Assembly (NCBI GenBank): GCA_025056455.1
Contig: JANWVY010000002.1
Location: forward strand, 854,737-918,736
Origin: Bryobacteraceae bacterium
Lineage (GTDB): Bacteria; Acidobacteriota; Terriglobia; Bryobacterales; Bryobacteraceae
Length of the DNA stretch: 64,000 bases
Reading direction: 5' to 3'
Position numbers and translations under genes: made by a program. Shown piece after piece: positions 1 through 64,000 of this stretch. The notes beneath the pieces are model-generated. The model did not search any database. It was given only the letters and a program-made list of their open reading frames with translations, and was not told the origin of the DNA. Within the stretch, counting starts at the first letter, position 1; the number at the start of each line of letters is the position of its first letter.

Positions 1-488
1 TGGCCCGTAGTCACGCCCGCGGTGAGATGAACCAGCTGGACGTAATTGCGGCCATTTAAGGGCAGTTCCTGAACCGCACGTTTCTGCACCACTTCGCCAA
101 ATTCCGAGCTATTGGCGCGCACGAGCGGAGCGGCCTCTTCGACTGTAACCGTTTCGGCGACGTCACCTACGGACAAGGTAAAGTCAATCCGCGCCTTCTG
201 GTCCACTTGCAGGTTGACGCCGGTTCGATCAATGGACTTAAACCCGGTGGCTTTGCAGTTGACCGTGTAATTGCCAAGCGGCATGTTCGGCAGTTCGTAC
301 TCGCCCTCGGCGTTGGTCCTAACCTCACGCCGGAAACCGGTGTCTTGATTGGTAAACGTCACCGTTGCACCGGGGATCACTGCGCCACTAGCATCCCGGA
401 CAGTACCCAGAAATGTTCCTGAAGAGGATTGCCCGAAGACAGAATCCGAGAGCGAACCTAAAAACAAAACCACAAGCCGAAGAAGCAT
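1..488 (-). CDS. TonB-dependent receptor, N-terminal part (Oar-like)
   Basis: This is the first 162 codons of an outer-membrane receptor that runs off the left edge. Translating the minus strand from the ATG at 488 gives a signal peptide ending near VFGQ. A carboxypeptidase-regulatory-like beta-sandwich follows (GTVRDASGAVIPGATVTF, then the NAEGEYELPNMPLGNYTV stretch), and then the start of the plug domain with LPLNGRNYVQLVHLTAGV. The LPLNGRN motif is typical of the very large TonB receptor family expanded in Acidobacteria. Such proteins normally run to about 1,000-1,200 residues and take up large substrates using ExbBD-TonB energy; the substrate cannot be read from this piece. It is divergent from the amidohydrolase pair. 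A Shine-Dalgarno sequence AAGGAGG sits just upstream of the ATG. Confidence 0.9.
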   Translation of the reverse strand, partial: MLLRLVVLFLGSLSDSVFGQSSSGTFLGTVRDASGAVIPGATVTFTNQDTGFRREVRTNAEGEYELPNMPLGNYTVNCKATGFKSIDRTGVNLQVDQKARIDFTLSVGDVAETVTVEEAAPLVRANSSEFGEVVQKRAVQELPLNGRNYVQLVHLTAGVTTG

Positions 489-508
489 GACCCCTCCTTA
501 TTGGCGTG

Positions 509-536
509 ATTATACCTGAAACCTCCAAAAAGACAA
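509..536 (-). promoter_or_regulatory. Sigma70-type promoter of the TonB receptor gene
   Basis: On the minus strand a TTGTCT box (531-536) and a perfect TATAAT box (509-514) are separated by 16 bases. They lie about 20 bases upstream of the AAGGAGG ribosome site and the ATG at 488. Position and spacing fit a housekeeping promoter. It sits in the 80-base gap shared with the divergent amidohydrolase gene, whose own promoter is not obvious. Confidence 0.6.
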
Positions 537-568
537 GGCGACGCGGCTTGCTACACTTGAGAATTCTG

Positions 569-1873
569 ATGCGGCGCTGGGTATTTGAGTGGTTGCTAGT
601 TTTCGCTGGATCAAACCTGTCTTTGGGTGCGCAACCCACACCCATCGCGTTCGTCGGGGCGCGGGTTATCCCGATTACGGGAAGCGAAATCCCCAACGGG
701 ATTGTCGTGATCCAGAACGGCAAAATCCTTGCTGTGGGCGGGCCGTCAACACCAGTTCCGGCGCGTGCGCGGCGCATCGACGCGCGCAACAAAGTGATTC
801 TGCCGGGTCTTGTCGATACGCACAGCCATATCGGGGCGGTGGAAGGGGGAGATTTCAGTGCGGCGCTTCATCCCGACGTCCGGGCGCTGGACTCGATTAA
901 CGTCCGCGATGCGCGCATTCAAAAAGCGCAAGCCGGGGGGATCACCACCGTGAACATCATGCCGGGCTCTAGCCTGTTGATGAGCGGTCAGACGATCTAT
1001 TTGAAGCTTCGAGACGGCAAGACCATTGAGGATCTCCTCATTCCGGGGCCTGACGGCAAGCCGGCTGGGGGAATGAAGATGGCCAACGGCACCAATCCGC
1101 GAGGCGCTCCCCCGCGTCCTGGCACGCGGGCCAAGGCAGCGGCGCTCATGCGAGAGCAATTTTTAAAGGCGCAGGAGTATCGCGAGAAGCTGCGGGCAGC
1201 GGCAGGCGACGCATCGAAGCTGCCTCCGCGAGATCTGCGCATGGAAGCGCTCGTGGAAATCTTAGATGGCAAACGCGTGGTGCATTTCCATACGCACCGC
1301 CACGACGATATTCTGACGGCGCTCCGGCTGGCCAGAGAATTTCAGTTTCGGGTGGTTTTACAGCACGTCAGCGACGGATGGGCGGTGGCTGAGGAAATTG
1401 CTGCGGCCAAAGCTCCTTGCTCGCTGATTGTGATCGATTCTCCGGGTGGCAAGCTCGAAACCAAGGACAACAACTACGGCACGGCGGCGGTTCTAGACCG
1501 AGCGGGAGTGCTAGTGGGTTTTCATACCGATGACAGCGTGACGGACTCGCGTTTCTTTCTACGCTCAGCGGCTCTGGCCGTGCGGGCCGGTTTATCGCGC
1601 GAGAAGGCGCTCTACGCCATGACCATGGCTGGAGCCATCATGCTTGACCTGGAAAAGCGGATTGGCTCGCTGGAACCGGGCAAGGACGCTGACCTGATTT
1701 TGCTGGATGGCGATCCGCTAAGCATCTACACACATGTGCTCGAGACGTGGGTGGATGGGGTGAAGGTGTTTGACCGCGAGGATCCGAAAGACCGGCTTTA
1801 CGCTACCGGCGGTTACGGCGCGAGTCACGACCAGAGTGAACACGTGCATCTGTGCGGCCAGGAGGTCGAGTAA
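569..1873 (+). CDS. Secreted metal-dependent amidohydrolase (imidazolonepropionase-like)
   Basis: This is a 434-residue amidohydrolase-superfamily enzyme. The start at 569 gives MRRWVFEWLLVFAGSNLSLGA, a plausible signal peptide; in-frame codons further upstream add only polar residues. The metal-site sequences are present: a DTHSH motif after the first strand, a histidine-rich VVHFHTHRHDD stretch, LQHVSDGW, and FHTDDSV near the end. The C-terminal PGKDADLILLDGDP motif is the usual return strand of the composite beta-sandwich. Family members hydrolyse cyclic amides, dipeptides or related C-N bonds; the substrate here is unknown. The next gene begins one base after the stop codon and encodes a degenerate paralogue, so the two products may work as a pair in the periplasm. 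Confidence 0.85.
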   Translation: MRRWVFEWLLVFAGSNLSLGAQPTPIAFVGARVIPITGSEIPNGIVVIQNGKILAVGGPSTPVPARARRIDARNKVILPGLVDTHSHIGAVEGGDFSAALHPDVRALDSINVRDARIQKAQAGGITTVNIMPGSSLLMSGQTIYLKLRDGKTIEDLLIPGPDGKPAGGMKMANGTNPRGAPPRPGTRAKAAALMREQFLKAQEYREKLRAAAGDASKLPPRDLRMEALVEILDGKRVVHFHTHRHDDILTALRLAREFQFRVVLQHVSDGWAVAEEIAAAKAPCSLIVIDSPGGKLETKDNNYGTAAVLDRAGVLVGFHTDDSVTDSRFFLRSAALAVRAGLSREKALYAMTMAGAIMLDLEKRIGSLEPGKDADLILLDGDPLSIYTHVLETWVDGVKVFDREDPKDRLYATGGYGASHDQSEHVHLCGQEVE

Positions 1874-1874
1874 G

Positions 1875-3053
1875 ATGCGCCGATGGATTGCCGTCTTGCT
1901 GTTCTCCTCTGGCTTACAGGCGCGCATTGCTATACGCGGGGATCTGGTGTACACCATGGCAGGCCCTCCAATTGCAGACGGCGTTGTGCTGGTGCGCGAG
2001 GGCAAAATCGAGCGTGTTGGCGCTGCTTCTCTGGTCCCGATTCCGGACGGATACCGGATGATGCGGGCCAAAGTAGTGACGCCGGGATTGATCGATGCCC
2101 GAACTGTGGTCGGCCTGGCCGGTTGGCTGAACCAGGCGCAGGACCAGGAACAACTGGAACGCAGCGCGGCCATTCAACCCGAGTTACGCGCCATCGACGC
2201 CTACAACCCCCGCGATGAGCTGGTTGCTTTTCTGCGAAAGTTCGGTATTACGACGATTCATACGGGCCATGCTCCGGGGGCACTTGTCTCGGGGCAAACC
2301 ATGATCGTAAAAACCTATGGCGGCAACGTCGAGAAGGCGTTAGTGAAAGCCGAGGCGATGGTGGCTGCGGCGCTAGGGGCGGGAGCCAAGGCGGAACCGG
2401 GCAAATCGCCAGGGTCGAATCCCAAGGCTGTGGCGATGCTCCGGGGAGAACTGGTCCGGGCGCAAGAATACGCCGCCAAAAAAGAGAAGGCGCGCGATTT
2501 GAAGCTGGAAGTGCTAGCACGCGTGCTGAGTGGAGAGCTCCCGCTGTTGATAAACGTCAACCGAGCACATGACATTCTCACGGCGTTGCGAATCGCCTCA
2601 GAATTTCGCATCCGGCTGGTGCTGGATAGCGCAGCCGAAGCCTATGAAGTGATCGACTCGATCCGGGCGTCTGGATTTCCTGTCATTCTGCATCCCACCA
2701 TGGCGCGGGCTGCGGGCGACCTGCAGAATGTGAGCGTGGAGACGGCAGCCAAGCTCGTGGCCGCGGGAATCCCCGTCGCCCTACAAAGCGGATATGAAAG
2801 CTATGTGCCCAAGACGCGGGTTGTGCTCTTTGAAGCGGCGCTGGCAGCAGCGAACGGCCTGACCAGAGAACAGGCCTTGGCCCTCATCACGCGGGAGGCG
2901 GCGCGGCTGCTGGGGATTGAGGCGCGCGTGGGAACGCTCGAAACCGGAAAAGACGCCGACCTGGCGCTCTACGACGGTGATCCTTTTGAGCACACCAGCC
3001 ACTGCATTGGCGTGATCATCAACGGGGAAGTGGCCAGCGAGTCCCCGATCTAG
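1875..3053 (+). CDS. Amidohydrolase-like protein lacking the metal-binding residues
   Basis: This 392-residue paralogue of the upstream amidohydrolase follows after one base. The ATG at 1875 gives a signal-like start (MRRWIAVLLFSSGLQA). The fold is recognisable throughout: TPGLIDARTVVGLAG, LVSGQTMIVKTYGG, HDILTALRIASEF, and GKDADLALYDGDP. The metal ligands, however, are gone. DTHSH of the neighbour is DARTV here, HFHTHRHDD is INVNRAHD, the QHVSD strand is DSAAE, and FHTDD is LQSGYES. It is therefore probably not a hydrolase in its own right and may be a regulatory or structural subunit of the upstream enzyme. Loss of every ligand while the reading frame stays intact argues against simple decay. 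Confidence 0.8.
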   Translation: MRRWIAVLLFSSGLQARIAIRGDLVYTMAGPPIADGVVLVREGKIERVGAASLVPIPDGYRMMRAKVVTPGLIDARTVVGLAGWLNQAQDQEQLERSAAIQPELRAIDAYNPRDELVAFLRKFGITTIHTGHAPGALVSGQTMIVKTYGGNVEKALVKAEAMVAAALGAGAKAEPGKSPGSNPKAVAMLRGELVRAQEYAAKKEKARDLKLEVLARVLSGELPLLINVNRAHDILTALRIASEFRIRLVLDSAAEAYEVIDSIRASGFPVILHPTMARAAGDLQNVSVETAAKLVAAGIPVALQSGYESYVPKTRVVLFEAALAAANGLTREQALALITREAARLLGIEARVGTLETGKDADLALYDGDPFEHTSHCIGVIINGEVASESPI

Positions 3054-3141
3054 GCCTGTTTGGCAGCCTTGTCCTCAATTTGCAAAATTTGACAATCTCT
3101 CGAAATCTTTCCGCTGGGTTGTTGCGTCTACACAAGTGAAT

Positions 3142-3178
3142 CCGGCTGCTTGCAGCCGGCCCGCGACCGAGAGCGGGC
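3142..3178 (+). promoter_or_regulatory. Two tandem GC-rich hairpins in the leader of the zinc-ribbon gene
   Basis: Two abutting inverted repeats lie 25-60 bases before the small gene at 3203. CCGGCTG and CAGCCGG (3142-3159) enclose a 4-base loop, and GCCCGC and GCGGGC (3159-3178) enclose 8 bases. No T-run follows, so these are not a classical terminator of the amidohydrolase operon. A TTGACA box at 3089-3094 could be a -35 element for a leader transcript, but its -10 is poor. The function is unknown; a structured 5' leader is possible. Confidence 0.4.
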
Positions 3179-3202
3179 TAGCGGAAAGAGAGGGCTAAAA
3201 AG

Positions 3203-3418
3203 ATGATCCCCACTTTGTCCATGAACTATCGATCTACGCCCCAGTTGGCAGTGGAACAGACCGGCCTGGTGTACTGCCCGATCTGCACGCACACCGTTGA
3301 GGCCACCATTGTGGTGGGGCGCAAGTCGACCTACGTCATGCCTGGGCAGAAATGTAGCCGCTGCAAATCTTCGCTCGACGCAGGCTATGTGATGCGCGTG
3401 GGCCAGGCCGCCGCTTAG
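3203..3418 (+). CDS. Small zinc-ribbon protein
   Basis: This is a 71-residue protein with two CxxC knuckles, CPIC near residue 25 and CSRC near residue 50. They are separated by a strand-rich segment, as in rubredoxin-like zinc ribbons. It has no signal peptide and no membrane segment, so it is probably cytoplasmic. A purine-rich Shine-Dalgarno region (AGAGAGGG) precedes the ATG. It stands alone between the amidohydrolase pair and a convergent gene, behind a hairpin-containing leader. The family is not recognised. A zinc-binding accessory role is inferred only from the cysteine pattern. Confidence 0.6.
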   Translation: MIPTLSMNYRSTPQLAVEQTGLVYCPICTHTVEATIVVGRKSTYVMPGQKCSRCKSSLDAGYVMRVGQAAA

Positions 3419-3499
3419 GGTGTCCCTTCAAAAGCGATTCCTCAAGCGGGCCTGGGGGCTCGGGCAGTGCGCCGGGCAAAAGATCTCGCCAGGAGCCAG

Positions 3500-5965
3500 C
3501 TAGCGTGCTTCCGCCGCCCGTTGTGCAAAAACCTGGCGCGCCATGCGGAACTGTTCGAACACGTGCTGCTTTTCCTTTTCCGAGCGCCAGCCGGGGTGTT
3601 GCTCTGCCTGCTGGATGGTCTCATCTACGAAGCGGAGAAAATATTCCGCGTCTTGGCGGGAGCGAATGGGGCGCTTTCCGGTGTAGATGTAGATGGGACC
3701 GGATTCCCCGATGACGAAACTATCGTCAATGGGGTGCTGTGGCTGGCTGTTGGAGGCGCGCACGGTTAGCCAGGCGCTCCGAGTAATCGGGATTTTCTTG
3801 TGTATCTCGGCAGAGTTGCCCTGAACCGCGATCCTCTCAACGACCTTGCCGTTCAGAAAAACCTCCAGTTTCTCCAGCGGCACTATGGAGTCGACGCGAG
3901 CCGTCAACTGGACCTCGCCGCCGGAATCCGGGAGGTGGATTTCGTCACCGGGAATCCGGCCATCGACTTCGACGCGCAGCAAAGGTCCGTTGGTGACGAT
4001 GGTCCGGCCCTTCCGAATGGCGTCGACCCAGCGGCTCCATTCCAGCCGGTCGCCGAGGTAGGCGTAAATCCGACTAGAGCCAAGAATTGGCGTGGCATGC
4101 AGGCCGAGGATGGAGTCCTCGCCCGCTGAAGCCGTCACCTTGAAACCGCAGTTGAGCGAGCGGTGCCAGATTTCGCCTGTAGCGACCATGTGTTGTGCGC
4201 TGGTAAGCACTTCAAGGTAATCAAAGGTTTCAAGCGCAAGATCGATGGCATAGCCGCGGGTGGAGGCAGTCTGCATTTTGACCGGGTCGCTCGTGAAGGG
4301 GTGGACGTAACCGCCCAAAGCTCCCTGCGCCCGGGCCATACGAAAGACGTCGGTGTTGGAAGGGTAGAGACTTTCGATCGCCGAGCCCTCGTAGCCGGTG
4401 GTAAAGGGCGAGATCAGATGCTGGGTGAGGTTGATGAAATTCACGTGGCCGTAGAAGGGAGGCCGGTACTCCTGATTAAAAGTGAGCAGATGCTCAGCCG
4501 TGGAGAGTCGATGGGGGCGGCTCTGTTCGAAGTACTGAACGTCGAAGACGCGGTGATCCTTGTTGGCGATTTTCTCACCAACCATCGCCAGATCCTCGGC
4601 CCGGGCCATAAACAGGAGGTTTTCGGGGGTATTGTGCAGGTTGCCACCATAGTTCAGATGGACGTGATCACTGCCACTCCACCAGCCTAGAGCCTTCATC
4701 CGGGTGAGTGGCTTGAGGTCAATTTCCGTTAGGGTGACGGCACCAGCACGGATGGGAATTTTGCGCTGGATAGGGAAGTACTCGATGCCGCGAGCCGCTT
4801 CTAAAATCGCCTCGCCCGGCGGGAGGTCCACCGTGAATTCACCTTCGGCATGAAAAAAATCGCGCAAGGCATGCCGGCCCGCCACGCGCTGGAAGGCTGT
4901 TGGAGGCGTGTAGCTTTTGCCGTCGGCCCCCGTCAAATAGAAGCGGGCTGCGCCCTGGATCCGTACGTGGAGGGTACCCATGGGCCGCCGGTAAACGCGC
5001 CGCCGGATTTCGACCTTGCGTTCTTCTCCTCCAAAGGTTTTTAAAAGGCGGAGGTCGGAGAGTCCATTCTGGTTGGAGATGTAGGCAATCCACTCGCCGT
5101 CAGGGGACCATCGCGGATCGAAGTGATCAAAGTCGCCAAAGGTAAGCTGGTAGGGCTCACCGCCCGCGGCAGGGAGCACGTAGAGGTTGTTGTATTGGCT
5201 GCCGCGGTGGGAGCTGTAGAGAATGCGCTTTCCGTCGGGCGACCATTGCGGCTGGGTGCGATAAAGTGTTTCTTCTCGCAGAAGCAAACGCGCCTTGGAC
5301 ATAGCGTCTGGCTCCACAGGCGCCCTCCAAATGCCACCCGATCCGAGGGGAATCCCGCGATTGGAAACCAGCAGCAGCTCTTTGCCGTCTGGCGACCAGC
5401 ACGGAGAGATGTGATCGTCGTTCACGCTGAAATAGAGCCGGGGGCGGCCAAACGAATTGGGTGTTGTGAGGAGTGCGGGTGGGCCGATTTTGCCCTGGTC
5501 GAAGTTCACGACGTAGACGTGAAAGGTATTGCCGGGCTTGTTTGTCACCCAAGCGAGCTGGCGGCCGTCGGGCGAAAATACCGGGTCAAGGTGGATATCG
5601 CCGCCACGGGTGAGTGCTGTGCTTTCGCCGGTCTTCAAATCAAGCAACATGATGTTGACTCCTTGCGAGTCTTCCGCTGTGTAAACGATCCAGCGGCCAT
5701 CAGGAGACCAGGCCGGTGAGCTGTCGTAGGTGGGGTTCGCTGTCAGCTCGTAGGCGGTTGAATCGCCGACCGCAATCTTCCAAATCGACCCGGACATAGC
5801 GAAGGCGATGTATTTGCCATCGGGTGACCAGGCGGGCCGCCAGGGTGTACTGGCAGATTGAGGAACGTAATAGCTGTAGAGATAGCCAGTGGCAAACTTT
5901 GCGCGGGGCGCAGCCCAACATCCAGAAACAAGAATCAAAGCTACGAGGCAGCGCATGGCTGCCAT
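3500..5965 (-). CDS. PD40 beta-propeller fused to a CehA/McbA-type hydrolase domain
   Basis: This is an 821-residue exported protein. The ATG at 5965 gives MAAMRCLVALILVSGCWA, a signal peptide, and avoids overlap with rnr. The first half contains at least six TolB/PD40 repeats with the core WSPDGK/WSPDGRWIVY, forming a beta-propeller. The second half, from about residue 430, resembles the PHP-like CehA/McbA metallohydrolases. It has GSDHVHLNYGGN (metal-binding HxH), a YVHPF motif, and a late TNGPLLRVEVDG strand followed by an Ig-like end. CehA and McbA act on carbaryl or modify microcin; acidobacterial homologues have unknown substrates. The fusion suggests a secreted hydrolase with a substrate-binding propeller. 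It lies 28 bases downstream of rnr on the same strand. Confidence 0.8.
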   Translation of the reverse strand: MAAMRCLVALILVSGCWAAPRAKFATGYLYSYYVPQSASTPWRPAWSPDGKYIAFAMSGSIWKIAVGDSTAYELTANPTYDSSPAWSPDGRWIVYTAEDSQGVNIMLLDLKTGESTALTRGGDIHLDPVFSPDGRQLAWVTNKPGNTFHVYVVNFDQGKIGPPALLTTPNSFGRPRLYFSVNDDHISPCWSPDGKELLLVSNRGIPLGSGGIWRAPVEPDAMSKARLLLREETLYRTQPQWSPDGKRILYSSHRGSQYNNLYVLPAAGGEPYQLTFGDFDHFDPRWSPDGEWIAYISNQNGLSDLRLLKTFGGEERKVEIRRRVYRRPMGTLHVRIQGAARFYLTGADGKSYTPPTAFQRVAGRHALRDFFHAEGEFTVDLPPGEAILEAARGIEYFPIQRKIPIRAGAVTLTEIDLKPLTRMKALGWWSGSDHVHLNYGGNLHNTPENLLFMARAEDLAMVGEKIANKDHRVFDVQYFEQSRPHRLSTAEHLLTFNQEYRPPFYGHVNFINLTQHLISPFTTGYEGSAIESLYPSNTDVFRMARAQGALGGYVHPFTSDPVKMQTASTRGYAIDLALETFDYLEVLTSAQHMVATGEIWHRSLNCGFKVTASAGEDSILGLHATPILGSSRIYAYLGDRLEWSRWVDAIRKGRTIVTNGPLLRVEVDGRIPGDEIHLPDSGGEVQLTARVDSIVPLEKLEVFLNGKVVERIAVQGNSAEIHKKIPITRSAWLTVRASNSQPQHPIDDSFVIGESGPIYIYTGKRPIRSRQDAEYFLRFVDETIQQAEQHPGWRSEKEKQHVFEQFRMARQVFAQRAAEAR

Positions 5966-5993
5966 TATCCACCAGCATGAGCCGAGGATGCCC

Positions 5994-8288
5994 CTACGAC
6001 GAGCGGGGCAGCTTCCGGCGTCTCTTCGTGGGGTTGTCTTCGACAAGGGAAAACTGAAGTTTCTTCTCTACGGCGTGGACGCGGTCCAGGCACACGCGCA
6101 CGCGGTCGCCGATGCGGAAGACGCGTTTGGATCGCTCGCCGATGATTTCTCGCGTGCTTTCGCGATAGCGGAAGCGATCCTGAGGAAGGGTTTCAATTGG
6201 GACGAGTCCTTCCACAAACAGGTTTTCGAGTTCCACGAAAAAACCATACTTGGCGGTTTGGATGATCAAGGCAGGAAACTCCTGGCCTACTCGGTCCGCC
6301 ATAAATTTGAGTTTTTTCCACTCCACAAGCTCGCGTTCGGCCTCGGCCGCACGGCGCTCAGTAAAAGAGTTGTCTTCAGCGATTTCCTTTAAATCAGCGG
6401 CGGAAAACGGCGCTTCAGCGCCATCAAGCCACCGGCTCAGAATGCGGTGCACGACCAAGTCCGGGTAGCGGCGAATGGGGGAGGTGAAGTGAGTGTAGCA
6501 GGGTGCCGCCAGTGCGAAATGCCCGCAATTGTTTTCGCTGTAGCGAGCTTGTTTGAGGGAACGGAGCATCAGGTAGTTGAGAATCCGCTCCTCGGGCTTA
6601 CCTTCAAGCTTCTGGATGAGCTTCTGGTAGTGGCGCGAAGAAACAGCCACTCGCTCTTCCAGCAGCAAATCCTTCCGCACTTTGCGGCCATCGCGGTGAC
6701 GGTCGACATGGGGATAGCGGCGAACGGCGACCGGGCCGACGCCGAGGGAATAGCCAAAGTGCGCTGCCAGGAGCTCGAAGTCGGCGACGCGCTTGGCGTC
6801 CGGTGGCTCATGGATGCGATAAATGCTCGGCCAGCCGAGATTCTCAAGATGGGTGGCGACCGCCTCGTTCGCGGCGAGCATAAACTCTTCAATGATGCGG
6901 TGGGCGATGTTGCGGGGCGCGCGGCGCAGGCCCACCATTTCACCGAACTCATCGAACTCGATGAGCGGCTCGGGTAGATCGAAGTCAATTGAGCCCCGTC
7001 GCATGCGCCTGCGGTTGAGAATCCCGGCTAGCTCTTTCATGGCTTCAAACAGCGGAACGAGGGGCTGATAGCGCTCTCTTTGGGCGGGATCGCCCTCCAA
7101 CAACAGATGCACTTGGGTATAGGTCATCCGCTCGACGCTGCGGATGACGCCCCGCGTGAATCTCTGGGCGACGATGTCGCCCTGGCGATCAATTTCCAGG
7201 AGGACGGACAGCACGAGGCGGTCGACGTGGGGTTTCAGCGAACAAATTTCCGCCGATAGCTCGATCGGCAGCATGGGAACAGCGCGGTCCGGGAAGTAGA
7301 CGCTCGTGCCGCGCCGGAGAGCTTCCCGGTCGATAGGAGTTCCAGGGAGGACGTAATGGCTTACATCAGCGATGTGGACCTGAAGGGCGAAGTTGCCATT
7401 CGGCAGGCGGTCCACCCATACGGCGTCATCAAAGTCACGGGCCGTCTCGCCGTCGATGGTGACGATGTTGAGATGACGAAAATCCTCCCTCGTTGTGAGT
7501 TCCTCGGGGGAAACCGATTGCGGGGCGCGCCGGGCTTGTTCGAGCACCTCCGGAGGGAAGCGGTGGGGGATATGGTGCTTGCGGATCATGATCTCCACGT
7601 CGAGACCAAAATCATCGGGATGACCGAGCACTTCGATGACACGGCCCGTCGCTTCGCCCGCAGCATGAGGGTATTCGAGAATCTCCACCTGCACGATCAG
7701 GCCATCGAGATCTTGCGGGCTGTGAATTTCTAGGGGGGCCGCGCCAAGCCGGTGGGCTGGTGTGGCCTCGGGCGGTAGTTCCATGCCTTGTGGGATGCGG
7801 ATCCATTGCTGGATGCGATCGTCGTGGGGAATAACGAAGGCTCCGCGACGGGTGAGACGGAATTCCCCCACCAGCTCGGCGTGCGCCCGCTCAAGAATTC
7901 GAACGATTTCTGCTTCTGCGCGCCCGCGTTCTCCGCTGCGGACAATGCGCACCAGCACGCGATCGCCGTGCATGGCCTTTTGCGCCTCACTTGGGGGTAA
8001 GAACAGGTCGCCGTTCAGGCCCTCGACAGGTGGATCCGCTAGGAGAAAGCCATAGCCATCGCGGTGGACGCTAAGGCGACCAGCCGCGTAGTCGCGGCTA
8101 AAGCGTGTAGCAACAAAGCGACCCGAACGAGTTTCGGCAAGCTCCCCTTTTCTGCGGAGCCGGGCCAGGGCCTGTTCGAGGTCCTCACGGGCCGCGCCTT
8201 TGGCGCCCAGTTCACGGACCAGTTGCTTGAAGCTGGCTTGGGAGTGAGGAAGCCGGCAGATGTGCTCCAGCAGTTCTTTGTCTGTCAT
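5994..8288 (-). CDS. rnr: Ribonuclease R
   Basis: This is a 764-residue 3'-to-5' exoribonuclease of the RNase II/R family, which degrades structured RNA and takes part in RNA quality control. It starts with a winged-helix segment ([11 protein letters not shown]), then cold-shock/OB regions around YGFLLADPP and GDRVLVRI. The RNB catalytic domain has [12 protein letters not shown], with the metal-binding aspartates, and HIADVSHYV. Next come [15 protein letters not shown] and a C-terminal S1 domain ([17 protein letters not shown]). It ends in a basic tail. Length and domain order are normal. The start codon at 8288 is only about 20 bases from the divergent DUF355 gene, so each promoter must lie within the other's coding sequence or in very little space. 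Confidence 0.95.
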
Positions 8289-8309
8289 CCGGCGTGGCTA
8301 CTAACTAGT

Positions 8310-8804
8310 ATGCTAGAGCTGATGGAAATCAAAGCAATCCGCCTAGACATTCCTTCTGGCGCCAATATCATTCTCGGCCAATCCCACTTTATTAAAACGG
8401 TCGAAGATCTGTATGAGGCGATTGTGAATACGGCTCCGCACATGAAATTCGGCATTGCCTTCAATGAAGCCTCGGGCGCTTGCTTGACGCGCGTGGATGG
8501 CAATGACGAAGAGCTTCAGTCCTCGGCTGTGAACCTCGCGCAAGCGCTCGGTGCTGGACATTGCTTCGTCATCGTGCTCAAGGAAGGATTTCCTATTCAT
8601 GTTCTGGGACGAATTAAAGAGGTCCCTGAAGTGGTTGGCCTCTACTGCGCGACTGCGAACCCAGTAGAAGTGATTGTAGTTGAGACCAGCCAGGGGCGGG
8701 GGATCTTAGGGGTAGTCGATGGATCCTCGCCCAAAGGCGTAGAGGATGCAGCAGGGAAGGAGTGGCGCCACCGGTTCCTCCGCCAGATTGGGTATAAGCG
8801 ATGA
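8310..8804 (+). CDS. DUF355 / adenosine-specific kinase family protein
   Basis: This is a 164-residue protein with the strongly conserved signature of the DUF355 family: [35 protein letters not shown], and GVYCATANP-type and DGSSPKGVE segments. Family structures from thermophiles suggested adenosine binding, hence the name 'adenosine-specific kinase'; the reaction is poorly established. The start is either the ATG at 8310 or the one at 8322 ([11 protein letters not shown]), which matches the usual family beginning better; neither has a strong ribosome site. The stop codon overlaps the ATG of the next gene (ATGA), indicating translational coupling with the epimerase-like protein. Confidence 0.8.
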
Positions 8805-9823
8805 TCCTGACTTCGGAAGAGGAACTGGAAGATTTCTTATCTCGGCCTTCGGAGGCCGACGCGCGGCTGATGGAAAGCCTCGAGGGGCCCCTGCTGATTT
8901 TAGGAGCGGGGGGAAAGATGGGACCTTCGCTTGCGCGGCGGGCCGTGCGCGCGGCCGAGCAGGCTGGGGTCAACCGCCGCGTGATCGCTGTATCTCGCTT
9001 CTCCAACCCAGTCGCCCAACAGCGCCTGAGGGACTGGGGTGTGGAGACTCTAAGCGCCGATTTGCTGGATCGCGAGCAGCTAGGCGCCTTACCAGAAGCG
9101 CCCCATATCATCTACTTGGCCGCACGCAAATTTGGGTCAACCGGCGCGGAGCATCTAACCTGGGGCATGAATGCGTGGTTGCCAGGACTAGTCGCCGAAC
9201 GCTACCGCTACTCCCGCATTGTGGCGCTTTCGAGCGGCAACATTTATCCCCTTTTGCCGGTGACCTCGGGCGGAGCTGTGGAGGAGACCCGATTAGAACC
9301 AGTTGGAGAGTACGGGCAATCGGTTCTGGCGCGGGAGCGAATCTTTGAATTTTTCTCCTCGCGCTACGGCACGCCCGTTTGCTTGGTTCGGTTGAACTAT
9401 GCCGTGGAGCTTCGCTACGGCGTGCTTTTAGACATTGGCTTAGCGGTGTTTGAACGCCGGCCCGTGGATTTGAGCATGGGAAACGTGAACGTCATCTGGC
9501 AGGGAGATGCCAATTCCGTCATTCTTCGCTCATTTGCGCTTTGCTCATCTCCCCCTCAGACCCTGAATCTCACTGGACCCGAGACCTTATCGGTGCGTTA
9601 TATTGCGGAGCGTTTTGGCAAACTTTTCGGCATTGAACCCCAGTTTGAAGGCGCCGAGGCGCCCACGGCATTATTGAACAACGCCGCCAAGTGCCACCGG
9701 TTATTTGGCTATCCGAGCGTCACGCCGGAGCAGCTGATTGAATGGACGGCCAGCTGGATCGGAATGGGTGGCGTCACACATGGCAAACCGACAAAATTCA
9801 ATGTCCGCGACGGAAAGTTTTGA
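8801..9823 (+). CDS. NAD-dependent epimerase/dehydratase-like (extended SDR) protein
   Basis: This is a 340-residue extended short-chain dehydrogenase. The Rossmann glycine motif is in [18 protein letters not shown] near residue 30, with [11 protein letters not shown] as the following strand and [10 protein letters not shown] as the Ser-containing strand. Where the catalytic YxxxK is expected the sequence reads [10 protein letters not shown], so the tyrosine is kept but the lysine is a valine. Usual chemistry (4-epimerisation or dehydration of nucleotide sugars) is therefore doubtful. The C-terminal substrate domain ([19 protein letters not shown]) is intact. It is coupled to the DUF355 gene by an ATGA overlap and ends before a convergent gene. 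Confidence 0.75.
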
Positions 9824-9918
9824 GGGCGGAAGCAGGGAGAGGAGCCGGGAGGAGAGCAGGCCGCCTCTGGCCCCTGAGACTCAAGACGGTTGCCATCTAG
9901 GCGCTCGTGCCGTCGGGT

Positions 9919-11355
9919 TCAAGCTGTAATCTGGGGGATGGGCTCACCGTACACATCTGTGAGCCGCATCTGGCGGCCTTGGTAGGCGTAGGTTAACCGC
10001 GTGTGGTCCATTCCCAACAAATGCAGAATCGTGGCGTGGAGGTCATGCACGCTGACGGGCTGCACTTCGGCCTTATAGCCAAACTCATCGCTCGCGCCGA
10101 TGGCTTGACCGCCCTTGATTTTTGCGCCCGTCATCCAGATGGTCATGGTGCCTGGGTTGTGGTCACGGCCCAACCCCCGTTGAGAAATTGGCATACGGCC
10201 AAATTCGCTCTGCCAGATCACAAGAGTCGTGTCGATCAAGCCGCGCGCCTTGAGGTCCTTCAACAACCCGGCGATCGGAAGGTCCGTTTCGGCGGCGTGC
10301 TGGGCATGATTGGAGCGAACGTCGCCATGGGCATCCCAGGTGTCCGTGTTTTGATTGCCCAAGCCGCCATGATAAAGCTGCACGAATCTCACGCCACGCT
10401 CGACCAGGCGCCGGGCCATCAAACACTGCCTACCAAAGGGCTCGGTGACGGGATCATCGAGTCCATAGAGCTTTCGCGTCGCTTCTGATTCTTGGCTGAT
10501 GTCCGCAGCTTCCGGAGCACAGGCCTGCATCCGGTAGGCTAGCTCGTAGGAGGCAATGCGTGCGGCCAGTTCGGAATTGGCTGGATTGCGCGCCTCGTCG
10601 AGAGCGTTGAGCTGAGCCAACAGCTCGAGGCGAGCCTTTTGTTGCTCGGCAGAGACGCCGGAGGGCGGTCGGAGGTCCAGAATGGGGTCGCCTGCCGCGC
10701 GGAAAACGGTGCCTTGATAGAGCGCTGGCATATAACCGGCGGTCCAGTTCGCCGGCCCGCCAAACGGCCCGCCCCGCGCGTCGAAAATAACGACGAAGGC
10801 AGGCAGGTTGCGGCTTTCTGAACCGAGGCCATAGGTTACCCAAGAACCGAGGCTCGGCGCGCCCATGCGCACGGTGCCGGTGGCCAGCTCATAATGCGCC
10901 ATGACGTGATCATTCGAGCGGCCAACCACAGATTTGATGATGGCTAGTTCATCGATGTGCGAGGCAAGGTGCGGAAACAACTCCGAAACTTCCAGTCCAG
11001 ACTGACCGTAGCGCTGGAAACGGAATGGCGACGGCATCAAAGGCCCCGGGTGTCCCTGACGAACCACAATCTCGCCTTTGCCCTCAAGCGGTTGCCCGGC
11101 GTATTTGATGAGAGCAGGTTTGTAGTCGAAGGTATCGACCTGACTGACGCCTCCGCTCATAAAGAGCGAAATGACGGCCTTGGCCCGAGGCTCGAAGTGG
11201 GGTTTTCGGGGAGAGAAAGGAGAACTCGCCCCGGGGGCCGAGCAGGGTGTAGGACCAGCGAGCAAACCTTGCTGATCGAGCAAGGCAGCCAGAGCGAGAC
11301 CGCTCAGGCCACCGCCCGCTTCAAACAAAAACTTCCTCCTCGAAACAAAGGGCAT
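9919..11355 (-). CDS. DUF1501 secreted phosphatase-fold protein
   Basis: This 478-residue member of DUF1501 has an alkaline-phosphatase/sulfatase-like fold. The N-terminus carries a twin-arginine-like signal (SRRKFLFEAGGGLSGLAL). Family motifs are present: LFMSGGVSQVDTFDYKP, GRSNDHVMAHYELATG, FVQLYHGGLGNQNTDTWDAH, WQSEFGRMP, LGRDHNPGTM and VSVHDLHATILHLLG. It is encoded directly after the DUF1549/DUF1553 cytochrome gene with a 3-base gap. This pairing is conserved across Planctomycetes, Verrucomicrobia and Acidobacteria, where the two are thought to act in polysaccharide or sulfated-glycan utilisation; the reaction is not established. Confidence 0.9.
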   Translation of the reverse strand: MPFVSRRKFLFEAGGGLSGLALAALLDQQGLLAGPTPCSAPGASSPFSPRKPHFEPRAKAVISLFMSGGVSQVDTFDYKPALIKYAGQPLEGKGEIVVRQGHPGPLMPSPFRFQRYGQSGLEVSELFPHLASHIDELAIIKSVVGRSNDHVMAHYELATGTVRMGAPSLGSWVTYGLGSESRNLPAFVVIFDARGGPFGGPANWTAGYMPALYQGTVFRAAGDPILDLRPPSGVSAEQQKARLELLAQLNALDEARNPANSELAARIASYELAYRMQACAPEAADISQESEATRKLYGLDDPVTEPFGRQCLMARRLVERGVRFVQLYHGGLGNQNTDTWDAHGDVRSNHAQHAAETDLPIAGLLKDLKARGLIDTTLVIWQSEFGRMPISQRGLGRDHNPGTMTIWMTGAKIKGGQAIGASDEFGYKAEVQPVSVHDLHATILHLLGMDHTRLTYAYQGRQMRLTDVYGEPIPQITA

Positions 11356-11358
11356 GAG

Positions 11359-13965
11359 TTACCTCAAGTAAACAAACTCACTCAGGTTGAAAAGCACGTG
11401 GGTGAAATCTTCAAGCGAATTGGATTCGAGGAAGCGCAGGCCGAGCGCGCGCTCGGTTGCATCCGGCACCCGGCCTACCGCCAGGCGGTAGGCGAGAACC
11501 AGCTGCTCGGATGGATCGGCTGAAAGCCGGCGAACGCGTTCGGCAAAACGTCGGGACTGTTCTACGACGAACTCGTTATTGAGCAAGGTCAGAGCCTGCG
11601 TGGCCACAGTCGAAACGTTCCGTCGGCTACAGGTTAGCGACTGGTCGGGAAGATCGAAGACCTCGAAAAAGGGGAAAGGTAAACCGCGTTTGCGATACAC
11701 GTAAATGCTGCGGCGCCAAGTTTGGGGCCCCTCGGGTTGTGTTTGCCAGATGCCGTTTCTCATGGATTTCAACACGTCTCCGGCAAGTTTGGGAAAGATG
11801 GGAGGCCCCTCTAAGGCTGGGTTCAAGGCTCCGCTCACCGCCAAGATGGAATCGCGAATGACTTCAGCCTCAAGCCGCTGGGGACGGAACCGCCACAGGT
11901 AGAGATTGGCGGCGTCCTTGGCTAAATTTGACTCTGGGGCAAAGGCAGACGACATCTGATAGGCGGCTGAAGTCATGATGAGCTTGTGCAATCTCTTCAT
12001 ACTCCAACCGCTTTGTTGGAACTCGAGGGCCAACCAGTCCAGCAGTTCCGGGTGCGTGGGACGGTCGCCGGTGTGGCCGAAATTGTCGAGCGTGCCCACG
12101 ATGCCGCGTCCAAAGTGATGGTGCCAGATGCGATTCACAATGACCCGCGTAGTCAGGGGATGATCGGGGGAGACGAGCCACTTGGCGAGCGCCAGCCGCC
12201 GGCCAGAGGTGCGGCCATGCGCGGGAGGCAGCTCGACAGCAGGATTGCCACGCGTCAACACCAGGGGGAAACCGGGCCGCATTTCCGGTCCGCGGCTCTG
12301 CATGTCGCCATGATGGAGGAAATAGGCGGGAGGCGGCTGGTAACGCCCAGGTCCGCGGTGAAGGAAGGAACCCTCGATCGCCTCCTGCTTCACTCCCTTT
12401 CCGGGGGCTGGTTCATCACCCGGACCATCCGGAGCGAAACGATAATCTCCGTCGGTGATGCCCATGGCGCTAGGAATGGGTGGCGGCTTTTGCTGTTCGA
12501 GGGCGCGGATCGCCTCCTGTAGTCTTTTCTTTTCTGCTAGCTCGGCCGGCTTTAACACGCGGTCGAATTCCGCGCTCGAGACACTCGTAGTGCGGATGAT
12601 CTGGTTGGCCAGCAGAACTTGTCCAGGAGTACGTCGATGCTCTGGAGTGTTGATCGCCTCTTGAATATGCGGCGGAAACTTTTTGTACTTCTCTTGTAAT
12701 AAAGCCTCGCGATAGGGACTTTCGATTTCACGGATGCGCGCCTGAAGGGGCTGAATGCGGCGAGCAATCTCCTCGAGTTTGGCCGAGTAAGCTTCAGCCT
12801 CCGCACGAGGCACGAGGGGGTGGTCCACCTCTACGTAGCTAAACAAAGAGGCCTGGAGGCGGTAGTAATCATACTGGAAGATGGGATCGAACTTGTGGTC
12901 ATGACAACGGGCGCAATGCAAGGTCAGACCCATCACTCCACGGCCGAGCGTGGCGATCATGTCATCGAGATAATCAAACCGGAACTGGGGGTTATCTTTC
13001 TCGCGAAAGCCGACTTTGGCATAGTTGCGCAGGAAGCCTGTGGCGATTAGGGTTTCTGTGGACTCGTCTTCAAGCTCATCGCCTGCGATTTGCTCGAGCA
13101 AAAAGCGGTCAAAGGGAGTATCGCGATTAAAGGAGCGAATGACGTAGTCGCGGTAGCGCCAAGCGTTCGGCCGGTCATAATCATGCTCGTAACCGCTGGA
13201 GTCAGCATAACGGGCCACATCGAGCCAGTGTCGCCCCCAACGTTCACCATAGTGAGGCGAGGCCAGGAGTTTGTCGATCAGCTTGGGCCAGGCCTCTGGC
13301 GAGGGGTCCCGCAGAAATTGGTCGATTTGTTCAGGCGCCGGGGGAAGCCCGAGCAAGTCGAGGTAAGCCCGGCGCACCAGTGTGACCCGGTCGGCGGCGG
13401 GCGCAGGAATCAATCCGCGTGCATCCCATTCCTTTTTGAGAAAGGCATCGATGGGGTGAGCCGACCATCGGGGGTCGGACACGGTGGGAATTTGGGGACG
13501 AACCGGTGTGCGGAAAGCCCAAAACGAGCGTGCCGCTGAGGGCAATTCAGGCACTTTGATCTGGTTTGCGGGTGGCTGGGGCATGGAGGATTGGATTTCG
13601 CCTTCCCAAGGCGCCCCGGCTTCGATCCAGCGCCGGATGAGCTCCACTTGTGGCCGAGCCAGCGGGCCGTCGATGGGCATGGCAGGTTTTTCCAGACCCG
13701 CGACCCGTCGGAACAGGGCGCTTTGCCCTGGGTCACCGGGCTTAATGACCGGTCCTCGCTCGCCACCTTTGAGGGCGCTGGCGCGCGAGCGGAGATCCAG
13801 CCGGCCGGCCTGCATCGACGCCCCGTGACACTTCAGGCACCGCGCTTCGAGGATGGGGCGAATATCCCTGGCAAAGGAGATCGGCTCAGCACCGCTTGCA
13901 GGCTGCACGACAAGCCCACACAGCCAGAGCCAGCTGAGCAAGCCACCAACTCCTCGTCCGTACAT
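11359..13965 (-). CDS. Planctomycete cytochrome C / DUF1549 / DUF1553 protein
   Basis: This is an 868-residue exported c-type cytochrome-like protein. The ATG at 13965 gives MYGRGVGGLLSWLWLCGLVV, a signal peptide, and leaves room for the divergent MaoC gene. The first haem motif is CLKCH in the PSC1 domain near residue 60. DUF1549 follows (IDAFLKKEWDARGL, LLASPHYGERWGRHWLD), with a second CARCH motif (HCARCHDHKFDPI) around residue 340. A coiled-coil-like linker comes next, and DUF1553 is at the C-terminus (LTTRVIVNRIWHHHFG, HPELLDWLALEF). It forms a two-gene operon with the DUF1501 gene. A periplasmic electron-transfer or oxidative role coupled to glycan metabolism is inferred from the family. 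Confidence 0.9.
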   Translation of the reverse strand: MYGRGVGGLLSWLWLCGLVVQPASGAEPISFARDIRPILEARCLKCHGASMQAGRLDLRSRASALKGGERGPVIKPGDPGQSALFRRVAGLEKPAMPIDGPLARPQVELIRRWIEAGAPWEGEIQSSMPQPPANQIKVPELPSAARSFWAFRTPVRPQIPTVSDPRWSAHPIDAFLKKEWDARGLIPAPAADRVTLVRRAYLDLLGLPPAPEQIDQFLRDPSPEAWPKLIDKLLASPHYGERWGRHWLDVARYADSSGYEHDYDRPNAWRYRDYVIRSFNRDTPFDRFLLEQIAGDELEDESTETLIATGFLRNYAKVGFREKDNPQFRFDYLDDMIATLGRGVMGLTLHCARCHDHKFDPIFQYDYYRLQASLFSYVEVDHPLVPRAEAEAYSAKLEEIARRIQPLQARIREIESPYREALLQEKYKKFPPHIQEAINTPEHRRTPGQVLLANQIIRTTSVSSAEFDRVLKPAELAEKKRLQEAIRALEQQKPPPIPSAMGITDGDYRFAPDGPGDEPAPGKGVKQEAIEGSFLHRGPGRYQPPPAYFLHHGDMQSRGPEMRPGFPLVLTRGNPAVELPPAHGRTSGRRLALAKWLVSPDHPLTTRVIVNRIWHHHFGRGIVGTLDNFGHTGDRPTHPELLDWLALEFQQSGWSMKRLHKLIMTSAAYQMSSAFAPESNLAKDAANLYLWRFRPQRLEAEVIRDSILAVSGALNPALEGPPIFPKLAGDVLKSMRNGIWQTQPEGPQTWRRSIYVYRKRGLPFPFFEVFDLPDQSLTCSRRNVSTVATQALTLLNNEFVVEQSRRFAERVRRLSADPSEQLVLAYRLAVGRVPDATERALGLRFLESNSLEDFTHVLFNLSEFVYLR

Positions 13966-14017
13966 ACCCCTCGCGCCCCTGATTATATGAGATTCTTGCA
14001 AAGATAGCGAGGTAGGC

Positions 14018-14491
14018 ATGGCAAGAAGAGAAGTGGCCACGATTCAGGAGCTGGCTCAGTGCACGGGGCAGGAGGTTGCCCTCAGCGATTGGTTTGAGAT
14101 CACACAGGAGCGGATTGACGCCTTCGCGAAAGCCACGGGCGATTTTCAGTGGATCCACGTCGACCAGGAACGCGCCGCGCGTGAGTCGCCGTTTGGCGTC
14201 ACGATTGCGCACGGGTTTCTGACGCTTTCTCTGCTGTCGCGATTCGCACAATCGGCCATCGACATCCGCCAACCGTTTCACCTGGTGATCAACTATGGGC
14301 TGAACCGGGTGCGGTTTCCTGCTCCGGTACGGTGTGGAGCGCGAATCCGAACCCGACACTTGCTGCTGGAAGCCGCGGAGATCTCGGGCGGGTGGCAGCT
14401 CCGCTGGCAGGTGACGGTCGAGCTTGAGGGATCCGACAAACCGGCTTGCGTGGCCGAAACCATCACCCGCTACTATGAGCGCTTTCCCTAA
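14018..14491 (+). CDS. MaoC-like dehydratase (R-specific enoyl hydratase family)
   Basis: This is a 157-residue single hot-dog-fold protein. The catalytic segment is FAKATGDFQWIHVDQERA, where the Asp and His of the hydratase site are visible, followed by IAHGFLTLSLLSRFA. VNYGLNRVRFPAPVRCGARI is the typical middle strand. Proteins of this type hydrate trans-2-enoyl-CoA, feeding beta-oxidation intermediates to polyhydroxyalkanoate or fatty-acid pathways. Length is normal. It is divergent from the cytochrome gene with 52 bases between starts and lies upstream of the isc leader. A link to the isc operon is not suggested. Confidence 0.85.
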   Translation: MARREVATIQELAQCTGQEVALSDWFEITQERIDAFAKATGDFQWIHVDQERAARESPFGVTIAHGFLTLSLLSRFAQSAIDIRQPFHLVINYGLNRVRFPAPVRCGARIRTRHLLLEAAEISGGWQLRWQVTVELEGSDKPACVAETITRYYERFP

Positions 14492-14668
14492 TCCACGGCC
14501 CAGTTAATTGGAGTGATCCGCAGCGAGCCTTGTCTTAGCCAACGGAAGCCAGGCTGGCTCAAGGTGAGAACAGAGGCTAAAAACATGCCGTAAGGGGTTG
14601 CCAAGGCTTTGATTTTAGGTTGGATTTTCAACCATTGGGATGGCCAATTGCGCCGTTGGGTGGAAACT

Positions 14669-14683
14669 GGACAAAATTTGTCC
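14669..14683 (+). promoter_or_regulatory. Putative IscR operator 1
   Basis: GGAC and GTCC half-sites flank AAAATTT in a near-perfect inverted repeat, extended to TGGAC...GTCCA at 14668-14684. The GAC-N7-GTC core has the spacing of the E. coli IscR type-1 site (GACTRWWWYAGTC). It lies upstream of the predicted -35 box. Confidence 0.6.
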
Positions 14684-14692
14684 AAACAAATG

Positions 14693-14707
14693 CGACAATT
14701 TTAGTCT
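14693..14707 (+). promoter_or_regulatory. Putative IscR operator 2
   Basis: This is GAC-AATTTTA-GTC, the same half-sites and 7-base spacing as operator 1, centred 24 bases further downstream. The AT-rich centre ending in A before GTC resembles the type-1 consensus. It abuts the predicted -35 box at 14714. Confidence 0.55.
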
Positions 14708-14713
14708 GGGTAG

Positions 14714-14743
14714 TTGCTCGGAGTTGTTGGGTGAAGTTATAAA
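14714..14743 (+). promoter_or_regulatory. Predicted isc operon promoter
   Basis: TTGCTC (14714-14719) and TATAAA (14738-14743) are separated by 18 bases. The pair is flanked by putative IscR sites on both sides, which suits repression by holo-IscR. Transcription would begin near 14750, giving a leader of only about 20 bases. Confidence 0.5.
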
Positions 14744-14750
14744 GGAAATA

Positions 14751-14765
14751 GGACAAGACTAGTCC
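14751..14765 (+). promoter_or_regulatory. Putative IscR operator 3
   Basis: GGAC-AAGACTA-GTCC repeats the half-sites and spacing of operator 1 and contains the palindrome GACTAGTC. It overlaps the expected transcription start and ends 6 bases before the iscR ATG, an ideal position for a roadblock or autorepressor site. Confidence 0.55.
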
Positions 14766-14771
14766 GGTTTC

Positions 14772-15368
14772 ATGTTGAAGCTGACCAAACGGGCCGATTA
14801 CGGTTTGATCGCGCTGAAGCATCTGGCGACGCAGGAGCGGCGAGCCAATGGCTCTGGCGAGGTAGGCGCGACGACGAAGGAAATCGCGGAGTTATACCGG
14901 ATCCCCGTGCCGCATCTGGCGAAGGTGCTACAAAAGCTTGTGCGGGAAGGCTTTTTACGATCGGCCCAAGGCAGCAACGGCGGTTACCGTCTAGCGAAGG
15001 AGGCCTCCCAGATTAACGCGCTCGAAGTGATCCGGGTGTTCGATGGACCGGTGATCCTCACCTCCTGTTTTACGGACCACGGGGGTAGCTGTGAGCAATC
15101 CGAGCGCTGCAATGTGCGGGAGCCATTGCGCAAGATCCATGAAGGGATCCTGGGGTTGCTAGCGAGCATCACCATTGCGGACATGGCCTCAGACGACCCG
15201 CTGGCCCATCAGCCGCTGGTCAAGCTCTACGCCAAGCCAGGGGCAGCGTCTGAGGTTCACCAGGGAGATTCCGAGCAAGCGATTCAGAGAGTCCATGACG
15301 ATGCGGTCAGTGGCCCCCTCGGCCGGAATCTGACCGGTCAAAGAAGAGAGGAGTTAAGGGAATGCTGA
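14772..15368 (+). CDS. iscR: IscR, Rrf2-family Fe-S-responsive regulator
   Basis: This is a 198-residue Rrf2 regulator. The N-terminal winged helix is classical ([16 protein letters not shown], then [17 protein letters not shown] and SNGGYRLA). Three cysteines at residues 99, 107 and 113 form the C-x7-C-x5-C pattern expected to hold a [2Fe-2S] cluster. As first gene of a complete isc operon with three matching operator-like sites in its leader, it most likely represses the operon when loaded with a cluster. The C-terminal tail beyond residue 160 is not conserved. The stop overlaps the iscS ATG by 7 bases, implying coupled translation. Confidence 0.92.
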
Positions 15369-16579
15369 AGTTTCCGATTTACATGGACTACCACGCGACC
15401 ACTCCGATGGATCCGCGTGTGCTAGACGCCATGATGCCCTATTTCACCGAGAAATTTGGGAATGCGGCAAGCCGCAACCATTCGTTTGGTTGGGAAGCCG
15501 AGGAGGCGGTGGAAAAGGCGCGGAAGCAGGTTGCAGATTTGATTGGCGCCACGCCCAAGGAGATCATTTTCACGAGCGGGGCCACGGAGTCCAACAACCT
15601 CGCCATTAAGGGCGTGGCGGAGATGTACGCCGAACGCGGCAACCACATTATCACGGCCGCGACCGAGCACAAAGCGACGCTCGACACCTGCAAGCGTTTA
15701 GAAAAGCACGGCTACCGAGTGACCTATTTGCCCGTACAGCCGACGGGTCTCATCGACCTGGACCAGCTGCGCCAGGCCATTACCGATAAAACGATTTTGA
15801 TCAGCATCATGTACGCCAACAACGAAATTGGCGTGGTGCAGAACATCCGGGAAATTGGGCGCCTGGCAAAAGAAAAAGGAGTGCTCTTCCACACCGACGC
15901 GGTACAGGCGGTGGGTAAGATCCCGGTGAACGTTATTCAAGACAATATCGACTTGCTCTCGCTCAGCGGTCATAAGATCTATGGTCCGAAAGGGGTAGGG
16001 GCGCTCTATGTTCGCCGCAAGAACCCGCGCGTGCAATTGACGGCGCAAATGGATGGCGGCGGTCATGAGCGTGGCATGCGATCGGGCACGTTAAATGTGC
16101 CAGGTATTGTCGGGCTTGGCGAAGCTTGCGCCATCTGCCAGAAGGAGATGCCGGAGGAGAGCGCTCGCCTGCGCGAGCTGCGGGACCGGTTGAAGGACCG
16201 TTTGCTGGCGAACCTGGACGAGGTTTACATCAACGGCACGATGGAGAGCCGGTTGCCGCACAACTTGAATATGAGCTTTGCCTTCGTGGAAGGCGAATCC
16301 TTGCTCATGGGAATTAACGACGTCGCTGTTTCGAGTGGTTCGGCCTGCACGTCCGCAACGCTTGAGCCGAGTTATGTTCTGAAGGCTTTGGGAGCGGGCG
16401 ATGATCTGGCTCACTCCTCCATCCGTTTCGGTTTGGGGCGTTTCACCACGGAAGAAGAAGTCGACTACGTCGCCAACAAGGTCATCGAAGTAGTGAAGAA
16501 GCTGCGAGAACTTTCGCCGCTTTACGAGATGTACAAAGAGGGCGTTGACCTGAGTAAAGTGCAGTGGACCACACACTGA
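15362..16579 (+). CDS. iscS: Cysteine desulfurase IscS
   Basis: This 405-residue PLP enzyme removes sulfur from cysteine to supply persulfide for Fe-S assembly on IscU. Visible motifs are [14 protein letters not shown] at the N-terminus, [25 protein letters not shown], the PLP-lysine stretch [18 protein letters not shown], and the mobile loop [18 protein letters not shown] with the catalytic cysteine. The loop and full length mark it as group I IscS rather than SufS. It overlaps the end of iscR by 7 bases and is followed by a 91-base gap before iscU. Confidence 0.97.
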
Positions 16580-16670
16580 AGCATCGAGGCGCCAAGGGCA
16601 AAGGATTGGAGACAAGTTTTTAACCCAGAAGCAAAGCTTGGGTGAGGATTTCTAGGAAAGGATTATTCAC

Positions 16671-17084
16671 ATGGCCTACTCGCAGAAAGTACTGGATCAT
16701 TACAACAATCCCCGCAACGTGGGTTCGCTCGATAAATCCGACCCCAACGTGGGGACGGGCATGGTGGGAGCGCCCGAGTGCGGCGATGTTATGAAGTTGC
16801 AAGTGAAGGTGAACCCGCAAACGGGGATCATCGAAGACGCTAAATTTAAGACCTTTGGTTGTGGCAGCGCGATTGCTTCCTCCTCTCTTGCGACAGAAAT
16901 GCTGAAGGGCAAGACGGTGGAAGAAGCGCTGGCGATTAAGAACACGGAACTGGTGAACGAATTGAGCCTTCCGCCGGTGAAGGTGCACTGTTCGATTCTT
17001 GCTGAGGATGCAATTAAGGCGGCGATTGCCGATTACAAGAGGAAACAGGCCGCTCGGGAAGCGGTTGTCGCACAAGCGCAGTAA
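16671..17084 (+). CDS. iscU: Fe-S cluster scaffold IscU
   Basis: This is the 137-residue scaffold on which [2Fe-2S] clusters are built. The three ligand cysteines are in APECGDVMKLQ, FKTFGCGSAIASSS and LPPVKVHCSILAEDA. The LPPVKVHCS segment carries the LPPVK motif recognised by HscA, whose gene lies four genes downstream. A good ribosome site (AGGAAAGG) precedes the ATG. The 3-base gap to iscA shows operon organisation. Confidence 0.96.
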   Translation: MAYSQKVLDHYNNPRNVGSLDKSDPNVGTGMVGAPECGDVMKLQVKVNPQTGIIEDAKFKTFGCGSAIASSSLATEMLKGKTVEEALAIKNTELVNELSLPPVKVHCSILAEDAIKAAIADYKRKQAAREAVVAQAQ

Positions 17085-17087
17085 CCC

Positions 17088-17459
17088 ATGTTGCAGGGAT
17101 CTTCTTCCACAGTGGGCGCTCCAGCGGCGAGTGAGCGGACCATTCACGTGACGCCGAAGGCGATACAAAAAATCCGCGAAGCCTTTCAGCGAGAAAAGGT
17201 GCAGGGAGGATTGCGCCTCGGCGTTCACGGTGGGGGTTGTTCTGGGCTGAGCTACCAATTTAAGTTCGATCCAAAGCCGCGGCCCACTGACCATGTATTC
17301 GACTTCGGAGACGTAAAAATTTTCGTCGACCCGAAGAGCATGTTGTTTCTCGATGGCATGACGCTCGACTGGAAAGATTCGCTGATTCATTCGGGCTTTG
17401 TCTTTGAAAACCCGCACGCCAAGAAATCGTGTGGTTGCGGGACTTCCTTCTCGGCTTGA
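17088..17459 (+). CDS. iscA: IscA-type Fe-S carrier
   Basis: This is a 123-residue A-type carrier of the HesB/IscA family. The three conserved cysteines are present in HGGGCSGLSYQFKF and in the C-terminal SCGCGTSF. It carries a roughly 15-residue N-terminal extension before the family core (IHVTPKAIQKIREAF). A-type carriers pass clusters from IscU to apo-targets. Position between iscU and hscB fits the canonical isc order. Confidence 0.93.
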   Translation: MLQGSSSTVGAPAASERTIHVTPKAIQKIREAFQREKVQGGLRLGVHGGGCSGLSYQFKFDPKPRPTDHVFDFGDVKIFVDPKSMLFLDGMTLDWKDSLIHSGFVFENPHAKKSCGCGTSFSA

Positions 17460-17536
17460 CAGATTGTCCGTCCAGCCCGTGTGATCTGCCTCTGGCAGAA
17501 ATCAGGAAGGCGACCCTGCACAACTTGGATTTCGCC

Positions 17537-18157
17537 ATGGAACAGCCTCCCTGCTGGCAGTGCAACAAGAAATATACCGGTCTGTTTTGCGCCCACTGCA
17601 ACGCGTTGCAGTGTCCTGTTGATGACTATTACTCCGTCTTTGGGATGGAGCGAAAACTGAGTCTGGACGTTCAAGCGCTTCAGGCGAAGTTTTATGAACT
17701 CAGCCGACTCCTGCATCCGGACCGCTTCACCCGCCGCTCGCCTTTAGAACGGCAGTACTCGCTCGAAGCCTCTTCGCTGCTGAACAAGGGTTACCGTGTC
17801 CTCCGCAATCCGGTGCAACGAGCTGAATATGTTCTGAAGAAGGAGGGGTTCGATATTGGCGAGCAGGGCACCAAGGATGTTCCCCCGGAGCTGCTGGAGG
17901 AAGTGTTCGAATTGAACATGGCGCTCGAAGAGCTCAAGATGGGCGACCAGCAGGCGCGCGGCGCCGTGGAAGAGGCTCGTCAAAGGTTTGCAGCAATGAG
18001 AGATGAAATTGACCGGGAACTCGAACAGCTCTTTCAACAGTGGGACGAAAAGCACGAGCGGGCTACCTTGCAGCAAATTCGAGGGCTTCTCAATCGCCGG
18101 CGCTATATTCACAACCTAGTCACTGAAGTGGAAAATGTCGCAACTCTTTCAAATTGA
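17537..18157 (+). CDS. hscB: HscB J-protein cochaperone with N-terminal Cys4 domain
   Basis: This 206-residue J-protein brings IscU to HscA. The start at 17537 is chosen because frame extension upstream runs into iscA and adds unrelated sequence. An N-terminal knuckle has cysteines at residues 6, 9, 18 and 21 (CWQC and CAHC), followed directly by YYSVFGM and the J-domain with HPD at residues 60-62. The C-terminal IscU-binding helical bundle is present (AEYVLKKEG, LNMALEEL). E. coli HscB lacks the cysteine knuckle, but eukaryotic HSC20 has one with a similar CWNC start. The gene overlaps hscA by 23 bases. Confidence 0.92.
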   Translation: MEQPPCWQCNKKYTGLFCAHCNALQCPVDDYYSVFGMERKLSLDVQALQAKFYELSRLLHPDRFTRRSPLERQYSLEASSLLNKGYRVLRNPVQRAEYVLKKEGFDIGEQGTKDVPPELLEEVFELNMALEELKMGDQQARGAVEEARQRFAAMRDEIDRELEQLFQQWDEKHERATLQQIRGLLNRRRYIHNLVTEVENVATLSN

Positions 18158-19991
18158 CTTTAGTTCTGCCAAGAGAAAGCGGATTGTGGGAATCGATCTT
18201 GGCACGACCAACAGCCTAGTGGCGTTTATGGATTTGACTGGTCCCAAGGTCATCCCCGGGCCCGATGGGGAACGCCTGGTGCCAAGTATCGTTAGCCTCA
18301 CTCCAACGGGTGAGTTCGTGGTGGGGCATGCGGCACGAAAGCTTCTCATTGATCAACCCGAGCGCACGGTATATTCGGTCAAGCGTCTCATGGGGCGCGG
18401 ACTGGAGGACGTGAAAGAAGAGCTCACGCTGTTCCCCTTCCGAATTGCGCCGGACAGCGGCAACGTGATCAAGCTCCAACTTGGCGAAAGACAGCTGACC
18501 CCGCCGGAGATTTCCGCCCAGGTCCTTTTGCAGTTGAAACGCAACGCGGAAGCGTTTCTTGGCGAGGAGGTGACACAAGCCGTCATCACGGTCCCTGCTT
18601 ACTTCAATGATGCGCAGCGGCAAGCCACGAAGGACGCTGGTCGAATAGCGGGGTTGGAAGTGCTGCGTTTAGTGAACGAGCCAACGGCGGCGTCTCTTGC
18701 CTACGGGTTGGATAAGAGACAAAACGGCGTGGTTGCCGTGTACGATTTTGGCGGGGGGACGTTTGACATCTCAATCCTGCGTCTACAGGACGGCATTTTC
18801 GAGGTGCTGGCCACCAACGGCGATACCCACCTAGGCGGCGACGACATTGACAATCTCCTGCTGCGAATTGCGCTCGAAGACATCGCCGCGGAGTGGGGAC
18901 AGGACCTTTCCGGTCATGGCGAAGCCGTGCAACGGTTGCGCCGCGCTGTGATCACAGCCAAAGAAGAACTGTCTTATTTGCCGTTTACCCACATTCAGTT
19001 TGAGTGGGAGGGCCGATCCTACCGCCGCGAGCTCACTCGTGAGTTATTTGAAAAGCTCATTGCGGGAATTGTGGAGCGCACGCTGGAGCCCTGCCGCCAG
19101 TGCATTGCAGATAGCGGCGTCAGCGTGGAACAAATTGACGAAGTGGTCTTGGTGGGCGGCTCCACGCGCATCCCCTTGGTCCGGAGAGCGGTGGAGAATC
19201 TGTTCAAAGCGAAACCCCATACCGAGCTCAATCCGGATGAAGTGGTGGCCCTAGGGGCAGCTGTACAGGCAGGAATTCTTGCCGGGGAGGTAGAGAACAA
19301 ATTACTTCTCGACGTCACCCCGCTCTCGCTGGGTATTGAAACCATGGGTGGGGTGGTCTCGAAGCTCATCCACCGCAACTCGACCATTCCTACTTCGGCC
19401 ACGGAGCTCTTCACCACTGCCGTGGATGGCCAGCGCAACGTGCTAATTCACGTTGTGCAAGGGGAAAGGGAGCTCGCGAAAGATTGCCGCTCGCTGGCCC
19501 GGTTTGAGCTGAAGGACATTGAACCGATGCCGGCGGGTGCGGCACGCATCGAAGTGAAATTTCTCATCGACGCCAACGGCATTCTCAACGTTTCCGCGAG
19601 AGACCAGCGCACGGGCAAGGAGCAAAGCGTTGAAGTGAAGCCTTCTTACGGATTGACCGAGGACCAAGTGGAGGCCATGATTGTTGAATCGATTGAGAAG
19701 GCGGAGCAGGATTTTAAGGAACGGCAGGTAAGAGAGGCGCGCCTGGAGGCTGACACAATCCTTGCCGCAACGGAAAAGGCGCGCGCGAGTGACGCATGGT
19801 TGGACCTGAGCGAGCAGGAGCGGCAACAAATCACTGAGGCCACCAACCAGCTGCTGCTGGTTTATCACTCCGAGGATCATCACTTAATCCGCCAAAAAAT
19901 CGACGAGCTGAATCAAGCCACCCTGAAGCTCGCCGAGACGATGTTGAACTCCGCGGTGAGGGCCGCTTTGAAAGGAACGAAGTTGGAATGA
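18135..19991 (+). CDS. hscA: HscA, Hsp70-type chaperone for Fe-S transfer
   Basis: This is a 618-residue Hsp70 specialised for Fe-S cluster release from IscU. The nucleotide-binding domain has GIDLGTTNSLVAF, VITVPAYFNDAQRQATKDAG, VYDFGGGTFDISIL and VVLVGGSTRIPLV. The substrate domain follows (LLDVTPLSLGIETMGG). Length and short C-terminus match HscA rather than DnaK, and context is decisive. It lies between hscB, with a 23-base overlap, and iscX, with an ATGA overlap. Confidence 0.95.
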   Translation: MSQLFQIDFSSAKRKRIVGIDLGTTNSLVAFMDLTGPKVIPGPDGERLVPSIVSLTPTGEFVVGHAARKLLIDQPERTVYSVKRLMGRGLEDVKEELTLFPFRIAPDSGNVIKLQLGERQLTPPEISAQVLLQLKRNAEAFLGEEVTQAVITVPAYFNDAQRQATKDAGRIAGLEVLRLVNEPTAASLAYGLDKRQNGVVAVYDFGGGTFDISILRLQDGIFEVLATNGDTHLGGDDIDNLLLRIALEDIAAEWGQDLSGHGEAVQRLRRAVITAKEELSYLPFTHIQFEWEGRSYRRELTRELFEKLIAGIVERTLEPCRQCIADSGVSVEQIDEVVLVGGSTRIPLVRRAVENLFKAKPHTELNPDEVVALGAAVQAGILAGEVENKLLLDVTPLSLGIETMGGVVSKLIHRNSTIPTSATELFTTAVDGQRNVLIHVVQGERELAKDCRSLARFELKDIEPMPAGAARIEVKFLIDANGILNVSARDQRTGKEQSVEVKPSYGLTEDQVEAMIVESIEKAEQDFKERQVREARLEADTILAATEKARASDAWLDLSEQERQQITEATNQLLLVYHSEDHHLIRQKIDELNQATLKLAETMLNSAVRAALKGTKLE

Positions 19992-20200
19992 AACGCTTGC
20001 TGTGGACTGATGCCGAGGAAATCGCGCTGGCGCTCTTTGAGAAATACCCGCATCAAGACCCTCTTCAGGTGCGCTTTACCGACCTCCACCGCTATGTGAT
20101 GGAGCTCGAAAACTTCGGCGATGAACCCGGTAAGTCGAACGAGGCCAAGCTCGAGGCCATTCAGATGGCCTGGTACGAGGAGTGGAAGGCCAACCAGTAG
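19988..20200 (+). CDS. iscX: IscX
   Basis: This is a 70-residue acidic protein that modulates IscS activity and binds iron. It opens with the family-typical KRLLWTDAEEIALALFEKYP and contains DPLQVRFTDLHRYV and QMAWYEEWK. It ends the operon. A ferredoxin gene (fdx), which lies between hscA and iscX in enterobacteria, is missing here. Confidence 0.93.
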   Translation: MKRLLWTDAEEIALALFEKYPHQDPLQVRFTDLHRYVMELENFGDEPGKSNEAKLEAIQMAWYEEWKANQ

Positions 20201-20261
20201 AGCTTTTTGAAGAATCTCGGCCCTCGAACCACCTGGCCCGAACCACTCGCCAGCGGCCAGG

Positions 20262-21014
20262 ATGGCCTGCAACATCGACTGGCAGATTGCGCAAAGCAGC
20301 CCGACGGTTCCCACAGCTAAAATAGGGGATTTGTACAAGGGCCTGTCCATCACGGTTGTTATTCCCTGTCTGAACGAAGAACAAGGTATTGAGCAAGTGC
20401 TCCGGCGCATGCCGGCGTTCGTCGATCAGGTGATCGTGGTGGACAACGGATCCACCGATCGGACGGCAGAAGTTGCGCAATCTTTCGGCGCGCTGGTGAT
20501 CCGCGAGGATGTGCGGGGCTACGGGCGCGCTTATAAGCGCGGCTTCCAATCGGCGACGGGAGACGTGATTGTGACGCTCGATGGCGACCATAGCTACCCG
20601 GTGGATGCCATTTCTTATTTGCTCGAAGCCTTCCTGCATCTCGAAGCGGATTTTTTGAATGCCTCGCGTTTCCCGGTCGGCGACCGCAAAGCCATGAGTT
20701 TCAAGCACAAGGTCGGCAACTGGGTGCTCTCGTTGGTGATGTCGCTGCTTTACTTTCGCTGGGTGCGGGATTCGCAATCCGGCATGTGGGTATTCCGGCG
20801 TTCGATCCTGAAGGATTTTGTGCTCGAGTCCGATAGCATGGCTTTCTCCGAGGAGATTAAGATTGAGGCACTCAAAAATCCACGCGTCCGCTTTCGAGAA
20901 ATCTCGATTCAGTACTCGTCGCGTCTCGGTGAAATTAAGCTGAATCCGTGGCGGGACGGGTTTTATAACCTGTATTTTCTAGTGAAGAAGCGCTTCACGG
21001 GGCGGCGGAAGTGA
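20262..21014 (+). CDS. GT2 glycosyltransferase, polyprenyl-phosphate type
   Basis: This is a 250-residue family-2 glycosyltransferase similar to dolichol/polyprenyl-phosphate mannosyl- or glucosyltransferases. The nucleotide-sugar fold begins with ITVVIPCLNEEQGIEQVL and VDQVIVVDNGSTDRTAEVA. The metal-binding DxD-like motif is in VTLDGDHSYP, and RDSQSGMWVFRR is the typical acceptor-side region. It has no C-terminal membrane anchors. The annotated ATG at 20262 lacks a well-spaced ribosome site; the TTG at 20331, giving MYKGLSITVV, is an alternative. It opens a run of five glycosyltransferase genes. Confidence 0.85.
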   Translation: MACNIDWQIAQSSPTVPTAKIGDLYKGLSITVVIPCLNEEQGIEQVLRRMPAFVDQVIVVDNGSTDRTAEVAQSFGALVIREDVRGYGRAYKRGFQSATGDVIVTLDGDHSYPVDAISYLLEAFLHLEADFLNASRFPVGDRKAMSFKHKVGNWVLSLVMSLLYFRWVRDSQSGMWVFRRSILKDFVLESDSMAFSEEIKIEALKNPRVRFREISIQYSSRLGEIKLNPWRDGFYNLYFLVKKRFTGRRK

Positions 21015-21112
21015 GATATGCTGGAGGGCGTAGTTTCCCGTCTTGAGTTTCCCGCGTCCCGATTGGTCGCGCTCCCAATGAGCCCCGTTTTCCGGTTCCG
21101 TTTGGGACGAGT

Positions 21113-22081
21113 GTGGTAAAAGTCTCTGCCATCATTCCGACCTGGAATCGCCGGGATCTCCTGGTTAGTCTTCTCGAGAACTTGCGCCTACAAACGCAGC
21201 CCTTTGCGGAGATCCTGGTGGTGGACAACGGTTCTTCGGACGGTTCCGCGCAGGCGGCCCGCCAGCGAGGGGCGCGCGTCATTGAGCTTGCCTCAAACCG
21301 TGGTTTCAGTTTTGCGGTCAACCGGGGAATTGAAGCCTCGCTTCACGATTGGGTGGCCGTTCTGAATAACGACGTTCTGCTGCATCCAGACTGGCTGGTG
21401 CGCCTTGTGGACAATGTTGGCGAGTACTGGTTTGCCACAGGAAAACTGCTGCGAGCCTCTGACCCTAGGAAAGTGGACGGGACGTTTGATCTGTTGTCGC
21501 GAGGAGCTACGGCTTGGCGAGCCGGACACGGAAGACAAGACGGCCCGCTTTGGACGGAGAAACGAACCATTTTCTTTGCCCCGTTTACGGCGGCGCTATT
21601 CCGGAAAGAGATTTTCAGTCGTGTTGGGCTGTTGGATGAAGAGTTTGAATCGTATTTGGAAGATGTGGACTTCGGGCTGCGGTGCGCCTTAGGTGGTTAT
21701 CATGGCCTGTATGTGCCGGAAGCTACGGGGCGGCATCTGGGCGGGGCTACCTTGGGCGAGTGGAATGAAGAGACGGTCCGGCGCCTGGCTCGAAACCAGC
21801 TCTTGCTGATTGCCAAACACTATCCGGAAGGCTGGATTTGGCAATACGGCTGGGCCGTGCTCGTGGCGCAAAGCTTGTGGGGGGCGGCAGCGTTTAAGCA
21901 CGGGGCGGGACTGGCATTTTTAAGCGGCAAGTGGGAAGCGCTAAGGCGCTTTGGCAAGGTCCGCCGCAGTGGGTCCAAGCAAATCCGCCAGGTGCTGGTC
22001 TCGAGCGAAGAGGAGATCCGTCGGTTGCAGGCAGAGACCGGGTTTGACCTGTATTGGAAACTTTATTTTCGCCTCACATGA
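21113..22081 (+). CDS. GT2 glycosyltransferase (rhamnosyltransferase-like)
   Basis: This 322-residue GT2 starts with GTG and opens MVKVSAIIPTWNRRDLL. Motifs include ILVVDNGSSDGSAQAA, FAVNRGIEASLHDWVAVLNNDV and FESYLEDVDFGLRCALGG, where the ED-D pair is the base and metal region of WsaF/RfbF-like enzymes. A hydrophobic stretch near residue 245 could sit at the membrane. The stop overlaps the ATG of the next GT2 gene (ATGA). The product probably adds one sugar in surface-glycan synthesis; donor and acceptor are unknown. Confidence 0.85.
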   Translation: MVKVSAIIPTWNRRDLLVSLLENLRLQTQPFAEILVVDNGSSDGSAQAARQRGARVIELASNRGFSFAVNRGIEASLHDWVAVLNNDVLLHPDWLVRLVDNVGEYWFATGKLLRASDPRKVDGTFDLLSRGATAWRAGHGRQDGPLWTEKRTIFFAPFTAALFRKEIFSRVGLLDEEFESYLEDVDFGLRCALGGYHGLYVPEATGRHLGGATLGEWNEETVRRLARNQLLLIAKHYPEGWIWQYGWAVLVAQSLWGAAAFKHGAGLAFLSGKWEALRRFGKVRRSGSKQIRQVLVSSEEEIRRLQAETGFDLYWKLYFRLT

Positions 22082-23037
22082 AATGTCGCAAGTCCCCAGT
22101 ATCGGTGGTGATCGTGACGTTTCAGTCGGCTGAGGTGATTGCAACTTGTGTGCAACACGCCATCCAAGCAGCCGAAGAGGTCATTGTCGTTGACAATCAC
22201 TCGCAAGATGCGACGCTTGAACGAGTTCGCCGCTTTGCGTCAGTGAAAGTGATCGCCAGCTCGCGGAATCTTGGTTTTGCGGGCGCTGTCAACCAGGGCG
22301 TGGCCGCGGCGAGCCAACCTAATGTTTTGCTCCTGAATCCCGACGCGATTTTGCTGGAGGGCTTAGAAGACCTGGTGCGCGCCCTCGAACAACCGGGTGT
22401 GGGGGCCGTTTCCGGAAGATTGTGTGACGCCTCCGGCCGGTTTCAGTTGGGATTTGGGGTCCGCCGCCTGCCAACAGCGGGGGCGCTTGCCTTGGAGTGT
22501 CTGGGCTGGAACCGCCTGTTTGCGGAGAACGCGGTCAACCGCCGTTACCGTCACTTAGACTTTGATCCGGAGCTGGCCCAGGAAGTGGAGCAACCAGCGG
22601 GGGCATTTCTGCTGTTTCGCAAAGAGGTCCATGCGGCCTTGGGGGGTTTTGACGAGCGCTTCTATCCGCTCTGGTTTGAAGATGTAGACTTTTGCAAACG
22701 GCTCAAGGACCGCGGTTTAAAAATTCTGTACGAGCCAAAAGCGCGGGCGATTCATCAGGGGGCACACTCCGTGGGAAAGCTCACCTGGGAGCACAAAGTG
22801 CAGTACTGGTATGCTAGCCTACTAGGTTATTCCGTGAAACATTTTACGCGGCCTGGAGTCGTAATGGTGGCGGTGGCGGTGGCTGGGGGCGCCGTCATCA
22901 AAGCACTTCTGGGGATTTTCGCTCTGCACAGTCTTAAACCGGTATGGATTTATGGTAAGGTGATACGTCTGGCTTGTCGTTATCTTTTTCCCCCGGTTAC
23001 GACAGCAACGAAAGCAGTGCTGGAAAAACATTCATAA
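22078..23037 (+). CDS. GT2 glycosyltransferase with C-terminal membrane segment
   Basis: This is a 319-residue GT2 using the ATG at 22078 that overlaps the upstream stop. Motifs are VSVVIVTFQSAEVI, VIVVDNHSQDATLERV, NLGFAGAVNQGVAAA, VLLLNPDAIL and FDERFYPLWFEDVDFCKRL. A hydrophobic helix around VVMVAVAVAGGAVIKALL near residues 260-285 suggests membrane attachment. It is closely related in layout to the genes on either side, so the three GT2 genes probably arose by duplication. Confidence 0.85.
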   Translation: MKCRKSPVSVVIVTFQSAEVIATCVQHAIQAAEEVIVVDNHSQDATLERVRRFASVKVIASSRNLGFAGAVNQGVAAASQPNVLLLNPDAILLEGLEDLVRALEQPGVGAVSGRLCDASGRFQLGFGVRRLPTAGALALECLGWNRLFAENAVNRRYRHLDFDPELAQEVEQPAGAFLLFRKEVHAALGGFDERFYPLWFEDVDFCKRLKDRGLKILYEPKARAIHQGAHSVGKLTWEHKVQYWYASLLGYSVKHFTRPGVVMVAVAVAGGAVIKALLGIFALHSLKPVWIYGKVIRLACRYLFPPVTTATKAVLEKHS

Positions 23038-23053
23038 CACCAGGCTCATATTC

Positions 23054-24103
23054 ATGTCCTATCACGATTTGGTTTCCGTCACGATCGTGACATATAACAG
23101 CGGCCGCTTCATTAAACGCTGCCTCGAATCGGTGCTGGCCCAACGCTATCCACGGAAAGAGATCATAGTCATTGACAACGCCTCCACAGACGGCACCGTC
23201 GATATTTTGGAGCAATTTGAGGATCGCTGCCATATCGTTTATAACGACGAAAACATCGGTTTTGCAGCGGCGCAAAATCAGGCCATCAAGATTTCCCGCG
23301 GCGACTGGGTTTTGACGCTGAACCCAGACGTGCTGTTGTTGCCGAACTTCATTTCCGAGGCCGTTGAGGCGGGCCAGCTTGACCCCCGCGCGGGCACGAT
23401 TTGCGGCAAACTGCTGGCAATTACCGCGAACTTCGACATTCCGGAGAAACCGCTGGTGGATTCCACGGGGATCTACTTTACGCCCATGCTCCGGCATTTG
23501 GACCGGGGCAGCCAGCAGGTGGACAACGGCCACTTTACGACGAATGAATACGTGTTTGGAGCGACGGCGGCAGCGGCTCTCTACCGCCGTGAAATGATTG
23601 AAGACATTTCCATTTTTGGTGAATTCTTTGACTCCGACTTCTTTGTGTACCGCGAGGATGCCGACGTGGCCTGGCGGGCACAATTGATGGGGTGGCGGTG
23701 CATCTACACGCCGACAGCGCGAGGCTATCACGTGCGAGCTGTACTGCCGGGCAACCGGCGTGCGCTGCCAGCGGTCATCAACATGCACTCGGTTAAGAAC
23801 CGCTTTTTGATGCGCATCAAGAACATCAGCAGCCATCTCTACATGCAGAATTTTCTCTCCATTCTCTGGCGGGACCTGGTAGTGATTGGCTGTTGTTTGT
23901 TGCGCGAGCACAGTTCGCTCAAAGCATTTTGGTATCTCGCGACCTCCTGGCGCCGGGTGCTTGAGAAGCGCCGCGAAATCATGAAACGGAAGCGGGTCAG
24001 CGATGAGTATATCGCCAGCTGGTTCTCCTACCGCCCGGTGTCCATACCGATCCCCAAGGTGCGGGCGCGGCTGGCTGCGCGGTCGAAGGCTGCGCGAAGC
24101 TGA
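23054..24103 (+). CDS. GT2 glycosyltransferase
   Basis: This 349-residue GT2 begins 16 bases after the previous stop. It shows VSVTIVTYNSGRFIKRCL, EIIVIDNASTDGTVDIL, NIGFAAAQNQAIKIS, VLTLNPDVLLLPNF and the DSDFFVYREDADVAWRAQ acid cluster. The C-terminal part is basic (KRRE, KRKR) and could contact membrane phospholipid. It belongs to the same run of glycan-assembly genes. A long antisense reading frame covers it but has no coding character. Confidence 0.85.
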   Translation: MSYHDLVSVTIVTYNSGRFIKRCLESVLAQRYPRKEIIVIDNASTDGTVDILEQFEDRCHIVYNDENIGFAAAQNQAIKISRGDWVLTLNPDVLLLPNFISEAVEAGQLDPRAGTICGKLLAITANFDIPEKPLVDSTGIYFTPMLRHLDRGSQQVDNGHFTTNEYVFGATAAAALYRREMIEDISIFGEFFDSDFFVYREDADVAWRAQLMGWRCIYTPTARGYHVRAVLPGNRRALPAVINMHSVKNRFLMRIKNISSHLYMQNFLSILWRDLVVIGCCLLREHSSLKAFWYLATSWRRVLEKRREIMKRKRVSDEYIASWFSYRPVSIPIPKVRARLAARSKAARS

Positions 24104-24137
24104 GCGCGCAGAAGAGGCGCTGCGGGGCTGAAGGGAT

Positions 24138-25226
24138 TTGCCGCTTCGAATTGCCATTCTCGGGACGCGCGGCATTCCGGCCAGCTACGGGGGATTTGAG
24201 ACCTTCGCCGAAGAACTTTCTCACCGCCTGGCGGCCCGAGGGCACGAGGTTACGGTCTACTGTCGCAAACCTCATCCGGAACGGATGTATCGTGGCGTCT
24301 ACCTCCAGTACTTACCAACCATCCGTCACAAATACACAGACACGATGGTCCATACGGCCTTGTCCACGCTCCACCTGCTGTTCACCGGAGCCGATGTGGC
24401 GTTGTTCTGCAACGCGGCCAACGCGATTTTCACTTGGGCACCGAGGCTCTTTGCGACGGCCACCGTTTTAAACGTGGACGGGCTTGAGCGCAAGCGCCGC
24501 AAGTGGAACCGGCTGGCCAAAGGCTGGTACGCCTTGTCGGAGTGGTTTTCGACCTGGATGCCAACAAAGGCCGTGAGTGACGCACGCACGATTTCGCGCT
24601 ACTACCGTTCTCGTTACCGTACGGAAACCGCTTATATTCCCTACGGCGCTCCCGTCGGCAAGGTGCCTACCACCGAGATTCTGGACAAGCTGGGATTGAA
24701 ACCCGGTGAGTATTTCTTGTACGTGACGCGATTCGAACCAGAGAACAACCCTTTGCTGGTTCGTGAGGCTTTTGAGACTTTGGACACCGAGAAAAAGCTT
24801 GTCCTGGTGGGTGACGCCCCGTATGCACACGATTACATTCGAAAAGTGCGGAACACCAGCAACCCGCGAGTCATCTTACCGGGGGCCATCTATGGCCGGG
24901 GTTACCATGAGCTGCAATCTCACTGTCTCGCTTATGTTCATGCGACGGAAGTGGGGGGCACACATCCAGCGCTCATCGAGGCCATGGGCCGCGGATGTCT
25001 GGTGTTATATTTGCGGACGCCGGAAAACGAGGAGGTGGCTGGGGGCGTGGCGCTGCCCTTTGATCCGTCGAACCTGGCCGAGCGCATGCGCGCCGTTCTT
25101 AACATGCCTGAGGAAGATCGCCAAGTAATTGCGGAGGCGGCGATGAAGCGGGTGGCCTCACGCTACAACTGGGATGCGGTCACCGATGCTTACGAACGCC
25201 TTTTCTCGGAGCTTGTGCGGCGGTGA
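24138..25226 (+). CDS. GT4 glycosyltransferase with DUF1972 domain
   Basis: This is a 362-residue GT-B enzyme. The N-terminal DUF1972 domain is clear (AILGTRGIPASYGGFETFAE, VTVYCRKP), as in Cps2F/WchF-type rhamnosyltransferases. The GT4 C-terminal half has YLYVTRFEPENNPLL-like and EVGGTHPALIEAMGRGC segments; the latter contains the donor-binding ExxxxxxE-type region. The start is TTG at 24138; AAGGGA lies just before it at a tight spacing, so the exact start is uncertain. The gene overlaps nothing upstream and is followed at 14 bases by alr. Confidence 0.85.
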   Translation: MPLRIAILGTRGIPASYGGFETFAEELSHRLAARGHEVTVYCRKPHPERMYRGVYLQYLPTIRHKYTDTMVHTALSTLHLLFTGADVALFCNAANAIFTWAPRLFATATVLNVDGLERKRRKWNRLAKGWYALSEWFSTWMPTKAVSDARTISRYYRSRYRTETAYIPYGAPVGKVPTTEILDKLGLKPGEYFLYVTRFEPENNPLLVREAFETLDTEKKLVLVGDAPYAHDYIRKVRNTSNPRVILPGAIYGRGYHELQSHCLAYVHATEVGGTHPALIEAMGRGCLVLYLRTPENEEVAGGVALPFDPSNLAERMRAVLNMPEEDRQVIAEAAMKRVASRYNWDAVTDAYERLFSELVRR

Positions 25227-25239
25227 GTCAGGGGGAGAA

Positions 25240-26343
25240 GTGAGCCGCAATCTGCGTTGTTGGGTGGAAATCTCGCGCCAGCGGCTGGTGGAAAACTACG
25301 AGCGGTTGAAACGGACTGTTGGTCCACGGGTGGAGATCATGCCGGTGGTCAAGGCCGACGCCTACCGGCACGGGGCGGTGGAGGTTTCTCGGACCTTGCT
25401 TGGCGCTGGGGTGCGCTGGCTTGCGGTCTCGAGCGTCGACGAAGGGGTGGCCTTGCGCCGGGCTCAAATTGACGCCCGGATTCTGGTGATGGGTGGCATC
25501 CTGCCGTGGGAATGGGAAACCATTCGCAGCTACGAGTTGACCCCTGTCCTGCACTCGCTCGAGGAAATCGGAAAAGTCGGGCCAGGACGATACCATTTGA
25601 AGATCGATTCGGGGATGGGCAGGCTGGGCACGCGCGCGGAAGTTCCGCAACTTGCCTCGGCAATTCGGCAGGCGCCGCACGCTAAGCTCGAAGGACTAAT
25701 GACGCATTTCGCCTCATCCGCCGATTTCACTTCCAATCAAACCGAATTGCAGATTCAGCGCTTTGAAGAAATTCGTCAAGGGCTTCAGGCTGAGGGCGTG
25801 GTGGCGGAATACGTACATATGGCCAGCACGAATTCCCTTGTGCTTGCGCGGAGCGAAACCTGGTGGAATCTGGTGCGGCCAGGTCTGGTTTTATACGGAT
25901 ACTGGACCAAGGGCCGCGGCGCGGCTCCGAAGCCGCTCGTGGAAACCCGGCCCGTGCTTTGCTGGAAAGCCTCGATCGTGGCCGTCAAAGAGATCGAGCA
26001 AGGGGCACCGGTCGGCTATGGTGCGATGTTTCGCGCGCCGCGAGACATGCGCATTGCGGTGGTTGGGATCGGCTATGCGGACGGCCTGCCCCACCGGTTG
26101 TCCAACCGTGGCCGCGTGATTGCAGCCGGAAAGTTAACCCCTGTTCTCGGCGCCGTGTCCATGGATTTGACCACGATTGACCTCACCCCTGCGCCCCATT
26201 TGAAGGTGGGCGACGCGGTCACCATTATCGGGGAAGAAGGCGAAGTTTGCCAGGACGCCCACCAGCTGGCCCGGGCGGCCGGCACGATTACCTATGACAT
26301 CTTATGCAGCATTAGCGCGCGCGTACAGAGGGTTTATCTCTAA
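25240..26343 (+). CDS. alr: Alanine racemase
   Basis: This is a 367-residue PLP enzyme that makes D-alanine for peptidoglycan. The GTG at 25240 is preferred because GGGGGAGAA lies just upstream and the preceding glycosyltransferase ends at 25226. The PLP lysine is in MPVVKADAYRHGAVEV. Other motifs are LKIDSGMGRLGT, VRPGLVLYGY, and GYGAMFRAPRDMRIAVVGIGYADG with the catalytic tyrosine, plus GAVSMDLTTID. Length is normal. Its place at the end of a glycosyltransferase run suggests a cell-envelope operon. Confidence 0.95.
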   Translation: MSRNLRCWVEISRQRLVENYERLKRTVGPRVEIMPVVKADAYRHGAVEVSRTLLGAGVRWLAVSSVDEGVALRRAQIDARILVMGGILPWEWETIRSYELTPVLHSLEEIGKVGPGRYHLKIDSGMGRLGTRAEVPQLASAIRQAPHAKLEGLMTHFASSADFTSNQTELQIQRFEEIRQGLQAEGVVAEYVHMASTNSLVLARSETWWNLVRPGLVLYGYWTKGRGAAPKPLVETRPVLCWKASIVAVKEIEQGAPVGYGAMFRAPRDMRIAVVGIGYADGLPHRLSNRGRVIAAGKLTPVLGAVSMDLTTIDLTPAPHLKVGDAVTIIGEEGEVCQDAHQLARAAGTITYDILCSISARVQRVYL

Positions 26344-26362
26344 AGAGGCCACTAGGCCTTTT
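26342..26362. terminator. Bidirectional terminator between alr and the ABC ATPase gene
   Basis: AAGAGGCC and GGCCTTTT form an 8-base stem, with one G-T wobble, around an ACTA loop. A T-run lies on each strand. It occupies almost all of the 34-base gap between two convergent genes, which fits a shared terminator. Confidence 0.55.
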
Positions 26363-26377
26363 CAAACCGCTGCTCGT

Positions 26378-27160
26378 TCAGGTCAGAAGGTAATAGTAAT
26401 GATTGCGATGAAGCAGCTCGACTGGGCGGTCGAAGAGCTGGCTGAGGGTGTCGCTGGAAAGCACCTGGCGCTTGTCCCCATCGCAGTGCACTCTTCCATC
26501 CTTGAGCAGAACAACGCGGTTGACTTCGGGAATAATGTCCGAGAGGTGGTGAGTGACCAAGATGATGGTGGTGGTGGCGGCAAGCTGGCGCAACAAGTCG
26601 AGCAAGGCGTGCGTGGCGCCGATGTCGAGACTGGCCGTCGGTTCGTCGAGGATGATGGCCTTGGGACGGTGAACCAGGGCGCGGGCAATCAAAAGCCGGC
26701 GTCCCTCACCGGTCGACATCTGGTTGACCATCCGGTCGGCAAGGTGAGTCAAGCCAAGTTGCTCGAGAATCTCCTCGGCGCGCTCGCCCATGTCCGGCGT
26801 CACCTGGTGGTTTGGCCAGATGCCGACACTGGAGAAGAAACCCGAAAGAATCACTTCACGGCCTGAATAGGGATAGCGGAGAAAGCTGGCGAGCAGGTCG
26901 TTGTGCACAATGCCGAGGAGGGGCCGGAGGTCAAAAATGTTCCAGGTATCGCGCCCGAAGATCCGCACCTTAGAGCCGGGAAGCGCCAGGGGGTAGCAGT
27001 CGCGGGTGATGGTCTTAATGAGAGTAGATTTACCGCTGCCGTTTGGCCCCAGGATGGCGACGTGTTCCCGGGCGTGAACCGTGAGATTCAGTCCTTTGAG
27101 CCCGAGCTGGCCGTCATGAGACACGTAAACGTTGGAGAACTCGAGGAGCGGTGGTTCCAT
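26378..27160 (-). CDS. ABC transporter ATPase subunit (ModF-like)
   Basis: This is a 260-residue single ABC ATPase. Walker A is GPNGSGKSTLIK, Walker B is AIILDEPTASLD, and the switch histidine is in LVTHHLSDIIPE. The signature is MSTGEGRR instead of LSGGQ, which resembles the STGE form of ModF/PhrA-like ATPases. No permease or binding protein is encoded nearby, so its partner, if any, is elsewhere, and a transport role is not certain. It lies 63 bases downstream of an unknown gene on the same strand. Confidence 0.85.
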   Translation of the reverse strand: MEPPLLEFSNVYVSHDGQLGLKGLNLTVHAREHVAILGPNGSGKSTLIKTITRDCYPLALPGSKVRIFGRDTWNIFDLRPLLGIVHNDLLASFLRYPYSGREVILSGFFSSVGIWPNHQVTPDMGERAEEILEQLGLTHLADRMVNQMSTGEGRRLLIARALVHRPKAIILDEPTASLDIGATHALLDLLRQLAATTTIILVTHHLSDIIPEVNRVVLLKDGRVHCDGDKRQVLSSDTLSQLFDRPVELLHRNHYYYLLT

Positions 27161-27223
27161 GAAGTCGATTTCCAGGCTAACAAGGGAAAGGGGCAGACCG
27201 CCAGCAAGCCGGGCGAGCGCCGA

Positions 27224-27838
27224 TTACATGGTCATATTGACGACCTGAAGCGTGAATCTCTCTGGGGGCAACGAGCTGACAGGCTCAGGGTGTTTGCTAG
27301 CCCAAGTCTGGTAGGCGGAATCTCCCACCGTGTCTTTGAGGTAAAACAGGAACTGATTGGAAAGGAAGGAGATGGGCGGTGGCTGGCGGAAGGTAAGGCG
27401 AAGCCCGACAGCCTTTTCAACTTGTACGCCCTCCGTGGGGACGCTTTTGTCTTCGAGAAGGCGCACGAAGCTGGAACGTCCCGCATGCGGCCAGACGTCG
27501 CTGCGCAGCAAATGGCGCAGCTCGGGGCGGGATTCGAAGGTGATTTCGCACTGCCGAATCCATTCTAGGATATCGTCTCCCCATTGCCAGTGCAGGATTA
27601 GGCGTTTGTATTGCTCGACTAAGTGCAAAGCAAGGTCCAGTTTGCGCTGTTGGGTCGTGATGGCGTCATAGGCGAGCTGCGCGGGCAGCATATCCTCGCT
27701 TTCCACAATGCTTTCGGCCATTTCGACAATTTTGTCCAAGCGTTGAATTTGGGGAGAGCTATGCACCAACAGGGGCGGCAATTCGTGCTGCCGGTCCCCG
27801 GGGATCTCTAAGTACGTCCGACCACCGATGATGTCCAT
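27224..27838 (-). CDS. Conserved-looking protein of unknown function
   Basis: This is a 204-residue soluble protein with no recognised family, signal peptide or membrane segment. It is rich in charged helices in the first two thirds, for example AYDAITTQQRKLDLALHLVE and LILHWQWGDDILEWIRQ. The last third looks strand-rich. The ATG at 27838 is preceded by AGGTGA at good spacing, supporting real translation. It is followed by an ABC ATPase gene on the same strand and preceded, 127 bases away, by ggt's stop, so it may form a two-gene unit with the ATPase. No function is proposed. Confidence 0.6.
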   Translation of the reverse strand: MDIIGGRTYLEIPGDRQHELPPLLVHSSPQIQRLDKIVEMAESIVESEDMLPAQLAYDAITTQQRKLDLALHLVEQYKRLILHWQWGDDILEWIRQCEITFESRPELRHLLRSDVWPHAGRSSFVRLLEDKSVPTEGVQVEKAVGLRLTFRQPPPISFLSNQFLFYLKDTVGDSAYQTWASKHPEPVSSLPPERFTLQVVNMTM

Positions 27839-27964
27839 GGCATCACCTCATGCCTCCGAATCCATTCCTACCGAATCACATCGGCTGAGGAAGACAAGAA
27901 CTATAATTCGTTGATTATACGGACGGCTCATCGGTCGTGCAAGTTTCAACCGCTTGGGAAGGGA

Positions 27965-29632
27965 TCAGTACCCTGCGACGACGCCTCCGCGACGGCCGTC
28001 CGCCCATCCAATTCTCCAGCCAGAGTCTTCTTCAATGGCAATCGCGCTGACGTCGCCCTGGGTGCGCCATTTGGGGTTGATCTTGTGGCCCATGGATCTC
28101 AGTTTTTCTGCCACGTCGAGGACTAAGGCGCCGGGTTCTGCTTCCACCGATCCGCTTGAGAAATGGATGCGTGGAAACTCCACAGCGTCGCGAAGCGACA
28201 TCTTAAAGTCAATGACGTTACTGATAATCTGGACCAGCGTGCTGGGGATAGTGACGCCGCCGGGGGTGCCCAGGGTCATCCAGGGCGAACCATCCGGCCT
28301 CAAAACAAGCGTGGGGGCCATGGTCGAGGGATAGCGTTTTCCAGGCGCTACAGAACTTGCCAGCCCCGCGCGGTTCGAAAAGACGGACATGTGATTATTA
28401 AGCAACACCCCAGTGCCCTGGGCGATCACTTGCGATCCGTAGAATCCGCTCAAGGTGTAGGTGTTGGCCACCATGTTTCCTTCTGCGTCGATGATCGAAA
28501 AGTGCGTGGTATGGGGCGTTTCAGAGGAGAGGGGCAGCGGAGCCTCGGGGCTAGCTTGATCCAGCCGGATCGATCCGGCCGCGCTCTTTGTATATTCGGG
28601 GCTTAAGACCTGGTCTAGCTTTTCTTCGCCTTCCCGCATGAGAATGCCCCGCGCATCGAAGCCGCGGCGCATGGCTTCAATGAACAAGTGCCGGGCTGCG
28701 GCCGAACCCTCCATTCCTAGACCTAGGGCAAAACGGTCTAGAACATTCAGCGCTACGGCAACCGCCACGCCGCCGGTGGAGCTCGGAGGCATGGTAAGAA
28801 TCCAGTGATCTCGGTATCGTGTTCGCAGCGGCTCGGTGAGCTTCACTTCGTAGTTTTTCAGATCTTCGTAGGTGAGGATGCCGCCGTGAGCCGCCATATC
28901 CTGGGCGATCCGCCGCGCGGTTTCGCCTTCGTAGAACTCGCGGTAGCCCCGTCGTTGCATTCTGCGAATCGTCTCTGCTAACGCTGGCTGAACCACCTTT
29001 TCGCCCTGAGTGAGGGGACGGTCAGCTCCGTGCAAGAAGACCTGAGCCGTCTCGCGGAAGGCTTTCATTACGGGAACTTGGAGCTTCAGGATGCGCTCCA
29101 TGCGCAGGGAGGCTGGGAAGCCGTCTTTCGCCAAGCGGCGAGCCGGTTCTAGGCAGTCGCGCCAGCTGATTCGGCCGTATTTTGCATGTGCCACCCCCAT
29201 GCCGGCAGGCGTCCCTGGAACTGCGACGCTGAGATAGCCAATATTTGCTTCCCGGTTGCTACGGAACATGCCGGGCCTCGATGCCGCGGGGGCCGTGCCG
29301 GCATAATCCACCGCTTGCACCTTGCCGTCGGCCATCCGCAAGACCATATAACCAGAACCACCCAGGTTGCCAGCTTCCGGATGTACGACGGCGAGGGCAA
29401 ACGCGACGGCAACGGCCGCATCCACGGCGTTTCCGCCCTTGCGCAGGATCTCTACGCCAGCTTGGGTCGCTCGTTCGTGTACACTAGCCACCATGGCCTT
29501 CGGCGCCCGTAGCGGCTGGCTGACCATGGGCCGGAGCTCTTCGAGGGCTAAACCGCTTTGGGATGCCTCCTGTCCGACGCAAACCGTAGCCGTCAGTAGC
29601 AGGGTGAAAGTCCAAGGGAGCAGATGTCGCAT
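27965..29632 (-). CDS. ggt: Gamma-glutamyltranspeptidase
   Basis: This is a 555-residue N-terminal-nucleophile hydrolase that cleaves glutathione and other gamma-glutamyl compounds in the periplasm. The ATG at 29632 gives a signal peptide (MRHLLPWTFTLLLTATVCVG). Early motifs are GGNAVDAAVAVAFAL and NLGGSGYMVLR. The autoprocessing site and nucleophile threonine are in TTHFSIIDAEGNMVA, followed by GVLLNNHMSVFSN and TMAPTLVLRPDG. Precursor length and order are standard, and the protein should split before the TTHFS threonine. The plus-strand BACON gene is divergent from it. Confidence 0.95.
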   Translation of the reverse strand: MRHLLPWTFTLLLTATVCVGQEASQSGLALEELRPMVSQPLRAPKAMVASVHERATQAGVEILRKGGNAVDAAVAVAFALAVVHPEAGNLGGSGYMVLRMADGKVQAVDYAGTAPAASRPGMFRSNREANIGYLSVAVPGTPAGMGVAHAKYGRISWRDCLEPARRLAKDGFPASLRMERILKLQVPVMKAFRETAQVFLHGADRPLTQGEKVVQPALAETIRRMQRRGYREFYEGETARRIAQDMAAHGGILTYEDLKNYEVKLTEPLRTRYRDHWILTMPPSSTGGVAVAVALNVLDRFALGLGMEGSAAARHLFIEAMRRGFDARGILMREGEEKLDQVLSPEYTKSAAGSIRLDQASPEAPLPLSSETPHTTHFSIIDAEGNMVANTYTLSGFYGSQVIAQGTGVLLNNHMSVFSNRAGLASSVAPGKRYPSTMAPTLVLRPDGSPWMTLGTPGGVTIPSTLVQIISNVIDFKMSLRDAVEFPRIHFSSGSVEAEPGALVLDVAEKLRSMGHKINPKWRTQGDVSAIAIEEDSGWRIGWADGRRGGVVAGY

Positions 29633-29788
29633 TTGTTTTTCTTTGAGTTTAGCGGTCCGCAGAGAGTTGTTTAAACACCTATCCGACCCAGCCACAAGAG
29701 ATTGCCCTCGCACCCTTGGCGGACTTTACCGAACACGTAGAATGAAAAACAAGGGTCGCGTTTGATGTTCTTTAGCAGGAGGCTCCTG

Positions 29789-32700
29789 ATGAGACTCAGC
29801 AAGTCCCTCGTGCGGGTGGGCGCAGTTTGGGTTTGGATGGCTTCTCCCCTCTTGCTCGAAGCTACTGTCTACTGTTCAGCGGAAGCGCTGGAATCCTATC
29901 CTTTCCGGGTTGAGGGGGTTGCGGAAATCCCCGGAACGATTGGAATGAGCTGCTTCGGAAGCCCTGTACCTGTGGTGGGTAACGTCGTGCTGACCCTTAC
30001 GAATTCCACGTTCACCAGCAAGATCATAGGGGCTGGAAACAAGACGGAAGCCGCGATGACGATTTCCGCAGAGGGTGGAACGCTGGTGGAAGGAACGAAT
30101 TTGTTCTTTGGGGTTCGAACCAGTCCCAACACAATTACCTTTTATAATATCCCGCTACTACCGGGCGGCCCGACATACAGCCAGAGCTTCGAAATCAGCA
30201 ATCTCCGAGTCGACGGCGGTCCTTTGAATAATCTTCCCGCGATCATTCAAATCTCAATCACAAGCAGCACCCCTGTGGTGGTGGCTCCGTCAAACGTGAA
30301 TCTGGGAACCGGGCAGTCAGGGTTTGCGGCGAGGACGGTTTTTCCAGCCACCTACGAGCGGTGTGTCAATGTCAACCGCAACCCCACGACGCTTACCGAC
30401 GACCCAGTCGAGATTCAGTTTACGGAGGCCTCCGCAAATTTCTTCCGCAGTCAAGCGGGTGAAAACGGGGTTGTTTTTAGCGGCATCTCCGGGCAACCAG
30501 GAGTGGCGAGTCACGGCACGATGCTTGCGGCGCGCTTTTCGAATGTTCCCGCAGGAGCGATTCTTTGGGCCGCTGTGAATCCCGTCGGAGGAGGCCCGAC
30601 GTTGCTGGCGCAACTAGCCTCGGAAAGCGGGACGGGGCCTACCGTCAGCCGTTACGGGGGATTGTACCGGCAGATTCCCGTCGTGGGTGGCAATGCCGTC
30701 GCTGTCTGGGAAGTCACCGCCTCAAACCCGTTCCAATTGGAAACCGTGCGCTTTCGCGTTGTCGTCGAATTTCCTGCGAATCGGGTCTCCGCGGGCACCT
30801 CCCAAGTGCAGCTGTCATTTCATCCCGATCTCACCACGTCGAGGATTCCGCGCTTTCGCACGGCTGAGCCCTCCCAGACTGCGTTTGTCATCCAACCGAC
30901 CTGTAGCTGGATCAGCTGTACTCCCACCACACTGAGCTTTTCCTCCGTTGGATTCCTCACGCCACCCGCGAAATTCCTCACTGTAAACGTTCGAGCGCCT
31001 TCGACTTTCAAGACGGACGCGACAGCGCCTTGGCTGACAGCGACCCCAAGTACTGGTGCGATTACAACTAGCACGGTGCTGTCTATTTCCGCCAATCCCC
31101 CACTTGCAGGGTTAGGTTTGAGTACGGCGAATCTCGTGGTTTCTGCCGGCCAGGCCGAATGCTTGGTGGAAGCCAGTCTCGAAGTGATTGGGGCGGCCGT
31201 CGCGGCCACGCCGGATTTGGTTACTTTCGACTTCTATGCCGATGGGACGGTGCAGCCAGCCGAGGCGGCGGTTGTGGTTCATGGCTCGCTGAGCTCGATC
31301 CCAGTGGAAGTGGTGGCAGGTCCTGACTCGCAGTGGATTGGCGTTTCCCCAGCCAGCTTGACGGTTCCAGGAACGTTCCGGATCCGGCCGAACGTCGCCG
31401 GCCTACCGCTACGAAATATCGAGGGTATGGTTTTTGTACGCTCGCCGGGAGGTCCAGCCGTTACCGTTCAAGTAAACTTGCGGTTTCAGCGACGCCAGCT
31501 GACCTTCCAGCCCAATCCGCTGAACCTGACCTGGCAGGCTGGAAGCACGACGGTTCCCACCGGCACGGTTCAAATGACGAGCAGTCCTCCGCTTGTCCCC
31601 ATTCAAAATGTCGGGGCCACGACCGACGATGGCCGCAACTGGTTACTGGTGAGCGGACCGCCCCAGATTCCCGGCATGCTGAATGTCACCATTGATCCGG
31701 CGCGGGTCAATCCTACTCCAGGTCAATATGGCGGAACCATTCAGGTGCAGCTTGCGGGCAATGAGACCTTCAGCACGCGAGTCCTGCTGACAGTCACGCC
31801 CGCTCCAACGTTGTCGGTGAACCCGGGCGCGCTGGAATTTCGCCATACCCTCGGAGCAGCGAACCCGCAGGCACAAGGTATCAACGTGACCAGCAGCTCT
31901 CCATTGAACTTTACAGTCTCATCGAACCAGCCGTGGCTCACCGTGACGCCAACGAGCGGCGTCACCCCCAGCTTCCTCTCTGTGGCGATCAATCCGGCTG
32001 GCCTCGCGGTGGGCGTCTATACAACTTCGCTCGTGATAACCAGCCAAGGAACGGCGCCTGTCGTGGTGCCGGTCACCCTACATGTTCTTTCGCCGGCGCC
32101 GTCGTTGAGCGCGACACCAAACCCGTTAGCGTTTTTTCATGTTTTCGGCAGTTCGAATTTGCCACCACCGCAAATCTTAACGGTTACGAGCAGTGCACCA
32201 CTGGTGTACACTGCCACGGCTTCCTCGAATGGCAACTGGTTGTCGATCTCGCCTACCGGAGGCAACACTGTTTCCCTCCAAGGCGGGACACCCACCTCCA
32301 GCCTGGCAGTAAGTGTGAATCCTGCTGGGCTTGCGCCGTCCCCGGCACCCTATACAGGGTCCGTCACATTGACGACGCCCGGCTCACCTCCTGTCGTCGT
32401 GGACGTCCTCCTCACGGTGTCGGGCCCGCTCGTCACGGCCAGCCCTTCGGCGCTAACCTTCACCCATCAAATTTCGACGAGCACTCCACCAGCCCAAACG
32501 CTGTTGCTCAGTTCTCCCCTATCGGGACAGGTTGTGACGCTCAGGGCGATCTCTAGCGGATGGCTGATGGTGACTCCGGCTACGGCACAGACGCCCAGCG
32601 TGATCACGGTTAGCGTGATGCCAACCGGTTTGGAGGCGGGTATCTACACGGGATTGATCCAGATCACGGCGGGGAATCAAACGCTAACCGTACCCGTCAC

Positions 32701-34798
32701 GCTCAACGTGGTGGGGCCTTTCCTCTCGGTAACCCCCGGCAGCCTCCGCTTTGAGGTGACGCCGGGGGCTGCACTGCCTCCGGCCCAGACAATCAGTGTA
32801 AGCGGCGCAAGCAGCGGGCAAGTCTTCTCCGTTTCCGCGACGTCGACCGGGGGCTGGCTCTCGGTTGCCCCGCTTGGCGGTTCATTGCCTTCGACGCTGA
32901 CAGTGAGCGTCGCGCCTCAAAATCTCCAACCGGGCTCTTATACGGGACAAATCACGATCAGCTCGGGAGGCTTTTCCGAATCGGTGACGGTGGTGTTGGT
33001 GGTGCAGCCCGTCACGTTGACCGTATCGCCGGCAACCTTGAGCTTTGAGGCGTATCGTGGAGGGCTGGCGCCCGGTCCCCAGACAGTCAACGTGACAAGC
33101 CTGCCCGCGGGCCTCAGCTTCAGCGTCACCACGAGCGGGCAGAGTTCCTGGCTCTCCGCCAGCGCTCTTCAGGACCGCACACCCGCATCGATTCGAGTTG
33201 CGGCGGACGCTACTAACCTTGAGGCGGGAACCTATACCGCAGTTATTACTGTCACAGCACAGGGTCAATCGCAGACTGTGCCCGTGACGCTGAACGTCGT
33301 CAACCCAGCTTTCAATGTGAGCCCGGCATCCCTGAGCTTCCGGCACGCTTGGGGCCAGGATCCACCGCCCGCGCAGAGCATCTCCGTCGGGAGCGTGCCG
33401 CCGGGAGTCAGTTTTGCGGCCTCGATCGTCAGCAATTCGCCCTGGCTTAACGCCGGGGCGCAATCCGGACGCACGCCAGGCTCGATCGCCGTTTCCGTCA
33501 ATCCAACCGGTCTCGAGCCGGGCGAATACACGGCTACGATCGCCATCACCGCCGCCGGCCAGGTGTACAGCGTCGGGGTAAGCTTGACGGTTCTGGGCGG
33601 TACACTTAGTGTTTCCGAACCGCAGGCGAACTTAACGGCGTTTGTTGGAGCCGAGACGAGTCTGCCCGTGCGAATTCAAGTGACAAGTACTCCCGCCAAC
33701 TTGCCCTTCAGCTTTTCTGGTGGCACGGCCTGGCTGTCCGCAGAATCGTCTTCAGGCAGGACACCAGCGACGCTGACTCTTCGCGCTCGCCCGCAGGGAC
33801 TGGCTCCGGGCCAATACAGCACGACAATCACGATTACCGCTCCAGGTGCAATCAACAGCCCTCAGACTCTAACCGTCACGCTGTTGGTGGTGGGCGCTCC
33901 GAGCATTACCTCGCTCAGCCATTCGAGCGTTACGGCAGGCTCTGGCGCCTTCACGCTGGTTGTAAGCGGCACAAATTTCACGCCTGCCAGCCAGGTTTTG
34001 GCCAATGGCGCGCCGTTGCCTACAACCTTTGTGAGCAGCAACCAGCTCCGGACGGAGATTCCGCCGAATCTGATCGGAAGGCCGGGACACGTTGAGATTC
34101 GCGTAACAAACCCCGAAGGATTAACTTCGTCACAGGTCCTCCTCGCCGTGCGACTTCCCAGCCAAGGAATAAGGTTGGAGATCCTGGGCAATCCTGGGCC
34201 TGGAGAACAACCCCGGGTGGTGGCCGTGCTTTCCGAACCTGTAGCCATTCCGCTCAGCGGCACCTTCTCGTTGGCCTTTACCGGGCGCGATTCCGCGGTG
34301 CAATTCGCCTCCGGAAGCCGGTCCGCCAGCTTTGCGATTGCCGCCGGCGCGACGCGCTCTCAAGAGGTCCCCTTCAGCACAGGCACCGTCGCTGGCCGTT
34401 TGGAGATTTCGGCGGCGGTTTCCGCTCAAGGCTCCGATCTGACGCCAGACCCTGCCCCAACTGTCTCCCTCACGATTGACGCCTCAGCGCCTGTGATCCG
34501 CAGGGTTGAGCTCCAACGAAGCGGCGATGGTTTTGTGTTTGTCATCACCGGGTTCACCACAACGCGGGAGATTGCGGAAGTGAATATCCGTTTCAGCGGT
34601 AACGTACAGCCGGTAGAAGTGAACACGAACGTCGCGGCTGTCTTTGCGAACTATTTCAACAATCCCGCCAGCGAACCCTTCGGCGGGCAATTCGAATTGC
34701 GATTCCCGTTTACTGGCCAAAGCACGGGAATTATTTCGGCTGTGGTGTCCTTGACGAACAGCCGCGGCAGGTCGAACTCTGTGACCGTAAACTTTTGA
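29789..34798 (+). CDS. Giant secreted protein with ten BACON-like repeats and an IPT domain
   Basis: This protein has 1,669 residues from the ATG at 29789, which follows AGGAGG by 6 bases; an in-frame TTG at 29762 is the alternative. A signal peptide is followed by a roughly 340-residue strand-rich domain of unknown type. About ten repeats of roughly 95 residues then run from 30,900 to 33,890. Each follows the pattern LxxSPxxLxF...PPAQxxxV...WLxxxPxxGxTPxxLxVxVNPxGLxxGxYTxxIxIT...VTLxVV, typical of BACON/Ig-like modules. An IPT/TIG domain follows (SITSLSHSSVTAGSG), then a C-terminal beta domain. BACON modules usually bind glycans or protein surfaces. The last 68 bases overlap the convergent mini-transpeptidase gene. 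Confidence 0.85.
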   Translation: MRLSKSLVRVGAVWVWMASPLLLEATVYCSAEALESYPFRVEGVAEIPGTIGMSCFGSPVPVVGNVVLTLTNSTFTSKIIGAGNKTEAAMTISAEGGTLVEGTNLFFGVRTSPNTITFYNIPLLPGGPTYSQSFEISNLRVDGGPLNNLPAIIQISITSSTPVVVAPSNVNLGTGQSGFAARTVFPATYERCVNVNRNPTTLTDDPVEIQFTEASANFFRSQAGENGVVFSGISGQPGVASHGTMLAARFSNVPAGAILWAAVNPVGGGPTLLAQLASESGTGPTVSRYGGLYRQIPVVGGNAVAVWEVTASNPFQLETVRFRVVVEFPANRVSAGTSQVQLSFHPDLTTSRIPRFRTAEPSQTAFVIQPTCSWISCTPTTLSFSSVGFLTPPAKFLTVNVRAPSTFKTDATAPWLTATPSTGAITTSTVLSISANPPLAGLGLSTANLVVSAGQAECLVEASLEVIGAAVAATPDLVTFDFYADGTVQPAEAAVVVHGSLSSIPVEVVAGPDSQWIGVSPASLTVPGTFRIRPNVAGLPLRNIEGMVFVRSPGGPAVTVQVNLRFQRRQLTFQPNPLNLTWQAGSTTVPTGTVQMTSSPPLVPIQNVGATTDDGRNWLLVSGPPQIPGMLNVTIDPARVNPTPGQYGGTIQVQLAGNETFSTRVLLTVTPAPTLSVNPGALEFRHTLGAANPQAQGINVTSSSPLNFTVSSNQPWLTVTPTSGVTPSFLSVAINPAGLAVGVYTTSLVITSQGTAPVVVPVTLHVLSPAPSLSATPNPLAFFHVFGSSNLPPPQILTVTSSAPLVYTATASSNGNWLSISPTGGNTVSLQGGTPTSSLAVSVNPAGLAPSPAPYTGSVTLTTPGSPPVVVDVLLTVSGPLVTASPSALTFTHQISTSTPPAQTLLLSSPLSGQVVTLRAISSGWLMVTPATAQTPSVITVSVMPTGLEAGIYTGLIQITAGNQTLTVPVTLNVVGPFLSVTPGSLRFEVTPGAALPPAQTISVSGASSGQVFSVSATSTGGWLSVAPLGGSLPSTLTVSVAPQNLQPGSYTGQITISSGGFSESVTVVLVVQPVTLTVSPATLSFEAYRGGLAPGPQTVNVTSLPAGLSFSVTTSGQSSWLSASALQDRTPASIRVAADATNLEAGTYTAVITVTAQGQSQTVPVTLNVVNPAFNVSPASLSFRHAWGQDPPPAQSISVGSVPPGVSFAASIVSNSPWLNAGAQSGRTPGSIAVSVNPTGLEPGEYTATIAITAAGQVYSVGVSLTVLGGTLSVSEPQANLTAFVGAETSLPVRIQVTSTPANLPFSFSGGTAWLSAESSSGRTPATLTLRARPQGLAPGQYSTTITITAPGAINSPQTLTVTLLVVGAPSITSLSHSSVTAGSGAFTLVVSGTNFTPASQVLANGAPLPTTFVSSNQLRTEIPPNLIGRPGHVEIRVTNPEGLTSSQVLLAVRLPSQGIRLEILGNPGPGEQPRVVAVLSEPVAIPLSGTFSLAFTGRDSAVQFASGSRSASFAIAAGATRSQEVPFSTGTVAGRLEISAAVSAQGSDLTPDPAPTVSLTIDASAPVIRRVELQRSGDGFVFVITGFTTTREIAEVNIRFSGNVQPVEVNTNVAAVFANYFNNPASEPFGGQFELRFPFTGQSTGIISAVVSLTNSRGRSNSVTVNF

Positions 34799-35411
34799 TG
34801 GCGCTCCTTACGGCGACGCTGCCGGGTACGCCATGCACACGCACAAGAACGGCACGGCGCGGCTGGCTAGCGGGGTAGAGCACAACGGCTAATCCATCCC
34901 CAGGAGCGCGCTTTTGGTGCGTGCAAGGTGCAGTGCCAGTTTTCGCATAGGCATCTTCGCCCAGCGCCTGAGCCGTGCCGTAGCGAGCCGCCTGGCGCAT
35001 CCCCTGCAGGATGCTAGCCACACCTGGTTCCTCTGCCCGGCGATAAAGTTCAATGTAAGCATGGAGCAGTTGCTCCGGTTCAGCGCGTTCCGGATGGTGT
35101 AATCCGAATTGCTGGACTACGGCTTGCAGATGCTCTTCGGGCACCTGGCTCCGGAGCACGTCAAAATAGCGGTTACAAGAGAGGGCAAGGGCCCGGACAA
35201 TGTCGAGCTCGCCGTGACCACCGGGCTTCCAGCAGCCGTGGCAGCGGATTTTGGGGAAAGAGAAGCCATGACGCTGGGCGTAGGCGAAAGCCAGAAATGG
35301 CTTTGAGAGTGAGCCGACGGGGATGGCTTTCTCTGGCTCCCACTGGCGACGAACTTCTTGCCCTGTGGTTAGGTCGATTTCGAGCAACGAAACCAGCAAC
35401 AGCAGGTTCAT
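34731..35411 (-). CDS. Minimal penicillin-binding transpeptidase-like protein
   Basis: This 226-residue protein consists of little more than the core of a serine transpeptidase. All three active-site motifs are visible: SLSK at 34-37 (SxxK), SCN at 78-80 (SxN) and KTG at 157-159 (KTGTAP). A short hydrophobic start (MNLLLLVSLLEI) may be an anchor or signal. The CHGCWKPGGHG segment before SCNRYF resembles high-molecular-weight PBPs and DUF2300-type proteins. Usual PBP domains exceed 300 residues with dimerisation modules, all absent here. It is the last gene of a five-gene operon, joined by an ATGA overlap. It could cross-link or sense peptidoglycan; activity is not shown. Confidence 0.7.
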   Translation of the reverse strand: MNLLLLVSLLEIDLTTGQEVRRQWEPEKAIPVGSLSKPFLAFAYAQRHGFSFPKIRCHGCWKPGGHGELDIVRALALSCNRYFDVLRSQVPEEHLQAVVQQFGLHHPERAEPEQLLHAYIELYRRAEEPGVASILQGMRQAARYGTAQALGEDAYAKTGTAPCTHQKRAPGDGLAVVLYPASQPRRAVLVRVHGVPGSVAVRSAIKSLRSQSSTCRGCSSRTPQPK

Positions 35412-37069
35412 GGCGAGAGGCGGTAGTAAACGAGCTCGCGAAGACTCACGCCGTGATCCTGGTGTTGAATCGAGACGGTATCGAGCCTTTGTAGCGACCG
35501 CGCCAAGCTCGCCAGGTTGGCCGAGAAAAATGGCGGCTCGCTCGAGGTCGCATCCCAGCCTGGAAACTCAATGAAGCGCATCATGCGCTCAAACCGGTCC
35601 ACTTGGGAGGCTAGGCGGAAGCCGGCGAGGTAAGTAGTATGCGGCGGAAGCGGAGTTGTACGGGAAGCACTGGCAAGGTTGCCCAGAACCTCGGCACGGC
35701 TGGCAATCAGCAGCAGCGGACCGCGCGTTTGCATCGCCAGCGGATAAAGAGCGTCCAACTTCCACACCCCTTGTTGCTCTTGCCAGTTCAGTCCGAAGCC
35801 GGAAGTGGTGAGCCGCGGAGCTAAGTTTTCTGCGAGCGTGCGGCGCACGGATTCGCCATCCCAGGGGGAAGCCGCACGCAAAACGACGGCGGCATCGTGG
35901 CCTAGAAAGACACCACCCCCACTGGGGCCCTCGAAATAGAGAGTGAGGAGGGCAAGCGGAGGGTTTTTGACCAGCAAGTTTCGCAAGCCGTTTTCGCGAG
36001 AAGCTGGTAGATCCTCAGCCGCAGCCGTATCTAACCAGGTTTCAAGGTCCGATTCATCGCCAGCAACCGTGCTGGGAGAAACAAACTCGGGGGCGAGACC
36101 GGGCGGGGCGGAGGGCTCCCCTCGAACGGACAGGAGTCTAGCGCCGATCCACCGAGCCGCTTCTTCCGGATCCGGCCCAGCCCAGGCCCGGTAGACGGTG
36201 GCGCGCGGAGAAATCAGGCTGGCGAGTTCGTCGAGCACGGCGCTTTCTACCGGTTTTTTGGCCTCCGAACGCAGAAGCAAGCGCTCCTCGCGGAATTCGC
36301 CTCCCTGACGGCGAAGGTCGCTCACCGTAGTGTGGAATTCACGGAGAGCTTGAACGTTGCGCTGAATCCAGTAGGAGCGAAAGGCTGGCGTTCGCACCAA
36401 GCGTTCCATGCGCGCTACCAAACGCAGATCCCCGGCTGCTCCAGATTGCTGGAGCGCCTCTCGGAACCAGGGCTCTGAAGCGAGGGCCGGCACTGGGGCT
36501 CCGGAATACAGAGCTAGCGCCGCGGTAAGGGCCTGCTCGCGCGTGGCCGCAAAGAACAGATCGCCGTGGAGGGCAAAGGCTGCCGTGCGCTGAGAAGCCC
36601 CTTGAGTTTTCACATAATAGGAGAGACCCGAGGCCAAACGTTCGGAAAAATTGCCCCGCAGCTTCCATAACATGCTTTGAATGGCGCGCGCGGAAGAAAG
36701 ACGCGTTAAATACAGGAATTCGAGATTTTGGATGTCATAGAGCGCGATCGCGGACTCAGCGCCAGCAACGGAGGCGAGCAGCTCCATGTCCGGCGCCACG
36801 CCAAGGGCCCGCGTGTAATCCTCATAGACCTCCTTCAGTCGCAAGAACAACCGGGAACGGGTGAAGACCTGGTAGTTTGCGCTCTGAAGCCAAGCGCGCT
36901 TTTCTGGCGAGCTGTTCCATTCAGTGAGCAAGGCCTGTAAATTTTTTGCTTCCAAATAAAGCAAAGCTCCTGGCGGGGTCAGGGCCGCCAGAGGTTTGCT
37001 TGCAGGCTGAGCCGTCAGCCAGATGGCGACGGCGCTGACCGCCACAGCCGTAAGGAGCCGGAATTTCAT
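35408..37069 (-). CDS. Exported DUF3352/DUF2138-like protein
   Basis: This 553-residue protein has a signal peptide (MKFRLLTAVAVSAVAIWLTAQ). The body alternates segments such as PPGALLYLEAKNLQALL, MELLASVAGAESAIALYD, AAFALHGDLFFAATRE and PPHTTYLAGFRLASQ. This resembles the DUF3352 and DUF2138 families of secreted proteins, in which duplicated alpha/beta domains each end in a 'display and check' strand pair. No catalytic motif is seen. It overlaps both neighbours by 4 bases (ATGA), so its synthesis is coupled to the giant TPR protein and the mini-transpeptidase. A structural or inhibitor-like envelope role is a guess from context. Confidence 0.6.
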   Translation of the reverse strand: MKFRLLTAVAVSAVAIWLTAQPASKPLAALTPPGALLYLEAKNLQALLTEWNSSPEKRAWLQSANYQVFTRSRLFLRLKEVYEDYTRALGVAPDMELLASVAGAESAIALYDIQNLEFLYLTRLSSARAIQSMLWKLRGNFSERLASGLSYYVKTQGASQRTAAFALHGDLFFAATREQALTAALALYSGAPVPALASEPWFREALQQSGAAGDLRLVARMERLVRTPAFRSYWIQRNVQALREFHTTVSDLRRQGGEFREERLLLRSEAKKPVESAVLDELASLISPRATVYRAWAGPDPEEAARWIGARLLSVRGEPSAPPGLAPEFVSPSTVAGDESDLETWLDTAAAEDLPASRENGLRNLLVKNPPLALLTLYFEGPSGGGVFLGHDAAVVLRAASPWDGESVRRTLAENLAPRLTTSGFGLNWQEQQGVWKLDALYPLAMQTRGPLLLIASRAEVLGNLASASRTTPLPPHTTYLAGFRLASQVDRFERMMRFIEFPGWDATSSEPPFFSANLASLARSLQRLDTVSIQHQDHGVSLRELVYYRLSP

Positions 37070-40000
37070 TGCGCCCTCCCTGCTGGTAGAACCCTAGGCC
37101 GCACCAGACGTGGTTGCGCCAGTTGCTCGCTGATTTGCGGTTGGCGTTCACGGTTGACTTTTCGCCGCTCGAGTTCGCGCCGCTGCTCCTGGAGCCAGGA
37201 GCGATCGGTGGGCGCTGGTTCGAGCGCCGCCGCCACTTGCCGCAGGGCCACCGCGTTGGCAAGCAGCTCGAGGCGGAAGAGACTATCGGAAGCGGCGCGA
37301 GCCAGCTCGGCTCGTTCGGCCCGTCCGAGTGGCGTGTGGTCCAAGAAGCGTCGCGCGAGAAACGGCTGGATTTCGTATTCGAGAGAGAAGTCGGCATCAA
37401 AGACATGGCGCAGCTCCGGTTCGACGATTTGAGCCAGAGCGTTGATGGCCAGCCGGTGTTCACCCGCCGCGCGAGCCAGCGGAAACAAGGTAAGTTTGGC
37501 TTGGGTATCGTCCGGGAAGGCGCGAACTTGGGCAACAGCGGCAGCAAGTGTTGTTGCCTTTGCGCGCACCGGCGGAGCAGCAAGCCAGGGAAGTGCCTGG
37601 GCGGCCTGGTCCTCAAATTCGCGGGCTTCGGGGCGCTGGTATTTTCGCAACAAGGCGGCCGCCGCTGGAAGATGTTCAAAGGCTGGTTGAGTGAGCAAAT
37701 TCATGCGCCGGAGCTGGGAAACGGCGGCCGCGACTTCCCCTTCTTCGAGAAGCAACTCTGCAAGGCCAAGAAACTCGCTCGCGGCAGTCGAGCCAAGGCG
37801 CAGACGCTGCTCATACTGAAACTTGAGAAGCTGCCGCGAAGCGGCCGTGGCTCCCCAATCGCGTAATTTGATCGCGGCCTCGCGCAAGGCGTTATCTTCG
37901 GGCGGCGTGAGTTCTCCCTGGCGCCAGCTCGCGATCACCTGCGAAAGACGCCCGGATCGGGAAGCCAAGTAAAGATCGACGCCAAGCAGGACGTCCGCAA
38001 GACGTTGCCGGCCTTGTTCCGGGAAGAACGCCCGGGCACGAGCCGCCCGGTCCGGATCACTGATCACTAGAAGCTCTAGGTATTCTCCATAGAGGGTGTA
38101 GTAGCGGAAAAGGAGGTTGTCTCTGGCCTCGCCGACGGCCGAGGCGGCCTCTCGCTCGTAGTCCTTTAAGGCTTGCTCGAGAAGCTGCGCGCGAGCCTTA
38201 TTTTCCAACCAGGGCTCTTGCGCCAGAGCCTGAAGAAACTCACCTGGCGACGCCAGCGAGCGGCTTGCTGTTAGCAGCCAAGACACATCAAACTGCTTTA
38301 ACACTTCCCGCAGCGGCGAAGATCCGAACCGACGCAAAGCTGCAAGAACCGCCCGGTCGACTTCTCTGCGCAGCGGAGTTAGAAGGTTTCGCGCCGCAAG
38401 CTCATCAATCGCCATTCGCAGGTCGGATACAGCACGGTAGGGGGGCTGGCGCTGCTCGAGTTGGGTGGCGAGAGCTTCCAAGGCTTCTCGGAAAGAGGCC
38501 TGAGCGGCCGCTAGGTTGTTTTGTGCTGCAAGCAAGCGTCCACGGCGAACAAGGGCTGCTGCATGTTGGGGCTGGAGCTGGAGCGCAAGTTCATAATCGG
38601 CGAGTGCGCGGCCGGCGCGCCCGGACTCCTGCTCGTATTCGGCCAGTTCGTAATAGGCCTCCGGGCTCGCTGGCGAAGCCTCGACGCTGGCCGGTAGAAA
38701 ATCTTCCGCTTCGCTGCTTTTGAACAAATCGAGATACTCGGCGTAACGGCTGGCGTAGAAATACCAGAGATTGCCCACAAGCTGCTGGCTGCGGTTAACG
38801 GGCTTACCGATCCGGTCTTGAATCAGCATGCTTCCCAAGGCTTGTTGAAAGGCTTGCTGGATGACGGGCGTGCGCATCCGGAAATACAGACCCGTTAAGG
38901 CGGTGTAGGCGCGGAGCCAGACGGGCGGCAATCCAGCGGCGCGGGCTGAAAGCGCTTGCAAAGCGAGCGACGCATTCCCACTCTCCAGAGCTGCCTGCAC
39001 GGCAGCATCGCGCGGCCCGGTTCGTGAAAGTTCCAACAACCGGGAGGGATTGCTTTTGGCTACCAAATCCAAGTAGCGTTTCGGGCGCGGTTCTGAGCGT
39101 TCCAAAACCCGCACCTCTGCTGCCGTGTCCCCAGCGGCGCGGTAGGCTTCGGCAGCCCACAAGAGCAATTGTTGGCGGAACTCCGATGGCGGGAGCAGCT
39201 CCCCGTATTCCTCGAGCTGCCGGCCGAGCTCGCCAAAAGCAAGGCGCTGGGTTTGCAGCTGACGGAGCCGTTCGAGCGCCTCGCTAGCGGGCTCGCTGCC
39301 TGGTTGGCTCATGAGAACCTCGACGAGCCTCTTGACTTCCCAATCTGGTATGCCTGCCAATTGGCCAAGCGAGGCGCTTCCACGTACGGGAAGTTTGTCG
39401 AGAAAAGCAGCAAACCGCGCCTTTTGTTCTGAATTGGCGAGACGGCCGACCTCGCGGGCCAGAGCCGAAACGAGCTGCTCGTAGGGCGCCTTGCCGTAGG
39501 CAGCGTCAAACTCTCCGAATCGCGTCATGACGCGGGCGTAAATAGGAATCGCATAGTTGTGCTCGTCAACGAGCTTACTGCCGGCGAGCTCCAGACCCTT
39601 CTCGGCGAGCTCCCGCGCAGGGGCGAATAATCCCCAAGCTTCGAGCTTTTCCGCCGCCTGGAAATAGCCCGCGGGCGATTCCTGGCGGCCCTCCAAATAC
39701 GCTGTGCGCAGCGCCGCCAAACACTCTTCAACCTTTCGCTGGCGGGCGCGGATCTGAGCGACTCGCTCCATCCAGGCTGACTGGCGATAACTCAGCTCGT
39801 AAACCTGGGCAAACGTTGCTGCCGCTTCGTCCCACCGCAGCAGGCGTTCTTCCAGATCACCTCGAAGGATGAGCAAATCGATCCGATCTGGCCGGAGCTG
39901 ACTGGCGCGCGTGAGAGCGGCAATCGCACCCCCGTAGTCCTCAAACCGGATCAGCAATTTGGCCAGCAAAGCATGGAAGCGGGCGTCCTTTGGCGAAGCG

Positions 40001-43000
40001 GTGACGGTTTTTTGGTAAAAATTCGTCAACCGCGCCTGCTGCCCATAGAGGACAGCGAAAGCCGCAGCCTCATCGGCAAGAGCGGTGTCTTCGGGATATC
40101 GATTGAGGATTTCGATGTATTGATCGACGGCCGCGGCATAGTCTTTCATCCGCGTAAGTACAGGAATGAGGGAACGGCGTAACTGGGAAAGCTGCGAGCC
40201 CTGCAGTTTGGAGAAAGTGGCGATTTGCTCCTGGTAGAAGGAGCGCAGGGCGCGGTCATCGCCTTGCAAGGCGAAGGTATTTGCCATCGCCTGGATGTAG
40301 GGAAGATGCTCTGGCTTGGACCGCAACAGCTGTTGGAGTTGCTGGCGGGCCAGCTCATAGTTGCCGCTTTCGGTCGCCTTCTGCGCTGCCTCGAACTGTA
40401 GGTCTGGCCGGCGATCAGGGTGAGCGATCGCAGCAGCGGCGTTCAACAGCTCGAGGGCGCGGCCCGCGTTTTTGGTGCGCCAATGGTAGTTGACGGCCGC
40501 CCGGACCACTCCCAAACTGCGGGGGTGATCACGCACAAGCGCGTCGATGATTTTCCCGGATGCAGTTAGCTGGCCGTGATTTTCATAGTGCCTGGCCAAG
40601 GCGAGCTGTTGACGGATGCGCTCGAGTGGATCGTCGCTCAGAGCGATTTGACGCAACAGCGCCCGTTCTTCGGCGCCTGGCAGTCCGAGCCGGCGCGCCT
40701 CCTCTTCGAGGCGCGCCAGCAGTTCCTGATTTTCCGCGCGGTCAGCGAGATGGATCAGCAAAGCCTCAAGGTCTTGCTTGCGCTGCTGGGCTTCAAGCAG
40801 CGCAATCCGCAAAGAAAGAGCAGCCAAATCTGGGGCTTCGAAATTCAGGGGACGGAGCGTTGCCGATTCCATCGCGCCTTGCAACTTCGGCCGCCGGGCG
40901 AGTTCGACAAGGCGCGTCTGGGCTGGCGAGCCACCAGGCTGAGCCAGAGCGCCCCGCACATACTCTTGAATCGCTCTCTCATAATCTCGCTTATTTTCGT
41001 AGATGGCGCCTGCTTCATAGGCGTGGAGCGCGGGATTGGAAAGCCGCCGGCGACCGCTCTCAATCATGCTGAGCGCATCGTCGTATTGAAAGTAGTCCCA
41101 AAACAAGGTAGCCGCAGCCAGGTAGCCTTCTGGGTCTCCAGGTTCCAGAGTGGCAAGGCGTTGCCAATAGGGCCGCGCGAGGGAAAAGCGCTCCGCCTCG
41201 GCGTACAGCTCACCTAGCCGCGTCCAGACTTGACGGTTGGCTGGCGCTTGTTTTGAGATCGAAGTTTCGAACCCAACGGCGTCGATTCTACGGCGGGGGT
41301 CATGGGCCGACAGCGAGCGAGCCAGCGACGCCGCTCTCTCGTTCAGCGCTTCTTCGCCTGGAGTTTCCTTCGCCAGAGCGCTGAGCGGAGCGAAGGCGTC
41401 TTCATAGTGGCAGCGCCAGATTTCAGCCTCGGCCAGCATCCGCCGGGCCGCGGGATTGTCGACTAGGTTCGAGGCGCGAAGAGCTTGGATTTCCGCAGCC
41501 AGCTTCCCAGTTCGCTGAAGAAATTGAAAGAATCGCGCCCGCAGCTCGTCGTCATAGAACCAGTAGCTTCGTAGCAGGCGCTCCCACTCGACCGGGTTTG
41601 CCGTTTCGCGCCGCTCATAGATGTTCAGCAGGTTTTTGACGAAGCGAACGTTTCTCGGGAAGCGTTGATGCGCGGCGAGATTGACTTGTCGCTGAATTTG
41701 CGAGTCAAGGCCGGGCGCGCTGGCTACGACTTCAGAGACGTATCGCTCGAGTTCGTGACCGGAGAAAATCCGGGTTACTTCTGAGCTAAGCGTACGAAAA
41801 GCTGCAATCTGCCGCTGCCGCAGGTAGAACCTGGCTAGCTTGTGATGCCAGGAGCGGTCTGCGAAGCGCTGGCTCGCCCGGCGGTAAACGGCCTCGATCT
41901 CAGCTGCCAGTTTATTTTGGTCGAGAAACAACGCCAGCCGTTCATAAAGACCGGGATCATCGGGGTTACGGTCGAGCTCTCGGCGGAGAACCACGAGGGC
42001 ATCCTTAGGGCGCTTCAAGGCGGCTAATCGTGCGACATAGCGGTCCAGCAAGCGGGCATATTCTAAAGACCGCGGGCCAGCCGTGGCCGCCTCCCCGGAG
42101 CTTCGCGCCACTACACCTTCTCCTAAGGGCACGCCCTGGGCGCGCTTGGCTAGTTCCTCGAGCAACGTATCATACACGGCGAGTTCCTCGCGGAACTGGC
42201 CCTTTCGGGCATAGGAGTCAGCCAGGAGAGTGGACACCTGGATCCGCGCCTGATGATTGGGAAACGAAGCCAAAAACTGGCTTGCGGCTTGGATGACTGC
42301 GTCATTGGCGCCATGGTTGAAATAAGCTTGAATCATTTGAAATCGCAGAGCGGCGCGCCGGGGCGACTGGGGAAATCTACGTTCAAAAAGCTCGAGTAGC
42401 TGGGCTCCACGCGCTCGCCGGAAGTAGGCTTCGGCGGCGGCTTGCTGCGCCTGAAATTTCCACTGTGGCTCGGTGGAATTCAACAGCAAGGAAAGAATGC
42501 CATTCAAATAACCTGGTCCGGAGTCCGCAGTAGCAAGATCCTGGTACAGCAGCAGATTGCTCGATTCAAGCGCCGTCCCTCGCTCTGGCGTCCACAGCAA
42601 ATAGCCGGTGAGAGTGGCGAGCGCCGTCTCCTGCTGGGCGGCAGTGGCTTTTGGATGGCTGTACAAGGCGTACCAACAGCGCGCGGCGGAACTGGTGGCC
42701 TCAAGCCGGTCGAACAGCTGGGCCACAGCTTCTAGCTCCTCTGGCGTCCAGCTGCCAGCGACTTGCTCTTTGCGTTGAACGTAGTCGCTCAAAACGCGAT
42801 GTGCTGCGCCTGGATTGCCTTCTTGGTGGTGGTAGTGAAAGAGGCGGGCAACGGGATCAAGCGCCAGAGGGTTTGCCGCGGAACTCGCCCGCGCCCTTGC
42901 TAAAAACCGGCGTGTTTGCCTTGCGACACGCATGAGATCAAAGTAGGAAGCAACCAGTTTCTCGGGCCAGAGAGGCCGAAACTGGCGGTCGTAAAAGGCG

Positions 43001-43734
43001 ATGGCGCCCGCTAATCCCGATCCAGCTCGCTCTACTTCAGCGCTCAGGCGAATCGATTCGGCCCAGTCTTCGGGAAACTGCTTTGCGTATTGCTGAGTGA
43101 GGGCGAGGGCCTGCTGGGGCTGCTTCTGCGCGATGGCATGAGAGATTGCGTAGGTGAAGGGCTCCCGTTCGTTCGGATAACGCGCGCGCCACTGCCGATA
43201 GATGTCTGCGAAAACCTCCTGCGGAAGCAGCTGGCGCTTGGCCAGGTGCAGCATGCGCTCAAACAAATTCCATGCTCGTTGTTCTTTTACTGGGGTGAAC
43301 CGTTCGCTTGGAGGAGACGGCTGCGAGGCTGCTCGGGCTAACGCCTTGAGCTCATCGGTGACGCGCGCCTGCCGGTGGTAGAAGTCGGCAAGGGCAATGG
43401 CGCCTGCCGCTTTATCCGCGGCCAGTTCGGCGTATTTTTTCCAATCCTCCTCCGCAGCGGCGAGCTCTAACTGCGACTCCGCTTCGCGCGCTCGCAAGGC
43501 GTAAAGCTCGGCGTTAGCGGGCGCTTGCTGGATCCATTGGGTCAATTCTGGACGTGTCTCTTTCGGTGGCCGCCTCGCTGTGACGGCTCCGGCTGGTAGC
43601 GCCATTTCGCGAAAGAAAACTGCTCCCAGGCGATTCCCGGACTCAAGCATCGCCAGCCAGTCCGGCAGATTCGCGCTAGTGGCAATGGCCGCACCGAACA
43701 ACAACACCAGTCCTGCCCTAGGGTAAAACTGCAA
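37066..43734 (-). CDS. Giant exported TPR-repeat protein
   Basis: This protein has 2,222 residues and is built almost entirely of tetratricopeptide-type helical repeats, recognisable as A-L-x-A and Y-x-x-A-x-x-x-Y/F patterns (for example LALYERLALFLDQ-like and YELAEYEQESGRAGRALADYELALQL segments). The start is placed at the TTG at 43734: a perfect AGGAGG lies 6 bases upstream and the product begins with a signal peptide (MQFYPRAGLVLLFGAAIATS). A longer form from 43767 would overlap the previous gene by 50 bases instead of 17. No enzymatic domain is seen. It is probably a periplasmic scaffold for the other products of its operon. Confidence 0.8.
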   Translation of the reverse strand: MQFYPRAGLVLLFGAAIATSANLPDWLAMLESGNRLGAVFFREMALPAGAVTARRPPKETRPELTQWIQQAPANAELYALRAREAESQLELAAAEEDWKKYAELAADKAAGAIALADFYHRQARVTDELKALARAASQPSPPSERFTPVKEQRAWNLFERMLHLAKRQLLPQEVFADIYRQWRARYPNEREPFTYAISHAIAQKQPQQALALTQQYAKQFPEDWAESIRLSAEVERAGSGLAGAIAFYDRQFRPLWPEKLVASYFDLMRVARQTRRFLARARASSAANPLALDPVARLFHYHHQEGNPGAAHRVLSDYVQRKEQVAGSWTPEELEAVAQLFDRLEATSSAARCWYALYSHPKATAAQQETALATLTGYLLWTPERGTALESSNLLLYQDLATADSGPGYLNGILSLLLNSTEPQWKFQAQQAAAEAYFRRARGAQLLELFERRFPQSPRRAALRFQMIQAYFNHGANDAVIQAASQFLASFPNHQARIQVSTLLADSYARKGQFREELAVYDTLLEELAKRAQGVPLGEGVVARSSGEAATAGPRSLEYARLLDRYVARLAALKRPKDALVVLRRELDRNPDDPGLYERLALFLDQNKLAAEIEAVYRRASQRFADRSWHHKLARFYLRQRQIAAFRTLSSEVTRIFSGHELERYVSEVVASAPGLDSQIQRQVNLAAHQRFPRNVRFVKNLLNIYERRETANPVEWERLLRSYWFYDDELRARFFQFLQRTGKLAAEIQALRASNLVDNPAARRMLAEAEIWRCHYEDAFAPLSALAKETPGEEALNERAASLARSLSAHDPRRRIDAVGFETSISKQAPANRQVWTRLGELYAEAERFSLARPYWQRLATLEPGDPEGYLAAATLFWDYFQYDDALSMIESGRRRLSNPALHAYEAGAIYENKRDYERAIQEYVRGALAQPGGSPAQTRLVELARRPKLQGAMESATLRPLNFEAPDLAALSLRIALLEAQQRKQDLEALLIHLADRAENQELLARLEEEARRLGLPGAEERALLRQIALSDDPLERIRQQLALARHYENHGQLTASGKIIDALVRDHPRSLGVVRAAVNYHWRTKNAGRALELLNAAAAIAHPDRRPDLQFEAAQKATESGNYELARQQLQQLLRSKPEHLPYIQAMANTFALQGDDRALRSFYQEQIATFSKLQGSQLSQLRRSLIPVLTRMKDYAAAVDQYIEILNRYPEDTALADEAAAFAVLYGQQARLTNFYQKTVTASPKDARFHALLAKLLIRFEDYGGAIAALTRASQLRPDRIDLLILRGDLEERLLRWDEAAATFAQVYELSYRQSAWMERVAQIRARQRKVEECLAALRTAYLEGRQESPAGYFQAAEKLEAWGLFAPARELAEKGLELAGSKLVDEHNYAIPIYARVMTRFGEFDAAYGKAPYEQLVSALAREVGRLANSEQKARFAAFLDKLPVRGSASLGQLAGIPDWEVKRLVEVLMSQPGSEPASEALERLRQLQTQRLAFGELGRQLEEYGELLPPSEFRQQLLLWAAEAYRAAGDTAAEVRVLERSEPRPKRYLDLVAKSNPSRLLELSRTGPRDAAVQAALESGNASLALQALSARAAGLPPVWLRAYTALTGLYFRMRTPVIQQAFQQALGSMLIQDRIGKPVNRSQQLVGNLWYFYASRYAEYLDLFKSSEAEDFLPASVEASPASPEAYYELAEYEQESGRAGRALADYELALQLQPQHAAALVRRGRLLAAQNNLAAAQASFREALEALATQLEQRQPPYRAVSDLRMAIDELAARNLLTPLRREVDRAVLAALRRFGSSPLREVLKQFDVSWLLTASRSLASPGEFLQALAQEPWLENKARAQLLEQALKDYEREAASAVGEARDNLLFRYYTLYGEYLELLVISDPDRAARARAFFPEQGRQRLADVLLGVDLYLASRSGRLSQVIASWRQGELTPPEDNALREAAIKLRDWGATAASRQLLKFQYEQRLRLGSTAASEFLGLAELLLEEGEVAAAVSQLRRMNLLTQPAFEHLPAAAALLRKYQRPEAREFEDQAAQALPWLAAPPVRAKATTLAAAVAQVRAFPDDTQAKLTLFPLARAAGEHRLAINALAQIVEPELRHVFDADFSLEYEIQPFLARRFLDHTPLGRAERAELARAASDSLFRLELLANAVALRQVAAALEPAPTDRSWLQEQRRELERRKVNRERQPQISEQLAQPRLVRPRVLPAGRAQ

Positions 43735-46003
43735 GCTGCGCCTCCTGACTCGCGATGTTGTGGGCAAAATCTTCGGCTAGGACGGTGATCCGGTATTTTC
43801 CCGCCGGCAAATGCGACGGCACGATCAGTGTGCCAGTGTTCGATTTTCGCTGCTCGTTCCAGCGCAAGTAGGCGGGCGAAGCGCCAATCATTCGGGCGAT
43901 GATCGTACGGGTGTGGGCCGAGGCAGTCACCTGGAGCTGCACCGCCTCGCCCCGCCGATACTGGGTCTTGTCGAGCTTCACCCGAACCACGGGCGGTTGG
44001 GACACAATCACGAAGGTCTTCGACTCCCGGTAGACTCTGCCTTGGCGATCGCGCAGGATCACGCGAACCTCGTGGGCGCCATCTTTGAGGTCGACTGGTG
44101 CAAGAAAACGCGTCTGCCAGATCTCTTCGCTTTCCAGATAGCGTAGTTTTTTCACCAAACCGAACGGAAACACAGCGGTTACTGACACAATCGAGGGGTC
44201 GGTCTTGATTCGAAGGATAGGATCCCCTGGGCGGATCACGCGCGGCCGGAGCAAGGAGCGCGGCGCGGCCAGAAACGAAGTGTAGGGCGTGACAAATTTG
44301 TACTTTCGAGAAAGGCGAATGATTTCGTCAATAGAGGCGACATCCTCACCTTCCCGCTCGATTTTTTCAAGCAGTGCGTCGACGCGCGCCTTGGCCCAGG
44401 TACGCGGCAAGTGGGAATTCTCACTTCCGGTCACTGCTGGAAGACTGACACTCGCCGTTTGATTCCGGACCCGAAAGGTGGCCGGCCCCCCTTTCTGGTA
44501 TCGCCCGATCCAGCTAGCCAGGGAGCCTGGGAAAACGGATTCCTCGAGGGGATAAATAAGATCGAAGTTCGCTGCGGGTTCCGTACGCAAGATAAGCCCT
44601 TCCCAGGGGCGGCGCCCGATTTTACTAACAAACGCCTTGAGCTTGAATTCGACGGGCTCGGTTGAACGCACCCATTCGAAGACGCCTTTGTGCCGCGCCA
44701 TGCTGCGCAGCAAGGGCAGGTTGGCATCGTCACCCACACCGAAACAGTAAGTGTGCGGGCGGAGGGCAGGCTCAATCCGGCTCCACTCAGCCGCATACCA
44801 GTCCGCGAGCTTCGCATTCTGCACCAGCCCCCGGCTCGGCTGGCCATCGCCGAGCGCAACCAGATAGGCTTGGTCGCCCCGCGCTTGTCTCAATCCTGCC
44901 CGCAGCGCCTGTTGAAGATTGGTTCCGCCACGCAATCTCGCTGCCCTTACCGCGCCGAGAGCTTGATCCACAGCTTGAGGTGTGGCTTCAATTGGCGCTT
45001 GGTGCACTTCCTGGACTTGATCGTTAAAGAGAATCAGGCTGAAGCGGTCGGCGGGGGTCAAGGATCGAAGCAGGACTTCGAGCGCTTGGTAGGACCGCTC
45101 CAGTTTTTCCCACTGCATGGAGAGCGAAGTGTCGAAAAGGGCGACGACGGTTCGGGCCGCGGCGGTGAAAGAGGAAGGCACGGTTAACAGCGAGGCTTGA
45201 AAAAAACCCGGCTCGCTCGTTGACTCTTTACTGGTTAACACCTCTAGCCTCTCACGCCCGCCATCGAGAGTCCATCTGACTGCAAAGTCCTCGCTCAACT
45301 TTACAAAAGAGCCTTCGAAAGAAGCGCGAATCCGCTGGGCTGTGCGCTCCTCGAGCTTTGCAGCATAAACACGGCTGACCATGGCGAAATCTTTAATCGG
45401 GTGCTTGGAACGCAGCTCGAAACGCACACCAAACCTCCCCGCCGTTTGGAGCTGATAGGTGTCTGGCTGGAGCGGGATGGCAAACTGTGATTGCAGCTGT
45501 TCTACTGGAATCGATTCGTGGTATTCGAGCTCCACGCGCTTGGCGCCAAACGCGGGAATAGGGACGATTCGTGCGGAGAACACCATTGAACGGCGGGCTT
45601 GCTCCGCGCTCTGCTCACCTAATTGAAGCAAGCCCGGATCGAGCGCTTGGAATCGAATGTCGCGGTAAACTTCCTCGGCGCGGCGCCGTTCGAGAATCAA
45701 TCCGGGTATCCGCACTACATCGTCCCAAACAGCGAAGTCGCTGACCACTGCACGTGAAGGCAACGAAAAGCTATATTGCCCCTCAAGCAAACTCCCGACG
45801 TGGTTCTGAAAAATCTGCCGGATCCGTACGCGGGCCACTTGGTTGTCAATCAGAACATCGAGGTCCAATTCAGCTAAGGACAGGATCTTTGGATCCGGCT
45901 GCGGCCGGTTTGACGGAATGATGACGCCCGTATCGGCCCAAAGGAGGACTGGTGCGGCACAGGACACCGCGAGCCACCAGAGAATCTGTCGCCACAAGGT
46001 CAC
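43718..46003 (-). CDS. VIT and VWA domain secreted protein
   Basis: This is a 761-residue protein starting with GTG and a signal peptide (MTLWRQILWWLAVSCAAPVL). A VIT domain spans about residues 35-170 (RVRIRQIFQNHVGSLLEGQYSFSL-like region, RRRAEEVYRDI). A VWA domain follows at about 280-460 with a complete MIDAS: DTSLSM, RGGTNLQQAL and ALGDGQPS. The layout matches inter-alpha-trypsin-inhibitor heavy-chain-like proteins. The C-terminal 170 residues are Ig-like strands (VVRVKLDKTQYRRGEAVQLQ). A metal-dependent protein-protein contact is expected. It overlaps the propeller gene by a GTGA junction and the TPR gene by 17 bases. Confidence 0.85.
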   Translation of the reverse strand: MTLWRQILWWLAVSCAAPVLLWADTGVIIPSNRPQPDPKILSLAELDLDVLIDNQVARVRIRQIFQNHVGSLLEGQYSFSLPSRAVVSDFAVWDDVVRIPGLILERRRAEEVYRDIRFQALDPGLLQLGEQSAEQARRSMVFSARIVPIPAFGAKRVELEYHESIPVEQLQSQFAIPLQPDTYQLQTAGRFGVRFELRSKHPIKDFAMVSRVYAAKLEERTAQRIRASFEGSFVKLSEDFAVRWTLDGGRERLEVLTSKESTSEPGFFQASLLTVPSSFTAAARTVVALFDTSLSMQWEKLERSYQALEVLLRSLTPADRFSLILFNDQVQEVHQAPIEATPQAVDQALGAVRAARLRGGTNLQQALRAGLRQARGDQAYLVALGDGQPSRGLVQNAKLADWYAAEWSRIEPALRPHTYCFGVGDDANLPLLRSMARHKGVFEWVRSTEPVEFKLKAFVSKIGRRPWEGLILRTEPAANFDLIYPLEESVFPGSLASWIGRYQKGGPATFRVRNQTASVSLPAVTGSENSHLPRTWAKARVDALLEKIEREGEDVASIDEIIRLSRKYKFVTPYTSFLAAPRSLLRPRVIRPGDPILRIKTDPSIVSVTAVFPFGLVKKLRYLESEEIWQTRFLAPVDLKDGAHEVRVILRDRQGRVYRESKTFVIVSQPPVVRVKLDKTQYRRGEAVQLQVTASAHTRTIIARMIGASPAYLRWNEQRKSNTGTLIVPSHLPAGKYRITVLAEDFAHNIASQEAQLAVLP

Positions 46004-47898
46004 AGCGGTAGCGTCCTCCCTTCGGCAACGCGCACCAATCCTTGATCCGTGCCCAGGTACAGTGTGCCAGCGCCGGCAGCCACTGCGGTCACATTCAGCG
46101 ACGGCAGACCTTCAGTGAAGAAGCTCCACCGGTTGGTAGCCCGGTTGTACACGGCAAGCCCGTTGTTGACGGTGCCTGCAAATACGCCTCGGGCCGAAAA
46201 GGTCATGGCGTTGGGATTCACCTCAAAGCCTTCGCGCAAATCTGCAAATCCATACCAGCTGGCGCCGTCAAAACGGTAGATGCCGGCTCCATAAGTGCCA
46301 GCAAAGATCTCCTCGCCCACGGTAACGGCAGCACTGATCCAGTTGTGCTTTAGTACGGAATTCGCCGTTGTATAGCTTGCCTTTACGATTCCACTCTCGA
46401 GAATGGAAGCTCCACCGAGAGCGCCGGCCAAAAGTTTTCCCCGCAGGGAAGCCAAGGTGTAGACGTGGTTGTTAACTAACCCGTGAAAGGCGTGGACGCT
46501 GCTTGCTCCGCCAGAATTGAGGAAGGTAATGCCGGCCGACGTGGCGACCACCATACCTGCTTCCTCAAGAAGTACATCGGTTGCATGATTAGAAATCAAG
46601 CCCTGGCTCTTGGTAATGACCTGGCGGGTTTTCCCTGACCGGTCGGTGATCACCAGCCCGTTGGCGGTTGCAATGACAGCTCCATCTTGACGGAGCGCGA
46701 TACGGTTCACGCAGAACAAATGATCGTCTTCAAAGTGCGTGACTCGCTGGGTTACGGGATCCCAAATATCCAGGCCCCGGTCGAAGTAACCGAGCCAGAC
46801 GCGCCCCGTGTTATCAAGAGCGATCGAGGTCACCATCGCGTCGGTAAGAGGGGCGGCCGTTTCAGTTTGCAAAGCGAGATTCCGCCAGTTTCCGGATTCG
46901 CGAACGAAGAGTTGATGTTCGAGCACGGCAACCAGAAGCTGGCCGGAGAGCTTCAAGCGCCGGATCTCGGAGTCTCCGGCGCTGGTGCGACGCGGACGTG
47001 CGTTGCCGGCAGCAAGCGGCATCTCCCACAAGCCATCTTCGAAGGTTCCAATCCACAAGGTGTGCTCATCGGCCTGTAAATCTCTGGGGAAAATTCCGGG
47101 AGCAATGAGAACCGACTTCCCATCCGCGCCGAGTTCGCTGACACCGGCAAGCGTCGCGGCAAAAGCACGCCCGTTCACCGAAGCAAGAGCATGGACATGC
47201 CGGTCAGGAAGATCCTCGAAACGCTCGATCTGTCCGCCCTGGGCGTGAATGACTCCTTGATCCAAGGTCCCGATCCACAGCGAGTCTAGTTGCCCGGCGA
47301 GCGCCGTAACGGAGACATCTTTGAGCGACTCGTGAAACCACCTTAGTTGCGCCCCGTCCCAAACCAACAGTCCAGCCTTGTCGGTCCCGATGAGCAGCTG
47401 GCCCGATTCGAGGGGCAAGATCGCCGTTATGCGCCGCGCCGCTTGCAGTTCTGGCAAAAGCTGGCGAAAAGCGCTGCCATCAAAGATCAGCAGCCCTGCC
47501 CCCGCCGTTGCAATAAACAATTCCCGGCGCTGAGCCCCAGCCAACACTCCCGCGGCCATGACTTGCAAGGGTGTGGCCGGCAACTCTAGGCCGCAGCGAA
47601 AAGCGTTCTTCAAATGGCCTTCGGAATCCACTTCGAGGAGCCTGTGCGCAGTCAACACATACCACTTGCCGTCAAGAGTATCGAAATCTCGCAAGGTCAA
47701 GCGCGGTGTGACCAGCTCGAGCCCTTCAACCGCTCGTGGCTGTACGCTCCGGACGGAGTAGCGAATCTCACTCGAGCCGGATTGCTGGATTTCGGAAACC
47801 CGGAGTTGCTGGTGTGCTTTCCAGATCGAGTAGCCGCCAAAAGACGCCCCAGCCAAGGTAACGGCCACCCACGCCAACCGTATTCCCTTCCTCGGCAC
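46000..47898 (-). CDS. Membrane-anchored beta-propeller protein
   Basis: This is a 632-residue protein with an N-terminal membrane anchor at about residues 8-26 (RLAWVAVTLAGASFGGYSIW) and no obvious cleavage site. The rest consists of repeated blades with the signature LWIGTxxxGLxxxxxG, seen at least eight times (LLIGTDKAGLLVWDG, LWIGTLDQGVIHAQG, VFAGTVNNGLAVYN, LYLGTDQGLVRV). This is the two-component-regulator propeller type, usually a periplasmic sensor, but no kinase or output domain is attached. It is the first gene of the five-gene operon and divergent from the CocE-family hydrolase, so it may detect the signal or ligand for the system. Confidence 0.8.
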   Translation of the reverse strand: MPRKGIRLAWVAVTLAGASFGGYSIWKAHQQLRVSEIQQSGSSEIRYSVRSVQPRAVEGLELVTPRLTLRDFDTLDGKWYVLTAHRLLEVDSEGHLKNAFRCGLELPATPLQVMAAGVLAGAQRRELFIATAGAGLLIFDGSAFRQLLPELQAARRITAILPLESGQLLIGTDKAGLLVWDGAQLRWFHESLKDVSVTALAGQLDSLWIGTLDQGVIHAQGGQIERFEDLPDRHVHALASVNGRAFAATLAGVSELGADGKSVLIAPGIFPRDLQADEHTLWIGTFEDGLWEMPLAAGNARPRRTSAGDSEIRRLKLSGQLLVAVLEHQLFVRESGNWRNLALQTETAAPLTDAMVTSIALDNTGRVWLGYFDRGLDIWDPVTQRVTHFEDDHLFCVNRIALRQDGAVIATANGLVITDRSGKTRQVITKSQGLISNHATDVLLEEAGMVVATSAGITFLNSGGASSVHAFHGLVNNHVYTLASLRGKLLAGALGGASILESGIVKASYTTANSVLKHNWISAAVTVGEEIFAGTYGAGIYRFDGASWYGFADLREGFEVNPNAMTFSARGVFAGTVNNGLAVYNRATNRWSFFTEGLPSLNVTAVAAGAGTLYLGTDQGLVRVAEGRTLPL

Positions 47899-48033
47899 TC
47901 AATTGCCTCCGCTTCCGCCACGCGCCTCCACCACGCCCCAGGCCCGTTTCTTCCCTCTGAGGAACGCAACAGCTCGAGTACGCTTATTGTCGCCTACTGC
48001 AACCCGTTCATGCGACACTGGTCGGGATTAGCC

Positions 48034-49878
48034 ATGCGTTTGTTTGCGATCACCTTCGTTCTTTGCCTGCCGGCAGCGGGCCAGAAAGACTTGATTGTCG
48101 CCAACTACACCAAGTACGAGCATCGCATTCCCATGCGCGACGGAGTGCGCCTGTTCACTAGCGTGTACATGCCAAAGGACGATTCGGAGAAGTATCCGAT
48201 TCTTCTCTTCCGCACCCCTTACTCAATCCGGCCTTACGGCGCTGACCAGTACCCGGATAGTTTTCGCGTTTCGGAAAAGTATGTCAAGGAAAAATTTATC
48301 TTTGTTTTCCAAGACGTGCGTGGCAGGTATATGTCTGAAGGCGAGTTTGTCAACGTCCGCCCTTACCTCCCGGTCAAGCGGACGGCCAAAGAGATCGATG
48401 AGACCACCGACAGTTACGACACCATCGACTGGCTAATCAAGCACCTGCCCAATCACAATGGGCGCGTCGGCATCCACGGCATCTCTTATCCGGGTTTCTA
48501 TGCCGCGATGGCCGCCATTGACGCCCATCCGGCGCTCAAAGCATCTTCCCCCCAAGCTCCCGTGACGGACTGGTTTGTTGGTGATGACTTCCATCACAAT
48601 GGCGCCTTCTATCTTGTGCACTTCTTTCGGTTTTTCACCCTGTTTGGAATGGAACGCCCGGAGCTCACCACGAAGCCGGCTCCAAGCCTCGCGCCCGACA
48701 TCGCGGATGCCTATCACTTCTTCCTCAACGTTGGGCCCTTGATCAACCTGAACGAGCGGTATTTCAAAAACAAGATTCCCTACTGGAACGAATTCATTCG
48801 ACATCCTGACTACGACGACTACTGGAAGGCGCGTGACCTTCGCGCCGGCGCCGCGAACGTCAAGCCCGCCATGATGACCGTCGGCGGGTGGTTTGACGCC
48901 GAAGACCTCTACGGCCCGCTACGGCTTTACGAAGCGATCGAGAAAAAAGCCAAAACTCCCCAGAATATTCTTGTCATGGGGCCCTGGTATCACGGCCAGT
49001 GGGGGGGAAGAGGCAAGGGAGAAAAGCTCGGTTTTGTTAACTTCAATTCTGATACAAGCGCCTTCTATCGCGATGAGATTGAGTTCCCTTTTTTCCTCTA
49101 TCACTTAAAGGGCAAAGGAGAAATGAAACTTCCAGAAGCCTACATGTTTGAAACAGGGGCCAATCACTGGCGCAAGTTTGACGCCTGGCCGCCGAAAAAC
49201 GCGGTGGCCCGGACACTGTATTTCCATGCTGAAGGGAGGCTTTCCTTTGAGCCGGTGAAAGATCAGGGATTCGACGAGTATCTCAGTGATCCAAACAAGC
49301 CCGTTCCTTTCACTCCCGGTATCGTGCAATCGATGACGCGCGAGCACATGGTGGATGACCAGCGTTTCGCGGCAGCGCGGCCGGACGTCCTGGTCTACCA
49401 GACTGACACGCTCGAGAATGACGTTGTGCTAGCAGGCCCGATCGAGGCCCAATTGTATGTCTCCACCACGGGTACCGATTCGGACTTCGTTGTGAAGTTG
49501 ATTGATGTCTATCCCGACGACTATCCAAACCCTGAACCAAACCCAGAAAAAGTGACTATGGGGGGATTCCAGCAGCTGGTGCGCGGCGAGCTATTCCGCG
49601 GCCGTTATCGCAAGAGCTTTGAAAAACCGGAGCCCTTCACTCCTGGTCAAGTGGAAAAGGTCTTCTATACCCTACCGGACGTCTATCACAACTTCCGGCG
49701 CGGCCACCGGATCATGATCCAAGTGCAGAGCTCATGGTTTCCCCTGGTGGATCGCAATCCGCAAAAATTCGTGCCAAATATTTATGAAGCCAAAAAGGAA
49801 GACTTCGTAAAGGCGACACAGCGACTTTACCGTTCGCCTGTCCATCCTTCAGGCGTACGGGTATTGATGCTACCTTAG
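48034..49878 (+). CDS. CocE/NonD-family secreted alpha/beta hydrolase
   Basis: This is a 614-residue serine hydrolase. The ATG at 48034 yields a signal peptide (MRLFAITFVLCLPAAGQ); the longer frame upstream runs antisense through the propeller gene and is rejected. The nucleophile elbow is in HGISYPGFYAAMA (GxSYxG), the oxyanion region in IPMRDGVRLFTSVYMP, and the catalytic histidine region around MGPWYHGQWGG. The C-terminal third is a PepX_C jelly-roll. Related enzymes cleave cocaine esters, alpha-amino-acid esters or X-Pro dipeptides; the natural substrate is unknown, and a peptide or ester is likely. Confidence 0.9.
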   Translation: MRLFAITFVLCLPAAGQKDLIVANYTKYEHRIPMRDGVRLFTSVYMPKDDSEKYPILLFRTPYSIRPYGADQYPDSFRVSEKYVKEKFIFVFQDVRGRYMSEGEFVNVRPYLPVKRTAKEIDETTDSYDTIDWLIKHLPNHNGRVGIHGISYPGFYAAMAAIDAHPALKASSPQAPVTDWFVGDDFHHNGAFYLVHFFRFFTLFGMERPELTTKPAPSLAPDIADAYHFFLNVGPLINLNERYFKNKIPYWNEFIRHPDYDDYWKARDLRAGAANVKPAMMTVGGWFDAEDLYGPLRLYEAIEKKAKTPQNILVMGPWYHGQWGGRGKGEKLGFVNFNSDTSAFYRDEIEFPFFLYHLKGKGEMKLPEAYMFETGANHWRKFDAWPPKNAVARTLYFHAEGRLSFEPVKDQGFDEYLSDPNKPVPFTPGIVQSMTREHMVDDQRFAAARPDVLVYQTDTLENDVVLAGPIEAQLYVSTTGTDSDFVVKLIDVYPDDYPNPEPNPEKVTMGGFQQLVRGELFRGRYRKSFEKPEPFTPGQVEKVFYTLPDVYHNFRRGHRIMIQVQSSWFPLVDRNPQKFVPNIYEAKKEDFVKATQRLYRSPVHPSGVRVLMLP

Positions 49879-49913
49879 CCCGTCCCCAACCGGGATGCTC
49901 CCGTTGAGTCACT

Positions 49914-50423
49914 ATGGAAATCTTTATCCGTGAGCTCACGTTGGCAGACTATGACGCTTACTGGCAGTTGCGTCTCGAAGCTTTGGAGAATGAGCCACTC
50001 ATTTTTGGCGAGGATCCCTCCGAGCATCGGGCCCTCTCTCGGTCCGCGATCGAACAGCGGTTTGGCTGCAGTGGAGGAGGGAATTTTGTGTTGGGAGCCT
50101 TTGCCCAACAAAGGCTGGTGGGCACAGCGGCGCTCACGCGAGCCGAACGCATCAAGCGGCGGCATAAAGCCATGGTTTGGGGAGTTTATGTCCAGCCAGC
50201 TTGGCGCGGAAGGGGAATCGCCACGCGCCTGCTACAAGAGTTAATCGCCCGCGCTAAGCGCATGCAGGGCCTGGCGCTGCTACACCTCACCGTGACGACA
50301 ACGAATCCCGCCAAGAGAATTTACGACTCGCTGGGCTTCGTGCAAACCGGCGTCGAACCCATGTCGATGAAATGCGGTGAACGCTATATTGACGAATACT
50401 TTATGGTGTTGAGGCTCAACTGA
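49914..50423 (+). CDS. GNAT-family N-acetyltransferase
   Basis: This is a 169-residue GNAT fold protein. The acetyl-CoA binding motif is VYVQPAWRGRGIATRLLQELI (R/Q-x-x-G-x-G/A), with LHLTVTTTNPAKRIYDSLGF as the C-terminal motif B. The N-terminal half (FIRELTLADYDAYWQLRLEAL) is typical of stand-alone acetyltransferases. The substrate cannot be inferred. It begins 35 bases after the CocE-family gene on the same strand and may be co-transcribed. Confidence 0.85.
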   Translation: MEIFIRELTLADYDAYWQLRLEALENEPLIFGEDPSEHRALSRSAIEQRFGCSGGGNFVLGAFAQQRLVGTAALTRAERIKRRHKAMVWGVYVQPAWRGRGIATRLLQELIARAKRMQGLALLHLTVTTTNPAKRIYDSLGFVQTGVEPMSMKCGERYIDEYFMVLRLN

Positions 50424-50466
50424 AACGCCAGCTTGCGCCTTGGACATCCCTCGAACACCGAGCGGG

Positions 50467-50472
50467 TATAAT
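50467..50472 (+). promoter_or_regulatory. Putative -10 box for the DUF4332 gene
   Basis: This is a perfect TATAAT hexamer 42 bases before the ATG at 50514. The best upstream candidate for -35 is TGGACA at 50441-50446, with a long 20-base spacer, so only the -10 is reasonably supported. Confidence 0.4.
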
Positions 50473-50513
50473 CGATCGAGCAGTGCGAAAATTCCTCAAC
50501 GAGGCTCGAACTC

Positions 50514-50915
50514 ATGAAGGTTGAAGAAATTGAAGGCATTGGCCCCGCTTATCAGTCCAAGCTAAACCAGGTTGGCATCACGACCGTTGAGCAACTTCTC
50601 GAGGTCTGCGGCGCTCCTAAGGGCCGAAAGGAGATTGCGGAGAAAACGGGGATCAGCGAAAGCTTGATCTTAAAGTGGACCAATCATGCTGATTTGATCC
50701 GTATTAACGGTATCGGACCCCAGTACGCGGAGCTGCTTGAGGCGGCGGGAGTAGATACGGTGAAGGAACTTCGCAACCGCAACGCCGAGAATCTGCACGC
50801 CAAGATTCAAGAGGTCAACGAGGTTAAAAAACTCACCGGCAACATTCCCTCGGTGTCCGTCGTTCAAGGGTGGATTGATCAAGCCAAACAGCTGGAACCG
50901 AAAGTAACCCACTGA
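50514..50915 (+). CDS. DUF4332 helix-hairpin-helix protein
   Basis: This 133-residue protein consists of two helix-hairpin-helix-like halves. Each contains an IEGIGPAYQSKLNQVGI or INGIGPQYAELLEAAGV element followed by helices, the layout of DUF4332. The GxGPxY/xxL motif is the hairpin that contacts DNA backbone in other HhH proteins. It has no signal peptide. The gene stands alone behind a TATAAT box. A non-sequence-specific DNA-binding or nucleic-acid-related role is inferred from the fold; the family itself is uncharacterised. Confidence 0.85.
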   Translation: MKVEEIEGIGPAYQSKLNQVGITTVEQLLEVCGAPKGRKEIAEKTGISESLILKWTNHADLIRINGIGPQYAELLEAAGVDTVKELRNRNAENLHAKIQEVNEVKKLTGNIPSVSVVQGWIDQAKQLEPKVTH

Positions 50916-50962
50916 CGCGCTTCCTCGAAGATAGCGGCTCCATGACCGAGCGAAGGCTTTGC

Positions 50963-52309
50963 ATGACTCGGGGCAAGCACGGGAGCTTCCCGCTGCTTGC
51001 CCTCATCCTCGCGGTATTCACTAGCTGTAACCGGGAATCTGAAATTCGCAAATTGTTTTCTGCGCGCCTTGGAACCGTTGAGCTTCCGGCAGTCGAAGTC
51101 ACCTTATCTGCGCCCCTGGTCATCGAGAATGCCGACGGATTACACATCCGAGGTAACGGCGCACGTCTCAAAACTGGCTTTGAAGGCCGAGCAGCGATTC
51201 ATATTCTCAACTCCAAGAATGTCCGTCTTGAAAATTTCACTCTAGTCGGCAATCGAGCATCTCAAGATCAGCGGTTTGGATTTCCTCCCGCTGATCAGCC
51301 CATGACTCGCTGGAATCGGAATAACGGCATCTTGGTTGAGCAGTCCAGCGATATTTATCTCAGTAAGTTGACGGTGCGAGAAGTCGTTAGTTACCCCGTT
51401 TTGATCAACGCCAGCCGGCGCGTGACGGTAGAAGAAGTCTTAGTCGGAGATTCGGGATCTTTAGACGAAAAATCCATGAATAACGCCACCGGCGGCATCC
51501 TCTTTGAAGAGGGATGCGAAGATTTTGTTGTCCGAAAATCCAAGCTTCGTAACATTCGGGGTAACGGCATTTGGACTCATTCCCTTCTCTCGTCGCCTCG
51601 AAATCGCCGGGGACTTTTTGAAGAAAACGACCTTCGCTACATCGGCCGCGACGCCCTGCAGGCCGGCCATGCCATAGAGCTTCGTATCCTTCGTAACACG
51701 GGTGCCTTTATTGGATTCCCTGTTGAACACGTCGATATGGGCCGCCTGGCCACTCCCGTCGCCATTGATACAGCCGGTAACGTCGAAAACAGCGTTTACG
51801 CCGAAAACGAATTCGAAGAAATCAACGGAAAGTGCATTGACCTCGATGGATTTCACGACGGGGAAGTGCGCGCGAACCGTTGTGTCAATCGTCGCTCAAT
51901 CGACGCCTATCCCCACGGTCACTACGGCATTGTCCTGAATAACAGCAATCCCCAGATGGTCTCCCAGAACATCCGCATCCTCGGCAATTATATGGAAGGC
52001 TTTAAATTTGGCGGTATTTTCCTCATTGGCCAGGGACATATCGTGCGCGATAACCAGTTTCTCCGTATCAATATCGCGCACTGCAACGAAAATCCGAACA
52101 TCGGTTGCCGCTATAAGCCTGATGAACCCGATCTGCTGCAAACGGGCATTTATCTTGGCAAGGGTGCCGAGCGTCCCGCTCCTGCGAAAAACCTAACAAT
52201 TGAGGATAACACTGTCCAGGGATATAAAATGGCTTCCCGTTGCATTTCCGCCGCGCCTGGCGTTTCCGTCCACGCTAGCCGGATTGCTCGAAACCGTTGC
52301 CTTGATTGA
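50963..52309 (+). CDS. Right-handed beta-helix lipoprotein
   Basis: This is a 448-residue protein. The ATG at 50963 follows GAAGG by 6 bases and gives MTRGKHGSFPLLALILAV ending in FTSC, a lipoprotein signal with the cysteine near residue 22. An in-frame ATG at 50942 is the alternative. The body is a parallel beta-helix with coils such as SKNVRLENFTLVGNR, SSDIYLSKLTVREVV, CEDFVVRKSKLRNIRGNGIW and NIRILGNYMEGFKFGGIFL, typical of pectate-lyase-like and polysaccharide-processing proteins. No catalytic residues can be assigned. It lies next to, and converges on, the phage tail module with a 73-base gap. Confidence 0.75.
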   Translation: MTRGKHGSFPLLALILAVFTSCNRESEIRKLFSARLGTVELPAVEVTLSAPLVIENADGLHIRGNGARLKTGFEGRAAIHILNSKNVRLENFTLVGNRASQDQRFGFPPADQPMTRWNRNNGILVEQSSDIYLSKLTVREVVSYPVLINASRRVTVEEVLVGDSGSLDEKSMNNATGGILFEEGCEDFVVRKSKLRNIRGNGIWTHSLLSSPRNRRGLFEENDLRYIGRDALQAGHAIELRILRNTGAFIGFPVEHVDMGRLATPVAIDTAGNVENSVYAENEFEEINGKCIDLDGFHDGEVRANRCVNRRSIDAYPHGHYGIVLNNSNPQMVSQNIRILGNYMEGFKFGGIFLIGQGHIVRDNQFLRINIAHCNENPNIGCRYKPDEPDLLQTGIYLGKGAERPAPAKNLTIEDNTVQGYKMASRCISAAPGVSVHASRIARNRCLD

Positions 52310-52382
52310 CCTCCCGCGCCTCACCCGTTCCATGCCGCCCGAACGATTTGCCCCCAAGCTCGCAAACAGCCACCCAGCCATG

Positions 52383-55133
52383 TCATCCGTTCATGCAACT
52401 GCGCGTGGAAGGAAACAAACGAATTTCGTCATAACCAATTAGGCAATATTGATCCAGCGCGAATAAAACAATCGACTCCAACCCTTCAGCTTTTGCAAGA
52501 CTTACCTCCCGCTCCCACGGCGCAATCGCGTCGCTGAGACCAATTAGATGACTTCTCTTCCCACGAGCGAAGCCCCTCTGCTCAGAATACTGAATCGAGC
52601 TGAAACTCTTATTCAAATCCCTCGATCCGGTATAAATGAAACTTTCCGTTTTTAAGTTGTCTAAAATCGACGTGTTCCAGGAACTTGGATAGTTCACTAG
52701 CCGGTTAAATTGCCCTTCATTCACATCCGTCGGATAGAGCACTTCAAAGCGACAAGCGGGGAAATCGCTTCGCACGTAAGTCATAACGGCATTTGTGAAG
52801 GCGCCAATCAACCCTGCCATAAAAGAAGCTTCTTGGGCATAAATCGCTGGATCGGCTTCGCCACTGGGCACAGCTCTTGGGTAAAAACCGTAAGCTGCAA
52901 AAAACTCCGCCCGGCTATAGGCATCGTGAAATGGCAGACCAGAGCCATCATAAGGAAAATACCACCACTGTACCTCGCCGAACTGCAGGTACGGTACACA
53001 ATCCGCCTGGGCCATGATACTCGCCATTTCGCGGTAGACTTCCTTCCAGTAGCTCAAACTGGCTGGCGAAAAATTCGTCTGCAAGGCTGGCGTGTTTAAC
53101 ACCACTGCATTCCCACTGGGATATCTCTGGGCAATGCCCGCCTCGACAGACGGATCCCCATGCTGTAATTCCATACTAAATGCAGCTGTGACATCCAAGC
53201 CGTAGTTTTTTAGTGCACGATAAAAACTTCGACTCCAATCTCGCACTGCCCGGTTGAGACGCGGTGACGCTGCTGTGTCGGTTCGCCACGCTCCATCTTG
53301 GCCCCCCGTCAGGGTCGGCCCGCTCACTTCGGCACGAAAATGGCCGCTTTCAGGAAAAGCACTGATAGTTATAGAGTTCCCATCCGCCCCCATCGATCGG
53401 GAATAAATCGTGAGTTGTGCTCCGCTAGCCTCCGCCCACACGCTCGTGTAGCCGCTATTTAAAACGAGTTCAAACGCCTTGGCGATGTCCTCAGCGGTCT
53501 CCCCAAGTAGATTTAAGTGGTTGATTACCGTTTGTGACGACGGTGGCTGTCCAACCCGGTTAATTATGATCTGCGTGATCTCGCTGAATCCAGGAGTGCC
53601 AAAAAATGTGATGGTTCCTTTTGCATAGCTGTGACCGCGCCTTATTAATTCGTAAAACCATAAAGCCCCCACATAATGATTCACCCTCCCTTTGAACCCG
53701 AGTGACACAATTTGCCATGCTGTTCGCTCCGGCGCTAATGCGAGCGAATGGTCCGTATCCCAGTCGGTTGCTAACGTCAACTTATCGTCAGCAGCTACAG
53801 GCTGGACGGAATCACTAGGGATCGCAATTTCGAGAAAATCAAAATAGAAGTAGGTGCCCGCAGCCCCAACATGGGATATCGCCACAGAATGCTCTCCCGC
53901 TTCATACTCACCCAAGAACTGTCTTACCAGAATATCTTCGCCAGCGAGCTGAAGACTGAAGTTAGTGGAATAAGTATCATCCACAGACACAGAAATCGCT
54001 GAGCAGTTTGCTGCCCGCCTCGTACCGAGATACAACCGATGGCTGTTACTCGCTCGGTAGAACGCCATCACGCCCGATCCGGGCGTGCTCGTGTAGTGAA
54101 TCGATCCCCCCGAGTAATTGCCGAACGCCTTAGCCCAGCTCCCGCTCAGCTGAATCTGATTTGACGAATCTTCGATGCGATAACTTCCCGGCCCCGCCAC
54201 CTGATACGCCCGGTTATTTCCTATAACAGACCAGTTAGTAACTCGAACTTCGAATTCTGACCTGACGAAGTGAGCGGGCTGAAGCGCTGCGGCATAAGTC
54301 CACCTCATCTTTCGAACATCCGAGGTAGGAACGGTGATCCCCTGAGTATCGACTAGGCTGCCAAAATTGAGCGTCACCCTCCATTTCGTCGGTGAGACAC
54401 CGCCTGAGAATCTCGTCGCCTTAGGCAGCCAAAACTCCGTCCGAGCCCCCGCCACATAGCCGTACACCCCGACCCGGTTTCCGTTGGCTCCTACAGTTGA
54501 ATTGGACTCCGTGAATCCTGCACCCACATAGGTTAAACGGATCTGTTGTCCAACTCGCTCCGCATCAACGGTTGGCGACAAAGCCTGGATTGTTGCAGCC
54601 AGCGCATCCAACACGGATTCAACTGTATCGTTTGCCGTGATTTGATAATTATAGTGTTCGTCCTCCCACGCCAACCCGACATAGTCGCCCGCTGTAAGCT
54701 CTCCCCCTAGCGTGAACTCGGCTCGTGCACACACATATTGGCCCTCGATCGGAACTGCATAATCCTTCAGACGCACAAAATAGAGCTGCTCACCCGTATC
54801 CCCGCTAGCCCAAATTCGCAGCATCGGCCAGTCCACAGTTGGATAAACCGTGGAGTCTATTTCCATGCAGTTTATTCGTACCTCATCGTAGCTTAATGTC
54901 AAGCCGCTCAGGTTACCGTCGGGCAGATTCCGAAATCGTGGGTGTTCAAAAACGTTGTCGCGGTTCCATTCTACGACTGCCCAGTCAAACTGTTGCCGCC
55001 AAGTGCCAGACAGCACAAAGCTAGATTCAGTGACTTCACTTAGCGCGGCAATGGCAGAAGGTCGTTCGAAGTAACACTGCAGATCCCGGTCAGGCCTTAA
55101 TTTCACCAGCGTCTCCGCCATGTCTGTCCTCAC
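52383..55133 (-). CDS. Phage tail fibre-like protein with non-contiguous-finger-type and glycosidase-like regions
   Basis: This is a 916-residue protein (912 if the ATG at 55121 after AGGACAGAC is used; the longer form starts with a GTG overlapping the hub stop). The central part has a segment TITFFGTPGFSEITQIIIN with ANGNRVGVYGY and GADGNSITISAFPES elements, as in the non-contiguous finger domains of phage fibres. The last 270 residues look like a TIM-barrel glycosidase: AVRDWSRSFYRALKNYGL, VPYLQFGEVQWWYFPYDGSG and SIVLFALDQYC. It is the final gene of the tail module and likely the receptor-binding or surface-degrading fibre. Catalysis is not shown. Confidence 0.65.
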   Translation of the reverse strand: MRTDMAETLVKLRPDRDLQCYFERPSAIAALSEVTESSFVLSGTWRQQFDWAVVEWNRDNVFEHPRFRNLPDGNLSGLTLSYDEVRINCMEIDSTVYPTVDWPMLRIWASGDTGEQLYFVRLKDYAVPIEGQYVCARAEFTLGGELTAGDYVGLAWEDEHYNYQITANDTVESVLDALAATIQALSPTVDAERVGQQIRLTYVGAGFTESNSTVGANGNRVGVYGYVAGARTEFWLPKATRFSGGVSPTKWRVTLNFGSLVDTQGITVPTSDVRKMRWTYAAALQPAHFVRSEFEVRVTNWSVIGNNRAYQVAGPGSYRIEDSSNQIQLSGSWAKAFGNYSGGSIHYTSTPGSGVMAFYRASNSHRLYLGTRRAANCSAISVSVDDTYSTNFSLQLAGEDILVRQFLGEYEAGEHSVAISHVGAAGTYFYFDFLEIAIPSDSVQPVAADDKLTLATDWDTDHSLALAPERTAWQIVSLGFKGRVNHYVGALWFYELIRRGHSYAKGTITFFGTPGFSEITQIIINRVGQPPSSQTVINHLNLLGETAEDIAKAFELVLNSGYTSVWAEASGAQLTIYSRSMGADGNSITISAFPESGHFRAEVSGPTLTGGQDGAWRTDTAASPRLNRAVRDWSRSFYRALKNYGLDVTAAFSMELQHGDPSVEAGIAQRYPSGNAVVLNTPALQTNFSPASLSYWKEVYREMASIMAQADCVPYLQFGEVQWWYFPYDGSGLPFHDAYSRAEFFAAYGFYPRAVPSGEADPAIYAQEASFMAGLIGAFTNAVMTYVRSDFPACRFEVLYPTDVNEGQFNRLVNYPSSWNTSILDNLKTESFIYTGSRDLNKSFSSIQYSEQRGFARGKRSHLIGLSDAIAPWEREVSLAKAEGLESIVLFALDQYCLIGYDEIRLFPSTRSCMNG

Positions 55134-58100
55134 AGGCGAATCGTAACGGTTAAATCGCGACCGGGTGTTGTCTCCGGCGTCTGCCCAACGGACACGATAT
55201 CGAGCGTCAGCACACTGCCGCTTTCAAGCGGCGATAGCTCGAGACCACTAACGATATTGGAGCTCGTGGCGCCGGCAGGTATCGTTAGGTTCGCGTACAC
55301 AGCGCCATTTTTCCTTAATCTCAGTTGGATTGGAGCACCCAGAGGCGCCTGCTGGACAACCGCCAGTATATCTCTTACCACACGCGCATCCTCGACAATA
55401 AGAGGGGGCGCAATTGCGTCTTTGATTGCTAAGTAGCCGTCCACTTGAATCGTAAACTGCCCTCCAGACAGGGTTCGTAAACCATAGTCCGTCGATCCCG
55501 TTAGCTTAATCGCCCGTGTCGGACTGCTTCCAACCTGATTTGTAACAAATAACTCTGCCGATGCGACTCTGACCATAGGTAGATAAATTGGATGGGCGAA
55601 CATTCCGCTGGCTGGCGTCCCAAAAAACATTCTCGGAAAAGGAATTACAAATACTTTACGGTTTAAATGGTAGACCCTAGCACCGGCCGCATGCGCGGAC
55701 GCCGTAGTTGTGTGTTGGCCCCGCGACACCTCATATTCCCACCCCCCGTCCGTCACTGCCTCCACCCGCATCACTTCCTCCCCAACTTGAACGGAACTGC
55801 CAGCTACGGCGCCTCCAGGGTGAGAAAGTTGCAAGGTTGTTGCTGCAGGCGAAACCGCCGCTGCGAGCGTAGTCGCTGGGGGACCTTGAAGCTCGTCGTA
55901 ATAGAACAGCGTCAGCGTTCCAGACTCAACACTCTGAGTGTTTGTGAGACTCTCAAAGGATACACCGACTAACTCTAAAGTCCCTTTGCCCTTCCAACTG
56001 AGCCCGAAAAGCGGTGCTCCCGGAACTCCTAAGTCGCCACCTCTGCCACCGGTTCCGCCCAGTGTCCAGCGCGTAACAGGAGCGAGCCCAGGCTCCGTCT
56101 CTATACCTGCCCCGTTCGCCGATCGGCCTGTAATGTGCACAGTCGAACCGCCACGGTTAGGAACCTCAAACTCAGCGACCCTTCCTTGTGTCCTCGAACC
56201 AAAGTGCCAGTTTGATTCTGCGATAACAAACTGACTCGAGGTATTCGGAAGAATGCTCCACTCGCTACTCACAATGAGTGTGTTCGTGTTACTCGATTCA
56301 ATCGTTCGCTCTTGTCCGGCCCCAGCTCCAGAAACAATTCTGACCCTCTTTCCCCGGTATTGGTTTGTAGACCAATTCATCCCCGAGCCACTCACCGTCC
56401 AGCGTGTCGCTGCGGTAACAGCGACGGGTGGATGTAATTCCGTCCTCCAATAAAAATTCGCATGGTCAAAATGCTCATCCGCCGGGCCAGTCGCCATCGC
56501 GCTGAGACCAGGATCCGTAAACTGGTCGTGAGGTGACACACTTGAGGCGATCCGGAACAGTCGCTGGGGAATGCTCCCGCGATAAACGTGGAATGCTGTC
56601 GCATCTGGTGGTAACGAAATGCCGAGGAGCACGACACGATATGAGTTCCCAGCACCCAAAGGCGCGCTCACCACAAGTGAGAGTGGACCTTCTTCCCCCT
56701 CTTGATTCACCGCGCTGATCGCGTAATACAAGATTCGCCCACCTGAAAGCGTTCCGCCACTTGAGTGTATTTCCGGAGACAGCGATAGCCACGGTGCGCG
56801 CCGGCTCCGCGCGGTCGGGCGGACCGGCGGATGATACCTCACGCTGAGCGTCACCATCCCACTCCCATCCGAAAGCGTCGTCGCACCTTCGGTAACCTCA
56901 AACTCCGTCTCGCCATCCCCGTTCATCGTCACTCCAACAAGCGGCCGCGGCGCTCCATTCCCGAAAGCGGGCTGTACTGTCGCTCCCCCAACCATCGATC
57001 CACTCACTTCATACCAACCATCCTCATGGACCTGGGCCACAACATGGATCGTCCGCATGTTCAAATCGGCGATAATTCGAATCACTCGAAATAGCTTCCG
57101 GTTGAGCCCTTCTTTGAGATAGGTGATGGTAATTAGGTCCCCTGGCCGTAACCCAACGCCTTTCACAGACGTATCAAATTCGACATACAAATTACCTCGA
57201 ACCGATTTTCTGAGCTGCACTTGCAGAGCTCTTTGGGCATGGGCGAAATTTGTTACGCCAAGCGCCGGCAGATTCCACGTAACTTCGCCACAACCCCTCG
57301 CCAGGTCGTCCGCGTCCGACAACACTATGCTATCCCGCTGGTAAAAATTAAATTCATCATCAAACTCTAAACGAATTCGGTTGGGAACGTCCGCCGTTGT
57401 ACGAGACCACAAGCGAATGCTCGCCGCCCCGCTCGTCAGCCGCACAATACCAGAGGCGCCGTTCGTACCGTCCCCAAATTCATAGGCCGGCCAGCCCGAA
57501 CCAAGCGGATTTATGCTGTTGCTCGTCCACGGTTTCGTGGGTTGCTGTAGGCTTAATGGGCCCTCAACACATGCCTCTAACCTACCGTCCGCCCCATAGC
57601 GTAGATAGATCCCACAGGAATATTTCAAGCCACGCACAAGCTCTGCCAAGCTTTGCCGGCGCCGAATCACTAAGTTACAGCGAAAACGAGGGACGAATAC
57701 ATCTCCCCCTTGTAGGTCTTTGGCACTTACAGTCTCTTCACAGTACTGCGCGCACCGGGCAAAGGAGGCGACATCCATTTCCCCTGGGCTCCATCCGGCG
57801 CGCCTCAATAAGTCCAAAAGCACCCATGCCGGGTTCGCTGTGAATGATTCGGATAGAGCGTTCCCGCTCACATCGTATCTTGGCAGGATAAGCCCTTGTA
57901 CGAGCGCTTCAATCCTCGGTATCTGTGTGCCTGCGTGACTAGATCTCGGCACCCTAGCTTCCAGATAGGCAATTCCCCCGTAGGGACCATCTATGGGTGA
58001 ACCAGTGCTATCCGAATAGCTGCCACCGGCACTCCCGTTTCGTTCTCCTCTGCTTACCAGCCGGTACCATCCACTGGCACTAAGATCCTTCCCTTCCTCG

Positions 58101-59026
58101 TATCTTGGCAGCTCAACCCGGTTGGCCATTACCTTGATCACCTCGGAAATGGGACCTGCTGCAATCAGGGCTCCTAGGTGAGTGCACTCTGCTTCGTTCC
58201 TAGCAAACACAATCACCGGCTGCGTCCAACAGGTGCCATATATGAGTGGAACGTATTCCGCCGCGTTTTTTTCCTCACTAAACACCTGGACGTCTGCAAG
58301 GTTTATTCCAGGCGCTAGTTCCATCCCGGAAAACCGGCCTGTTAGCCTCCCCGCAGAATCCCGGCTGTACATGCCCCTTAGTTCGCAGTCCTGTCTCGAA
58401 TAGTTACAGGTCGCGAAAGGCTCCGCTCCGTTTAAGTTCCCCCTACCACCCAGCTGGTCCGCCGAGTAGCCGCATCCATAAAAAGGCGAGTAACGTCCCC
58501 TGGTCCCCCCTTCGACAGCCTCTGCCCTTTGTGCTTGATTCGAAGGGAAAATCCACGCGCAACGTCTTTGTACTCGCATGGTCGGCAGGAACGTACGGTG
58601 AAAACTGAGGCGACTTTGAAAAACCAACCTTGCTGTTCCCTCTGTCAGCTCCGTGGCCTTGTTACCCTCACCCTGAAAAAGCACCGTCGCTGGTGAAGTC
58701 GCCGCACCGCTCTCCAGGTCGAAAAACACAAACCTCGCAGTTAGCTTGGCCCCCTTGAATCCTGTAGATCCCTCAACCTGTGACACATAGGAGTCCGTGT
58801 TCGCAAGCAAAAGAGTGAGCCGTCCGCTACCGCTACTGTCGTCCTCGCCAGGCACCGCAAGCTCAAACGTCCCGTACTTGACCACCCGGGGCGTATACTG
58901 TTGCCCCTCCCAAATCAGGCTGTGAGTGCTCCATCTTTCCACCGTTCCATCTACCAGCTCGCAGTCAAATAACACCAGCGGCGTGTCAGTGATTAGCGCT
59001 TCCTTGAGTTCGTAAATCGTTGGCAT
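55130..59026 (-). CDS. Tail tip/hub protein, gpL-like plus gpJ-like
   Basis: This is a 1,298-residue tail-tip protein from the ATG at 59026. Residues 1-230 resemble lambda gpL/DUF2163-type tail proteins (DTPLVLFDCELVDGTVERWS). They include a four-cysteine set C-x28-C-x21-C-x6-C around QRRCAWIF, FYGCGYSAD and CNYSRQDCELRGMY, which may hold an Fe-S cluster as in gpL. The middle, to about 750, is gpJ-hub-like (YVPLIYGTCWTQPVIVFARN, RLEFDDEFNFYQRDSIVLSD, GLRPGDLITITYLKEG). The C-terminal 550 residues are Fn3-like and fibre-like. It overlaps the tandem tail gene or nearly so, and precedes the fibre gene. Confidence 0.75.
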   Translation of the reverse strand: MPTIYELKEALITDTPLVLFDCELVDGTVERWSTHSLIWEGQQYTPRVVKYGTFELAVPGEDDSSGSGRLTLLLANTDSYVSQVEGSTGFKGAKLTARFVFFDLESGAATSPATVLFQGEGNKATELTEGTARLVFQSRLSFHRTFLPTMRVQRRCAWIFPSNQAQRAEAVEGGTRGRYSPFYGCGYSADQLGGRGNLNGAEPFATCNYSRQDCELRGMYSRDSAGRLTGRFSGMELAPGINLADVQVFSEEKNAAEYVPLIYGTCWTQPVIVFARNEAECTHLGALIAAGPISEVIKVMANRVELPRYEEGKDLSASGWYRLVSRGERNGSAGGSYSDSTGSPIDGPYGGIAYLEARVPRSSHAGTQIPRIEALVQGLILPRYDVSGNALSESFTANPAWVLLDLLRRAGWSPGEMDVASFARCAQYCEETVSAKDLQGGDVFVPRFRCNLVIRRRQSLAELVRGLKYSCGIYLRYGADGRLEACVEGPLSLQQPTKPWTSNSINPLGSGWPAYEFGDGTNGASGIVRLTSGAASIRLWSRTTADVPNRIRLEFDDEFNFYQRDSIVLSDADDLARGCGEVTWNLPALGVTNFAHAQRALQVQLRKSVRGNLYVEFDTSVKGVGLRPGDLITITYLKEGLNRKLFRVIRIIADLNMRTIHVVAQVHEDGWYEVSGSMVGGATVQPAFGNGAPRPLVGVTMNGDGETEFEVTEGATTLSDGSGMVTLSVRYHPPVRPTARSRRAPWLSLSPEIHSSGGTLSGGRILYYAISAVNQEGEEGPLSLVVSAPLGAGNSYRVVLLGISLPPDATAFHVYRGSIPQRLFRIASSVSPHDQFTDPGLSAMATGPADEHFDHANFYWRTELHPPVAVTAATRWTVSGSGMNWSTNQYRGKRVRIVSGAGAGQERTIESSNTNTLIVSSEWSILPNTSSQFVIAESNWHFGSRTQGRVAEFEVPNRGGSTVHITGRSANGAGIETEPGLAPVTRWTLGGTGGRGGDLGVPGAPLFGLSWKGKGTLELVGVSFESLTNTQSVESGTLTLFYYDELQGPPATTLAAAVSPAATTLQLSHPGGAVAGSSVQVGEEVMRVEAVTDGGWEYEVSRGQHTTTASAHAAGARVYHLNRKVFVIPFPRMFFGTPASGMFAHPIYLPMVRVASAELFVTNQVGSSPTRAIKLTGSTDYGLRTLSGGQFTIQVDGYLAIKDAIAPPLIVEDARVVRDILAVVQQAPLGAPIQLRLRKNGAVYANLTIPAGATSSNIVSGLELSPLESGSVLTLDIVSVGQTPETTPGRDLTVTIRL

Positions 59027-59030
59027 CGAC

Positions 59031-59819
59031 CTACCACCCCACAACCTCAATTACTGTGCTGTGCGCATTTAATCCTTCTGTTGTCCACATCAAGCGGTCG
59101 CTCACAAACCTCGCATTCGAATACACACCACCTTGCTGGTCAGTTTCGCGATAATGAGATACACCGAGCTGCGCCTCGAGCTGCATCCCCACCAGGTCTA
59201 TACTTGCCCCACTCGGTACGTATACACCGCACTCAACCTCATCTCCCGTCCCTCCAACGGACCCTGAAACGGAGTATCTCCGCCAAACACTCTCTGCACG
59301 TACGTCCTTCCGAAGCTGCCTTCCGGCAGCCTCGATCCCTAAACCAATCACTTCTGGCTCCGCCGCTCTGAGAAACACGCTAAGGCAGTAGTGGAACCCT
59401 GCCGGTATCGGCAGCACTTGAAATACCCGTTGCTCACTCACCGAGGGATTGGTCACGTTGCTCGCCCGCGCCGTCCCCCAAGGATCCGACTGTCCAGCCA
59501 CGACCGATATACTGCCAGTTCGCTGCCACGTCGGCTGTAAAAAGTCTTCGCTGAATCGAAGAAGATTGTCTGAGGGATCCAAAAATGTGAATTCCCGCAC
59601 CGAGCCCCGACACTCGAAAAACAAATTCTCAATCGCCGCCCGTTCTTGGTCCCGAAGGCATCGAAACGTTAGTCGCCACGCCTTGCGTCTCGATCCGGGG
59701 TCACTATATCGCCACTCCTTCCCACCCTCAGCCTCTACAATTACGGTCCGAAAAATCAGCGACTCGACGTACGGATATTGCGCAGTCGTCGAGCTTTGCA
59801 ATTGAGGAAATACTCGCAT
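59031..59819 (-). CDS. Phage tail protein (DUF2460-like) with carbohydrate-binding-like C-terminus
   Basis: This is a 262-residue protein. The first 95 residues match the DUF2460-like tail fold (VFPQLQSSTTAQYPYVESL, SRRKAWRLTFRCLRDQERAAIENLF, REFTFLDPSDNLLRFSEDF). The rest resembles a jelly-roll carbohydrate-binding module (TARASNVTNPSVSEQRVFQ, FHYCLSVFLRA, VGMQLEAQLGVSHYRET), common in phage adsorption proteins. The N-terminal part is paralogous to the next upstream gene. It probably sits at the tail tip between the tube and the hub. Confidence 0.7.
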   Translation of the reverse strand: MRVFPQLQSSTTAQYPYVESLIFRTVIVEAEGGKEWRYSDPGSRRKAWRLTFRCLRDQERAAIENLFFECRGSVREFTFLDPSDNLLRFSEDFLQPTWQRTGSISVVAGQSDPWGTARASNVTNPSVSEQRVFQVLPIPAGFHYCLSVFLRAAEPEVIGLGIEAAGRQLRKDVRAESVWRRYSVSGSVGGTGDEVECGVYVPSGASIDLVGMQLEAQLGVSHYRETDQQGGVYSNARFVSDRLMWTTEGLNAHSTVIEVVGW

Positions 59820-59821
59820 TT

Positions 59822-60178
59822 CTATTCGTGACTTGAGATGACCAGGAGCTTTGTTCGCCCGTCACATTTAGCCCACTGCTCCATCCGTAGCGTATCGTGA
59901 GCAAAAGTACTTATATACTGCAAGCCGGTTTCGGGGTCTGTGAATAGAAACTTTACTCCTCGCCCTCGGATACTTTTTGCAAATAATCGAATTCGGTCGA
60001 TCTCCTCCTCGCTGAGCAGAGACAAATCAATCAACCACTGTCTCCTGGCGCTTCTTCGTTGCAAGAAGCACTGCTCGTTATTGTCTAGAAAACGGTGGCG
60101 GAACGTCTGAAATTCGATCGATTGTCGGAAGGGGTACTGAGTAATTGCGTTCGTGGATAACGGCGGGAAATGCAACAT
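59822..60178 (-). CDS. Small phage tail protein, DUF2460-like
   Basis: This is a 118-residue protein aligning along its whole length with the N-terminus of the following 262-residue protein. It shows LHFPPLSTNAITQYPFRQS, SARRQWLIDLSLLSEEEID and GVKFLFTDPETGLQYIS in the same order. It lacks the carbohydrate-binding part. It starts 4 bases after the tape-measure-like gene. Its position suggests a distal-tail or tail-tip adaptor. Confidence 0.65.
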   Translation of the reverse strand: MLHFPPLSTNAITQYPFRQSIEFQTFRHRFLDNNEQCFLQRRSARRQWLIDLSLLSEEEIDRIRLFAKSIRGRGVKFLFTDPETGLQYISTFAHDTLRMEQWAKCDGRTKLLVISSHE

Positions 60179-60182
60179 CTCC

Positions 60183-60740
60183 CTACTCCCTCATCACATC
60201 CTGAAGTGAGTGTGAGTGCAAAATAGCATCCTTCACCGCAGCCGCTATCTCTGCGCTCCGGTCCAAGAAGGATCGACTGTCAAGAGCCTGAATCTGGATG
60301 ACAACCGGGGCGCGAGCCCACGGCTGCCAGCCATCCACCATCGCCCTCGGCGATCCCTCAGCCGAAAAGTCAGCCATCCAAAGGTTATCGCCCGTACTCA
60401 TCGCCTCGCGATGAATCCTTTCTGGCATTAACACCCTCATCCCAAGTGAGTGCTCCCCGCGGCTATCGGAGCTCGTATCTGAAAGCAAGAAACTTAGTAA
60501 ATTCGGAACAAGATCTGCTGCACCTCCCAGCCCGGGGCGTCTTCGTGGCCCCGTCCGCACTCCGACTCCTCTCGCAGCTTCCACGGCAGTCCTAACCTTC
60601 TCAATCGTTGGGAGGACACCAAATCCCGCTGACAGGAAGCTCCACCCAGACAAAGTCCTAGCGCTTCCCGCGGCGGCGCCTGGTCGAGCCCCTAATAGCT
60701 GAACCGTTCGGCGCAAGAGATCAAACAAGTTAGTTACCAC
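60183..60740 (-). CDS. Very short tape-measure-like tail protein
   Basis: This is a 185-residue protein in the tape-measure position, directly after the tail chaperones and before the tail-tip genes. The GTG start overlaps the stop of the chaperone extension by 11 bases. The C-terminus carries the motif ALDSRSFLDRSAEIAAAVKD followed by ILHSHSLQDVMRE, which recurs at the ends of many tape-measure proteins. The long coiled-coil and hydrophobic body usual for these proteins (600 to several thousand residues) is absent. The N-terminus has a glycine/alanine-rich segment near VLPTIEKVRTAVEAARG. It would build an unusually short tail, or be a minor subunit. Confidence 0.6.
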   Translation of the reverse strand: MVTNLFDLLRRTVQLLGARPGAAAGSARTLSGWSFLSAGFGVLPTIEKVRTAVEAARGVGVRTGPRRRPGLGGAADLVPNLLSFLLSDTSSDSRGEHSLGMRVLMPERIHREAMSTGDNLWMADFSAEGSPRAMVDGWQPWARAPVVIQIQALDSRSFLDRSAEIAAAVKDAILHSHSLQDVMRE

Positions 60741-61418
60741 CTGTTTTCACCCCTCCCCGTACTTCGTTCTCCAAAATCAGCATCGCTTCCACCGTACGCG
60801 CATCCCATTGCAGGACCTCAGTAGCCTTCGATCTTTTCCACACCAGGAACGTCTCGAGCCAAGCCATACTCTGGCCTGTAATCACACTCTTCGGACAGCG
60901 ATTGGTCGCTACTCCGCCTCCAACCCACACCACCTCGCCGTCTCCCTCCAAGGTCAACCAACCGCAGTTGCGTTTCTTTTCGAGGCCGTCTCGACGACAT
61001 TCCTCGCATTGCCACCCGGCCTTCCTCGAACGATAAAAGTGGTATGCGAGAATTAGTTTTTTCTTTCTTCTTCACGAAGACCAAGTTGACTGGTAATTGC
61101 CTTCAACGCCTCTTCAACCAGTTCTTCTGGCCCGTACTCCACTAAGCTGGATGGCGTGGCTGACTTCCCATCAATTTTCAGGCCCTCGACCCCCACTAAG
61201 CCCCATTCCAGGTACGCTGAAGCAATTTCCCGCTCTAAGCGCTGCGCCTCTAGTTGCTCGGCAACACTACTCCCTGCCTTGAAACACTCGATCTTCTGAG
61301 CGAGTTCGCTCACTTTCCGGATCAGCTCCGTCCGCTGTGCAAACGAAACCTTTCGCACGCGCAACACAACACCTGGCGCAACACTGGATCGAACTTCGAC
61401 ACAGCTCTCGTACTCCAT
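60730..61418 (-). CDS. Tail assembly chaperone GT-type fusion made by -1 frameshift
   Basis: The predicted long product has 229 residues. Ribosomes read the 121-codon upstream frame to the A AAA AAC heptamer at 61062-61056 and slip back one base. They then continue at 61056 through 108 more codons to the stop at 60730. The extension has a cysteine set WQCEECRRDGLEKKRNCG with a later TNRCPKS, and a C-terminal helix (WLETFLVWKRSKATEVL, ARTVEAMLILENEV). In lambda, gpG and gpGT made this way are both needed for tail assembly, and the T part binds the tape measure. The extension's own weak TTG start at 60957 would omit the cysteine-rich part. Confidence 0.75.
61003..61062 (-). promoter_or_regulatory. 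Programmed -1 frameshift signal: slippery heptamer plus stem-loop
   Basis: Minus-strand order: AAAAAAC (61062-61056), zero-frame AAA AAC, is followed at once by the TAA stop. After a 5-base spacer comes a stem of CTCGCAT (61050-61044) with ATGCGAG (61009-61003). The stem is extended by CCAC with GTGG across a small bulge, closing a loop of about 23 bases. Heptamer, frame and spacing all match known phage -1 frameshift sites. Confidence 0.8.
61053..61418 (-). CDS. Tail assembly chaperone, G-type short form
   Basis: This is a 121-residue protein made when ribosomes do not slip. It follows the tail-tube-like gene by 3 bases. It opens with a strand-rich domain (ESCVEVRSSVAPGVVLRVRK), then helices (VSFAQRTELIRKVSELAQKI, ASAYLEWGLVGVEG) and a region that ends at LGLREEERKN, with the frameshift heptamer in the last two codons. 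Size, position and frameshift all fit the gpG-type tail chaperones of siphoviruses. It is expected to be present in excess over the fused form. Confidence 0.75.
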   Translation of the reverse strand: MEYESCVEVRSSVAPGVVLRVRKVSFAQRTELIRKVSELAQKIECFKAGSSVAEQLEAQRLEREIASAYLEWGLVGVEGLKIDGKSATPSSLVEYGPEELVEEALKAITSQLGLREEERKN

Positions 61419-61421
61419 ACC

Positions 61422-62594
61422 TCAACCAAACGCAACGCAAATCTCGTCCTCTGTCAGTCCATGCGCCGTCATGTTTGAGAACACCCACTTCAAACGGCTT
61501 TCCTGGTCATCGTACTGAGGTGCCTCAGCTATGACGCTCTTCAGCATCACTCCCATCAACTGTCCGCTTTGTTGACCCAACTGAAACATCACCTGGATCG
61601 GAGATCGTTGCCTTGCGGCCTGATACAGCATCCGCGTCGCAGTGTCGTCCTGGCTGTATAAGGCCAGCTTCATCGTCACCTCTCTCGGCCCAAGTCCAAA
61701 ACCCCGTGGCGTAATGCTTCCGAATTCCCGGTTCCGCATCTCAATACCGTTTCGGACGACTATCTCCGCCGCTGTCACTGTGAAGAACTGCTCTGCTGGA
61801 GCTCCTAACCACGCCTGCCCTAAATGTCCAGGAACCGGTTGCGATGTATAAGATGCAATCGCCGGCTCTACCGGGTACGAGGACAGCCCGCCCTGTCCAC
61901 TCACAAACGACGCGCTGTCAATTACATCCGCCGCACGGCCTCGAAACTCTAACTCATGGAAGTCGCCGTTCACCGAAATTTTCATCGCCTCCACCACAGC
62001 CCCGTACACAATCCTCTGAACCGCGCTGTCCGGGCTCCAATAGTCAAAAATCGAAACACTCGGCAGTTTCGCGGCAGGCAGGAAACTTGTTGTAGGTCCG
62101 ATCTGCGACCCTGGAGTGGGACTTGCAGAAAACGGGCAATTAAGCTCGACAGTAACCTCATCTACCAGCTGCGCGACAAATCTCAACTCGCCGCCGTAAC
62201 TTATACCTTGCCCCACGCCTAGTTGGTGAGGAGTAACAAACTTCACCCGCTGAGGACTCGGAATCGACTCCACCACTCCTCCGCTAAATATCTTCGGCCC
62301 GTCCCCTAGAGAAGCCTCCACAAGCGCACTACAACTGGGATTATTGGTCGAAGGTAGCCAGGACGTATGGTAGGCGCTGAGAAGAAATGTCGTTTCCTTC
62401 CGCAGCGGTGATGCAAGTGCCGGTTGGCTCCTCGTCCCGGTCTTATCTCTCCGCAGCGGGACGATCGTTTCTGACTTTACAGCGAAGGATAGAATAGGGA
62501 CTCTCCGAGCATTGCCTACGGGCGGGATTACACCATACGCCCCTTCAACCGCGGCATACACTCTGTTATTCCGTGACGATATATAAGATGGCAT
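61422..62594 (-). CDS. Major tail tube-like protein
   Basis: This is a 390-residue protein just upstream of the tail chaperone gene, the usual place of the siphovirus tail-tube gene. It opens PSYISSRNNRVYAAVEGAYG with a VPILSFAVKSETIVPLRRDK segment, similar in layout to phage tail-tube proteins of the phage_tail_2 type. It ends with a strand-rich domain (LGPREVTMKLALYSQDDTA, SPIQVMFQLGQQSGQLMG). It is larger than typical tubes of about 150-250 residues, so an inserted domain is likely. Function rests on gene order and general features. Confidence 0.6.
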   Translation of the reverse strand: MPSYISSRNNRVYAAVEGAYGVIPPVGNARRVPILSFAVKSETIVPLRRDKTGTRSQPALASPLRKETTFLLSAYHTSWLPSTNNPSCSALVEASLGDGPKIFSGGVVESIPSPQRVKFVTPHQLGVGQGISYGGELRFVAQLVDEVTVELNCPFSASPTPGSQIGPTTSFLPAAKLPSVSIFDYWSPDSAVQRIVYGAVVEAMKISVNGDFHELEFRGRAADVIDSASFVSGQGGLSSYPVEPAIASYTSQPVPGHLGQAWLGAPAEQFFTVTAAEIVVRNGIEMRNREFGSITPRGFGLGPREVTMKLALYSQDDTATRMLYQAARQRSPIQVMFQLGQQSGQLMGVMLKSVIAEAPQYDDQESRLKWVFSNMTAHGLTEDEICVAFG

Positions 62595-62605
62595 TCTCTA
62601 CCCGC

Positions 62606-63082
62606 TTACTCAACACTCATATTCACGTCGATTCCAATCCGGGCAGCCTGTATGAATCCCTTGCCCCCCGGTTTGACTGCGGAGAAAGACACCTCGTAAC
62701 GGCCGCCAAAAAACACTCCATAGCCCCAGTCTCCGCGGTGTAAGTTGAGAACTCTTAAAACCTTTTCCACTTGATGTAGTAACTCCTCCTCGATCCTTTC
62801 CACCCGCTCCCGGCTCACCCTCACCTCGACAACAAGCCGAACGACTCCCGAAAACGTACGAAACCTTTCTGCAAGGTTGTTTACTAACCGTTCCACATAA
62901 AGATAGGCGACTGGATAGCGAATTACACCCCGTTCTGCGAGATCTGTGTTGACGTTACACATCTTCACCTCCAGTCCCGCATCCTCAGCCGAATCTTGAC
63001 CATCCAGCACCACCCCGAGGCCTGTCTCGCCGCTGAGAATGTCCGCTAGCAGACGGCAGGCGCGATTCGTAATCCCTAACAT
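62606..63082 (-). CDS. Tail terminator-like protein
   Basis: This is a 158-residue protein between the connector-like gene and the tail-tube gene. It mixes strands and helices in the order expected for tail terminators (RYPVAYLYVERLVNNLAERF, VVRLVVEVRVSRERVERI, LLHQVEKVLRVLNL), and has a loop (WGYGVFFGGRYEVSFSAV) near its C-terminus. Terminators cap the tube and bind the connector. The assignment comes from position and size; no motif proves it. Confidence 0.5.
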   Translation of the reverse strand: MLGITNRACRLLADILSGETGLGVVLDGQDSAEDAGLEVKMCNVNTDLAERGVIRYPVAYLYVERLVNNLAERFRTFSGVVRLVVEVRVSRERVERIEEELLHQVEKVLRVLNLHRGDWGYGVFFGGRYEVSFSAVKPGGKGFIQAARIGIDVNMSVE

Positions 63083-63085
63083 CAG

Positions 63086-63826
63086 CTACCCTCTTTGCAG
63101 CCCATTGCTCGCAGTAACAAAGAAATCGGGATCCTGCCCAGCTGAGGGCGGATCTCCCTCCCCCAGCTCAGGCCCTTCTACCTGCCAGCTTCCCGGTATG
63201 CCAAGAGCGCCACTATTCTGCTTCCGAACTTTGTCTTCCAGTTCACCGGCATACACATGCCATCCGCTGACCCCATCGGGAACACTCGCGGGACTAATCA
63301 AAAGCCCTCCAGGCGCGGTCAGTGTCACAGTTGCTACCTCACTGGCGTGCCCTGTCTGGCCACCTGTTCCTACCCAGCTCATCCTCACAAAATAAGTCCC
63401 TGCCGGCAGCAACCCCGTAGTTACAGTCACTACCGGTCGCATCGCCCGCGGAATCGGGTTTCTTACACAACCCAGCCCGTTTTCGTACACAAACCTCTTT
63501 GTTTCCCTCGCCAGCTTGTCGTATTCCAACCATTTCGCGCGATAACGCTCATGAAGCTGACCGTAGTAAGCGTCACGGTAAATCAGAGCAAGCGCCCGCT
63601 CCATGACCCACCTTCGTAACGGTTCCGTCACGACTACGGAGCCCAACGAAACCCCTAGGCGCTCTCTGCGCAAAAAAGCCTCGATTTCGGTCGCCACCTG
63701 CTCCCGAGCTATGTTTAGCTTTTCCGCACTGTCGAGGTTGTAAGCGCTTCCGATCTCTAGTAAGTTTGCATCGTACTTCAGCAGCTCCTGCACCGAAGGA
63801 ACTGCCCGGTCTGTGAAAAGAGCCAT
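63086..63826 (-). CDS. Head-tail connector-like protein with Fn3-like C-terminus
   Basis: This is a 246-residue protein. The first 125 residues are helical (LNIAREQVATEIEAFLRRER, PLRRWVMERALALIYRDAY, YDKLARETKRFVY) and resemble small head-tail connector proteins. The second half is a strand-rich Fn3-like module (RPVVTVTTGLLPAGTYFVRM, DGVSGWHVYAGELEDKV). It has good spacing to the partial gene upstream, whose end carries AGGTG as the ribosome site. Assignment is by context. Confidence 0.45.
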   Translation of the reverse strand: MALFTDRAVPSVQELLKYDANLLEIGSAYNLDSAEKLNIAREQVATEIEAFLRRERLGVSLGSVVVTEPLRRWVMERALALIYRDAYYGQLHERYRAKWLEYDKLARETKRFVYENGLGCVRNPIPRAMRPVVTVTTGLLPAGTYFVRMSWVGTGGQTGHASEVATVTLTAPGGLLISPASVPDGVSGWHVYAGELEDKVRKQNSGALGIPGSWQVEGPELGEGDPPSAGQDPDFFVTASNGLQRG

Positions 63827-63829
63827 CCT

Positions 63830-64000
63830 TCACCTCTTTTCTCGTCCCGCTGACTTTCGCGTTCTCGCCGAGAGTTCGCTCAGCACCTGAACCTGGATCC
63901 GAGACCTTTCCGCCAGCTCCTCCGCCTCCTCCCGCGCCTTTTGGGCTGCCTCATAATACTTCTCCGTCTCAGACGCATCCGCCAGGCGAGCTCGCCCCTC
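63830..64000 (-). CDS. Partial protein with charged helix, head-side gene of the phage module
   Basis: The last 56 codons of a gene continue beyond the right edge. Translating the minus strand gives a helix rich in Glu, Lys and Ala (KYYEAAQKAREEAEELAERS) and a basic tail (TRKSAGREKR). The TGA stop at 63830-63832 lies 3 bases before the next ATG. It could be a scaffold or head-assembly protein, but the fragment is too short to identify. It shows that the module extends past this window. Confidence 0.5.
   Translation of the reverse strand, partial: EGRARLADASETEKYYEAAQKAREEAEELAERSRIQVQVLSELSARTRKSAGREKR

What the first reader, a model, noticed from the sequence alone, without database searches (positions are those of the whole stretch)
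61003..61418. Textbook -1 frameshift for a G/GT-type tail chaperone
The heptamer A AAA AAC sits in the last two codons before TAA. The -1 frame is open through 108 further codons to 60730, and a stem of 7+4 base pairs lies 5 bases downstream. The long form gains a cysteine set and a helix. The fused reading frame is missed by ordinary gene calling.
Basis: seen in the sequence. Interest (0 to 1): 0.75.

Follow-up and report, generated by a model that had tools for sequence, protein, structure and literature searches.

The report
Frameshifted tail chaperone, gene-transfer-agent-like cluster
A ribosome-slippage signal that makes two forms of a phage-tail assembly helper looks genuine, and it sits in a phage-derived gene cluster that a family of soil bacteria seems to have inherited as its own, possibly to pass DNA between cells.

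Summary
A AAA AAC fills the last two sense codons of a 121-codon ORF at window 61062-61056 (-). The -1 frame adds 108 codons and stops at 60730; a stem starts 5 nt downstream.

The context is the larger result: a 16.6-kb terminase-to-tail cluster with a 185-aa tape-measure-like protein. Its capsid gene is in 168 of 200 sampled genomes of the host family. Its tree shares 13 of 20 splits with rpoB, and 8 of 34 genome copies share one host-gene neighbourhood. No tyrosine integrase was found within 50 kb in 13 genomes. This is the anatomy of a gene transfer agent, probably in Bryobacteraceae. Frameshifting and DNA transfer are unmeasured. A 2025 paper probably lists these elements as proviruses.

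The parts
61053..61418 (-). G: tail assembly chaperone, 121 aa, 0-frame product
61056..61062 (-). slippery heptamer A AAA AAC, followed directly by TAA (61055-61053)
   Evidence: in frame in 40 of 41 and 105 of 108 relatives
61001..61052 (-). stimulatory stem: outer arms 61052-61044 and 61009-61001, inner helix 61042-61037 with 61017-61012
   Evidence: fold; covariation; similar outer stem with longer loops in 13 further sites
60730..61056 (-). T: -1-frame extension, 108 codons and stop; four invariant Cys (CxxC, C, CP)
   Evidence: omega below 1 in 29 of 29 pairs; no PHROG or Pfam family
60183..60740 (-). short tape-measure-like protein, 185 aa
   Evidence: PHROG 3779 tape measure, E 0.013, weak; 165-253 aa in 37 copies; C-terminus like that of a long tape measure ORF in L300
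61422..62594 (-). tail tube protein, 390 aa
   Evidence: PF18906 Phage_tube_2, E 1.1e-9
62606..63082 (-). 158-aa protein, perhaps tail terminator (by position only)
   Evidence: no family; conserved in place
63086..63826 (-). 246-aa protein, head closure type
   Evidence: PHROG 8040 head closure Hc3, E 7.6e-6
63830..64000 (-). 117-aa protein, cut by the window end; capsid, scaffold, portal, terminase and a 91-aa ORF follow outside the window (L002:981-5686)
59822..60178 (-). distal tail type protein, 118 aa
   Evidence: PF09343 DUF2460 below cut-off, E 0.0045
59031..59819 (-). DUF2460 protein, 262 aa
   Evidence: PF09343, E 8.1e-9
55130..59050 (-). tail tip protein, 1306 aa
   Evidence: PF13550 Phage-tail_3, E 1.4e-7; PHROG 31 central tail fibre J, E 1.3e-25
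52383..55133 (-). TIM-barrel tail protein, 916 aa, last gene of the cluster
   Evidence: PF23845, E 3.1e-18; found at the same relative place in many relatives

Best explanation
The gene encodes a G/GT tail assembly chaperone. Most ribosomes stop at the TAA after AAC and make G (121 aa). Some, held up by the stem, slip by -1 on A AAA AAC and make GT (229 aa). By analogy with lambda, G would bind the tape measure protein and T would recruit tube subunits. The operon is not an ordinary prophage: it is a 16.6-kb, vertically inherited terminase-portal-capsid-tail cluster kept under purifying selection across most of the host family and built for a short tail. It probably acts as a gene transfer agent that packages host DNA, derived from a siphophage lineage with the same frameshift. 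Shown here: sequence, conservation, stem covariation, selection on the -1 frame, agreement with rpoB, no tyrosine integrase near the cluster. Inferred: frameshifting in cells, chaperone function, particles, DNA packaging and transfer. I put the frameshift at about 0.93 and the gene transfer agent at about 0.68; the number below is for both together.
For: Heptamer in frame in 40 of 41 and 105 of 108 loci. Stem pairs 11-47 and 6-53 have the top mutual information of all column pairs; six pairs form in 82 of 82. T: omega below 1 in 29 of 29 pairs, median 0.17. G fold ranks 2ob9 joint first. Cluster gene order and spacing conserved. Capsid gene in 168 of 200 family genomes, one copy in 159 of the 168, and in 2 of 297 genomes of the phylum sample, both of the family. 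Cluster and rpoB trees share 13 of 20 splits, at most 3 with shuffled labels. Shared host-gene flanks in 8 of 34 genome copies from three genera. No PF00589 match within 50 kb in 13 of 13 genomes, as far as contigs reach. Terminase, portal and capsid under purifying selection. Phage records: capsid matches all under 60% identity (12 listed of 36, at most 28.5%), tube none. In G133 a more phage-like relative has the same heptamer and T but a tape measure ORF of about 1150 codons.
Confidence: 0.66

Rival explanations
1. It is an ordinary or decaying prophage whose tail chaperone is frameshifted as in lambda; repeated infection by one host-specific phage group makes it look common in the family.
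For: The genes are phage genes. IMG/VR files them as viruses, and PMC11924767 reports Bryobacterales proviruses that are probably these. G+C differs a little from the neighbours. A more phage-like relative exists in G133.
Against: Trees agree with rpoB far beyond shuffled labels. Shared neighbourhood in three genera. No integrase nearby in 13 of 13 genomes, within contig limits. One copy in 159 of 168 genomes. Of the capsid-bearing IMG/VR contigs listed, none of 80 exceeds 20 kb and 2 of 26 in the tube scan do, at 22.5 and 23.8 kb, whereas lysogeny and replication genes would need more. Purifying selection on all genes compared.
Confidence: 0.16
2. It is domesticated but does not transfer DNA, for instance a particle that kills or delivers protein.
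For: Vertical descent does not show what is packaged. No gene transfer was tested.
Against: Terminase motifs are kept (Walker A in 30 of 32 sequences, Walker B in 32 of 32; motif names recalled). Terminase and portal omega is 0.04-0.21 in the four pairs computed. A headless tail particle would need neither.
Confidence: 0.14
3. T is made without ribosomal frameshifting: by its own start, by reinitiation, or by RNA polymerase slippage on the run of six A.
For: A start codon lies upstream in the -1 frame in 90 of 141 sequences. A runs can slip (established knowledge).
Against: In 43 of 141 there is neither an upstream start nor one before the first invariant Cys, and the window is among these. 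These routes do not explain a covarying stem at fixed distance. Leu1 and Ala4 right after the slip site are invariant in 48 of 48.
Confidence: 0.05

Closest known systems
Phage lambda gpG/gpGT and the G/GT family of dsDNA phages (passages of PMC5009743; Xu et al. 2004 seen only in reference lists)
   Same: -1 slippage near the 3' end of a small gene between tube and tape measure genes, two products, predicted G fold nearest to HK97's chaperone.
   Different: A AAA AAC with a stop directly behind it in 102 of 105 relatives, a covarying stem, a Cys-rich T of no known family, and a tape measure far shorter than lambda's (lambda size recalled).
Gene transfer agent of Rhodobacter capsulatus, RcGTA (passages of PMC7296036 and PMC11409702)
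   Same: Compact head-tail cluster; DUF2460 and Phage-tail_3 domains (that RcGTA bears them is recalled); tape measure size (RcGTA 216 residues by sum of the parts given, here median 215).
   Different: Capsid is of the P22 coat family with a scaffold gene; RcGTA has an HK97-type capsid with a protease (recalled). RcGTA's two chaperones are named as separate genes g10 and g10.5 in the passages seen. No sequence match to RcGTA chains in the PDB.
Bryobacterales provirus group (i) of PMC11924767 (section 23 and passages)
   Same: Host group, family-wide spread and conserved gene order; a named member is Paludibaculum fermentans. Probably the same elements.
   Different: Described there as proviruses; the passages seen name no gene transfer agent, vertical descent or frameshift. 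Identity with this element could not be proven.
Prophage-like relative in genome G133, C1 about 857-880 kb (L299, L300)
   Same: Capsid 66% identical, same heptamer and -1 frame, similar tape measure C-terminus.
   Different: Tape measure ORF of 1145 codons from the first start, tube 22% identical; integrase gene at C1:824202, about 33 kb from its terminase. The cluster copy in the same genome has a tape measure of about 179 aa (hand count).

Membership tests
G/GT tail assembly chaperone of dsDNA phages | gene between tail tube and tape measure genes | tested here: met
   tube PF18906 upstream; tape-measure-like gene downstream, itself a weak family match supported
G/GT tail assembly chaperone of dsDNA phages | slippery site near the 3' end of G with a long open shifted frame | tested here: met
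G/GT tail assembly chaperone of dsDNA phages | shifted frame is protein-coding | tested here: met
   omega below 1 in 29 of 29 pairs, two of which repeat other pairs
G/GT tail assembly chaperone of dsDNA phages | fold of known tail chaperones | tested here: inconclusive
G/GT tail assembly chaperone of dsDNA phages | both products made, at a ratio needed for tail assembly | not testable with these tools
   needs reporter or mass spectrometry
gene transfer agent | phage structural cluster without integration functions | tested here: met
   no PF00589 match within 50 kb in 13 of 13 genomes, within contig limits; serine recombinases not searched
gene transfer agent | vertical inheritance in the host lineage | tested here: met
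   13 of 20 splits shared with rpoB, Mantel r 0.72, 0 of 5000; shared flanks in 8 of 34
gene transfer agent | genes kept under purifying selection | tested here: met
   all computable values below 1 in six pairs, highest 0.54
gene transfer agent | particles package mostly host DNA, less than the cluster's own length, and transfer it | not testable with these tools
   needs culture work
RcGTA family | HK97-type capsid with prohead protease (recalled) | tested here: not met
   P22_CoatProtein PF11651, E 3.5e-16; scaffold PHROG 206, E 2.2e-6
RcGTA family | tail genes of DUF2460 and Phage-tail_3 type, short tape measure | tested here: met
RcGTA family | tail chaperone of Pfam PF11836 type (g10) | tested here: inconclusive
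   PF11836 not among Pfam matches of 48 G sequences at E 0.1
ordinary prophage | integrase linked to the structural genes | tested here: not met
   tyrosine integrases only

The most novel reading that the evidence does not exclude
Bryobacteraceae carry a family-wide gene transfer agent of independent origin, with a P22-type head and a siphophage tail shortened several-fold. It has kept programmed frameshifting of its tail chaperone under selection since before the family's genera split, so that the recoding signal now serves the bacterium rather than a phage.
Probability: 0.58. Interest if true: 0.82.

Novelty: new variant of a known kind. Interest (0 to 1): 0.64.

Why it matters
Gene transfer agents are proven in few lineages. 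A candidate that is nearly universal in a family of soil Acidobacteriota would give a concrete, testable route for gene exchange in soils. The frameshift gives a clean handle, since the G to GT ratio can be set against a tape measure several-fold shorter than that of a prophage relative.

Tried and rejected
Family searches with 48 G and 48 T sequences found nothing convincing in PHROGs or Pfam (isolated single-member hits, best E 0.00062), and profile searches of the PDB found nothing relevant for G or T. A synonymous-recoding test of stem stability was weak: 35 of 40 more stable than the mean, mean z -0.76, so I rely on covariation. Independent starts of T are excluded only in 43 of 141. I tried to tie the published provirus group to this element through IMG/VR names and did not see the named records in the listed hits (26, the best 80 of 596). 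PDB searches with the two tail proteins gave nothing useful. One conserved site for all copies was rejected: the ilv genes flank 8 of 34 genome copies (some contigs are too short to show flanks) and 7 of 51 named genome loci with enough upstream sequence, five of these seven being contigs of the first set. A structure of T and Foldseek searches of G could not be run.

Full report
The finding was checked base by base. On the minus strand the ORF 61418-61053 ends AGA AAA AAC TAA, so A AAA AAC (61062-61056) is in the 0 frame. Slipping by one base continues for 108 codons to the stop at 60732-60730. A stem with seven perfect outer pairs starts 5 nt after the heptamer; the 60 nt fold to -19.2 kcal/mol, z -2.21. 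The heptamer by itself is common (14 in the window, 10.8 expected), so the case rests on context and conservation.

Relatives were collected in three ways. The tail tube protein was found in 34 of 61 genomes, the window's own included, and in 9 IMG/VR contigs. Of these 43 copies two end before the site (G016, G030). Of the other 41, 40 have A AAA AAC in the G frame with a long open -1 frame; G028 reads AGAGAGAAAC instead. These sets overlap each other and the first set. In the 160 loci G was found in 117 and both G and T in 108. Of the 108, 105 have the heptamer in frame with T in the -1 frame, and in 102 of them a stop follows at once. The three exceptions are L123 and L205, which carry the G028 site, and L134, which has a run of N. 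Of nine loci with G but no T, L244 keeps the heptamer and ends 75 nt later; L242, L203, L245, L251, L263 and L224 end inside or just after the matched G stretch; L115 breaks off within 133 nt of its end; L155 really lacks T. A distant copy in G137 has A AAA AAT. In all, 120 of 141 T sequences are distinct.

The -1 frame is translated, to judge by selection. In 29 of 29 close pairs (two of them repeat other pairs through duplicate contigs) omega is below 1, median 0.17; the same DNA read in the 0 frame gives a median of 1.40. Four Cys and two Trp are invariant in 141 of 141. The stem is supported by covariation. Of 121 distinct sites 108 share one register, and 82 remain after close copies were removed. 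Positions 8-51, 9-50, 10-49, 14-44, 15-43 and 16-42 (counted after the heptamer) pair in 82 of 82, most of them without variation. Pair 6-53 is G-C in 38, C-G in 15 and A-U in 5, with 63 of 82 paired in all. C11 goes with G47 in 49 of 49; A11 goes with G47 in only 6 of 27, and there A11-U48 can pair instead. These two pairs have the highest mutual information of all column pairs at least four apart. The 13 sites of other register mostly have longer loops and fold with a similar outer stem. Shared descent inflates such scores, and no tree-based control was run, but it would not favour these two pairs in particular.

The surroundings matter more. The genes are, in order, a 91-aa ORF, terminase (Terminase_6), portal, scaffold, capsid (P22 coat family), 117 aa, 246 aa (head closure), 158 aa, tube, G/GT, a 185-aa tape-measure-like protein, two DUF2460-type proteins (one below Pfam's cut-off), a 1306-aa tail tip protein and a 916-aa TIM-barrel protein. 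The cluster is 16.6 kb, with a sulfatase gene on one side and a beta-helix gene on the other and no tRNA gene in the 35 kb searched. In relatives the genes are collinear with near-equal spacing where contigs reach; G044 has 3.6 kb extra between tape measure and the first DUF2460 gene. The capsid is 75-88% identical in genome copies and up to 94% in IMG/VR. The tape-measure-like protein is 165-253 aa in 37 copies, median 215; the parts given for RcGTA's sum to 216 residues, for a 49-nm tail (PMC7296036, passages).

The capsid gene is in 168 of 200 sampled genomes of the family, once in 159 of them, and in 118 of 140 high-quality ones. It is in 86 of 120 genomes of the order sample, 62 of 249 of the class sample, 59 of these in the family, and 2 of 297 of the phylum sample, both in the family. 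Record titles name Acidobacteriota groups in 78 of 80 loci, Bryobacterales names being the most frequent; two titles (L136, L146) name other taxa. The family name Bryobacteraceae for the window is inferred from these. In 50,697 phage records 36 match the capsid, all under 60% identity (12 listed, at most 28.5%), 22 match the portal (12 listed, at most 27.3%), and none match the tube.

Vertical descent was tested. rpoB was found in 26 of 30 genomes asked for. G017 (N-terminal part only), G001 (ORF lacked the motif used to pick it) and G029 (no tail tip match) were left out, and 23 genomes were compared. A tree of portal, capsid, tube and tail tip shares 13 of 20 splits with rpoB; shuffled labels share 0.23 on average and at most 3. 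Distances correlate with r 0.72, 0 of 5000 permutations as high, and likewise for the 20 genomes of the family alone. The window's genus is one clade in both trees with full support. Seven splits differ. In eight of the 34 genome copies (six of the window's genus and one each of two other genera) the cluster lies within some kilobases of acetolactate synthase, ketol-acid reductoisomerase and citramalate synthase genes; three of these eight also share an aspartate kinase gene on the other side, in G018 about 8 kb beyond the cluster. The window's copy lies elsewhere. No tyrosine integrase match lies within 50 kb of the cluster in 13 of 13 genomes, the nearest being 54 kb away in G015; in G007, G011, G015 and G133 the contig ends sooner on one side. 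Serine recombinases were not searched. Over six pairs omega was below 1 in all computable comparisons: capsid 0.00-0.12 (six pairs), portal 0.04-0.12 and terminase 0.05-0.21 (four pairs each), highest 0.54 for the 158-aa protein in one pair.

An internal contrast helps. Genome G133 holds the cluster and also a more phage-like relative (capsid 66%, tube 22%) with the same heptamer and T, a tape measure ORF of 1145 codons from its first start and an integrase gene about 33 kb from its terminase. Its tape measure ends in a sequence like that of the short ones. The simplest history is a siphophage with this frameshift whose descendant was captured and its tail shortened.

Against this reading: nothing was measured; chromosomal sites differ between many lineages; 32 of 200 family genomes lack the capsid; the cluster's G+C, 54.1%, is a little below that of its neighbours, 58.6% and 56.5%; and tube identity within the genus is only 43-53%, low for a gene that only passes from mother to daughter, although the tree agrees.

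Novelty. The frameshift is a new member of a known kind. A gene transfer agent in this phylum was not found in the held open-access library: 'gene transfer agent' with acidobacteria (28 papers, 25 listed, passages of three seen), with acidobacteriota (5 listed, none opened), with Bryobacter, Solibacter or Paludibaculum (15 of 201 listed, one of the 15 holding the term), and 'domesticated prophage' with acidobacteri (0). In PMC5900883 the phrase occurs once, as 'horizontal gene transfer agents'. PMC6172770 counts contigs like known gene transfer agents in soil viromes, searched by taxon names outside this phylum. PMC11924767 reports Bryobacterales group (i) proviruses that are probably these elements (section 23 and passages). 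Subscription literature was not seen. The head differs from RcGTA, so this is not filed as a member of the RcGTA family; it works, at most, like one.

Noticed in passing
L002:4062-5453 (outside the window, C22 about 922061-923452): The terminase ORF of the window's genome holds a run of unknown bases and a repeated stretch, as at an assembly gap; its start is uncertain.
   Followed up: no
window 61053-61062 and relatives: A stop codon follows the heptamer directly in 102 of 105 relatives but not in G013, G019, G034, G037, G044 or G057. Why it is kept so tightly is unexplained.
   Followed up: partly
L300:4015-20000 and L299 (G133:C1 about 840-880 kb): A prophage-like relative of the cluster in a genome that also holds the cluster, with a long tape measure ORF and the same A AAA AAC site.
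   Followed up: partly
L155:9332-9710: A copy that lacks T and the end of G; the tape-measure-like gene follows at once. A natural loss, or an assembly error.
   Followed up: partly
G014:C548:15720-16628: Capsid gene with one TAG inside, a possible decayed copy or sequencing error.
   Followed up: no
G044 (L091), between tape measure and first DUF2460 gene: About 3.6 kb of extra sequence with long ORFs inside the otherwise constant cluster.
   Followed up: no
L236, L232, L153, L152, L258, L266, L180, L140, L139, L128, L145: The frameshift stem has a longer apical loop, often with its own hairpin, while the outer stem is kept.
   Followed up: partly
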